Below, one piece after another: positions 1 to 38,468 of a stretch of 38,468 nucleotides of DNA; the stretch's first letter is position 1, and every line of letters begins with the position of its first letter. A program made the position numbers and the translations under genes. Source of the stretch: Ruminococcus sp. (GTDB lineage: Bacteria; Bacillota; Clostridia; Oscillospirales; Acutalibacteraceae). A model generated the notes under the pieces. It did not search any database. It was given only the letters and a program-made list of their open reading frames with translations, and was not told the DNA's origin. The stretch covers positions 1 to 38,468 of the forward strand of contig JAMPDR010000015.1 in the NCBI GenBank assembly GCA_023665555.1, in the 5' to 3' direction.

Positions 1-70
1 ACCTGTGGAAACGCAGGGACGCAAAGTCAAGGGCCTAACCCGTAATGATACGGCATGGCAGCCGATTGCC
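1..70 (+). promoter_or_regulatory. Cyclic di-GMP-I (GEMM-I) riboswitch, copy 1, 5' end cut by window edge
   Basis: The segment carries the class I c-di-GMP aptamer hallmarks in order: a GAAA-capped hairpin, the GGGACGCAAAG core, the GGCCTAACCCG segment, a second hairpin, GGCAGCCG, and a TTGCC closing strand at 66-70. The matching GGCAA strand of P1 should lie just before base 1, so a few bases are missing. It is nearly identical to copy 2 at 266-348. The GAAA-capped stem shows compensatory change between copies (CTGTG/CGCAG here, CTGCG/CGTAG there), which supports a real RNA fold. Confidence 0.88.
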
Positions 71-97
71 CTTCGGAGTTTTCCGATTGTATTAGTT

Positions 98-176
98 GGA
101 CGCTTTATTGTGCGTTGGACTGCAGTTTGACTTTGCATGTTCCAAAAAGCACAGATATGAGAGCGTTCTTTTTTTT
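98..176 (+). terminator. Intrinsic terminator downstream of riboswitch copy 1
   Basis: GGACGCT (98-104) pairs with AGCGTTC (162-168) and TGTGC (109-113) with GCACA (149-153). Further inner pairing (GGA with TCC, TGCA with TGCA) makes a long imperfect hairpin. Eight T residues follow at 169-176. It starts 27 bases after the aptamer closes, the usual place for the expression platform of a transcription-terminating riboswitch. Whether c-di-GMP promotes or prevents termination cannot be told from sequence alone. Confidence 0.6.
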
Positions 177-192
177 GTTTGTCAATTTCAGT

Positions 193-214
193 AAAGGAGG
201 AGTTAAAAGTGTAG
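193..214 (+). other. Consensus ribosome binding site followed by a GTG-TAG start-stop
   Basis: A full AAAGGAGG (193-200) is followed after 8 bases by GTG (209-211) and at once by TAG (212-214). Spacing and strength are those of a real initiation site, but it encodes a single codon. It sits between the terminator of riboswitch 1 and riboswitch 2. It may be the remnant of a lost gene whose start region was displaced by duplication of the riboswitch, or a minimal start-stop site. No longer ORF uses this site. Confidence 0.4.
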
Positions 215-265
215 AAATTACCAACCACTTAGGAAGCTGTTGATTTAAGCAACGCTTTCAAAAAC

Positions 266-348
266 GGCAAACCTGCGGAAACGTAGGGACGCAAAGTCAA
301 GGGCCTAACCCGTTACATATAATATCTACGGTATGGCAGCCGATTGCC
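266..348 (+). promoter_or_regulatory. Cyclic di-GMP-I (GEMM-I) riboswitch, copy 2
   Basis: This is a complete class I aptamer. P1 is formed by GGCAA (266-270) and TTGCC (344-348). A GAAA-capped hairpin, GGGACGCAAAG, GGCCTAACCCG and GGCAGCCG follow in order. It differs from copy 1 mainly in a longer loop in the third helix. The P1-region G that is changed to A in cAMP-GMP-type variants appears to be G here, so c-di-GMP is the expected ligand. Only 39 bases separate it from the ATG at 388, and no T-tract terminator lies between. A small hairpin (CTTTCTT with AAGAAAG, about 348-373) overlaps the weak purine-rich stretch before the start, so control may be translational. Confidence 0.92.
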
Positions 349-387
349 TTTCTTAAAAAAACTATCAAGAAAGTAAGTGATTTATTT

Positions 388-3300
388 ATGAAAAAACGAT
401 TATTGGCAATCTTATTATGCATGATCATGATGTTGCAAACAATGGCAATTTCGTCAGCAGCAATTGATTCAACAGGAACACAAACAGATCCGACACCGGA
501 CAAATACAGCGTATCAGCAGCGGAAAACACAGAATATTTACAAGAAATCGAACCACAGTCAATTGAAGACATAATCAATTTTGAAATTCAGATTCAGTTG
601 GAATTCCCGGTATCCGAGGATGGTGTGAACTTGCTTAAAGATGCATTCTCAGCAACTTTGCACAACGCTGATTCGGAAGAAAGCATAAGCGTAAACACAA
701 AAGAAGTTTCAGACCGCACAATCATTTGCACAGCTGAAAACGTTCAGCCGGGTGAATACACATTGAAGCTTGAAGCTGAATATTTCTTCCAGAACTATGA
801 GCAGAAAGTCACAGTTGAAGAAGGCGCTAAAACAACAGTTGTTCTCAGCGACAGTTATTCTTCATTCAGAGGTGACGGAAAAACATCACCGGGTGTTTTC
901 GCTCTTGGCGATCTCAATGATGACGGCATGATCGACAGCACAGACGGCGACCTTCTTATTGAATATGCAGGTCAGAGCAAAACAAAGACCGAGTATTCAC
1001 AAGACGGAACCGCTCAGACGGTTGACAATGATGAGTTTAATTCAATTTATGACTTGAATTTCGACGGCGAACTTAATGTAGGTGACCTTGGAATTCTCGT
1101 TAACAACATGGACACAGAAAAACGTGAGGCAAAGCCGATCAAAACAGTTTTGCCATCAGCAGTAACAATAGATACAGTAAATTCAGCAGTGGCTGAAAGC
1201 AGCGGCAGAGCACTTGACACAATCATGGAAGATTATGAAGAGAACATAGTGCTTCAGCCGGAAAACGCTCAGCAGGAAATTTCAGAAGCAAACCCTGTTG
1301 AAATCGAAATGAATTTTGCAGCAACGGTTCCCGTTGAAGGTATCGTAATTTCAGCTCCGGCCGAAAGCGGACCTAAGAGCGGTACAGTAGCAGTTGAAGT
1401 TATTGATGAGGACGATCCGAACGGAGCAACAAAATTCATCGTTGCAACAATCGTTGATGAAGAAGAACAGGCTGCAACTCCGGCACCTGTTATGAAACGT
1501 GCAAAAGCAGCTGCAAGAACTGCTTCGGTACAGACAACATCAACAGCAACCGCAATCAGAAAAGCCGATGGCAGCATCGTTGTTGACCTTGGCAAACAGG
1601 TTGCAATCAAAAAGGTAACAATCGTAGTAACAGCAACAGCAACTTCAGCAAAACTTACTGAAATTGCAAAAGTTGAGTTCCTCAACGATATGGAAACAAG
1701 AATTCCTGAACCTGAAATGAACATTCCTCAGAACGTTCAGGCAGCAGGCGCAGGCGACAGCTTCACCGTTTCATGGGATGCAGAATCAAATGTAACAGGC
1801 TATCAGGTAGCAATTTCTGCAATAGACAAGAACGGTAAAGCATATGATGAAAGATTTTATAATGCAGGTGTAAACAGCATTAAAATTCAGAACTTTAAGG
1901 GCGGTGTTAAGGATAAGGTTACACCTCTCTGGACATACAAAATCAGAGTTAAGTCAGTCAACGGCGAATGGTCAAGTGCATTTAGCCAGACAGTAAGCCA
2001 CTATCAGCTTGCTGCAAGTGCACCCGATGCACCCGATAACCTTAAACTCAACGGCAAATATCGTCAGATCGATGCATCTTGGAAAGATATGCCCGGCACT
2101 GAAAAATATTCTCTTGAATACAGAGAAGTAGGAACTGAAGAGTTTACAGCAGTTCACGAAATTCTTTCAAACTCTTACAGCATCACAGGCCTTAAAGACG
2201 CAACTTCATATGAGATTCGCGTTTACGGCTGGAACTCAGATTCAAACGGCAATGCAAGACGCGGCGGTAATTCACTTCCGGCAATCGGCAAAACAACCGT
2301 TGAAATTCCGAAGTTCTCAAAATATGCAATGATCACAAGAGATGAAATTGCAAGCGTAAGCTGCTTTGCAACAAAGAATCCCGGCGGCCCCGGTGGATTT
2401 GATACCACTCAATATGAAGATGGTATTTTCAGACCGGAATATGTTATTGACGGCGATTATTCAACATTTATGCACACCAATCAGGGCTATCCTCATGGTG
2501 TAACAGTTGAATTTACAAGTGAACAGACAATCAAAGAAATTTACATGACCAACCGTCTTGAAGATATGTACAGAGATGGAACAGGCTACTCAGGAGTTTA
2601 TATTGATGCCTGGGACGCAGACGGAAACAAGGTCAGAGTTGAGCGTCCGGCTATCACTGTTCAGGCTCTCAACCCAACAGTTAAAAACACCATGAAGTTC
2701 ACACTTGCAACTCCGATTAAAGCTAAGAAACTTACATTCGGTTTGAGCAAATACGGTGCAGGCGTTGTTACAATTTCGGAAATCAACTTCTTCAAATATG
2801 ATTCACTTGAGGACGAAGTAAATGCTCTTTATGCAGATGACATGCACATCACTCTTAAGGATAACGTAACAGAAGAGATGATCAGTGCTCTTGAACTTTG
2901 CGCAAGTATCAAAGACCCGAACTTCGATGAATATCATCCGAAAAAGCAACTTCTTGAATCTGAACTTGCATATGCAAGAGAGCTTCTCACAAATAAAAAC
3001 ACAATCAGTGATGTTGTCAATGTAAAAGCAGACATCACAAAGAACGGAACAAATAACTGCGGATTCAGCAGCGGCTTGAGCGGACTTCAGCCTCTCGGTT
3101 ATGTTGCAGCTTCTGATTCGAAAGTAAACGTTTATGTTGGTCAGAAAGGCAAAAATGTTGGTGACACAGTTTCTGTAAGACTCGTGTTCACACAGTATCA
3201 TGCAGAATCATCAGCATGGATCTCAGGCGAAATTGCACTTCACCACGGTAAGAACGAAATCACCATTCCGCAGGTATCAAACCTTGGTTTTGAAAAGGGC

Positions 3301-5937
3301 GGTTCACTCTACATTGTCCACACAAACCAAAATGACATCACGGCAAATCCTGTCAGCGTTCGTGTAAGCGGCGCAACAAAAATTCCGATGCTCGATCTTC
3401 ACAGAACGATCGGTAATGACAGATTTGAAATAAACGAAGCACAATGGAAAGAAAGCATCAGAAAATATGTACAAGAGCTTACCTCCTATTCATTGGCTCT
3501 TCAATCAAACCATGCTTCTCACCAGGAAGAGGTTGGCGGATTCGAATACGGCAACGGTTCAAACTGCTTCCTCAATGCAACAGAAATAAGCCTTGACAAC
3601 GTCCTTATTTCTGTTCCTGCCAGCCAGATCCTTGCAGGTCTTGGCGGTGCAAACACAGACGTTGAAACACTCACAAACAGAATGTATGACAATGCTGTTT
3701 CGATCAATCAGATGCTTGAGTCGTTCTATAAGCAGAGAGGCTTTAATCCTGCTGCTGTAAACGGTCTTCACGGTATCCCGTCAGCAAGATTCAACATTCG
3801 CTATCAGAGAATGTTTGCAGGTGCATTCATGTATGCCGGCGGCTCTCATCTTGGCATTGAATGGGGCTCAGTTCCGGGTGTTGCAAACTGCACTCCGATC
3901 GTTACAGATGAAAACGGAAAACGTATCGGCGGTAAGACATTCGGTTGGGGCATTGCTCACGAACTTGGACACAACGCTGATGCAAGCGGTCTGACAATCG
4001 CAGAAGTTACCAACAACATTTGGTCACAGTTTGAAAAAACTTGGGATACAGCAGAAACATCAAGAATTCCTTATGCTGAAGTTTACAAACATGTAACATC
4101 AGGTTCAAACTCAAAACCCTCAAATGTTTTTGCTCAGCTTGGTATGTTCTGGCAGCTTCACCTTGCATATGACAGCAACTATGCAAACTACAACTACTAT
4201 AAAGACGGTTTCACAACTGAAAACTATGAAAACCTTCTTGCAAACGAATTCTTCGCACGCTATTATGCAATCAGAAGAGATTCTTCAAAGGCACCGGCAA
4301 CTGCAATCAAAATTGCAAACGGAACAGTAGAGCAGAACATCATGCGTGTTGCATGTGCAGCCGCTCAGAAAGACCTCACAGATTTCTTCCGTGCATGGGG
4401 CTACAGTGTTGACGCTGTAACAGCAGCATACGCAAGCCAGTTCCCGAAGGAAGAAAGACAGATTCAGTATCTCAGCGATGCCGCACGTGAGTACACTCTT
4501 GCAAACGGTTCAGCAATGACATCAACATCAGTTGAAGCAAGTCTTGTTCAGGGCAAAGGCAAAGACGGCAGAAAAGTTACCCTTTCAATCAGCCTTCCCG
4601 AAGAAGCAAACATGAGCGCAGTTCTCGGTTATGAAATTATCAGAAACGGCAAACCTGTTGCATTTGTAACTCCTGCGGTTGATGAAAACGGCGAATATGC
4701 AGACGTAACAGTTTACGAAGACGTTGTTCAAACAGTAAACAACAGAATGATGAACTACGAAGTTGTGGCTTATGATAAGTATCTCAACACAACAGAGTGC
4801 AATAAGCTTGACAGCATTAAGATTCGTCACGAAGGCGTTTTGACAACAGAAAACTGGACAGTTACAACAAACGCAACTTCAGTTGACGGTGTGCTTGCAG
4901 TTTATGATGGAACAAAGGTTGTTGAAGGCAATGTTTACACAGACGTTACAACAGGCGAAAGCGTAACTTACTCAAAGACAATGGACATCAAGTATCTCGA
5001 TAAGGATACAGGCGAAACACTTCACACTTACAGTGCAGCTGTTCTTTCGGCAAACGGTGACACCGAAGTTGGCTTTGAAGGTATTGCAACAAGCACTGCT
5101 CAGATCGTATACGATCTCGGCGGTAAGCAGGAAGTCACTGCTCTTGCATTCATGGGCGGCTCAACAATCCCGTGGAAGTTCATGCTTGAATACAGTGATA
5201 ACGGTGGTGTAAGCTACACAAGAATCACAGGCTTTGAAATCGGAACAACTGATGAAGGCTATCCGGTACTTTACTTCTCAGCAGGCCAGAACATTAAATC
5301 TTATAAAGCAACACACATCAGAATTTCTTCTCCGAACGGAGTTAAGACAATCGGCATCAAAGATATTAAACTTCTCTCACCTTCAGGCGATAACGTTGAT
5401 ATCGGTGTTTCAACAATCGACCCTGTAACAGGCGTTGAAACATGGGACACTGACAGCGCAATCGGTATTCTCTCAAATGATTATGTTCTTGATGCAGATG
5501 CAGGTTCTGTTATCCCGGCAGGCTCATTCATCGTAACCGGTAAATACACAGGTAACGCAGCTTACAACGTTGTTAAGCTTTACAGTGAAAACTACAAGCT
5601 TTATGACGAAAGCACAGAAAACAAACTCGACGGACTTGTTAACGGCTATCAGGCAATCTTTGCTGATATGCCTGAGGCAGGAAGCATCGTGAATGTTAGA
5701 GATGGTTCATGGATCTATTGGCTTGAGCCGCTCAGCGGAGAAAATGCAGGCAAGTTCGGATTACCGGGCGCAGGCGAAGACGGCAGTGATGTTGTTGTTG
5801 AACTTCCCACAAAGGTTTATGCAGAACTTTATCGTGTTGATAACGCTCTCACTCTTGCAGGCGAAAGACTTGTCAGTGACTCATTTGTTGTTGACGTTCC
5901 CGCAACTCTTCCCATGATCGAATTAACCAACAATTGA
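388..5937 (+). CDS. Secreted M60-like zinc metallopeptidase with N-terminal dockerin, FN3 and F5/8C-type domains
   Basis: This 1849-residue exported protein probably cleaves glycoprotein or mucin-type substrates. A signal peptide (MKKRLLAILLCMIMM...) comes first. A dockerin-like pair of calcium loops follows, D175-D183 (DLNDDGMID) and D222-D233 (DLNFDGELNVGD). Two fibronectin III-like domains lie near 440-540 and 545-640, then a discoidin/F5-8C-like domain near 645-800. The peptidase region has HELGH at 1191-1195 and a downstream Glu at 1206, fitting the M60 HExxH-x(8-28)-E pattern. The C-terminal third holds another FN3-like and a discoidin-like domain, and there is no LPxTG or membrane anchor. 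An N-terminal rather than C-terminal dockerin is unusual. The ATG lies 39 bases after a c-di-GMP-I riboswitch, and no strong Shine-Dalgarno is visible. M60 assignment is firm; substrate and domain borders are inference. Confidence 0.88.
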   Translation: MKKRLLAILLCMIMMLQTMAISSAAIDSTGTQTDPTPDKYSVSAAENTEYLQEIEPQSIEDIINFEIQIQLEFPVSEDGVNLLKDAFSATLHNADSEESISVNTKEVSDRTIICTAENVQPGEYTLKLEAEYFFQNYEQKVTVEEGAKTTVVLSDSYSSFRGDGKTSPGVFALGDLNDDGMIDSTDGDLLIEYAGQSKTKTEYSQDGTAQTVDNDEFNSIYDLNFDGELNVGDLGILVNNMDTEKREAKPIKTVLPSAVTIDTVNSAVAESSGRALDTIMEDYEENIVLQPENAQQEISEANPVEIEMNFAATVPVEGIVISAPAESGPKSGTVAVEVIDEDDPNGATKFIVATIVDEEEQAATPAPVMKRAKAAARTASVQTTSTATAIRKADGSIVVDLGKQVAIKKVTIVVTATATSAKLTEIAKVEFLNDMETRIPEPEMNIPQNVQAAGAGDSFTVSWDAESNVTGYQVAISAIDKNGKAYDERFYNAGVNSIKIQNFKGGVKDKVTPLWTYKIRVKSVNGEWSSAFSQTVSHYQLAASAPDAPDNLKLNGKYRQIDASWKDMPGTEKYSLEYREVGTEEFTAVHEILSNSYSITGLKDATSYEIRVYGWNSDSNGNARRGGNSLPAIGKTTVEIPKFSKYAMITRDEIASVSCFATKNPGGPGGFDTTQYEDGIFRPEYVIDGDYSTFMHTNQGYPHGVTVEFTSEQTIKEIYMTNRLEDMYRDGTGYSGVYIDAWDADGNKVRVERPAITVQALNPTVKNTMKFTLATPIKAKKLTFGLSKYGAGVVTISEINFFKYDSLEDEVNALYADDMHITLKDNVTEEMISALELCASIKDPNFDEYHPKKQLLESELAYARELLTNKNTISDVVNVKADITKNGTNNCGFSSGLSGLQPLGYVAASDSKVNVYVGQKGKNVGDTVSVRLVFTQYHAESSAWISGEIALHHGKNEITIPQVSNLGFEKGGSLYIVHTNQNDITANPVSVRVSGATKIPMLDLHRTIGNDRFEINEAQWKESIRKYVQELTSYSLALQSNHASHQEEVGGFEYGNGSNCFLNATEISLDNVLISVPASQILAGLGGANTDVETLTNRMYDNAVSINQMLESFYKQRGFNPAAVNGLHGIPSARFNIRYQRMFAGAFMYAGGSHLGIEWGSVPGVANCTPIVTDENGKRIGGKTFGWGIAHELGHNADASGLTIAEVTNNIWSQFEKTWDTAETSRIPYAEVYKHVTSGSNSKPSNVFAQLGMFWQLHLAYDSNYANYNYYKDGFTTENYENLLANEFFARYYAIRRDSSKAPATAIKIANGTVEQNIMRVACAAAQKDLTDFFRAWGYSVDAVTAAYASQFPKEERQIQYLSDAAREYTLANGSAMTSTSVEASLVQGKGKDGRKVTLSISLPEEANMSAVLGYEIIRNGKPVAFVTPAVDENGEYADVTVYEDVVQTVNNRMMNYEVVAYDKYLNTTECNKLDSIKIRHEGVLTTENWTVTTNATSVDGVLAVYDGTKVVEGNVYTDVTTGESVTYSKTMDIKYLDKDTGETLHTYSAAVLSANGDTEVGFEGIATSTAQIVYDLGGKQEVTALAFMGGSTIPWKFMLEYSDNGGVSYTRITGFEIGTTDEGYPVLYFSAGQNIKSYKATHIRISSPNGVKTIGIKDIKLLSPSGDNVDIGVSTIDPVTGVETWDTDSAIGILSNDYVLDADAGSVIPAGSFIVTGKYTGNAAYNVVKLYSENYKLYDESTENKLDGLVNGYQAIFADMPEAGSIVNVRDGSWIYWLEPLSGENAGKFGLPGAGEDGSDVVVELPTKVYAELYRVDNALTLAGERLVSDSFVVDVPATLPMIELTNN

Positions 5938-5952
5938 TTTTTAACAATGAAC

Positions 5953-5986
5953 AAAGCTCCGCTTTCAAAAACGGAGGCGGGGCTTT
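5953..5986 (+). terminator. GC-rich hairpin after the M60 gene, terminator-like without T-tract
   Basis: AAAGCTCCGCTTTC pairs with GGAGGCGGGGCTTT across a short A-rich loop, giving about 13 pairs with a few G-T wobbles. No run of T follows. It shares three bases with the next hairpin (5984-6009), so the two compete slightly. It may be a transcript-stabilising or partial terminator that lowers expression of the downstream gene. Confidence 0.4.
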
Positions 5987-6009
5987 GGCTTAAACGGAGG
6001 TAAGCCAAA
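5984..6009 (+). promoter_or_regulatory. Perfect hairpin presenting the ribosome binding site in its loop
   Basis: TTTGGCTTA (5984-5992) is exactly complementary to TAAGCCAAA (6001-6009). The 8-base loop is AACGGAGG, the ribosome binding site itself, and the hairpin ends at the base before the ATG at 6010. The site is displayed in a loop rather than buried in a stem, so initiation could depend on whether this or the overlapping upstream hairpin forms. Confidence 0.55.
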
Positions 6010-6912
6010 ATGAAAAAGTTTAGAATTATATCATTATTATTATCTTTAATTATAATGCTTGGAATAATTGCTCCCGGTGCTCTTGCAGCACAGGAAACAG
6101 AAGATGTATTATCAAATGCAGCTCCATATGTGTTCAGAAGTGAAATTGTGAACGAAGAAAACAATGCCGTTAAGGTATGGCTTGAACTTGATCCGGCTGT
6201 TGCGGAAAACGTTGCATCATATCAGATTGCACTTCAGCTTCAGAATGTGAACAATGAGGCCGCACTTGGCAGAGAAATGACTCTTGATTTTGATGAATCA
6301 ATCAAGAGCGCAAAAATTAAAGCAACCAAATACGACAAAGATACTCAGACACTCAGAGTTTACGTGGCAGATAAAGAAAACCTTGTTCAGTCTATTAAAA
6401 CTGCCGATAACGATATCACAAATATTCTTCCCATCGGTACAGTTACCGTTGAAAAGATGAGCGCAGCTCTCAATCCGTTCAAGGTTGTTCTTTTCGGTAA
6501 TGATGGTGAACTTGCTGTTGCAGACCTTGGCTGTAATGTAAAAAAAGCAGCTGATGTTTACGGAAAAGACAGTGAAGAATTTGTGATTCCTGTTGACGGA
6601 ACTGTTTATGGTGTTATTGAAATTGTTGAACCCGAACCAACAACTGAGCCGACTACAGAGCCGACCACTGAACCCACAACAGAGCCTACAACTGAACCGA
6701 CCACAGAACCTACTACCGAACCCACAAGCAAACCGACCACAGAACCGACAAGCGAGAACCCAACCGTTCCCGATAAGGGCGATGATGATCAGCATTGCTC
6801 ATGCAATTGCCACAAAACAGGTTTTGCAGGCTTCATCTATAAGATTACAAGATTCTTCTGGAAGATATTCAAAACAAACAGATTCTGTGCTTGCGGTGTT
6901 GCACATTATTAA
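6010..6912 (+). CDS. Secreted beta-rich protein with Pro-Thr-Glu repeat linker and Cys/His C-terminal motif
   Basis: This 300-residue protein has an N-terminal signal peptide (cleavage likely after GALAA, about residue 27). A beta-rich domain spans about 35-205, with alternating strands around SYQIALQLQN and TLRVYVADKE. It resembles cohesin-like or Ig-like sandwiches, but I cannot confirm a family. A linker of ten PTTE-type tetrapeptides (residues 210-249) follows. The tail has C263, C265, C267, H268, a short amphipathic aromatic helix (FAGFIYKITRFFWKIF), then C293, C295, H299 and Y300. Similar C-terminal tails recur in Clostridia surface proteins as far as I recall; their role is unknown to me, and membrane or cell-wall association is a guess. 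It follows the dockerin peptidase by 72 bases and probably shares its riboswitch-controlled transcript. Confidence 0.75.
   Translation: MKKFRIISLLLSLIIMLGIIAPGALAAQETEDVLSNAAPYVFRSEIVNEENNAVKVWLELDPAVAENVASYQIALQLQNVNNEAALGREMTLDFDESIKSAKIKATKYDKDTQTLRVYVADKENLVQSIKTADNDITNILPIGTVTVEKMSAALNPFKVVLFGNDGELAVADLGCNVKKAADVYGKDSEEFVIPVDGTVYGVIEIVEPEPTTEPTTEPTTEPTTEPTTEPTTEPTTEPTSKPTTEPTSENPTVPDKGDDDQHCSCNCHKTGFAGFIYKITRFFWKIFKTNRFCACGVAHY
6637..6756 (+). repeat. Tandem 12-bp coding repeat, ten units
   Basis: Ten consecutive 12-base units encode PTTE (eight units), PTSK and PTSE. The repeats form the Pro/Thr-rich linker between the folded domain and the C-terminal Cys/His motif of the protein at 6010. 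Such linkers are typical of extracellular proteins and prone to unit-number change by slippage. Confidence 0.9.
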
Positions 6913-6922
6913 AATGTAAACA

Positions 6923-6958
6923 AATAACCTTCGGAGGGGCAACTCTCCGAGGGTTATT
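6923..6958 (+). terminator. Strong hairpin terminator-like structure after the surface-protein pair
   Basis: A 14-base arm at 6923-6936 pairs with 6945-6958 along its full length, with one G-T wobble and an 8-base loop. There is no T-tract after it. It closes the riboswitch-controlled surface-protein unit. Confidence 0.6.
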
Positions 6959-6985
6959 GACACGTATAATATATACTGTTATTTT
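6957..6985 (+). promoter_or_regulatory. Candidate promoter for the c-di-GMP phosphorelay operon
   Basis: TTGACA (6957-6962) and TATTTT (6980-6985) are separated by 17 bases. The -35 overlaps the end of the preceding hairpin. TATAAT at 7000-7005 is an alternative -10 with a poor -35. Either would give a leader of roughly 240-260 bases that includes the repeat element at 7012-7231. Confidence 0.4.
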
Positions 6986-7011
6986 TCGGTGTTTTATGAT
7001 ATAATTAATAA

Positions 7012-7231
7012 AATGAGGAATTAGGAACAGCTACTACGCAGAAGTAGTAGGTAATAAGGAATAGTGGAAAAGTATGGTTGCGGGTAAGATAGTGCAAATC
7101 ATCAATTATTTAACCGCAAAGACAAATAGCAATTGCATAATAGATTGTTATTACCGTTGCATGTAATTTGTTTTCGCAGACAAATGATTAATATTTGTTT
7201 AAGCTTTTTCGCGACATTAATTTCTAATTAA
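7012..7231 (+). repeat. Degenerate terminal-inverted-repeat element, copy 1, in the leader of the REC-HD-GYP-GGDEF gene
   Basis: The segment starts with AATGAGGAATTAGGA and ends in TTTCTAATTA. The order of internal motifs matches copy 3 at 34634-34860 (GGTTGCGGG, AACCGCAAAG, TTGTTATTA, TTTTTTCGCGAC-like), in the same orientation. It is more diverged than copies 2 and 3 and contains an extra short hairpin (CTACTACGCAGAAGTAGTAG). It has no coding capacity and occupies most of the 337-base gap before the gene at 7250. Confidence 0.6.
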
Positions 7232-7249
7232 ATACAAAGGGGTGAATTT

Positions 7250-9316
7250 GTGGAAAATAAAACAGAAACAAAACAAACTATATTGATTGCTGACGATTCT
7301 GAAATCAATCGTTCAATTCTTGCTGATATGCTCGGCAATGAATATGAAATTCTTGAAGCTGAAAACGGAATTCAGACGATTCAACTTATAGAAAACAATT
7401 TGCAAACGCTGTCGCTTGTATTGCTTGATATTGTTATGCCTGAAATGAATGGCTTCGGTGTTCTTGATGAGATGAACGAAAAACATTATATTGAAAATAT
7501 TCCCGTTATCATGATATCAGCCGAAAGCAGTCCTGAACTTATAGAAAAAGCTTATGAGTTGGGTGTAACCGATTTTATCAGCCGACCGTTTGATGCAATG
7601 ATTGTTCATCATCGAGTGGTTAACACTTTGCTGCTTTATGCAAAGCAAAAAAGACTTACACATCTTGTTGCAAAGCAGATATATGAAAAGGAAAAGCAAA
7701 GCAGCTTGATGATTGAGATTCTCAGTCAGATTGTTGAATTCAGAAACGGTGAAAGCGGCAATCATATTCGCCGCGTGCGAGCGTTCACAAAACTTCTGCT
7801 TGAACATCTCAGCAGAACTTCCGATAAATATAACTTTTCTCATAACCAGATTGAAATGATTTCAACGGCATCTGCCCTTCATGATATCGGAAAAATCTCG
7901 ATTGATGAAAAGATACTGAATAAGCCGGGTAAGTTGACTGATGAGGAATTTGAAAAAATCAAGATGCATCCGGTGATTGCCGACAGAATGCTTGAAGAAC
8001 TGGCTGCTTATGATAACGGTTCAATGTTAGTTGAGGTTGCACGTGAAATATGCCGATGGCATCATGAACGCTATGACGGCAAAGGTTATCCGGACGGCTT
8101 GAAAGGCGATGAGATTCCGATTTCGGCTCAGATAGTTGCACTTGCTGATGTTTATGACGCTCTGACAGACAACCGTGTTTATAAAAAGGCGATTGCTCAT
8201 GATGAAGCCATCAGAATGATTGTTGACGGAGAATGCGGAACGTTTAATCCCGATTTAATCAAATGTCTTGTTGAAATTGAGGATACTCTCGCGCATCAGC
8301 TTGAGGAGCCTGCAAAATCGGTTTCGGAAAAGGACATCATGCAAAACGTTGTTGATGAGTTTCTCAGCCATGAGGATTTGAAAGCATCCACAAGAACTTT
8401 CCGGTTGCTTGAAGATGAGCGAATGAAGCATGAATTCTTCGCGGTTTTAACAAACGAGGTTCAGTTTGAATACATTCCGTCACCGCCGTGCCTTAAACTG
8501 ACACAGTTTGGTGCAAAAAAATTAATGCTTCCGGAATATATTGACAACCCGTTGCATAATGAAAAGGTTTTGTCGGTGATGTCTGATAAGAGCATACAAA
8601 GACTCTCTGATGCACTCAGCAAGACGACAGCTGAAAAAAACGAGGTGGTTGTTGACTGCCGACTTAATGTGAACGGTGAAAAACGATGGTTCAGATTTGT
8701 TGCACGGACATTGTGGTCGGGTGATGATTTGCTGATAAATAACGGTGTAATAGGAAAGATCATTGATATTCATGATTCCGTAACCAAACTTAACAACCTT
8801 AAACGCACCGCATCAAGCGATACTCTCACAGGATTACTCAATCACGCAGGTGCAAAAGAGCATATACTCGAAAAAATATCGGCACACCCCGACAGCAAAT
8901 ATGCACTTGCGATTTTCGATCTTGACCGGTTCAAGGAGGCCAATGATAAATACGGACACATGTTTGGTGACAAGGTGCTTTGCCACACGGCGCAAAAACT
9001 GCGCAACACACTGCGTACCGATGATATCACGGCAAGGGTCGGCGGCGATGAGTTCTTGATTTTTATCGAGTATAAAGGAGATCCCGACCCGATTATACAA
9101 AGGGTATTCTCTTCGTTGAATGGGCAGTATGAAGATTTCCCGGTTTCACTGAGTATGGGAATTGCAACAACGGAAAATATAGGCTTTGAATATGACGATT
9201 TGTTCAAGGCGGCGGACAAGGCTTTGTACTTTGTGAAAAGAAATAAGCGGGGAGATTATCGATTTTATGATGATACGATGAATGAAATGTTTTCGGTTAT
9301 TTCAGATATTGATTGA
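7250..9316 (+). CDS. Response regulator with HD-GYP phosphodiesterase and GGDEF cyclase domains
   Basis: This cytoplasmic 688-residue c-di-GMP turnover protein begins with a receiver domain (about 10-130) with phospho-acceptor D60 in LLDIVMPEMNG. An HD-GYP domain follows with H211-D212 (HDIGK) and HHERYDGKGYP at 271-281, the residues needed for c-di-GMP hydrolysis. A PAS-like region near 380-530 leads into a GGDEF domain with an intact GGDEF at 598-602 and an inhibitory-site RxxD (RTDD, 589-592) five residues before it. Both opposing activities therefore look intact, and phosphorylation probably sets the balance. The start is GTG, preceded by AAAGGGG with good spacing. The Hpt and hybrid kinase genes just downstream are its likely phosphate donors. 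The closest known targets are the two c-di-GMP riboswitches 7 kb upstream. Confidence 0.92.
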   Translation: MENKTETKQTILIADDSEINRSILADMLGNEYEILEAENGIQTIQLIENNLQTLSLVLLDIVMPEMNGFGVLDEMNEKHYIENIPVIMISAESSPELIEKAYELGVTDFISRPFDAMIVHHRVVNTLLLYAKQKRLTHLVAKQIYEKEKQSSLMIEILSQIVEFRNGESGNHIRRVRAFTKLLLEHLSRTSDKYNFSHNQIEMISTASALHDIGKISIDEKILNKPGKLTDEEFEKIKMHPVIADRMLEELAAYDNGSMLVEVAREICRWHHERYDGKGYPDGLKGDEIPISAQIVALADVYDALTDNRVYKKAIAHDEAIRMIVDGECGTFNPDLIKCLVEIEDTLAHQLEEPAKSVSEKDIMQNVVDEFLSHEDLKASTRTFRLLEDERMKHEFFAVLTNEVQFEYIPSPPCLKLTQFGAKKLMLPEYIDNPLHNEKVLSVMSDKSIQRLSDALSKTTAEKNEVVVDCRLNVNGEKRWFRFVARTLWSGDDLLINNGVIGKIIDIHDSVTKLNNLKRTASSDTLTGLLNHAGAKEHILEKISAHPDSKYALAIFDLDRFKEANDKYGHMFGDKVLCHTAQKLRNTLRTDDITARVGGDEFLIFIEYKGDPDPIIQRVFSSLNGQYEDFPVSLSMGIATTENIGFEYDDLFKAADKALYFVKRNKRGDYRFYDDTMNEMFSVISDID

Positions 9317-9421
9317 GATAATTTTATAACAAAAAATTATAATTTATTTATAATTATACCTTGCAGGACTGCAGCAAGGCGGCAAAAATCATTTTCGCAG
9401 TCAGAAAGGCAATGACAAAAA

Positions 9422-9781
9422 ATGACTTTAAAAGAATGTTACGAGATTTTCAGCGGAGATTATGACGGTGTTGTTGGCCGCATGAGAAGCGAAGCACTTG
9501 TTAAAAAATTTATTTTTAAGTTTGAAAATGACCCGAATTATGGTATACTTAAATCAGCACTTGATGCGCGAAACCGAGAAGAGGCATTCAGGGCGGCACA
9601 TACCATTAAAGGAGTATGTCAGAATCTCGGCTTTACAAAGCTTCAGGAATCATCAAGTCTGTTAACTCAGCATTTGAGAGTAAGTTTGAGTGATGATTGC
9701 TTTGCATTAATGAATCAAGTAACAGAAGACTATGAAAAACTTATCAGTGCAATATCAACATTTAGAAATTCGGGTGAGTGA
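9422..9781 (+). CDS. Histidine phosphotransfer (Hpt) domain protein
   Basis: This 119-residue single-domain Hpt protein contains AAHTIKGVCQNLGF, the Hpt signature, with the phosphorylatable histidine at H60. It should relay phosphate between a receiver domain of the hybrid kinase downstream and the receiver of the REC-HD-GYP-GGDEF protein upstream. Its stop codon lies 4 bases before the chosen start of the kinase gene, so the two are probably co-translated. A purine-rich GAAAGG precedes the ATG at a long spacing. The 105-base gap upstream has only small hairpins (for example CCTTGC with GCAAGG) and an AT-rich tract, and no clear terminator. Confidence 0.88.
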   Translation: MTLKECYEIFSGDYDGVVGRMRSEALVKKFIFKFENDPNYGILKSALDARNREEAFRAAHTIKGVCQNLGFTKLQESSSLLTQHLRVSLSDDCFALMNQVTEDYEKLISAISTFRNSGE

Positions 9782-9785
9782 CAGG

Positions 9786-12368
9786 ATGAAAAAAATACAA
9801 AAGAGTGAAAAGTCGCGTTTCTTAAGAATAGGAATCACAACGGTAACTTTGCTGTGTGTGTTTATTTTCTGCTTTCTGGTGTTCTTCATGAACAACAAAA
9901 GTGTTGAAACCGTCAGACAAGCGGGAAGATTCTACATGCAGGGAATGAGTGAACGTATTTCCATGCACTTTCAGTCGATTATCAAGCTTCGTCTTGGTCA
10001 GGTTGATACTCTCAAAGAGGTTTCAAAGGTAATGCCTAACCTTACGGAGGATGAACTCAAGGCTCAGATCAGTCATTACGCAACATCCAGAGGCTTTGAT
10101 CATCTTGGAATCATTGGAAAAGACGGCACAATCGAAATGATTTACGGCGAACAAATCAACATTGTTGACAAGGATCCGTTTATTGAATCAATGGAGAAAA
10201 AAGAAAGAAAGGCAGCAGTCGGTCAGACAGATGACGGTGATGATATAATTCTCCTCGGAGCATCCACCGGTGCTTACACTATGTCTGACGGAAGCCGTTC
10301 AGTTGCCATTGTTGCGGCATTGCCACTCTCAACCCTGCAGGGAACGCTTTCGCTTGAGATAAGCAATAGTCAGGTCTATTCATTTATCATAAGAAAAGAC
10401 GGCTCTTTTGTTATTAAGACATCAGATGTTGAGGTGGATAACTATTTTGACCGTGTTCACGATCTTTATAAAGGTGATGAAATTTCGGTTGAACAATATA
10501 TAGAAGAACTCAACACAGCAATGGATGAAGAACAGTCCTACACAAGTGAAATGATAATTGATGGAACGCCGAGGCAGATCTATTGCGCAAAACTTGAAAA
10601 TTCTGAGTGGTATCTGATAACTTTTATGCCATATGGCGATCTGAATTCAACCATTAGTACACTTAGTACGCAGTGGTTCATTTCGGCAATCATAGCATGT
10701 CTTTCGATATTGATTCTGCTCATGATAATTATCATTGCATATTCAAAAATGATGTCAAGACAAATGCATAAAATTGAAGAGGCTCGCAGCATTGCTGAGG
10801 CTGCTCAGCAAGAGGCTGAACGTTCAAATAAAGCTAAAAGCGAATTTTTATCCAATGTCAGCCATGATATACGAACCCCGATGAATGCGATTGTGGGTAT
10901 GACAGAGATTGCAACTGCCAATATAGAGGACGTTGAACGTGTTGAAAATTGTTTGAAAAAAATCACGGCTTCGGGTAAGCAGCTTCTTGGACTTATCAAT
11001 AATGTTCTTGATATGTCAAAAATCGAGAACGGTAAAATGACACTCACGGTTGAGCAGGTATCTCTTCGTGAATTGATGGACAGCGTTGTTAGCGTGGTTC
11101 AGCCGCAGATCAAAATTAAAAATCAAAACTTCGATGTTCATATCAGAAACATAACTTCCGAAGTTGTTTGCTGCGATTGTGTAAGGCTCAACCAGGTTAT
11201 TATGAATTTGCTTTCCAATGCAGTTAAATTTACTCCTGACGGTGGCTCGATATGTATTCAGCTTGATGAATCTGACTCTGAAAAGGGCGATGATTTTGTT
11301 CGTGTTCATCTTATGGTCAAAGACAGCGGAATCGGTATGACAGACGAGTTCCTGCAAAAGATTTTTGAGTCATTTGTTCGTGCTGACAGTGCCAGAGTTC
11401 ATCGGACAGAGGGAACGGGACTCGGAATGGCAATAACAAAATATATTGTTGACGCAATGGACGGTCAAATTGAAATTGACAGTGTACCCGGTGTCGGAAG
11501 TCAGTTTGATATTTACTTTGATTTTGAGCGCGGTGATGTTACTGAGTCCGAATTTATCCTGCCAAACTGGAATGTTCTTGTGGTTGATGATGACCGCTTG
11601 CTTTGTGACAGTGTTGTTTCCGACCTTTGTGCAATGGGTGTGAACGCTCAGTGGACGCTGGACGGTGAAAGTGCGGTTGAAATGATTGACAAGCATCACA
11701 AATTGAGTAATGACTATCAAATTGTCCTCATGGATTACAAGCTGCCCGGCATTGATGGCATTGAAACATCAAGAAGAATCCATGATTTGCTTGGTGCAGA
11801 TGTTCCGATTCTGTTGATTTCGGCATACGATTGGAGCGACATTGAAAAAGAGGCGAGAGAAGCAGGCATTTCAAACTTCATCTCAAAGCCGCTGTTTAAG
11901 TCAACGTTGTTCTATACCCTTAATAAATATGTTGATATGTCACAGCAGACGGAAGCAATAGCAGAAAATGACGGCGAAGCGCTGAGAGGATGTAAAGTTC
12001 TTCTTGCCGAGGATAATGAACTCAACAGAGAGATTGCTTATGAATTGTTATCGCAAAGCGGACTTGAACTTGATATGGCTGAAAACGGAAAAATCTGCCT
12101 TGAGAAATTTGTCGAATCCGAAGTGGGATATTATGATGCAATTTTGATGGATATCAGAATGCCGGAAATGACAGGCTATGAAGCAACAAGGGCAATAAGA
12201 GCGCTTGAACGAGAGGACGGAAAAACAATTCCGATTGTTGCAATGACGGCTGATGCTTTTGCCGAGGATGTTAAAAAGTGTCTTGAATGCGGAATGAATG
12301 CTCACGTTTCAAAGCCGATCGACCCAAGAAAGATTTTTGCTGTTTTGGAGAAATATATTAACAAGTAA
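9786..12368 (+). CDS. Hybrid sensor histidine kinase with two receiver domains
   Basis: The start at 9786 is chosen because GAGTGACAGG precedes it and an 18-codon longer form would overlap the Hpt gene. The 860-residue protein has a transmembrane helix near 12-36, an extracellular Cache-like sensor region (about 40-290), a second helix near 297-320, and then a HisKA domain with H360 in SHDIRTPMNA. The ATPase domain has NLLSNAVKFTP, KDSGIGM and GTGLGMAI. Two receivers follow, with acceptors D650 (LMDYKLPGIDG) and D789 (LMDIRMPEMTG). Two receivers plus a separate Hpt partner fit a multi-step phosphorelay. The ligand is unknown. The gene ends just before a strong hairpin at 12375. Confidence 0.9.
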   Translation: MKKIQKSEKSRFLRIGITTVTLLCVFIFCFLVFFMNNKSVETVRQAGRFYMQGMSERISMHFQSIIKLRLGQVDTLKEVSKVMPNLTEDELKAQISHYATSRGFDHLGIIGKDGTIEMIYGEQINIVDKDPFIESMEKKERKAAVGQTDDGDDIILLGASTGAYTMSDGSRSVAIVAALPLSTLQGTLSLEISNSQVYSFIIRKDGSFVIKTSDVEVDNYFDRVHDLYKGDEISVEQYIEELNTAMDEEQSYTSEMIIDGTPRQIYCAKLENSEWYLITFMPYGDLNSTISTLSTQWFISAIIACLSILILLMIIIIAYSKMMSRQMHKIEEARSIAEAAQQEAERSNKAKSEFLSNVSHDIRTPMNAIVGMTEIATANIEDVERVENCLKKITASGKQLLGLINNVLDMSKIENGKMTLTVEQVSLRELMDSVVSVVQPQIKIKNQNFDVHIRNITSEVVCCDCVRLNQVIMNLLSNAVKFTPDGGSICIQLDESDSEKGDDFVRVHLMVKDSGIGMTDEFLQKIFESFVRADSARVHRTEGTGLGMAITKYIVDAMDGQIEIDSVPGVGSQFDIYFDFERGDVTESEFILPNWNVLVVDDDRLLCDSVVSDLCAMGVNAQWTLDGESAVEMIDKHHKLSNDYQIVLMDYKLPGIDGIETSRRIHDLLGADVPILLISAYDWSDIEKEAREAGISNFISKPLFKSTLFYTLNKYVDMSQQTEAIAENDGEALRGCKVLLAEDNELNREIAYELLSQSGLELDMAENGKICLEKFVESEVGYYDAILMDIRMPEMTGYEATRAIRALEREDGKTIPIVAMTADAFAEDVKKCLECGMNAHVSKPIDPRKIFAVLEKYINK

Positions 12369-12374
12369 ATCAAA

Positions 12375-12416
12375 GAAAGACACCGAAAAAAGTGAAACGC
12401 TTTTCAGGTGTCTTTC
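12375..12416 (+). terminator. Terminator of the phosphorelay operon
   Basis: GAAAGACACC (12375-12384) pairs perfectly with GGTGTCTTTC (12407-12416), with further inner pairing AAAAGTG/CGCTTTT around a GAAA-like loop. Only a few T residues follow, so efficiency is uncertain, but the position right after the stop codon fits. Confidence 0.65.
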
Positions 12417-12456
12417 ATATTAATCTAAAATCTTTAGGCAGATTTTAACAAAAATG

Positions 12457-12465
12457 TGTTATACT
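12457..12465 (+). promoter_or_regulatory. Extended -10 promoter for the M16C peptidase gene
   Basis: TG at 12457-12458, one base, then TATACT at 12460-12465 form an extended -10 element. No good -35 is seen 17 bases upstream. A weak hairpin (AAAATCT/AGATTTT) lies at about 12427-12447. Confidence 0.4.
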
Positions 12466-12550
12466 AATTATCGAATAACAAAAGCTATGAGTGAAGGCAA
12501 TGTCGCCGCTCACTCAGTATTTAATATCTTTCCGAAAAGGAGAAATAACA

Positions 12551-15427
12551 ATGAACATGACAAAAGGAACAAAACTTTGCGGCTTTACCGTTGAGAGAGT
12601 CAGAGATGTTAAAGAACTCGGCGGTGAGTTTGTTGAGATGATACATGACAAAACAGGCGCTCAGCTTTGCTGGATGAACAACGGCATTGAAAATAAGGTC
12701 TTTTGTGTCGGATTCAAAACGACACCGCAGGACAGCACCGGTGTGTTTCATATTCTTGAGCACTCAGTGCTTTGCGGCTCAGAAAAATACCCTGTTAAAG
12801 AACCGTTTGTGGATTTGCTCAAAAGTTCAATGAATACTTTCCTCAACGCAATGACCTATCCTGATAAAACCGTTTATCCGGTTGCGAGCAGAAATGAACG
12901 CGATTTTCTCAATCTTATGTCAGTTTATCTTGATGCAGTGTTTGCTCCTGCGCTGACAAAGAACCCGAATGTGTTCTATCAAGAGGGTATACACACTGAA
13001 CTTAATGATGGAAAACCATCATATAAAGGTGTCGTTTTTAACGAGATGAAAGGTGCGCTTTCAAGCGTAAACGATAAGATAGAATATGACATGAACAAGC
13101 TCATTTTCCCTGATAACTGCTATCGTTTCAATTCGGGCGGTGACCCTGCTGTTATACCTGATTTGACTTATGAGCAATATGCGGATACTTACCGCAAATT
13201 CTATCATCCGTCAAATTCTCGTTTCTTCCTTGACGGTGACATCCCTCTTGAAGATACTCTTTCAATGATCAATTCATATCTTGAAAAATATGAGCAGAAA
13301 GAGATTGATTTTGACGTTGAAATGCAAACACCTGTTTCAAATGAGAGTACATCTTACTATGAAATTGACAGCGAAGATAAGATTGACAGAAGATCGATTC
13401 TTGCACTCGGCAAAATCGTCGGAACATGGAAAGAGAAAACAAAAATTACTGCGGCAAAGGTACTTTGCGACGTGCTTGCAGATTCAAATGAATCACCGCT
13501 CAAGCGTGCAATTTTATCTGAGGGCTTGGCAGACGATGTTGAAATGGGTGTTATGGACAGTATCGCCCAGCCGTATCTTATTTCAATTATCAGAAACACT
13601 GAGGATTCCGACAGCGGCAAAATCCGTGACATTATCAGAAACACTGTTTCAAAGCTTGTAAATGACGGCATCAGCAAGGATTCGCTTCATGCGTCTATCA
13701 ATCGTCTTTCTTTCGGGATCAAGCAAATATCTGAGCCGCAGGGTTTGTATCGTGCACTTTCATCATATGATAGTTGGCTTTACGGCGGTGATCCGCTTGA
13801 ATCCATTGTTTTTGATGATATGATTACAGAACTTCGTCAAATGGCAGATGGTGGGGATTTTGAAAAACTTCTCAGCGAATTAATGCTTGATGAAAGCGGA
13901 ACATCCGTACTTCATATGCTGCCGTCATATACCCTCGGTGAGGAGGAACGTAAGACGGAGGAAAACAGGCTTCAAAAGGAAACTTCCGCACTTTCGGAAA
14001 GTGAAAAAGATGAGCTTATCAGACTTAATGAAAATCTTTCGCTTTGGCAGCAGACTCCCGATTCTGCCGAAGCATCGGCAACGTTGCCCACACTGCCTCT
14101 TGACTGTGTTGACCCGAATCCTGAATTTGTTAAGACAATTGCAAAAATCGAAAATGATATTACAACTTTGTATCATCCCGTTGAAACCCACGGAATCGTA
14201 TATTTAAAAATGTATTTCCCGTTGACAAACTTCAATCTTAAGGAACTTACTGCTTTGTCGATTTACCCGTCATTGCTTGGAGAAGTTCCTACGGAAAAAC
14301 GCAGTATTGCAAAACTTCAGCAGGATATCAAAACTTATATCGGTTCGCTTAGTTTCGGCCTTGACACCCACTGCAAAGAAAATGAAGCTGATGTGTGCAC
14401 ACCGTGTTTTAGTGTTCGTGCAGGTATTCTTGAAGAAAACCTTGAACAGGCAAAAGAACTGTTGATTGATATTCTAACCGGGTCACAGTTTAACAATCCT
14501 GATAAGATACAAGAACTTGTTATGCAAAACGATGAAGTGGCTCGCCAAACAGTAATCGGCAGCGGTCACACAGTTGCACTTTCGGCAGTCAAAGCGCACT
14601 ATACCGCGAAAAATGCAGTCAATGAAGTGTTTGACGGATATTCAAGTCTTAAGTATATACATGACTTTGCGAAAAATTTTGATTCAATGATTGATGATTT
14701 TATTTCACTTGTACAGAGATTACAAAGTGAAGCTATTTGCAGTGCAGGACTGACAGTTAGTGTAACCGCATCAAAAGAGGTTTCATTTGCGGACCTGACA
14801 GCTAAACTTCCTGTTGGAATGAAAGCACCGAGAACCGCAAAATACAAAACTGAACTGCCAAAAAGAATGGGACTTCGCGTACCTGCTCAAATTTCATATG
14901 CGATTAAGGGATATAATCTGAATGAATGCGGAATGAAAATGGACGGCAGTCTTACTGTTGCGTCTAATATAGTATCTCTCAGCTATCTGTGGAATGTTGT
15001 CCGCGTTCAAGGCGGAGCATACGGTGCAGGTTTTCCTGTTGGCCGCGACGGCACAATTGCTTGCTATTCCTATCGTGACCCGTCACCGTCACGTTCGCTT
15101 GAACTGTATGATACGCTCAGCGGCTTTATTGATGAATTTTGTAAAAGTGATGAAGATCTTGATAAATATATCATTTCTGCTGTTGCAGGCACTGAGCCTC
15201 TCAGAACACCTTCCGCACAGGGTGCAGTGGCTGATGAAATGTATTTTCTCGGTGTGACCGAAGAGGACAGAATAAAAACGCGCAGGCAGATGCTTGAAAC
15301 AGATCGCAAAGTGCTAATTTCATGGCGCGGTGCGCTTGAAAAAATGGCGGAGGATGGAGCAGTTTGCGTTGTCGGCAATGATGAGGCACTCAGCAAGTGT
15401 GACGATCTGACCGTTTGTGAGATGTAA
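12551..15427 (+). CDS. M16C-family zinc metallopeptidase (presequence protease/insulinase-like)
   Basis: The ATG at 12551 is chosen over an in-frame ATG 20 codons upstream because AAAAGGAG lies at ideal distance before it. The 958-residue length fits the single-chain M16C family (human/plant PreP-like). The inverted zinc motif HILEH is at residues 67-71, and the third ligand is probably E165 in FNEMKGA, a spacing of about 95 residues as in M16C enzymes. There is no signal peptide, so it is probably a cytoplasmic oligopeptidase that degrades peptides up to several dozen residues. It is transcribed alone, between the hairpin at 12375 and the terminator at 15433. Family is firm; substrate is unknown. 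Confidence 0.9.
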   Translation: MNMTKGTKLCGFTVERVRDVKELGGEFVEMIHDKTGAQLCWMNNGIENKVFCVGFKTTPQDSTGVFHILEHSVLCGSEKYPVKEPFVDLLKSSMNTFLNAMTYPDKTVYPVASRNERDFLNLMSVYLDAVFAPALTKNPNVFYQEGIHTELNDGKPSYKGVVFNEMKGALSSVNDKIEYDMNKLIFPDNCYRFNSGGDPAVIPDLTYEQYADTYRKFYHPSNSRFFLDGDIPLEDTLSMINSYLEKYEQKEIDFDVEMQTPVSNESTSYYEIDSEDKIDRRSILALGKIVGTWKEKTKITAAKVLCDVLADSNESPLKRAILSEGLADDVEMGVMDSIAQPYLISIIRNTEDSDSGKIRDIIRNTVSKLVNDGISKDSLHASINRLSFGIKQISEPQGLYRALSSYDSWLYGGDPLESIVFDDMITELRQMADGGDFEKLLSELMLDESGTSVLHMLPSYTLGEEERKTEENRLQKETSALSESEKDELIRLNENLSLWQQTPDSAEASATLPTLPLDCVDPNPEFVKTIAKIENDITTLYHPVETHGIVYLKMYFPLTNFNLKELTALSIYPSLLGEVPTEKRSIAKLQQDIKTYIGSLSFGLDTHCKENEADVCTPCFSVRAGILEENLEQAKELLIDILTGSQFNNPDKIQELVMQNDEVARQTVIGSGHTVALSAVKAHYTAKNAVNEVFDGYSSLKYIHDFAKNFDSMIDDFISLVQRLQSEAICSAGLTVSVTASKEVSFADLTAKLPVGMKAPRTAKYKTELPKRMGLRVPAQISYAIKGYNLNECGMKMDGSLTVASNIVSLSYLWNVVRVQGGAYGAGFPVGRDGTIACYSYRDPSPSRSLELYDTLSGFIDEFCKSDEDLDKYIISAVAGTEPLRTPSAQGAVADEMYFLGVTEEDRIKTRRQMLETDRKVLISWRGALEKMAEDGAVCVVGNDEALSKCDDLTVCEM

Positions 15428-15432
15428 AGAGC

Positions 15433-15475
15433 AAAGAATCGACGCTTATTTTTGCGAAGGTGTCGATTCTTTTCT
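15433..15475 (+). terminator. Intrinsic terminator after the M16C gene
   Basis: AAAGAATCGAC (15433-15443) pairs perfectly with GTCGATTCTTT (15462-15472), and T-rich sequence follows. The hairpin starts six bases after the stop codon. Confidence 0.8.
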
Positions 15476-15511
15476 TGGAATATTTTTACTTTATAAATTT
15501 CAGATTTTGTA

Positions 15512-15540
15512 TTGCTTTTGGATATACATTTGACTATAAT
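15512..15540 (+). promoter_or_regulatory. Promoter of the toxin-antitoxin pair
   Basis: TTGCTT (15512-15517) and TATAAT (15535-15540) are spaced by 17 bases, and the antitoxin ATG follows 22 bases after the -10. The short leader is typical of TA operons that the antitoxin represses by binding its own promoter. Confidence 0.7.
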
Positions 15541-15561
15541 ATAAATAGAGGTGATATAATT

Positions 15562-15864
15562 ATGGCATCAAAAACAGCAAATATATTGGCTCGTGTTGAG
15601 CCTGAAGTAAAGGAAGAAGCAGAAAAAATAATGAATCAATTGGGAATTCCTGCTTCTGTGGTTATCAATATGCTATATAAGCAAATAATCATGACGAGGA
15701 GTATACCTTTTTCTTTGTCTGTTCCTAAACAGCCAGTTTCAAGAGATGAAATGAGCGATGAAGTTTTTAACAGTATAATACAAAGAGGATTATCACAAGC
15801 AAAGAACGATCAATCCCAATTGGCTTCTGAGGTGTTTTCTCAATTGCGTCAGGAGTTGCTTTAA
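15562..15864 (+). CDS. RelB/DinJ-family antitoxin
   Basis: This 100-residue protein has an N-terminal ribbon-helix-helix-like segment (ASKTANILARVEPEVKEEAEKIMNQLGIPASVVINMLYKQI), typical of RelB/DinJ antitoxins that bind DNA and neutralise a partner toxin. The start at 15562 is chosen because AGAGGTGAT precedes it. A longer in-frame extension upstream would cross the promoter and reach back into the preceding terminator. Its stop codon is directly followed by the toxin ATG. The C-terminal half (DEVFNSIIQRGLSQAKN...) should wrap the toxin. Confidence 0.88.
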   Translation: MASKTANILARVEPEVKEEAEKIMNQLGIPASVVINMLYKQIIMTRSIPFSLSVPKQPVSRDEMSDEVFNSIIQRGLSQAKNDQSQLASEVFSQLRQELL

Positions 15865-16203
15865 ATGAAATATACCGTCAAAATGGCACCGCAGGCAAAA
15901 GATCAGATGAGAGAAATCATAAGCTATGTTTCGTATCAGCTACAGTCGCCGGACACAGCTGTTAAATTGTTTGATATTTTTGAAAGAAAAATAGATTCTC
16001 TCAGTGAACTTCCAAATCGTATTGCACTGACTGAAGATATGCCGTGGCATGATTACGGTGTTAGAAAAATGCTTGTGAAAAATTACTTCATTTATTTTTG
16101 GATTGATGAACAGCAAAAAATTGTGCATGTAATATCCATCATGTACAGCAAAAGGAATCAAAGAGAACATTTGTCAGAATTGAACATAGTGATAGAAACG
16201 TAG
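15865..16203 (+). CDS. RelE/ParE-superfamily toxin
   Basis: This 112-residue basic protein has the ParE-type pattern: an N-terminal strand (KYTVKMAPQAKDQMREIISYVSYQL), two helices, then LVKNYFIYFWIDEQQKIVHVISIMYSKRNQ. It starts with zero spacing after the antitoxin stop, using an AGGAG inside the antitoxin gene, so the two are translationally coupled. The family includes ribosome-dependent mRNA nucleases (RelE) and gyrase inhibitors (ParE). The C-terminal sequence looks closer to ParE, but the target cannot be decided from sequence alone. A terminator follows immediately. Confidence 0.85.
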   Translation: MKYTVKMAPQAKDQMREIISYVSYQLQSPDTAVKLFDIFERKIDSLSELPNRIALTEDMPWHDYGVRKMLVKNYFIYFWIDEQQKIVHVISIMYSKRNQREHLSELNIVIET

Positions 16204-16228
16204 ACTTACGGCAGTAAGTTAATTTTTT
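16204..16228 (+). terminator. Terminator of the toxin-antitoxin operon
   Basis: ACTTAC (16204-16209) pairs with GTAAGT (16214-16219) around a GGCA loop, and a T-run follows at 16223-16228. It separates the TA pair from the T-box promoter. Confidence 0.7.
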
Positions 16229-16255
16229 CATACACCGATTTTTTTCAAAAATCCA

Positions 16256-16284
16256 TTGACAAAAATTAAAATAGGTAGTATTAT
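16256..16284 (+). promoter_or_regulatory. Promoter of the leucine T-box/leuA operon
   Basis: A consensus TTGACA (16256-16261) and TATTAT (16279-16284) are spaced by 17 bases. Transcription would start near 16291, right at the beginning of the T-box leader. Confidence 0.85.
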
Positions 16285-16289
16285 ATTTT

Positions 16290-16565
16290 AAACATTAGAA
16301 GTCGGCAGTTAAGCCGCTTTATATTAAAAGTGTTGATGGGAAAAAAGTTTCATCATGTTTTTTCAGAGAGTTGTCGGCAGGTGTAAGACAGCAGAGCAGG
16401 TGAAATATAACTCGTCCCGGAACTTTCAGACTGAGAAACATTGATTAGGTTTGAACGGGTTCTCCCGTTATAGAGATTCACATTGATAGATGTGAATGAG
16501 TGGGTGTTATCACCAAAAAAGAGTGGTACCGCGGAGAATTACAGATATCTTCGTCTCTTTTACAC
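16290..16565 (+). promoter_or_regulatory. T-box leader, tRNA-Leu specific (CUC specifier)
   Basis: The T-box signature GAGTGGTACCGCGG is at 16521-16534. Its TGGT would pair with an ACCA tRNA end, agreeing with the A73 discriminator of tRNA-Leu. Upstream, Stem I shows AGAGAGTTG (about 16365) and GGTGTAAG, and the specifier region reads GAAATATAACTCGTCCCGG, with CTC at 16411-16413 as a Leu codon followed by a purine. The 3' part holds the competing terminator (AAAAGAG with CTCTTTT, CGGAGA with TCTTCG). Uncharged tRNA-Leu should stabilise the antiterminator and switch on leuA-ilvBN. The leader fills most of the 449-base gap before leuA. Confidence 0.93.
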
Positions 16566-16652
16566 AAAAAGCATTAAACTGCATTTTTGGGTAATGGAGA
16601 TTTTTTTATTACCTGTTCGGATTTATCCGTGAATGCAATGAAAGGAGTCTTT

Positions 16653-18311
16653 ATGAAAGGTTACGAAAAATACACAAGACAGTTCTTTGAGGCAAAACCT
16701 GTTGAAATGAACTGGAGGCATAAGACATATATTGACAAAGCTCCGATTTGGTGCAGTGTGGATCTGCGCGACGGCAATCAGGCTCTTATCATTCCAATGA
16801 GTCTTGAAGAAAAACTTGAGTTTTTCAAGTTCCTTGTTAAAGTCGGATTTAAGGAAATCGAAGTTGGTTTTCCCGCAGCGTCAGAAACGGAATATGAGTT
16901 TTGCAGAGCTTTGATTGAGCAAAATCTTATTCCTGATGATGTCACAATTCAGGTCCTCACACAGTCAAGAGAGCACATCATCGCAAAAACATTTGAGGCT
17001 CTTAAAGGCTGCAAGAATGCAATCGTTCACCTTTATAATTCAACATCGGTCGCTCAAAGAGAACAGGTGTTCAGAAAAGATAAACAGCAGATTATTGATA
17101 TCGCAACTTTCGGTGCAAAGCTTTGCAAGGAATACCGCGAAAAGACACCCGGCAATTTCAGATTTGAATATTCCCCCGAAAGTTTCACGGGTACTGAACC
17201 GGAATACGCTGTTGAAATCTGCAATAAGGTTATTGATATATGGCAGCCTACAGCTGATGATAAAGTTATTATCAACCTGCCTGTAACGGTTTCTCATTCA
17301 ATGCCGCATGTATATGCGAACCAGGTTGAGTATATGTGCAATAACCTCAACAACAGAGAAAATCTTATCATTTCACTTCATCCGCATAATGACAGAGGAT
17401 GTGCTGTTGCAGACAGTGAGATGGGATTGCTCGCAGGCGGTGACAGAATCGAGGGTACACTGTTCGGCAACGGTGAGCGTACAGGTAACGTTGACATCAT
17501 CACTCTTGCGCTTAATATGTATTCACAGGGTGTTGACCCCGAACTTGATTTTTCAAATATGCCCGAAATCACAGAAGTATATGAACGAGTGACAAGAATG
17601 CATGTGTATGAGCGCCAGCCATACAGCGGTAAACTTGTGTTTGCTGCATTCAGCGGTTCACATCAGGATGCGATTGCAAAGGGAATGAAGTGGCGCAAGG
17701 AAAAGAATACAGAGCATTGGAATGTTCCGTATCTTCCTATTGATCCCACAGACCTCGGCAGAGTTTATGAAGCTGATGTTATCAGAATTAACTCTCAGTC
17801 AGGCAAGGGCGGTATAGGCTATCTTCTTGAAACACAGTTCTCAATGGTACTTCCTCAGAAGATGAGAGAGGATTTCGGCTATCACGTCAAGAGTATTTCA
17901 GACCGCGCTCACAAGGAATTACTTCCGAATGAGGTCTATGATATTCTAATGCGAGATTATGTGAACGTTGACGGAAAGCTGAAAGTTACTGAAGCACATT
18001 ATGTTCAGCAGGACGGAATCGAAGCATCGGTAACAGGCGAATATGACGGCAAGCCGTTTACTGCAAAGGCAAGCGGCAACGGCAGACTTGACGCTGTTTC
18101 AAACGCAATCAAGTCGGTTATCGGCGATATTTATGTGTTTGAGGACTACACTCAGCACGCACTTGAGGTCAGTTCAAAATCACAGGCAGCATCTTATGTT
18201 GTGATAAAGGGCAGTGACGGCAAGAATACTTGGGGTGTCGGCATTGACAGTGATATCATCGTTTCGTCTGTGAAAGCACTTGTCAGCGCAGTTAACCGCA
18301 TGACCGAATAA
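16653..18311 (+). CDS. leuA: 2-isopropylmalate synthase
   Basis: This enzyme condenses 2-ketoisovalerate with acetyl-CoA, the first committed step to leucine. The 552-residue chain belongs to the long fungal-like LeuA group: a TIM barrel with DLRDGNQ at 37-43 (R39 and D40 catalytic/metal) and HPHNDRG at 243-249 (metal-binding His pair), and a C-terminal regulatory domain for leucine feedback. The start at 16653 is preceded by AAAGGAG. An in-frame ATG 22 codons upstream would begin in the T-box tail with no ribosome binding site. It is the first gene after the T-box, followed by ilvB after 36 bases. Confidence 0.95.
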   Translation: MKGYEKYTRQFFEAKPVEMNWRHKTYIDKAPIWCSVDLRDGNQALIIPMSLEEKLEFFKFLVKVGFKEIEVGFPAASETEYEFCRALIEQNLIPDDVTIQVLTQSREHIIAKTFEALKGCKNAIVHLYNSTSVAQREQVFRKDKQQIIDIATFGAKLCKEYREKTPGNFRFEYSPESFTGTEPEYAVEICNKVIDIWQPTADDKVIINLPVTVSHSMPHVYANQVEYMCNNLNNRENLIISLHPHNDRGCAVADSEMGLLAGGDRIEGTLFGNGERTGNVDIITLALNMYSQGVDPELDFSNMPEITEVYERVTRMHVYERQPYSGKLVFAAFSGSHQDAIAKGMKWRKEKNTEHWNVPYLPIDPTDLGRVYEADVIRINSQSGKGGIGYLLETQFSMVLPQKMREDFGYHVKSISDRAHKELLPNEVYDILMRDYVNVDGKLKVTEAHYVQQDGIEASVTGEYDGKPFTAKASGNGRLDAVSNAIKSVIGDIYVFEDYTQHALEVSSKSQAASYVVIKGSDGKNTWGVGIDSDIIVSSVKALVSAVNRMTE

Positions 18312-18347
18312 TTAATAAAAAAATCTATGGAAAAAGGATAAGTAAAA

Positions 18348-20045
18348 ATGTTGTTATCAGGAGCAGAAATTATTATTGAAACACTCATCGAACAGGGTGT
18401 AACAGATGTTTTCGGTTATCCGGGCGGCTCTGTTCTCAATATTTACGATGAGCTTTATAAAAATTCAGACAGAATTCATCACACTTTGACCGCACACGAG
18501 CAGGGTGCATCTCACGCTGCCGACGGTTATTTCAGAGCAACGGGCAAAACAGGTGTTTGCATTGCAACATCAGGCCCCGGCGCAACAAACCTTGTTACAG
18601 GTATTGCAACTGCAATGCTTGACTCTGTTGCAATGGTTGCAATCACAGGCAACGTTTCATGTGACCTTATCGGTAAAGATAGTTTCCAGGAAATTGATAT
18701 TGTCGGTGTTACTCAGCCTGTTACAAAGCATAACTATTTTGTTCGCAGGGTTGAGGATCTCGCTGATACAATCAGAGAGGCATTCAGAATTGCAAGAAGC
18801 GGCAGACCCGGTCCTGTTCTCATTGACGTGCCGAAAGACGTTCAGATCAACAAGTGTGAATATGAACACAAAAAGCCTGAACCTCTTTTTGAAGCTGACA
18901 AAGCTAAAGATGAAGATATTCAGAAAGCAATTGAAATCATAAATAACGCAAAGCGCCCGTACATTTATGTCGGCGGCGGTGTTATCGGCACGGGCATTTA
19001 TGATGAAGTTGTGAAACTTGCAGATAAAATTGACGCGGTTATTGGCTGCACTCTTATGGGTATTTCTGCAATCCCGACTTCATGCGATCGTTTCCTTGGT
19101 ATGCAGGGTATGCACGGTCATTTCGCTTCTTCGGTTGCTCAAAACAATGCAGATATGATTCTTGCAATCGGTGTAAGATTCAGCGACAGAGCAACAGGAA
19201 ACAAGAGTAAATACTGCAAGGGTGCAAAAATCGTTCAGATCGATATCGACTTCTCAGAAATCAACAAAAATATTATGGTTGATGTTGGCATTGTCGGTGA
19301 TGTTGCAGATGCATTCGGTAAGATTGCCGCAGGTGTTGCGGAGCATAAGAACCCCGAATGGATGGCAGCAGTTGCAGGATATAAGGCAACAGAGGCTGCA
19401 ATTGCAGAAAAGGCAAAGACAAGCCTTGCCGCGGCAGGCAAAGCTAATTTGCTCACTCCGCAAAGAGCATTTGAAATTATCAACAGTATTATTGATGATG
19501 ATACCGTTATTGCAACCGATGTTGGTCAGCATCAGATGTGGACTGCACAGTATTGCAACTTCGGAAAGGTAAGAAAGTTCGTTTCAAGCGGCGGACTCGG
19601 CACAATGGGATTCGGTATGGGCTCGGCTCTCGGCGCTGCAACAGGCTCTAAGGATAGAACCGTTCTTATCACAGGTGACGGCAGTTTCGGCATGAATCTC
19701 AACGAACTTGCAACTGCTGTTTCATATAATATCCCGATAACAATCGTTATCATGAATAACGGTGTTCTCGGTATGGTAAGACAGTGGCAGACATTGTTCT
19801 ATCAGAAACATTATTCAAATACAACCCTTAACAGAAAAACTGATTTCATCAAACTTGCTGATGCTTTCGGTCTTAAGGGAATTCGAGCAACAACTCCCGA
19901 AGAGTTTGAACAGGCATTTAAAGAAGGCTTTGAAACAGACGCACCTGTTCTTATTGATTGCTTAATTGACCAGGATGAATTCGTTCTTCCGATGCTCCCG
20001 CCGGGAGGCAGCATGGATCAGATAATCACTGAAAAAGGAGAGTAA
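18348..20045 (+). CDS. ilvB: Acetolactate synthase large (catalytic) subunit
   Basis: This thiamine diphosphate enzyme makes 2-acetolactate from two pyruvates, or 2-aceto-2-hydroxybutyrate with 2-ketobutyrate. The 565-residue length is standard. The cofactor-activating glutamate is E51 in AHEQGASHAADG, and the ThDP/Mg motif starts with GDG at 443-445 and ends in MNN about 27 residues later. The FAD-domain order is normal for AHAS. AAAGGA precedes the ATG. It ends 3 bases before ilvN, so the subunits are made together. Confidence 0.96.
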   Translation: MLLSGAEIIIETLIEQGVTDVFGYPGGSVLNIYDELYKNSDRIHHTLTAHEQGASHAADGYFRATGKTGVCIATSGPGATNLVTGIATAMLDSVAMVAITGNVSCDLIGKDSFQEIDIVGVTQPVTKHNYFVRRVEDLADTIREAFRIARSGRPGPVLIDVPKDVQINKCEYEHKKPEPLFEADKAKDEDIQKAIEIINNAKRPYIYVGGGVIGTGIYDEVVKLADKIDAVIGCTLMGISAIPTSCDRFLGMQGMHGHFASSVAQNNADMILAIGVRFSDRATGNKSKYCKGAKIVQIDIDFSEINKNIMVDVGIVGDVADAFGKIAAGVAEHKNPEWMAAVAGYKATEAAIAEKAKTSLAAAGKANLLTPQRAFEIINSIIDDDTVIATDVGQHQMWTAQYCNFGKVRKFVSSGGLGTMGFGMGSALGAATGSKDRTVLITGDGSFGMNLNELATAVSYNIPITIVIMNNGVLGMVRQWQTLFYQKHYSNTTLNRKTDFIKLADAFGLKGIRATTPEEFEQAFKEGFETDAPVLIDCLIDQDEFVLPMLPPGGSMDQIITEKGE

Positions 20046-20048
20046 GCT

Positions 20049-20543
20049 ATGAATAAGTTTGTTATTGCAGTTTATGTTGACAACAAGTTTGGTGTCCTCA
20101 CACGTGTTACAAGCATGTTCTCTCGTCGAGGCTTTAACATAGATACTCTTACTGTCGGTGAAACAGAATCTTCGGATTATTCAAGAATCACAATCAGCAT
20201 GAGCGGCGACGGCTATGTGAGAAATCAGATGCTCAATCAGCTGAGAAAGTTGCATAATGTTAAAAAAGTTGAAATTCTTGACGAAGATTCCTTGACAAGA
20301 GAGCTTCTTCTTATTAAGATTAAGAATGACCCGAAAAATCGTCAGGAAGTTCTTTCGGCAGTTGATATTTTCAATTCAAAGATTGTTGACTATTCAACAA
20401 ATGCACTTTGTGTTGAACTGACAGGAGAACCAACAAAAATCAATGCTTTTATTGATATTTTGAAACCTTATGGTATAATTGAAATGTGCCGCACGGGTAT
20501 CATTGCTCTCGACAGGGGAGAAACAACAATTCTTGAAAAATGA
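20049..20543 (+). CDS. ilvN: Acetolactate synthase small (regulatory) subunit
   Basis: This 164-residue subunit has an N-terminal ACT domain (KFVIAVYVDNKFGVLTRVTSMFSRRGFNIDTLTVG) that binds valine for feedback inhibition, and a C-terminal ALS-associated domain. It activates and regulates IlvB. AAAAGGAG overlaps the end of ilvB, so the genes are coupled. Only a weak imperfect hairpin (GAACCACCA with TGGTGATTC, about 20543-20582) follows, so some transcription probably continues to ilvC. Confidence 0.95.
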   Translation: MNKFVIAVYVDNKFGVLTRVTSMFSRRGFNIDTLTVGETESSDYSRITISMSGDGYVRNQMLNQLRKLHNVKKVEILDEDSLTRELLLIKIKNDPKNRQEVLSAVDIFNSKIVDYSTNALCVELTGEPTKINAFIDILKPYGIIEMCRTGIIALDRGETTILEK

Positions 20544-20582
20544 ACCACCACTAATAATCTCAAACTGATTGAATGGTGATTC

Positions 20583-20776
20583 TTAAGTAAACGCTGAATA
20601 AATCGCGGCACGCTGCTCGTTTGCATAAAGTTCCGTCATATCGCACAGAATTTCCTTGAAATACGAAAGTATGACTGCGTCAATTCTATGCAATCTGACG
20701 AAATTTCTGACGGCACGATCAACGCACCGGATTTAATCATCGTTTACTTTAAGGGAACAGCTGACTTATTCAGCGA
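20583..20776 (+). repeat. Nested inverted-repeat (MITE-like) element between ilvN and ilvC
   Basis: Outer arms CGCTGAATAA (20593-20602) and TTATTCAGCG (20767-20776) are perfect inverted repeats. CTTAAGTAAACG (20583-20594) matches CGTTTACTTTAAG (20742-20754) with one extra base. Between them, TTCCGTCA...GCACAGAATT and AATTCTATGCAATCTGACGAAA pair over more than 20 bases, so the whole segment folds as one long imperfect hairpin. It has no coding capacity and looks like a small non-autonomous mobile element, or a derived regulatory leader, inserted in the operon. Confidence 0.6.
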
Positions 20777-20784
20777 ATTCCCAT
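20755..20784 (+). promoter_or_regulatory. Hairpin and possible promoter just upstream of ilvC
   Basis: GGGAA pairs with TTCCC and, inside it, GCTGA with TCAGC around CTTAT. The inner stem uses the same bases that would pair with CGCTGAATAA 170 bases upstream, so the two folds exclude each other. CTGACT (20762-20767) and TATTAA (20785-20790), 17 bases apart, could be a weak promoter. Confidence 0.35.
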
Positions 20785-20789
20785 ATTAA

Positions 20790-21839
<1,050 letters not shown>

Positions 21840-21875
21840 TTTGCAGTTTGGTAATAATTAAATTTTCAAAAGACT

Positions 21876-21920
21876 GCGCCGGTCGGATTCGGTATCTGCC
21901 GATTCAGATCGGCGCTTTTT
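21876..21920 (+). terminator. Intrinsic terminator after ilvC
   Basis: GCGCCGGTC (21876-21884) pairs with GATCGGCGC (21907-21915), one G-T wobble, with a further inner stem, then TTTTT at 21916-21920. It follows the ilvC stop by 37 bases. A second hairpin (GTATGCG with CGCATAC, 21938-21974) lies between it and ilvD. Confidence 0.8.
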
Positions 21921-21998
21921 CAGAATAATTTATGCGGGTATGCGTTTTAGCTTAGCAGAAATTCAGACGCATACGTCCGCAAGGAAAGGTGACAGACA

Positions 21999-23663
21999 AT
22001 GATTAAAGATACAATTGTTGACGGATTCAATAACGCACCGCACCGTTCGCTTTATCATGCACTCGGACTTACAGCTGAGGAAACAAGCCGTCCGCTTATC
22101 GGTATTGTTTCATCATACAACGAAATCGTGCCGGGTCACATGAATCTTGACAAAATTACACAGGCTGTTAAGATGGGTGTTGCAATGGCAGGCGGTACAC
22201 CGATTATGTTCCCTGCAATTGCTGTTTGCGACGGTATTGCAATGGGACACAAGGGAATGAAATATTCACTTGTTACACGTGACCTTATTGCAGATTCAAC
22301 CGAGGCTATGGTTCTTGCTCACGGCTTTGACGGCCTTGTTATGATTCCCAACTGCGACAAGAACGTTCCGGGACTTCTTATGGCTGCTGCAAGACTTAAC
22401 ATCCCGACTATTTTCGTCAGCGGCGGTCCGATGATGGCAGGACATGTGGGCGGCAAAAAGACCAGCCTTTCAAGTATGTTTGAGGCTGTCGGTGCTTATG
22501 CATCCGGTAAGATGGACGACGCAAAACTGCTTGAATTTGAGCAGAAAGCATGCCCAACCTGCGGCTCATGTTCAGGTATGTACACTGCAAACTCAATGAA
22601 CTGCTTAACGGAAGTTCTAGGCATGGGTCTTGGCGGAAACGGCACGATTCCTGCTGTTTACTCAAGCAGAATTGAACTTGCAAAGCATGCAGGTATGCAG
22701 ATTATGGAACTTGTTAAGAACGATATTAAACCGCTTGATATTTTGAATGAGAAATCAATCAGAAACGCAATCACAGCAGATATGGCTCTTGGCTGCTCAA
22801 CAAACAGCATGTTGCATCTTCCTGCAATTGCAAACGAATGCGGTGTTGACTTCAACCTTGATATTGTAAACGAAATCAGTGAAAAAACTCCGAATCTTTG
22901 CCATCTTGCTCCGGCTGGTCCCACATATATGGAGGATCTCAATGAGGCAGGCGGTGTTTACGCTGTTCTTAAAGAACTTGATAAGCTTGGTCTTATCAAT
23001 ACTGATGTTATGACCTGCACAGGTAAGACACTCGGTGAAAATATTGCAGGTGCGCAGAATTTCAACGAAGAAGTTATTCGCACAAAGGAAACAGCTTTCA
23101 GCCAAACGGGCGGAATCGCAGTTCTTCGCGGCAACATTGCAAAGGACGGCTGTGTTGTTAAGCGCAGTGCAGTTGCTCCCGAAATGCTTGTTCATGAAGG
23201 CCCGGCAAGAGTGTTCAACAGCGAAGAAGAGGCAATCAAGGTTATTTATGACGGCGGAATCAAAGCAGGTGACGTTGTTGTTATCAGATATGAAGGACCG
23301 GCAGGCGGTCCGGGTATGAGAGAAATGCTTTCACCGACTTCTGCAATCGCAGGTGCAGGCCTTGACAAAGAGGTTGCGCTTATCACAGACGGCCGTTTCT
23401 CAGGTGCAACAAGAGGTGCGGCAATCGGTCACGTTTCACCTGAAGCTGCAAACGGAGGCTTGATTGCATATGTCAAAGACGGCGACATCATTTCAATCAA
23501 CATCCCCGAATATAAGATTGAACTCAAAATTTCCGATGAAGAAATTGAAAAGCGCAAAAAGGAAATGCCGATTCTTGAAAAGACCGATATAACCGGTTAT
23601 CTTAAGAGATATTCCAAGATGGTTTCATCAGCGGATAAGGGTGCAATTATTAATAAAAAATAA
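21999..23663 (+). CDS. ilvD: Dihydroxy-acid dehydratase
   Basis: This enzyme dehydrates 2,3-dihydroxy acids to 2-keto acids, the step after IlvC in valine and isoleucine synthesis. The 554-residue length is standard. Iron-sulphur ligands are C119 in NCDK and C185/C188/C191 in [30 protein letters not shown] precedes the ATG. A terminator and a hairpin separate it from ilvC, and I found no good promoter in between. It may rely on read-through or on a promoter I did not recognise. Confidence 0.96.
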
Positions 23664-23682
23664 GAATTGACAGTTGTATTTG

Positions 23683-23755
23683 TACATAAGCCGCCTTCCC
23701 CGCCAACCGCAGTACTATGTATGGCTTTGAAACGAGAAAACGGCTTATGTATAAT
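23683..23755 (+). promoter_or_regulatory. Internal leuCDB promoter inside an inverted repeat
   Basis: TTGAAA (23727-23732) and TATAAT (23750-23755) are exactly 17 bases apart and precede leuC by 38 bases. An 11-bp perfect inverted repeat, TACATAAGCCG (23683-23693) and CGGCTTATGTA (23741-23751), brackets the -35, and its right arm runs into the -10. This could be an operator whose two halves flank the polymerase site, or an RNA hairpin in read-through transcript from ilvD. Confidence 0.6.
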
Positions 23756-23792
23756 ACTCAAATAATCAAACACGAAACGGAGTGAATAAGCA

Positions 23793-25061
23793 ATGGCAAT
23801 GACAATGACACAAAAAATTCTTGCTGCGCATGCAGGTCTTGATAAAGTTGAAGCAGGCCAGCTTGTTCTTGTGAATTTGGACAGAGTTTTGGGTAATGAC
23901 ATTACATCACCTGTAGCTATCAGGGAATTTGAAAAATTTGGTTTTTCCGATGTCTATGATAAAGACAAGGTAACAATGGTAATGGATCACTTTGCTCCGA
24001 ACAAGGACATTAAAGCAGCAGTTCAATGCAAAATGTGCAGAGATTTCTGCAATGATAAAGAGATTACACATTTTTACGATGTTGGCAGAATGGGTATCGA
24101 GCATGCTCTTCTTCCGGAAAAAGGACTTGTTGTTTCCGGTGACGCAGTAATCGGTGCTGACTCTCACACTTGTACATATGGTGCACTCGGTGCATTCTCA
24201 ACAGGTGTAGGCTCAACTGATATGGCATGCGGTATGGCAATTGGTAAGGCATGGTTCAAGGTTCCGTCTGCAATCAAGTTCGTTCTTAAGGGTAAACTCA
24301 ATAAGCACATCTCAGGTAAGGATGTTATTTTGCACATAATCGGCAAAATCGGTGTTGACGGCGCACTTTATAAATCAATGGAATTCACAGGCGAGGGTCT
24401 TGCAAGCCTTTCGATTTATGACAGACTCACCATGGCTAACATGGCGATTGAGGCTGGTGCAAAGAACGGTATCTTTGAAGTTGATGAGCAGACGATTGCA
24501 TATATCAAGGAACATTCAGACCGTGAGCCTGTTATCTATAAAGCTGACGAGGATGCAGTATATGACGAAGTGATTGAAATTGATCTTTCACAAATCAAGT
24601 CAACTGTTGCGTTCCCGCATCTTCCCGAAAACACAAAGACCACCGATGAAATCGGTGAAGTTATAATTGACCAGGTTGTTATCGGTTCATGCACAAACGG
24701 CCACTATAAGGACATCGAAGAAGCCGCAAATATCATCAAGGGCAAAAAGGTTGCAAAAAATGTTCGCGCAATCATTATCCCTGCAACTCAGGATATTTAC
24801 CTTAAGGCTGTTGAAAACGGACTTGTTAAGATATTCATCGAAGCAGGCTGTATAGTTTCAACTCCGACTTGCGGTCCGTGCCTTGGCGGTTACATGGGTA
24901 TCCTTGCAAAAGGCGAAAGGGCGGTTGCAACGACCAACCGTAACTTTGTTGGCAGAATGGGTGACGTTGAATCAGAAGTATATCTTGCTTCACCGGCAGT
25001 TGCTGCGGCAAGTGCCATTCTCGGCAGAATTGCCGACCCGAAGGAGGTTGAATCAGCATGA
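23793..25061 (+). CDS. leuC: 3-isopropylmalate dehydratase large subunit
   Basis: This subunit, with LeuD, isomerises 2-isopropylmalate to 3-isopropylmalate. The 422-residue length is the shorter LeuC/homoaconitase type common in Clostridia and archaea. The 4Fe-4S ligands are C300 (GSCTNG) and C360/C363 ([10 protein letters not shown]). ACGGAG precedes the ATG. Its last codon overlaps the leuD start (ATGA), which couples the two subunits. Confidence 0.95.
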
Positions 25062-25552
25062 AATTCACAGGTACAGTTTTAAAATACGGTGATAACGTTG
25101 ACACCGACGTAATCATTCCTGCAAGATACCTTAACACAATTGACAAGAAAGAACTTGCTTCTCACTGCATGGAGGATATTGATATTGACTTTACCAAAAA
25201 GGTAAAGAACGGCGACATTATGGTTGCGGGTTTCAACTTTGGTTGCGGTTCGTCAAGAGAGCACGCACCGATTGCAATCAAGGAAAGCGGAATTTCTCTT
25301 GTTATCGCAAAGAGTTTTGCAAGAATTTTCTATAGAAACTCAATCAATATCGGTCTTGCAATTGTTGAATGTCCGGCTGCGGCTGAAGCAATTGCAAACG
25401 GCGACGAGGTTGAAGCAGACCTTGACAACGGTGTTATTCTTGATAAAACAACAGGTGAGAGTTTCAAGACTGAGCCGTTCCCGCAGTTCATTCAGAACAT
25501 CATCACAAACGGCGGACTTGTTGAGTCAATCAAGAAAGGTGTTATTAAGTAA
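25058..25552 (+). CDS. leuD: 3-isopropylmalate dehydratase small subunit
   Basis: This 164-residue swivel-domain subunit carries the substrate-recognition loop of isopropylmalate isomerase. [16 protein letters not shown] near the N-terminus and [15 protein letters not shown] are hallmarks of the short LeuD type that pairs with the 420-residue LeuC. It overlaps leuC by 4 bases and precedes leuB by 20 bases with ACGGAGG between. Confidence 0.95.
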
Positions 25553-25572
25553 TACGCAACGGAGGAACAACA

Positions 25573-26646
25573 ATGGAATTTAATATCGGATTGCTTAAGG
25601 GCGACGGAATCGGCCCTGAAATTGTTGACAGCGCTGTGAGAGTGCTTGAAATAATCGGCGAAAAATTCGGACATAAGTTTAACTTTAAGTCATTTTTAAT
25701 CGGCGGCTGTGCAATTGATGCAACAGGTAAGCCGCTCCCCGAAGAAACGGTTGAAGGCTGTCTTGCAAGTGACAGTGTGCTTCTCGGTGCAGTAGGCGGC
25801 CCGAAGTGGGATAATCTCGCAGGTGATGTTCGCCCTGAAAAGGCATTGCTCGGCATCCGTGCGGCAATGGAACTTTTCACAAATCTTCGTCCGGCAAAGC
25901 TTTATCCTGCTTTGAAAGAGGCTTGCCCGCTCAGAGCAGACCTTGTGTCAAAGGGCTTTGACATTATGATCGTCAGAGAACTCACGGGCGGAATTTACTT
26001 CGGCGACAGAGGATACCGTGAGGGTAAATACGGCGAAGAAGCATATGACACAGAGTGCTACAGCAGAACCGAAATTGAAAGAATAGCCAAAGTTGCTTTT
26101 GAAACAGCAATGAAGAGAAACAAAAAGGTTATCAGCATCGACAAGGCAAATGTTCTTGAATCATCAAGACTTTGGAGAAAGGTTGTTCATGAAGTTGCTG
26201 TTGATTATCCCGAAGTAACAATTGAAAATATGCTTGTTGACAACGCAGCAATGCAGCTTGTCAGAAATCCTGGTCAGTTTGACGTTGCAGTAACCTCAAA
26301 CATGTTTGGTGATATCCTTTCTGATGAGGCATCTCAGCTTACAGGCTCAATCGGTATGCTCCCGTCAGCATCACTTGGTGCAACAAAGCGCGGACTTTAT
26401 GAGCCGATTCACGGTTCTGCTCCGGACATTGCAGGTCAGAACAAGGCAAACCCAATTGCAACAATCCTTTCAGCCGCAATGATGCTTCGCTATTCATTCG
26501 ACCTGACAGCAGAAGCAGATGCAATTGAAAACGCAGTTGATGCAGTTCTCAACGCAGGTCTTAGAACTGCTGACCTTGTTGGCAACAGCGGTGTTACTCC
26601 GCTTTCAACAACTGAAATGACTGACAAAATCATCGAAAATCTTTAA
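25573..26646 (+). CDS. leuB: 3-isopropylmalate dehydrogenase
   Basis: This NAD-dependent enzyme oxidatively decarboxylates 3-isopropylmalate to 2-ketoisocaproate, the last pathway-specific step. The 357-residue length is standard. GDGIGPE near the N-terminus, the substrate-binding arginines in [17 protein letters not shown], and the family signature [27 protein letters not shown] are all present. The cofactor segment [17 protein letters not shown] indicates NAD. It is the last gene of the leuCDB unit; a perfect hairpin follows. Confidence 0.96.
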
Positions 26647-26656
26647 TTATTATTTT

Positions 26657-26683
26657 CATCAGTAGGGTAAAATCCTACTGATG
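26657..26683 (+). terminator. Perfect hairpin after leuB
   Basis: CATCAGTAGG (26657-26666) pairs exactly with CCTACTGATG (26674-26683) over a 7-base loop, 11 bases after the leuB stop. No T-tract follows on the + strand, so termination may be partial and the next gene may be transcribed by read-through. Confidence 0.55.
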
Positions 26684-26701
26684 AATTATATAGGTAACAT
26701 T

Positions 26702-27892
26702 ATGGATACAGATTTAAAAAATATATCAGTAAAGCTTGCATCGGTGACGGTTTTCAGAAACATCACCGAAAGTGAAGTGCTTAGAAGTTTAATTGATTTT
26801 TTGGTATGCGATGAGGGTTCTGTTAAAAAAACGAAGCTTTATTCCGCATTTGTAGCAAGTCTTTATGCTCACGATTGTGACCTTGGCAAGTATATCAGAA
26901 AGCATCTTTATGAAGATGAAAACGACTATGTTATCAGAGCGGCTCAAAAGCAGGTGATTCCCGAATGCATGAAACAGGCTGCACAGGCAGAACTGAAAAT
27001 TTTCAGTGAGTTGTCTGCTTTGAATCCAAGTAGTCTTGCCAAACTGACAGGCTTTGACGGATATCTGCCGACATTTGATAACACTGCTTTTGATTTTGAA
27101 AAGGAATACAGTGAAAAACTTGACCGCTTGTTTAAAGATGGTTACGGAATTTATTCAAAGTATTTCATGTTCAACATCAAAAATAACGGCGAAATCACAC
27201 CGCTGAAAAGTGCTGACAAAATCACAACGGATGACCTTGTCGGCTATGAGGGCGAGCGTGAGAAAGTCATTGCAAACACAAGAGCGCTTGTTGACAGTAA
27301 GCCTGCGGCAAACATTTTGCTTTGCGGCGACGCGGGAACAGGCAAGTCATCAACTGTTAAAGCGGTTGCAAACATGTTTGCTAAAGACGGAGTACGTTTG
27401 ATTGAGATTCAGAAAGAGCAGCTTATGTGCCTTCCGCTCATCATGGAGGAGATCAATCACAATCCGTTGAAGTTCATCATCTTCATTGACGACCTTTCGT
27501 TCAACAAAACCGAGGATGGCTTCGGAACACTAAAAGCTATTCTTGAAGGCTCAGCATCCGCGAAGGCAAACAATGCGGTTATCTATGCGACGAGCAACCG
27601 CCGCCATTTGGTTAAGGAATCTTTCTCCGACCGTGATGGTGACGATATCCACAGAGCGGATACCATTCAGGAACTGCTGTCACTTTCAGAGCGTTTCGGA
27701 CTGACAATTCAATATTCAAAGCCGAATAAAGAACTTTATCTGAGAATAGTCAAGAGTCTTGCTGAAAAGAAAAAAATTGATATTGATGAAAATGAACTTT
27801 ACATGAAAGCAGAAGTCTTTGCACTTCGCAAGGGAGGACGTTCGGCAAGGGCGGCAAAGCAGTTTGTGGATGGACTTGTTTCGATTGGGTGA
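26702..27892 (+). CDS. DUF815-family AAA-type ATP-binding protein
   Basis: This 396-residue P-loop ATPase has Walker A GDAGTGKSS at 209-217 and Walker B FIIFIDD ending at D263-D264. The later segment (YATSNRRHLVKESF...DTIQELLSLSERFGLTI) has the TSNRRHL and LSERFGL signatures of the DUF815 group. Members are widespread in bacteria; I know of no established function. The start at 26702 is chosen because AGGTAA precedes it, while the in-frame ATG at 26681 lies in the arm of the leuB hairpin without a ribosome binding site. No promoter of its own is obvious. Confidence 0.85.
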   Translation: MDTDLKNISVKLASVTVFRNITESEVLRSLIDFLVCDEGSVKKTKLYSAFVASLYAHDCDLGKYIRKHLYEDENDYVIRAAQKQVIPECMKQAAQAELKIFSELSALNPSSLAKLTGFDGYLPTFDNTAFDFEKEYSEKLDRLFKDGYGIYSKYFMFNIKNNGEITPLKSADKITTDDLVGYEGEREKVIANTRALVDSKPAANILLCGDAGTGKSSTVKAVANMFAKDGVRLIEIQKEQLMCLPLIMEEINHNPLKFIIFIDDLSFNKTEDGFGTLKAILEGSASAKANNAVIYATSNRRHLVKESFSDRDGDDIHRADTIQELLSLSERFGLTIQYSKPNKELYLRIVKSLAEKKKIDIDENELYMKAEVFALRKGGRSARAAKQFVDGLVSIG

Positions 27893-28304
27893 GCTTATTA
27901 TAAGGAGATATCACAATAAATTATTATGTTGTTGCATTTGTCAGTTTGTCCTCATGCCGGACAGGAACTTACTTTTTCTTTTTCTAATAAAAAGAATTAA
28001 GTAAGCAAAAAGAAAAAGCCTGACGTACGCAAAATGTGCGAAAAATTGCGAGCAATTTTATGCTCATTTTGCTATAGGCAAGTAAGGTGCTAATCCCATT
28101 TCCTTAGGATGCCTTACACTTTGAACGAACGTGTGGGTGGTTGAGGTGGGTTTGCACCCATAACCAAACCGAGTGCCTGAGGCATGGGCTTTGTCGGCTG
28201 ACTTTAGTTATAGTCTTATTAAAATATTTTACTTGGCTTTTCTTGAATTGGCAGCATTTCCGGTATGAGATAAGTCATAAAGCTACAAGTGTGGAGGATT
28301 TGTT
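27893..28304 (+). other. Structured non-coding region
   Basis: This 412-base stretch has no convincing gene but dense potential structure. CTTTTTCTTTTT (27972-27983) pairs with AAAAAGAAAAAG (28007-28018). Bases 28029-28049 pair with 28052-28072 in a roughly 20-bp near-perfect hairpin. TGGGT and ACCCA form another hairpin near 28147-28160. A 24-codon ORF (27926-28000) has an AAGGAG site too far upstream to be convincing. Bases 28186-28220 recur as an inverted copy near the window end. A poor promoter-like pair (TTGAAT 28243, TGAGAT 28266) precedes the next gene. I read it as accumulated intergenic repeat material. Confidence 0.55.
28186..28220 (+). repeat. 35-bp dispersed repeat, inverted relative to 38395-38429
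   Basis: The block begins with GGGCTTTGTCGGCTG and ends in TAGTCTTATT. Its reverse complement occurs at 38395-38429 with the same two ends and a variable centre of about ten bases. The copy near the window end forms half of a terminator hairpin, which may explain how the sequence spreads or is kept. Confidence 0.6.
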
Positions 28305-28598
28305 ATGATTAAAAGAAAACACTTTATAATATCATACATCATTGCAGCGGCAGGATTTATGTTTGTGCTTGCTTGTACGTTCTTGGATGGACAAAAAGAT
28401 GAAAAATCAGTAGTTATCTTTTTATCTTGTGCCTTTGTTCTGTTCGTAATATACGGACTATATAAAAGCCATACATGTAAATGTCCGCATTGCGGTGCAG
28501 GTCACCTGTTTGACGTAACAACATATTATTGGAAATGTGATACGTTAAAAAGAGAATTTGTTTGCCCTGAATGCGGTAAGACGGTTTATAAAAAATAG
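28305..28598 (+). CDS. Small membrane protein with C-terminal zinc ribbon
   Basis: This is a 97-residue protein of unrecognised family. It has two predicted membrane helices (about 8-24 and 35-53) and a C-terminal zinc-ribbon pattern: C62-C64 and C67 in CKCPHCG, then CPECG near residue 91. The ribbon would face the cytoplasm if the two helices form a hairpin. TGGAGG precedes the ATG. The next gene starts 16 bases later, so the two are probably co-transcribed. Zinc-ribbon tails like this are common in small Clostridia membrane proteins; the function is unknown. Confidence 0.7.
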   Translation: MIKRKHFIISYIIAAAGFMFVLACTFLDGQKDEKSVVIFLSCAFVLFVIYGLYKSHTCKCPHCGAGHLFDVTTYYWKCDTLKREFVCPECGKTVYKK

Positions 28599-28613
28599 AA
28601 ACGGTGAAACACC

Positions 28614-28997
28614 ATGAAATTCAAACTCAAATATAAAAAATGGATGAAAGCGATAACTGTCATATTTGTTTTAGCTATAACTTTCTCAATTCTTTCACTT
28701 TATGAATTATGCGCAGAACCGATACTTGATGATATTTTACCTGACGGTGTGATATCCATAATTATTTGGCTTGTGCTGATTTTGTTTTTAGGCTATGGTG
28801 CTAGATGCAATCGTGACAAAGTGATAATTGACAGCGACATCGGAAATGTGAAAATATATTCAATCGAATCAATTTTCCGAAGAAGTACATGTGTGAAACC
28901 TCTAAATAATCCCGAGCGTACATATGGCACATATATTTTCCGCCATTTTTGTCCAAAAATTCTCGTTAATACACAAAGTATTGCCTGCGGTTTTTGA
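28614..28997 (+). CDS. Hypothetical membrane protein, N-terminal part of a probably frameshifted gene
   Basis: This reading frame encodes two membrane helices (about 12-32 and 42-62) followed by a short soluble part, and stops at 28997 shortly after a stretch that looks out of frame (CPKILVNTQSIACGF). The +1 frame continues from about 28924 to 29262 with well-formed soluble sequence. A single indel in the T5 (28946-28950) or A5 (28955-28959) run would join them into one protein of about 215 residues. It lies 16 bases after the zinc-ribbon membrane protein and may be its partner. I do not recognise the family. Confidence 0.5.
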   Translation: MKFKLKYKKWMKAITVIFVLAITFSILSLYELCAEPILDDILPDGVISIIIWLVLILFLGYGARCNRDKVIIDSDIGNVKIYSIESIFRRSTCVKPLNNPERTYGTYIFRHFCPKILVNTQSIACGF

Positions 28998-29262
28998 ACA
29001 ATCTGTCGAAAAATCTATTGCACAATCTGCACACTCCGTATTATTCAGATGTTCCATCGACGATATCGAAAAAATCATCGTTCAGAAAAACAGCGACATG
29101 AAATACAGCTGGATTGACGATGACGCACTTATCATAACCCTTGTTGAACGTCATTCACGAGTGAGATTCCCCTTAAGCGAGAGCGATTGGGAACAGTTCA
29201 GATCAGCACATAAGATTTCGACTAAAGAAGTTCTTTACTGTGACGGAAAAAAGCGTAAGTAA
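28924..29262 (+). pseudogene. C-terminal part of the same frameshifted gene
   Basis: This is the continuation in the +1 frame. From about 28980 it reads LPAVFEQSVEKSIAQSAHSVLFRCSIDDIEKIIV...WIDDDALIITLVERHSRVRFPLSESDWEQF, a plausible cytoplasmic domain. The ATG at 28924 lacks a ribosome binding site and lies inside the upstream frame, so independent translation is unlikely. It is either a true pseudogene or a sequencing/assembly indel in a homopolymer. A clean terminator follows directly, as expected if this is the real end of the gene. Confidence 0.5.
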
Positions 29263-29274
29263 AAGTATTTTCTT

Positions 29275-29325
29275 AATATGCGGGTAAAGTCTTGCGATTG
29301 TGTAAGACCTAACCCGCATATTTTC
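29275..29325 (+). terminator. Strong terminator
   Basis: AATATGCGGGT pairs with ACCCGCATATT, and inside it GTCTTGC with GTAAGAC. TTTTC follows. It lies 12 bases after the end of the small membrane-protein genes. Confidence 0.75.
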
Positions 29326-29437
29326 ATTATAATAATTTGGTAGGTTGATGATTGTATAATTACTTAATGCCTATCGGGAAAGGGTATAACATTTTGTCAC
29401 AAGTGTCAAAAAATAAAAAAGTATCGATTTGATTTTG

Positions 29438-29466
29438 TTGACTATATCCAAAATACATGGTAAGAT
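29438..29466 (+). promoter_or_regulatory. Promoter of the GlpA-like/FAD oxidoreductase/DUF1667 operon
   Basis: TTGACT (29438-29443) and TAAGAT (29461-29466) are 17 bases apart. An imperfect palindrome, TTTGTCAC-AA-GTGTCAAA (29393-29410), lies 27 bases upstream and could bind a regulator. A small hairpin (GGAAAC with GTTTCC) lies between promoter and start. Confidence 0.65.
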
Positions 29467-29526
29467 TATAGTGAAATACAGGAAACGCATATTTACGTGT
29501 TTCCGTGATACTTGGAGGAAGATACG

Positions 29527-30972
29527 ATGCAATATGATGTTGCTGTGATCGGCGCAGGCGTTTGCGGTGCAATGGTCACAAGAGAACTGAGCAAACTTGA
29601 CATGAAAGTTGTTTTGCTTGAAAAATGCAACGATGTTTCCATGGGTACATCAAAGGCGAACAGTGCAATTGTTCATGCAGGATTTGACGCAGAAAACGGA
29701 ACGCTTAAGGCAAAACTGAACGTTCAAGGTGCTTCACTGATGGCATATTACTGCAACAAGCTGAACGTGCCTTATAAAAATATCGGTTCGCTTGTTATTG
29801 CGTATTCATGGGATGATATGCAGACGCTTGAAGTACTTTTTGAAAGAGGCTTCAATAACGGTGTTCCAAACATGGAAATCATCAGTCAGGAACAGCTGCG
29901 TGAAATGGAGCCGTATATCAGTGAGGATGCAATCGGTGCACTTTGGGCACCAACGGCAGGTGTTGTAAGTCCTTATGAACTTGCAATTGCCGCAACCGAA
30001 AACGCAGTTATGAACGGTGCAAGAGTGAAAAGAAACAGCGGTGTGTTTGATATTGAATATAAAGACGAATTGTTTTTCCTTTCAACTGCAACAGGTGTAA
30101 TCAAGGCAAAATACATAATTAACTGTGCAGGTGTTTTTGCAGATCAGATTGCAGGCATGGTCGGTGACACTTCGTTTAAGATAATTCCGCGTAAGGGTGA
30201 ATATTATCTGCTTGACAAAACCGAAAAGAAAAAGGTCAACCACGTTTTGTTCCATTGCCCGTCGGCAATGGGTAAGGGTATTCTCATCACACCGACTGCA
30301 CACGGAAATGTCCTCATGGGACCGACGGCAATCGACCTTGACTTTGACAGCAAACTTGACGTTGACACAACTATTGACGGACTCAATATTGTTAAGGCAG
30401 ATGTTCAAAAGGTTATTCCTCAGCTTTCAACACGAAATGCCATCACATCTTTTGCTGGACTTCGTGCCCATATTGACGGCCCGAACAGCGATTTTGTTAT
30501 CGGTCCGAGCAGTGCAAATGAAAGATTTATCAATGTTGCAGGAATTGAATCGCCCGGTTTGACGGCTGCACCTGCAATTGCGAGATATGTCGGTCAGATT
30601 TTCCATAGCATTGCACCGCAATATGAAAGAAAAGAGAACTTTATAGCAAAACGTCCTGCACCAATCAGAGTGAATGAACTTTCAACAGAAGAAAGAAAGG
30701 CACTTGTTGAAAAAGATAAACGCTACGGTCACATTATCTGCCGTTGTGAGGGTATCACTGAGGGCGAAATCATTGACGCAATCAAAGCACCGTGCGGAGC
30801 AAGAGATGTTGACGGTGTTAAACGCAGAACAAGAGCAGGCATGGGAAGATGTCAGGGCGGCTTCTGCGGCTCAAAGGTTGTTGAGATTCTTGCACGAGAA
30901 CTTGATGTTCCGATGAATCAAATCACAAAGCACGGCAACCGTTCAAAAATACTTTATGGAAAGACGAAATGA
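29527..30972 (+). CDS. GlpA-like FAD-dependent dehydrogenase with C-terminal BFD-type Fe-S domain
   Basis: This 481-residue flavoprotein is of the glycerol-3-phosphate dehydrogenase/L-2-hydroxyglutarate oxidase type. The N-terminal FAD motif is VIGAGVCG (7-14). The DAO-family body contains ANSAIVHAGFD and PRKGEYYLLD. The C-terminal BFD-like [2Fe-2S] domain has C405 and C407 (CRCEG), then C442 and C447 (GRCQGGFCG). The start at 29527 is chosen for GGAGGA nearby; a form five codons longer lacks one. In Clostridia this gene, an FAD/NAD oxidoreductase and a DUF1667 protein form a conserved trio thought to oxidise glycerol-3-phosphate anaerobically. No glycerol kinase or facilitator is in this window, so the substrate is inferred from family. 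Confidence 0.88.
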   Translation: MQYDVAVIGAGVCGAMVTRELSKLDMKVVLLEKCNDVSMGTSKANSAIVHAGFDAENGTLKAKLNVQGASLMAYYCNKLNVPYKNIGSLVIAYSWDDMQTLEVLFERGFNNGVPNMEIISQEQLREMEPYISEDAIGALWAPTAGVVSPYELAIAATENAVMNGARVKRNSGVFDIEYKDELFFLSTATGVIKAKYIINCAGVFADQIAGMVGDTSFKIIPRKGEYYLLDKTEKKKVNHVLFHCPSAMGKGILITPTAHGNVLMGPTAIDLDFDSKLDVDTTIDGLNIVKADVQKVIPQLSTRNAITSFAGLRAHIDGPNSDFVIGPSSANERFINVAGIESPGLTAAPAIARYVGQIFHSIAPQYERKENFIAKRPAPIRVNELSTEERKALVEKDKRYGHIICRCEGITEGEIIDAIKAPCGARDVDGVKRRTRAGMGRCQGGFCGSKVVEILARELDVPMNQITKHGNRSKILYGKTK

Positions 30973-30982
30973 GGTGAGGATA

Positions 30983-32245
30983 ATGCTTAAATATGATCTT
31001 GTTGTAATCGGCGGTGGACCGGCAGGCATGGCTGCCGCACTCAAAGCCAAGGAATGCGGTGTTAATAAAATCCTCATTCTCGAAAGAGCCGAAACACTTG
31101 GCGGTATTCTGGAACAATGTATTCATACAGGTTTCGGTCTGCACTATTTCGGCGAAGAACTTTCAGGCCCTGAATATGCTTATCGATTTATTCAGCAGGT
31201 TAAAGCAACGGATATTGATGTAAAGGTTGACACAATGGTAACCGACATAAAAACGGGAAATATAATCATTGCAACCAATAATAAAGACGGTGTTCTTGAA
31301 ATAAGTGCAACGGCAATCATACTTGCAATGGGTTGCCGTGAAAGGCCGAGAGGAGCACTTGATATCCCCGGTTCGCGTGCATCGGGAATCATGACAGCAG
31401 GCACTGCTCAGAAGTATGTAAATATCGATGGTTACATGCCGGGAAGAAAGATTGTTATCCTCGGTTCCGGTGATATCGGACTTATTATGGCAAGAAGAAT
31501 GACTCTTGAGGGCGCAAAGGTTGAGATGGTTTGTGAACTTATGCCGTATTCAGGCGGTTTGCAGAGAAACATTGTTCAGTGCCTTGACGATATGGGAATA
31601 CCGCTTAAATTAAGCTGCACGGTTGTTCAAACGCATGGCATTGAGCGTCTTGAGGGTGTCACAATTGCCAATGTTGATGCAAATCGTCAGCCGATTCCCG
31701 GAACAGAGCAGTTTGTTGAGTGCGACACACTTCTGCTTTCAGTCGGTCTTATTCCTGAAAATGAGCTTACAAGAACAGCCGGTGTCATCATTGACCCTGT
31801 TACCAATGGTGCTGTTGTTGATGAATACAGACAAACAAGCCGACCCGGTATTTTTGCCTGCGGAAACGTTTTGCAGGTTCATGACCTTGTTGACTATGTT
31901 ACGGCAGAAAGTCAGCTTGCAGGTGAGGGTGCGGCAAAATATATTCTTTCAAAAAGCAAGAGCAAGGCAAAAAGCACGAAGTTCATTTCTGTTAAAGCTG
32001 ACGGCGGTGTAAGATACACTGTTCCGCAGACAATCAACTGCAATACCGACAGAGATGTGAAGATATATTTCCGTGTTAAGGATATTTACAGAAACGCAAA
32101 AGTAACTGCGAAGTGCGGTGACAAGGTGCTTTATTCAAAGAAAAAGCCGAAACTTGCACCCGGTGAAATGGAAAATATACTTATCAAAGTTGACGACATT
32201 CATTCTCTTGACAAAAAAGAAATTGTTGTCAGTGTGGAGGTGTAA
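30983..32245 (+). CDS. FAD/NAD(P)-dependent pyridine nucleotide-disulfide-type oxidoreductase
   Basis: This 420-residue flavoprotein has an N-terminal FAD motif (VIGGGPAGMAAA, from residue 8), a second nucleotide-binding motif (IVILGSGDIGLIMARR), and the closing FAD motif (PGIFACGNVLQVHDLVDYV). The last 80 residues form a separate beta-rich domain (KFISVKADGGVRYTVPQTI...). It probably passes electrons between the GlpA-like enzyme and NAD or another carrier. The start at 30983 follows GAGGTGAGG; the in-frame ATG nine codons upstream overlaps the preceding gene. It lies between the GlpA-like gene (10 bases) and the DUF1667 gene (3 bases). Confidence 0.88.
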   Translation: MLKYDLVVIGGGPAGMAAALKAKECGVNKILILERAETLGGILEQCIHTGFGLHYFGEELSGPEYAYRFIQQVKATDIDVKVDTMVTDIKTGNIIIATNNKDGVLEISATAIILAMGCRERPRGALDIPGSRASGIMTAGTAQKYVNIDGYMPGRKIVILGSGDIGLIMARRMTLEGAKVEMVCELMPYSGGLQRNIVQCLDDMGIPLKLSCTVVQTHGIERLEGVTIANVDANRQPIPGTEQFVECDTLLLSVGLIPENELTRTAGVIIDPVTNGAVVDEYRQTSRPGIFACGNVLQVHDLVDYVTAESQLAGEGAAKYILSKSKSKAKSTKFISVKADGGVRYTVPQTINCNTDRDVKIYFRVKDIYRNAKVTAKCGDKVLYSKKKPKLAPGEMENILIKVDDIHSLDKKEIVVSVEV

Positions 32246-32248
32246 GCT

Positions 32249-32605
32249 ATGATTAAAGAAATGATTTGTGTTTCATGTCCTCTCGGCTGTCCTATCAAGG
32301 TTGAACTTTCCGAAAGCGGTGAGGTTCTCAGTGTTACCGATAACACCTGTAAAAGAGGAGAGCAATATGCAATCAGCGAATGTACCAACCCTGTCAGAAT
32401 ATTGACATCAACAATGAAAGTAAACGGCGGTTCGTTGCCTGTTATACCGGTTAAAACATCTGCACCGATTCCAAAAGATATGATGTTTGAGTGCATGAAA
32501 GTTATCAACAATGAAGTTGTTGACGCACCGATAAAAATGGGTGATGTTCTGATAAGCAATGTTTGCGACACCGGTGTTGATATTGTTGCAACGAACGAAG
32601 TATAG
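32249..32605 (+). CDS. DUF1667 domain protein
   Basis: This 118-residue protein starts with CVSCPLGC (Cys at 8, 11 and 15), followed by a fourth cysteine in DNTCKRGEQYA, a metal or iron-sulphur binding pattern found at the N-terminus of molybdopterin oxidoreductase-like proteins. DUF1667 proteins are regular companions of the GlpA-like/FAD oxidoreductase pair in Firmicutes and may be an electron-transfer subunit. GGAGGTG precedes the ATG, 3 bases after the upstream stop. It is the last gene before a strong terminator. Confidence 0.9.
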   Translation: MIKEMICVSCPLGCPIKVELSESGEVLSVTDNTCKRGEQYAISECTNPVRILTSTMKVNGGSLPVIPVKTSAPIPKDMMFECMKVINNEVVDAPIKMGDVLISNVCDTGVDIVATNEV

Positions 32606-32618
32606 TGAGAAGAATTTT

Positions 32619-32653
32619 TTCCGCATCTGATATTCAGGTGCGGAACTTTTTTT
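32619..32653 (+). terminator. Intrinsic terminator of the oxidoreductase operon
   Basis: TTCCGCATCTG (32619-32629) pairs with CAGGTGCGGAA (32635-32645), one G-T wobble, with a 5-base loop and C-T7 at 32646-32653. Confidence 0.9.
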
Positions 32654-32877
32654 AATGAGGAATTAGGAGTGAGAAATGAGGAGTTGAGGTCGCGGAGCAG
32701 AATAGCAACAATTTTTTAATCTGTCATCCGCGAAAATAAATTATACATGGCGGTTAGAAAATTATTATAATAACAATCTATAAATCAATTACTATCTATC
32801 TTTGCGGAAGAAAAGCTAAAAAGTCAATTATTCCCTCCCGCAATTACGCATTAAGCATTACGAATTACGCATTATTA
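32653..32877 (-). repeat. Terminal-inverted-repeat element, copy 2, inverted relative to copies 1 and 3
   Basis: The element starts at TAATGAGGAATTAGGAGTGAG and ends in ACGCATTATTA. Its interior matches the reverse complement of copy 3, including an identical 23-base stretch at 32738-32760 (around ATACATGGCGGTTAG) and flanking TTATTATAATAACA. The right end differs: it uses a TAATGCGTAATT-type terminus instead of TAATGAGGAATT. There is no coding capacity. It fills most of the 343-base gap before the response regulator. Confidence 0.75.
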
Positions 32878-32884
32878 AAGCTTG

Positions 32885-32898
32885 TGACATTTTTGTAA
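32885..32898 (+). promoter_or_regulatory. BceR-type binding box upstream of the response regulator
   Basis: TGACA (32885-32889), four bases, TGTAA (32894-32898) is an exact match to the TNACA-N4-TGTAA inverted repeat known for BceR-type regulators. It ends one base before the -35 region, as expected for activation. Confidence 0.75.
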
Positions 32899-32899
32899 G

Positions 32900-32928
32900 T
32901 TTACAAAGTATTGTGATTATGTTAAAAT
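32900..32928 (+). promoter_or_regulatory. Promoter of the two-component genes
   Basis: TTTACA (32900-32905) and TAAAAT (32923-32928) are 17 bases apart, directly downstream of the BceR-type box, suggesting autoregulation. The ATG follows 20 bases after the -10. Confidence 0.75.
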
Positions 32929-32948
32929 AATTTGAGAGGTGAATTTTC

Positions 32949-33620
32949 ATGTATCGTCTTTTGATTGTTGAGGATGACAGAGGGATTGCGCAGGCAATTA
33001 AGCAACAGGCTCAGATGTGGGATTTGCAGGTTGAGTGTGTGCAGAATTTCCGGAATGTGCTCGGTGAGTTTTCGCAGTTCGATCCGCATCTTATTTTGCT
33101 TGACATTACACTGCCGTTCTTTGATGGCTATCATTGGTGCAACGAAATCAGAAAGGTGTCGAAAGTGCCAATCATTTTCATATCTTCAGCATCTGATAAC
33201 ATGAATATTATCATGGCGATGAATATGGGCGCAGATGATTTTATTGCAAAGCCGTTTAATCTGAATGTGTTGTTTGCAAAAATCCAGGCAATGCTTCGCC
33301 GCACATATGATTTTGCAGATTCAGTGCCGATTCTTGAACACAGAGGCGCACTGCTGAACACAGGTGACAACACACTGACATTCGGCGGCGAAAAAATACC
33401 TCTTACAAAAAATGAATATCGCATTTTGCTAACGCTTATGGAAAGCAAGGGCAAAATCGTCAGCCGTGAAAGGCTGATGGAGCGTCTTTGGGAAACAGAC
33501 AGCTTTGTTGATGAGAACACTCTTACGGTAAATGTCAGCAGACTGCGAAAGAAGCTTGATGATGCAAATCTTTCTGAGTTTATCATCACCAAGCCGGGTG
33601 CAGGATATCTTATTGAATAG
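32949..33620 (+). CDS. OmpR-family response regulator, BceR type
   Basis: This 223-residue regulator has a receiver domain with acceptor D52 in LLDITLPFFDG, and a C-terminal winged-helix domain ending in DENTLTVNVSRLRKKL and KPGAGYLIE. The receiver sequence NMNIIMAMNMGADDFIAKPFNLNVL is typical of regulators paired with intramembrane-sensing kinases and Bce-type ABC transporters. GAGAGGTG precedes the ATG. Exact BceR-type boxes occur before this gene and before the ABC operon at 34978, so it probably activates both. The kinase follows within 12 bases. Confidence 0.9.
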   Translation: MYRLLIVEDDRGIAQAIKQQAQMWDLQVECVQNFRNVLGEFSQFDPHLILLDITLPFFDGYHWCNEIRKVSKVPIIFISSASDNMNIIMAMNMGADDFIAKPFNLNVLFAKIQAMLRRTYDFADSVPILEHRGALLNTGDNTLTFGGEKIPLTKNEYRILLTLMESKGKIVSRERLMERLWETDSFVDENTLTVNVSRLRKKLDDANLSEFIITKPGAGYLIE

Positions 33621-33631
33621 TGAGGAAAGCA

Positions 33632-34630
33632 ATGAAGAAGATAAAATTTTTCTTTTCATATCTGAATCATCGCAAAGGTGTTATAGGTGCATTTTTGTTT
33701 TTCGGTGTGATTTTTCTTGTTGTGTTTAAGCTTTATCAGATACCGTCGGGAGCGGTTTTGTATCCTGCAATGCTGTGTATTTTTTTTGCTGTGTTGTTTA
33801 TGCTCTTTGACTTTAGAAGAGTTTATCGGAAACACAGAATCCTTGTTGATATGCAAAAGCTGACGTCAGATTTAATGGTGGATTTTCCCGAGGTCGAAAC
33901 AATTGATGATGAAGATTATCAGCAGTTGATTCAGCTTGTCCGTAAAGAACAAAACATCAGAAATACTGAACTTACCGTGAAGTATGAAGAGATGATTGAT
34001 TACTATACCGTTTGGGCGCATCAAATCAAAACCCCGATTGCCGCAATCAGCCTTAATCTGCAAAATGATGATTCCGAACTTGCACATCTTGTTTCAGAAG
34101 AACTGTTTAGAATTGAGCAATACGTTGAAATGGTGCTTGTATTTTTGCGCCTTGATTCGGATTACAGCGACTATGTTATTGCGGAATATGACCTTGACAG
34201 CATCATCAAAGGTGCAGTGAAGAAATTTGCAGGGCAGTTTATCAGACGTAAAATTAAATTGAACTATGAACCGACAGATGAACGTGTTCTGACTGACGAG
34301 AAGTGGCTTTCATTCGTGATTGAACAGGTTCTTTCAAATGCACTCAAATATACACCGGCAGGAACAGTCACAATTGATACAGAGCCGAACAAAACGCTCT
34401 GCATCAGAGATACAGGCATCGGAATTGCCGCTGAAGATTTACCGCGTATTTTTGAAAAAGGCTATACGGGATATAACGGACGAGCCGACAAGAAGGCAAG
34501 CGGAATAGGCTTGTATCTTTGCAAGCGAATTTGTAACGATTTAGGCTATAGTATCACTGCAAACTCATCACCGGACAGCGGAACAGTGATAAGAATCGGA
34601 CTGGAAAAGGAAAAGATTGAGATTGAGTGA
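33632..34630 (+). CDS. Intramembrane-sensing histidine kinase, BceS type
   Basis: This 332-residue kinase has two N-terminal membrane helices (about 16-34 and 40-58) separated by only a few residues, so it has no extracellular sensor. Such kinases are controlled by their partner ABC permease. The phosphorylated histidine is H130 in WAHQIKTPIAAISL, and VLSNALKYTP, RDTGIGI and ASGIGLYLCKRI mark the ATPase domain. The ATG at 33632 with GAGGAAAG before it is preferred to a GTG four codons upstream that overlaps the regulator stop. The pair is bracketed by inverted copies of a repeat element, with the ABC genes outside. Confidence 0.88.
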   Translation: MKKIKFFFSYLNHRKGVIGAFLFFGVIFLVVFKLYQIPSGAVLYPAMLCIFFAVLFMLFDFRRVYRKHRILVDMQKLTSDLMVDFPEVETIDDEDYQQLIQLVRKEQNIRNTELTVKYEEMIDYYTVWAHQIKTPIAAISLNLQNDDSELAHLVSEELFRIEQYVEMVLVFLRLDSDYSDYVIAEYDLDSIIKGAVKKFAGQFIRRKIKLNYEPTDERVLTDEKWLSFVIEQVLSNALKYTPAGTVTIDTEPNKTLCIRDTGIGIAAEDLPRIFEKGYTGYNGRADKKASGIGLYLCKRICNDLGYSITANSSPDSGTVIRIGLEKEKIEIE

Positions 34631-34633
34631 AAA

Positions 34634-34860
34634 TAATGAGGAATTAGGAGTGAGGAGTGAGGAACGAAGGTTGCGGGAAAGATATCGGCAACGGTTAACT
34701 TTTCAACCGCAAAGGTTGATAGCAGATGTTTTATAGCTTGTTATTATAATAAATTTCTAACCGCCATGTATAATTTAAATTCGCGGACGATTGATAAAGA
34801 TTTGTTGTTGGCTTTTTTCGCGACCTTAATTCCTCACTCCTCACTCCTAATTCCTCATTA
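34634..34860 (+). repeat. Terminal-inverted-repeat element, copy 3, with perfect 30-bp ends
   Basis: Bases 34634-34663 (TAATGAGGAATTAGGAGTGA...) are exactly complementary to 34831-34860. Trimming the outer TA leaves ATGAGG...CCTCAT flanked by TA on both sides, as expected for a TA target duplication. The 167-base interior has no ORF and shares its motif order with copies 1 and 2. It looks like a non-autonomous, MITE-like element. It begins 3 bases after the kinase stop and fills most of the 347-base gap to the ABC operon. Confidence 0.85.
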
Positions 34861-34873
34861 AATTGTCTTCCCC

Positions 34874-34948
34874 TTACAAAAATGTAAGAACTTTTGTGGG
34901 AAATGTAAGCCGATTCGATGGTGATGCATTTCTCCTTTTTGCTATAAT
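34874..34948 (+). promoter_or_regulatory. BceR-type box and promoter of the ABC transporter operon
   Basis: TTACA-AAAA-TGTAA (34874-34887) is an exact BceR-type box. A second half-site, TGTAA at 34904-34908, lies 21 bases (two helical turns) further on. TATAAT is at 34943-34948 with no good -35, typical of an activator-dependent promoter. AAAGGAGG precedes the ATG at 34978. Confidence 0.75.
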
Positions 34949-34977
34949 CAGAGCATCAAAACAAAGGAGGCATTTTT

Positions 34978-35742
34978 ATGAGTATTTTGGAAGTAAATTC
35001 TCTGAGAAAAGTTTACACAACACGTTTCGGCGATAATAAGGTCGAGGCACTCAAACATGTTTCGTTCAGTGTTGAAGAGGGTGAATATGTTGCAATTATG
35101 GGCGAATCAGGCAGCGGTAAAACAACACTGCTCAACATCCTTGCCGCACTTGATAAGCCAACAAGCGGAGCTGTTAAGGTCGGCGGAAAGAACCTTGCGG
35201 CAATCAAGGAATCAAGCCTTGCCGCTTTCAGACGTGATAATCTCGGTTTTGTTTTTCAGGATTTCAATTTGCTTGATACATTTTCACTCAAGGATAACAT
35301 CTTTTTGCCGTTGGTGCTTGCCGGAAAGTCACATAACGTTATGCAGTCAAGAATTGAACCGATTGCGAAACAACTAGGTATTATCGATATCTTGGAAAAA
35401 TATCCCTATGAGGTTTCGGGCGGTCAAAAGCAGCGTGCGGCAGTTGCAAGAGCATTGATTACTGAACCGAAACTGATTCTTGCCGACGAGCCGACAGGTG
35501 CACTCGATTCAAAAGCAACAGATGAACTTTTGCGTCTGTTCAGTGATATCAATCGCATCGGTCAGACAATTCTGATGGTTACTCATTCAACCAAGGCGGC
35601 AAGCCATGCATCAAGGGTTCTGTTCATCAAAGACGGCGAAGTGTTCCATCAGATTTACAGAGGAAACAGCACAAACGAACAGCTTTATCAAAAGATATCA
35701 GATACGCTGACATTACTTGCAACAGGCGGTGATAACAGATGA
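34978..35742 (+). CDS. Bce-type ABC transporter ATP-binding protein
   Basis: This 254-residue ATPase has Walker A GESGSGKTT at 42-50, the signature VSGGQKQR from 146, and Walker B LILADEPTGALD with D170-E171. This is the MacB/LolD-like class used by peptide-antibiotic detoxification and sensing transporters such as BceA and VraF. It overlaps the permease gene by 4 bases (ATGA). With the permease it should confer resistance to cell-wall-active antimicrobial peptides and feed flux information to the kinase at 33632. The peptide recognised is not predictable. Confidence 0.93.
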   Translation: MSILEVNSLRKVYTTRFGDNKVEALKHVSFSVEEGEYVAIMGESGSGKTTLLNILAALDKPTSGAVKVGGKNLAAIKESSLAAFRRDNLGFVFQDFNLLDTFSLKDNIFLPLVLAGKSHNVMQSRIEPIAKQLGIIDILEKYPYEVSGGQKQRAAVARALITEPKLILADEPTGALDSKATDELLRLFSDINRIGQTILMVTHSTKAASHASRVLFIKDGEVFHQIYRGNSTNEQLYQKISDTLTLLATGGDNR

Positions 35743-37748
35743 AACTGAGTATGTACCCTAAACTTGCGATAGATTCTGTCCGCAAGAATAAGCGTTTATA
35801 TATTCCGTATATTCTGACTTGTGTCGGCATGGTGATGATGTATTATATCATCTCATTTCTTGCGTTCGGCAAGTCGCTTGATGTCCTTAAAGGCGGCAGT
35901 ATCATGCAACAGGCTTTGCGTTTCGGCTGTGGAGTATTGGGAGTATTTTCACTGATATTTTTATTTTATACAAACTCATTTTTGATTAAGAGAAGAAAGA
36001 AGGAATTCGGTCTTTATAACATTCTTGGTATGGGTAAAGTCAATATTGCTCTCATGCTGATTTGCGAAAGCCTTATTATTGCGGCAATTGCAATTGTCAT
36101 AGGTCTTGTGTTCGGTGTTATGTTTTCAAAACTTGCCGAACTGCTTATGATAAACATCATGCATGCCGAGGCGAATTTCACGTTCAGCATTGAGTGGCTT
36201 GTTGTTGCACAGACAGCGTTGATTTTTCTCGGTATTTTTGCACTGTTGCTTGTGAACACTCTCAGGCAGATTCATCTTTCACAGCCGATTGAACTTCTCA
36301 GAAGTGACAACGCAGGCGAAAAACAGCCAAAGGCAAATTGGCTTATGGCGGTTGCAGGTGTTGTTATTCTCATTGCCGCATATATCATTGCAATAACAAT
36401 AAAAAATCCGATACAGGCGATGGTGATGTTCTTTATTGCGGTTATTATGGTCATCATTGCAACATATTTGCTGTTTATCTCAGGCTCTGTTGCGGCATGT
36501 AAGATGCTTAAAAACAACAAAAAGTATTACTATAAAACGAACCATTTTGTTTCGGTTTCTTCAATGATTTACCGCATGAAGCGAAACGGTGCGGGACTGG
36601 CATCAATATGCATATTGTGTACGATGGTTCTGGTTATGACTTCGTCAACAGTATGCCTTTATGCAGGTGCAGAAAACAGTTTACAGGAGCGTTATCCTCG
36701 GCAGATTGACGTTACCTTTAGGGCAGATAAATCTGAATATCTGAAAACGGAAGAGGCTGACCGTATTAAGAAATATGCGCTCAAAACGGTGGCTGACCGC
36801 AGTCTTACACCGCAGAATGAGATGGATTTCACTGTTGCAACATTTTTAGGCACAATCGAAAACGACAAAATAAATGTTGCTACTGAATATGAATTGAACA
36901 CGGTTGAGATTCAGGTTATATCTTTAACCTACTATAACACAATGATGAATAAGTACGAAAGCTTAAAGTCAGATGAGGTGATGATATACACCAACAGAGA
37001 TCTTAAATATCATCAGGACACAATTACGATTGAAAAGGGTACAACCTATAAAATCAAGAAAACAGTGGATGAATTTACAGAAACTGCTGATGCTACCATG
37101 CAGACAATGCAATCGTTGTATATCATTGCTCCGAGCATCGAAGAAGTTGTTGAATCAGCTGAAACAACCGCAACTTTCGGCGGTGACAAAGCAATCTTCT
37201 ATGCGAATTATTTCGGTTTTGATCTTGACTGCGATGAAAAAGAGCAAATTGAAATCGCAAACAAAATTTCAAAGTACAGAGATAAAATCACCGATAAAGA
37301 CGATGTGAAAGTACGCACAAGTATTGAATGCCGTGCAAGCGAAAAGGTAAATTTCTATGATTTATACGGAAGTCTGTTCTTCCTTGGTATACTTCTCGGA
37401 ATAGTCTTTGTGTTTGCCGCAGTGCTGATTATTTATTACAAGCAGATATCTGAGGGTTATGAAGATCAATCACGATTTGAAATTATGCAGAATGTTGGCA
37501 TGAGCAAAAAGGAAATCAAAAAGAGCATCAATTCACAGGTGCTGACTGTGTTCTTCCTGCCGCTTATTATGTCTGCTGTACATCTTGCCTTTGCATTTCC
37601 AATGATATACAGGCTATTGATGTTGTTCTCAATAACGAATCTGCCATTGTTGATTGGAACAACCGTTGGATGCTTTGCAATATTCTCGCTGTTCTATATT
37701 ATTGTTTACAGAGCAACTTCAAAGACATATTATTCGATTGTATCATAA
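35739..37748 (+). CDS. Bce-type ABC transporter permease (FtsX-domain, ten membrane segments)
   Basis: This 669-residue permease has the BceB layout: one N-terminal helix (about 20-40), a first FtsX-type cluster (helices near 60-80, 100-130, 150-170), further helices to about 310, a large extracellular domain (roughly 315-535), and the last three helices (540-565, about 600-620, 635-660). The large loop between helices 7 and 8 is where related permeases detect peptide antibiotics and signal to the kinase. Translation is coupled to the ATPase by the ATGA overlap. The gene is followed by a hairpin and a YxeA-like gene. Confidence 0.93.
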   Translation: MKLSMYPKLAIDSVRKNKRLYIPYILTCVGMVMMYYIISFLAFGKSLDVLKGGSIMQQALRFGCGVLGVFSLIFLFYTNSFLIKRRKKEFGLYNILGMGKVNIALMLICESLIIAAIAIVIGLVFGVMFSKLAELLMINIMHAEANFTFSIEWLVVAQTALIFLGIFALLLVNTLRQIHLSQPIELLRSDNAGEKQPKANWLMAVAGVVILIAAYIIAITIKNPIQAMVMFFIAVIMVIIATYLLFISGSVAACKMLKNNKKYYYKTNHFVSVSSMIYRMKRNGAGLASICILCTMVLVMTSSTVCLYAGAENSLQERYPRQIDVTFRADKSEYLKTEEADRIKKYALKTVADRSLTPQNEMDFTVATFLGTIENDKINVATEYELNTVEIQVISLTYYNTMMNKYESLKSDEVMIYTNRDLKYHQDTITIEKGTTYKIKKTVDEFTETADATMQTMQSLYIIAPSIEEVVESAETTATFGGDKAIFYANYFGFDLDCDEKEQIEIANKISKYRDKITDKDDVKVRTSIECRASEKVNFYDLYGSLFFLGILLGIVFVFAAVLIIYYKQISEGYEDQSRFEIMQNVGMSKKEIKKSINSQVLTVFFLPLIMSAVHLAFAFPMIYRLLMLFSITNLPLLIGTTVGCFAIFSLFYIIVYRATSKTYYSIVS

Positions 37749-37769
37749 AGATTATATAAAAGATGAGAA

Positions 37770-37821
37770 AAGTGTCCAAAATGCGAAACACATGGCAAAT
37801 AAAGTTACACAGCGGACACTT
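37770..37821 (+). terminator. Hairpin between the permease and YxeA-like genes
   Basis: AAGTGTCC (37770-37777) is exactly complementary to GGACACTT (37814-37821), with a 36-base loop and no T-run. It may stabilise the upstream mRNA end or attenuate into the next gene rather than stop transcription. Confidence 0.35.
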
Positions 37822-37853
37822 CCACGCTGAGTTTACTTAGAAAGGAAAACATT

Positions 37854-38231
37854 ATGAATAAAAAGATTTTAGCATGTGCACTTGCCGCAATCATTGTTGT
37901 TATTGCGGCGGTCGGAGCAGTCGGATGGTATCTGTTTTCAGATCACGGCATCACTCTTTATTACACACAAATTGACAACACAAAACTTGAAGTCGGTGAA
38001 GGCAGAAAAGGTGTTATCGACGCGGATGGCGGCATGGATTATTACTATACGCTGATATCATACGATAAAAACGGCAAAGAAAAAGAAATCCGATTCGGTA
38101 CTTCTAAACAGCTGAAAGATGATGCTTTCATTCGGGTTTCAGTTGTACCGCTCAGAGGCGCTGTCACATGGATGGAGGTTCAATATAATGAGTTGCCTGA
38201 GGCGGTGAAAGCTCACTTTGTTCGCGGCTAA
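37854..38231 (+). CDS. YxeA-family (DUF1093) secreted or membrane-anchored protein
   Basis: This 125-residue protein has an N-terminal membrane anchor or signal (about residues 5-28). The YxeA-type body contains YYTQIDN, DYYYTLISYDKNGKEKEIRFGTSKQLKDDAFIRV and the lead-out VTWMEVQYNELPEAVKAHF. YxeA proteins are small OB-like extracytoplasmic proteins often found beside Bce-type ABC transporters, but their role is not established. AGAAAGGA precedes the ATG. It lies 105 bases after the permease gene, beyond a hairpin, and may be the last gene of that operon. Confidence 0.82.
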   Translation: MNKKILACALAAIIVVIAAVGAVGWYLFSDHGITLYYTQIDNTKLEVGEGRKGVIDADGGMDYYYTLISYDKNGKEKEIRFGTSKQLKDDAFIRVSVVPLRGAVTWMEVQYNELPEAVKAHFVRG

Positions 38232-38233
38232 AT

Positions 38234-38308
38234 TATGCTTCGCATAGCTAAATTGCTTGACGCAGCTAATTTGACTGCGTCAAGCGAAATTGCTCACTGC
38301 GTTCGCAG
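38234..38308 (+). repeat. Run of three short palindromes after the YxeA-like gene
   Basis: Three hairpins lie almost end to end: TATGC/GCATA (38234-38246), GCTTGACGCAG/CTGCGTCAAGC (38255-38285, 11 bp perfect) and CTGCG/CGCAG (38297-38308). They share TTCGCA-like and AGCTA-like words, suggesting repeated duplication of a palindromic unit. The middle one may serve as terminator for the YxeA-like gene. Confidence 0.55.
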
Positions 38309-38394
38309 CTATTTCGTCATTACCTTAAGTTACGGAGTTTACAACCTTACCGTTTGCACTATTTTCAAATAAATGATGATTAAAGCAATCTACC

Positions 38395-38439
38395 AATAAG
38401 ACTACAAGCAAAAACAGCCGACAAAGCCCCGGCTGTTTT
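38395..38439. terminator. Bidirectional terminator containing an inverted copy of the 28186 repeat
   Basis: AAAACAGCCG (38411-38420) pairs exactly with CGGCTGTTTT (38430-38439), giving an A/T-flanked hairpin that can work on either strand. Bases 38395-38429 are the reverse complement of the dispersed repeat at 28186-28220. The gene it serves on the - strand, if any, lies beyond the window. Confidence 0.65.
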
Positions 38440-38468
38440 GAATCTCTATGGTTATGGTGAACAGTCTT

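Follow-up and report, generated by a model that had tools for sequence, protein, structure and literature searches.

The window, the whole 38,468-nucleotide stretch of Ruminococcus sp. DNA analysed here, opens with two class I c-di-GMP riboswitch aptamers followed by a gene for a secreted M60 metallopeptidase of 1849 residues (388..5937; all features described lie on the + strand). An earlier note had named a dockerin-bearing M60 peptidase as the target of this doublet. The peptidase assignment held, with a Peptidase_M60 match of 46.0 bits against a cut-off of 25.8 and an HELGH motif at residue 1191, accompanied by fn3 and F5/8 type C domains; solved chains matched by the M60 domain include the glycopeptidases ZmpA, ZmpC and BcM60 (BcM60C; PDB 6xsx, 6xsz and 9pl8). 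The dockerin is weak, a dockerin-like repeat pair at residues 173-240 that scored 27.2 bits on a 72-residue slice, above the Dockerin_1 cut-off of 22.9, but 19.6 bits, below it, on the whole protein.

Behind the peptidase gene, and kept there in the MAG G425, whose cassette is 40-59% identical to that of the window, lies a gene (6010..6912) for a 300-residue protein with a signal-peptide-like start and TEPTTEP repeats. A cohesin in this neighbour, considered as a partner for the dockerin, was rejected: no Pfam family exceeded its cut-off and no PDB chain matched up to an E value of 10. Further downstream, 1.3 kb 3′ of the M60 gene, a 688-residue REC-HD-GYP-GGDEF protein (7250..9316) carries the motifs GGDEF, RxxD, HDIGK and HHERYDGKGYP. 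It gave the sole GGDEF and the sole HD_5 match in the genome, where EAL and PilZ each gave 0 matches, and is followed by genes for an Hpt phosphotransfer protein (9422..9781) and a hybrid histidine kinase that contains two receiver stretches (9732..12368), both assigned by Pfam and conserved in G425. Among the proteins recognised, the REC-HD-GYP-GGDEF protein alone is a likely maker of c-di-GMP; its enzyme activity and its link to the kinase are predicted. Its counterpart in G425 had no match to the pattern GG[DE]EF. Recognised in the genome of the window were this one GGDEF/HD-GYP protein and four class I riboswitch aptamers.

Two class I aptamers and their stems

A covariance search with the Rfam class I model (RF01051; gathering score 35 bits), as proposed in the earlier note, recovered both copies. 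Copy 1 (1..73) scored 56.2 bits (E 1.6e-8; model positions 16-87), and copy 2 (256..351) was complete at 72.9 bits (E 1.4e-12). Both stretches score as class I c-di-GMP aptamers, which confirms the original observation; the gap between the matches measured 182-185 nt rather than the 195 bases first given. The contig (C27) starts at window base 1, so that the 5′ strand of copy 1 P1 and any promoter fall outside the window. The missing part can be read from contig C81 of the same genome, where an intact paralogous doublet, its copy 2 scoring 71.6 bits, lies 5′ of a gene for a BspA-like LRR protein.

Compensatory stem changes had also been claimed. For the window pair alone this is only loosely true, the differences in P2 being one-sided (G-C/G-U and U-G/C-G). 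In a set of five aptamers (the two window copies, the C81 doublet and the G425 aptamer), however, 4 of the 15 pairs of a partial structure changed on both sides and all 70 of 70 cells were paired, with P1 pairs invariant. Selectivity for c-di-GMP over c-GAMP presumably depends on a G at one ligand-contact position of the class I aptamer, which would lie within GGCAAACC. This position is G in window copy 2 and in both C81 copies, and lies off the contig in window copy 1. Binding of c-di-GMP by the two aptamers is predicted.

Terminator and antiterminator at copy 1

Copy 1 is followed by an intrinsic terminator (98..176), composed of a hairpin at 98-168 and eight T at 169-176, with a dG of -25.0 kcal/mol (-22.7 for the C81 paralog); this is the T-tract terminator that had been described there. 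A simpler pattern scan, with loops of up to 8, misses the large hairpin. On the + strand here it returned two 5-pair candidates, at 73-86 and 335-348 (the latter within aptamer 2, with the tail TTTCTTAAAA), and in total 14 candidates in 12.6 kb against 10.4 expected. Within the terminator hairpin, the strand UUGACUUUGC (127..136) is complementary to an aptamer-core strand, GCAAAGUCAA (21..30), and the two can form an antiterminator of 10 Watson-Crick pairs, a length reached by 4 of 1000 shuffles. The C81 antiterminator is 9 bp long (equalled by 16 of 1000 shuffles), and the same design occurs in G425 as GCAAAGUCA/UGACUUUGC, also 9 bp (reached by 30 of 1000).

Since window copy 1 is incomplete, switching was computed on the C81 paralog; the two are close duplicates and do not count as independent cases. 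In the free ensemble of C81 copy 1 the antiterminator had a probability of 0.45-0.71 and the terminator base stem 0.13-0.29. Forcing the aptamer reduced the antiterminator to 0, while the base stem rose to 0.82-1.0 in eight of nine pairs (the ninth 0.44) and the middle stem stood at 0.88-1.0. The aptamer fold cost 2.7 kcal/mol at full length and 3.8-4.5 kcal/mol at two shorter transcript lengths. Because forcing the aptamer removes the antiterminator in the intact paralog, copy 1 is predicted to be a transcriptional OFF switch, combining, as computed, a terminator with an antiterminator that is exclusive with the aptamer. The model thereby agrees with the transcriptional control that had been proposed for this copy, and the OFF direction would be expected to apply in cells. 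In G425 the terminator base stem had a probability of 0.66-0.67 free and 0.98-1.0 with the aptamer forced; as the free fold already prefers the terminator, the size of the switch there is uncertain.

Pairing between core and platform was also found at copy 1 of doublets from another genus, with 11 bp in G371 (0 of 200 shuffles) and a weaker 8 bp on contig C29 of G053 (9% of 200). As a family rule, the core-pairing antiterminator was rejected. Where a terminator lay no more than 110 nt away, 12 of 76 aptamers had an outstanding helix (a longest helix reached by at most 5% of 200 shuffles), and in several of these 12 the pairing partner is the 3′ strand of P1 rather than the core.

Copy 2 and the spacer

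A scan of up to 260 nt past copy 2 found no terminator candidate in either the window or C81, as had been stated for the window. Both loci consequently have a bi-mechanism layout, with a terminator after copy 1 and no candidate after copy 2, from which two-stage control with a putative second stage can reasonably be inferred. Directly 5′ of aptamer 2, a hairpin (GGAAGC...GCUUUC, 232..260) has a free pairing probability of 0.96-0.98 in the window and 0.79-0.83 in C81; a second hairpin (CUUUCUU...AAGAAAG, 348..373), 5′ of the Shine-Dalgarno sequence and without a T-tract, has 0.49-0.90 in the window and only 0.10-0.18 in C81. CACUUA (226..231) is a candidate for pairing with UAAGUG (374-379) over the Shine-Dalgarno sequence, a 6-bp match that is near chance in length. 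This helix exists at both loci, and its probability rose on forcing the aptamer from 0.19 to 0.30 in the window and from 0.11 to 0.33 in C81. An anti-Shine-Dalgarno helix in alternation with the aptamer core, UUAGG/CCUAA, extends over 5 bp in the window and 7 bp in C81; its ensemble probability was 0.00-0.01, and it was dropped.

Across 42 sequence cuts, aptamer 2 changed the opening energy of the ribosome site by -1.4 to +1.3 kcal/mol, the sign of the change being inconsistent. Ensemble folding likewise revealed no consistent effect, and translational switching by copy 2 is not claimed. Since opening of the ribosome site did not follow aptamer 2, the computation lends no support to a translational second stage. 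Control of translation by copy 2 is possible, and any effect of this copy is putative. Of the two-stage control advanced in the earlier note, the computation supported the transcriptional stage at copy 1 but not the translational stage at copy 2.

These results bear on a simpler account, in which switching rests entirely with copy 1, copy 2 being a duplicate whose terminator has been lost and which has ceased to switch anything. It would explain why neither locus has a terminator at copy 2 and why ribosome-site opening shows no consistent ligand effect, and class I doublets are common, with 347 doublets and 12 triplets reported in the available part of PMC9481103. However, the copy 2 aptamer is still high-scoring at both loci, stem changes preserve pairing, and doublets with a terminator after copy 1 only recur, amounting to 7 of 14 doublets in four genomes from three genera. 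We regard a silent copy 2 as rather unlikely.

A further possibility is that the copies oppose each other, copy 1 being OFF and copy 2 ON. On this view, ligand-induced folding of P1 in aptamer 2 would expose the Shine-Dalgarno sequence or the early coding region, and the response to c-di-GMP would be band-pass. The free window fold leaves P1 of aptamer 2 mostly open (0.05), the minimum-energy fold pairs its 3′ strand with the early coding region, and when the 3′ end is shortest, 6 of 7 window cuts need less energy to open in the bound state (shifts as low as -1.4 kcal/mol). Yet the shortest cuts at C81 gave -0.3 to +1.2 kcal/mol, longer 3′ ends gave mixed signs at both loci, and the class I riboswitches of C. 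difficile are described, in the accessible text of PMC6200980, as off switches (RNA-seq showed one gene up-regulated). Opposed switching appears very improbable.

Between the aptamers of both loci sits a strong Shine-Dalgarno sequence with an immediate start-stop. In the window this element (194..214) comprises AAGGAGG (194-200) and GTG-TAG (209-214), and in C81 AAGGAGG..ATG-TAG, with 18 of 21 bases equal; it arose by chance in 0.045% (window) and 0.02% (C81) of 20000 shuffles. Placing a ribosome on the start-stop in the model failed to release the main ribosome site at either locus (mean unpaired 0.25-0.36), and this role was rejected. For the spacer only, and compatibly with control by the doublet, we lean towards a gene-start relic: a leader like that of sipW in G425 (aptamer, terminator, AAGGAGG, start) would have moved ahead of a second riboswitch leader and lost its coding part. 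The order in G425 is aptamer, terminator, AAGGAGGGGUUAAAAUU and SipW-like gene, the window counterpart being AAGGAGGAGUUAAAA-GUG-UAG, and a spacer in G053 (contig C22) holds AGGAGG and a 7-codon ORF. Against a relic, both loci keep the strong Shine-Dalgarno sequence, the spacing of 8 and the start-stop, and the start differs by an A/G change that preserves a start codon while the next bases diverge, a conservation which in two related loci is weak evidence of selection.

A model for the locus and its relation to known systems

We consider it probable that the c-di-GMP-I doublet gates the M60 gene, with copy 1 acting as an OFF switch, copy 2 as a putative post-termination layer, and the ligand being set by the downstream REC-HD-GYP-GGDEF protein. 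In the absence of ligand, the core of aptamer 1 would pair with its antiterminator strand in the terminator and allow read-through; with c-di-GMP present, the aptamer would fold, the terminator would form and the transcript would end. Escaped transcripts would reach aptamer 2, which sits next to the ribosome site and has no terminator, and there a second layer could act in either direction, most simply on translation initiation. The level of c-di-GMP would be set by the REC-HD-GYP-GGDEF protein, which bears domains for both synthesis and breakdown and probably responds to the neighbouring Hpt protein and hybrid kinase. A bolder version, a closed one-enzyme, RNA-only circuit in which this protein makes and breaks the signal, the sole outputs are two mixed-platform doublets over two surface proteins, and a ribosome parked on the start-stop joins the second stage, seems improbable.

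Tandem class I doublets are already well known. As far as the available part of PMC9481103 describes them, c-di-GMP-I doublets are classed as pseudo-cooperative and, like the present one, carry a pair of complete class I aptamers ahead of a single gene, the first followed by a terminator; the present locus differs in its M60 peptidase target, in the start-stop that separates the copies and in having no terminator at copy 2. The SAM-II/SAM-V bi-mechanism tandems and mixed SAM-II doublets in that text also have a first aptamer with a terminator and a second beside the ribosome site, but differ in ligand and class, and in our case any control of translation by copy 2 is putative. Bc1 of B. thuringiensis, in the portion of PMC11218506 available, is a class I system with transcription-translation dual control that uses one riboswitch and two terminators, not two aptamers. 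The C. difficile class I OFF riboswitch Cd1 (PMC9262584) shares the OFF logic, an aptamer and terminator that can coexist and an antiterminator that competes with the aptamer; Cd1 has strands T and A, with A pairing the 5′ strand P, whereas the antiterminator here uses the core strand 21-30. The metalloprotease ZmpI of C. difficile lies behind a class I OFF riboswitch, according to the accessible text of PMC6200980, as proposed here for the M60 gene. Among the matches listed, no paper by its title concerned an M60 or dockerin protein under a class I c-di-GMP riboswitch.

Transglutaminase-like targets of tandem c-di-GMP-I riboswitches are reported in Bacillota (PMC12452182), and such targets also occur in G053 and G371. 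Our genome survey scored up to 10 candidates per genome under strict filters, and surroundings were covered for 115 of 130 aptamers; 87 aptamers were single, one of which, followed by N bases, was counted as terminator-less. Class I aptamers were found in 7 of 41 genomes of the genus of G053. Gain or loss of the cassette could not be read from synteny: a near full-length M16C homologue occurred in only 2 of the 33 other genomes of the genus (49-50% identity), and the flanks of these two (about 1.5 kb) gave no match to the other eight window genes tried and were uninformative.

To the known doublets this locus adds the mixed layout, found in 7 of 14 doublets across three genera, the start-stop with a strong Shine-Dalgarno sequence at both loci, and the sole GGDEF/HD_5 protein 1.3 kb past the M60 gene. 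Networks of c-di-GMP can hold many enzymes and receptors and are therefore hard to dissect; for C. difficile 630, the available text of PMC6200980 gives 37 proteins with putative or shown c-di-GMP activity. A genome in which one GGDEF/HD-GYP protein and four aptamers are recognised would allow the route between signal and surface protein to be tested with few parts, and the recurrence of doublets with a terminator after the first copy only raises the question of what role a terminator-less class I aptamer plays beside a ribosome site.

Aptamer doublets of the source genome

The aptamer doublet upstream of the M60 metallopeptidase gene (388-5937) is real. The earlier note had claimed two class I c-di-GMP aptamers and proposed a search with the Rfam GEMM-I model; a search with Rfam c-di-GMP-I recovers both, at 56.2 bits (copy 1, 1-73) and 72.9 bits (copy 2, 256-351) against a gathering threshold of 35. 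Copy 1 is cut at the contig end (base 1 of contig C27 is base 1 of the window) and lacks model positions 1-15, including the 5′ strand of P1. The source genome (2.6 Mb in 120 contigs, completeness 98.3%) carries a second, complete doublet on contig C81, made up of two further aptamers (71.1 and 71.6 bits), with a consensus-like promoter (TTGACA, 16 nt, TATAAT) and, 3′ of it, a gene for a BspA-like LRR_5 protein (186 bits). Judged by sequence, the window and C81 leaders are paralogous; they are near-identical through copy 1 and the terminator, and the spacer has diverged. The near-repeat at C81 may have caused the contig break at the left end of the window.

Predicted termination at copy 1

The T-tract terminator previously proposed to follow copy 1 was borne out at 98-176 (-25.0 kcal/mol; -22.7 kcal/mol for its paralog at C81). 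Within the aptamer core, GCAAAGUCAA (21-30) is fully complementary to UUGACUUUGC (127-136), which lies within the terminator. This core/platform helix was equalled by 4 of 1000 dinucleotide shuffles of the window platform, and the 9-bp helix at C81 by 16 of 1000. Ligand was mimicked in folding by forcing P1, P2 and part of P3 in the intact C81 leader. While the free ensemble favoured the antiterminator (0.45-0.71 per pair) over the terminator base stem (0.13-0.29), forcing the aptamer, at a cost of 2.7 kcal/mol, reduced the antiterminator to 0 and raised the base stem to 0.82-1.0 in eight of nine pairs (0.44 in the ninth), with the terminator middle stem at 0.88-1.0. Aptamer forcing swaps the antiterminator for the terminator and ligand-induced termination is therefore predicted: c-di-GMP binding would trigger termination at copy 1, an OFF switch. 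Computation gives good support to the mechanism proposed for copy 1. An OFF mechanism for Cd1 is described in the available text of PMC9262584.

The same design is present in the distant MAG G425 (GCAAAGUCA/UGACUUUGC, 9 bp, 30 of 1000 shuffles). Here the terminator base stem has a probability of 0.66-0.67 when free versus 0.98-1.0 with the aptamer forced, and the unliganded state would therefore be mostly terminated already. Across the family, an outstanding aptamer/platform helix was found for 12 of the 76 aptamers having a terminator within 110 nt, some of these 12 helices using aptamer strands other than the core.

Copy 2, the spacer and doublets across the family

The earlier note had given copy 2 only a short hairpin near the start codon, and a terminator scan of the 260 nt 3′ of copy 2 finds no candidate in the window or at C81; a simpler pattern scan gives one candidate, of 5 pairs, which falls within the aptamer itself (335-348). 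At both loci a candidate CACUUA/UAAGUG helix covers the Shine-Dalgarno sequence, its 6 bp being about what chance would give, and aptamer forcing raises its probability from 0.19 to 0.30 (window) and from 0.11 to 0.33 (C81). Over 42 cuts, forcing shifted the energy needed to open the ribosome site by -1.4 to +1.3 kcal/mol, the sign being inconsistent. Of the two-stage scheme originally suggested, transcriptional control at copy 1 is backed by its terminator and antiterminator, and translational control at copy 2 is not supported by the computation; two-stage control is plausible, its second stage hypothetical.

The spacer between the terminator and the second aptamer contains AAGGAGG and, after 8 nt, a start codon directly followed by TAG at both loci (window 194-214, GTG-TAG; locus L005 at C81, 2536-2556 on the minus strand, ATG-TAG), which agree in 18 of 21 bases. 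The element was chosen post hoc and the loci are not independent; among 20000 shuffles, one like it turns up in 0.045% (window) and 0.02% (C81), and in ~3% when the Shine-Dalgarno sequence is loosened. The simplest reading is a relic of a gene start: in G425 the matching place 3′ of the terminator has AAGGAGG ahead of a gene for a SipW-like signal peptidase, and a spacer in another family genome (G053, contig C22) has AGGAGG and a 7-codon ORF. Alternatively, the start-stop may be functional; the available text of PMC11955535 describes bacterial start-stops with possible regulatory roles, citing E. coli work.

Class I aptamers exceed the cut-off in 64 of 398 sampled family genomes (130 matches listed). 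Fifteen neighbouring pairs lie ≤500 nt apart, in eight genomes; one joins two doublets across a short gene, giving 14 doublets. By a plain rule (dG -8 or lower and a T-tract within 120 nt of the aptamer), terminators follow 10/14 first copies, 6/14 second copies and 61/87 singles. When T-tract position was judged against the next aptamer or gene start, seven doublets from three genera (two in G000, three in G053, one each in G371 and G399) have a terminator after copy 1 and none between copy 2 and the gene; this count disregards a T-tailed hairpin just inside the predicted gene start for two on G053 C28, and includes G399, which has no close same-strand gene downstream. Terminators follow both copies in two doublets (G053 C22, G252), neither in four (three in G093, one in G178) and only copy 2 in one (G264, whose copy 1 was credited with a T-tract that sits at aptamer 2). 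Targets at the nine scanned include LRR_5, transglutaminase-like, Cna_B, flagellar rod, prepilin peptidase and GGDEF genes. At loci L037, L039, L040 and L041 (genera g21 and g98), a long outer helix, about AAGAAC.CCAAU pairing with AUUGG.GUUCUU, appears by eye to enclose the second aptamer.

In its available part, PMC9481103 counts 347 c-di-GMP-I doublets and 12 triplets, classed as pseudo-cooperative, and gives bi-mechanism tandems for SAM classes only, some of them doublets within one class (SAM-II) whose platforms differ. The portion seen of PMC12452182 expects first copies to be transcriptional and second copies to act at either level, and names transglutaminase-like genes as c-di-GMP-I doublet targets; in that of PMC11218506, one riboswitch alone exerts dual control, over both transcription and translation.

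Signalling context and the M60 target

The genome's only GGDEF match (117 bits) and only HD_5 match fall in one REC-HD-GYP-GGDEF protein (7250-9316) near the riboswitch-controlled M60 gene, with the motifs GGDEF, RxxD, HDIGK and HHERYDGKGYP; EAL and PilZ gave no match in this genome. Among 34 genus genomes, source included, c-di-GMP-I above cut-off and HD_5 each occur in one, EAL in two (the source not among them) and above-cut-off GGDEF in three (six at E 0.001), the other two GGDEF matches being 37 bits over the first 62 positions and just at cut-off. By this distribution the source genome alone in the sampled genus combines an above-cut-off riboswitch with a full-length GGDEF match. A second genus genome has a sub-threshold c-di-GMP-I match (L049, G029:C8:34355-34454, 30 bits) and a partial GGDEF. 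Outside the genus, G053, G180 and G371 each have one GGDEF match and a full-length enzyme homologue (49-54% identity), with nine, two and two aptamers, respectively. By hand count, class I aptamers occur in 4/231 genomes without GGDEF, 14/41 with one and 46/126 with more. Some genomes with no riboswitch listed, such as G404 and G408, also have full-length homologues, so the pairing of enzyme and riboswitch is not obligatory.

G425 retains a cassette of M60, 300-aa protein, REC-HD-GYP-GGDEF, Hpt and hybrid kinase at 40-59% identity; its M60 gene starts beyond the contig end and its enzyme has no match to the GG[DE]EF pattern. The one class I aptamer found there (L127, 2191-2278) lies directly 3′ of the kinase, ahead of SipW-like signal peptidase and TasA/camelysin-like genes, and a matrix protein may here be under the direct control of c-di-GMP. 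The 300-aa protein (window 6010-6912, 72 nt 3′ of M60, kept in G425) has TEPTTEP repeats and a Cys-rich end. Further along the window lie a RelB-like/ParE-like toxin-antitoxin pair (15460-16203), between an M16C peptidase and leuA, and a T-box leader (16324-16561, 114.8 bits) preceding leuA and genes for branched-chain amino acids.

Our literature search found no paper joining c-di-GMP, riboswitch and dockerin and, for c-di-GMP riboswitch with M60 peptidase, no title on a riboswitch-controlled M60 protein among the matches listed; single-cyclase networks with a riboswitch brought up one paper per search. The window doublet varies a well-known arrangement: its target is uncommon, and the signalling context recognised for it is unusually small. 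The M60 domain matches the solved ZmpA, ZmpC and BcM60 glycopeptidases, and the protein may cut glycoproteins in mucus or on the cell surface. The OFF direction predicted for the M60 gene is that of C. difficile ZmpI in the available text of PMC6200980; if OFF control is true, high c-di-GMP would shut down the M60 protease.
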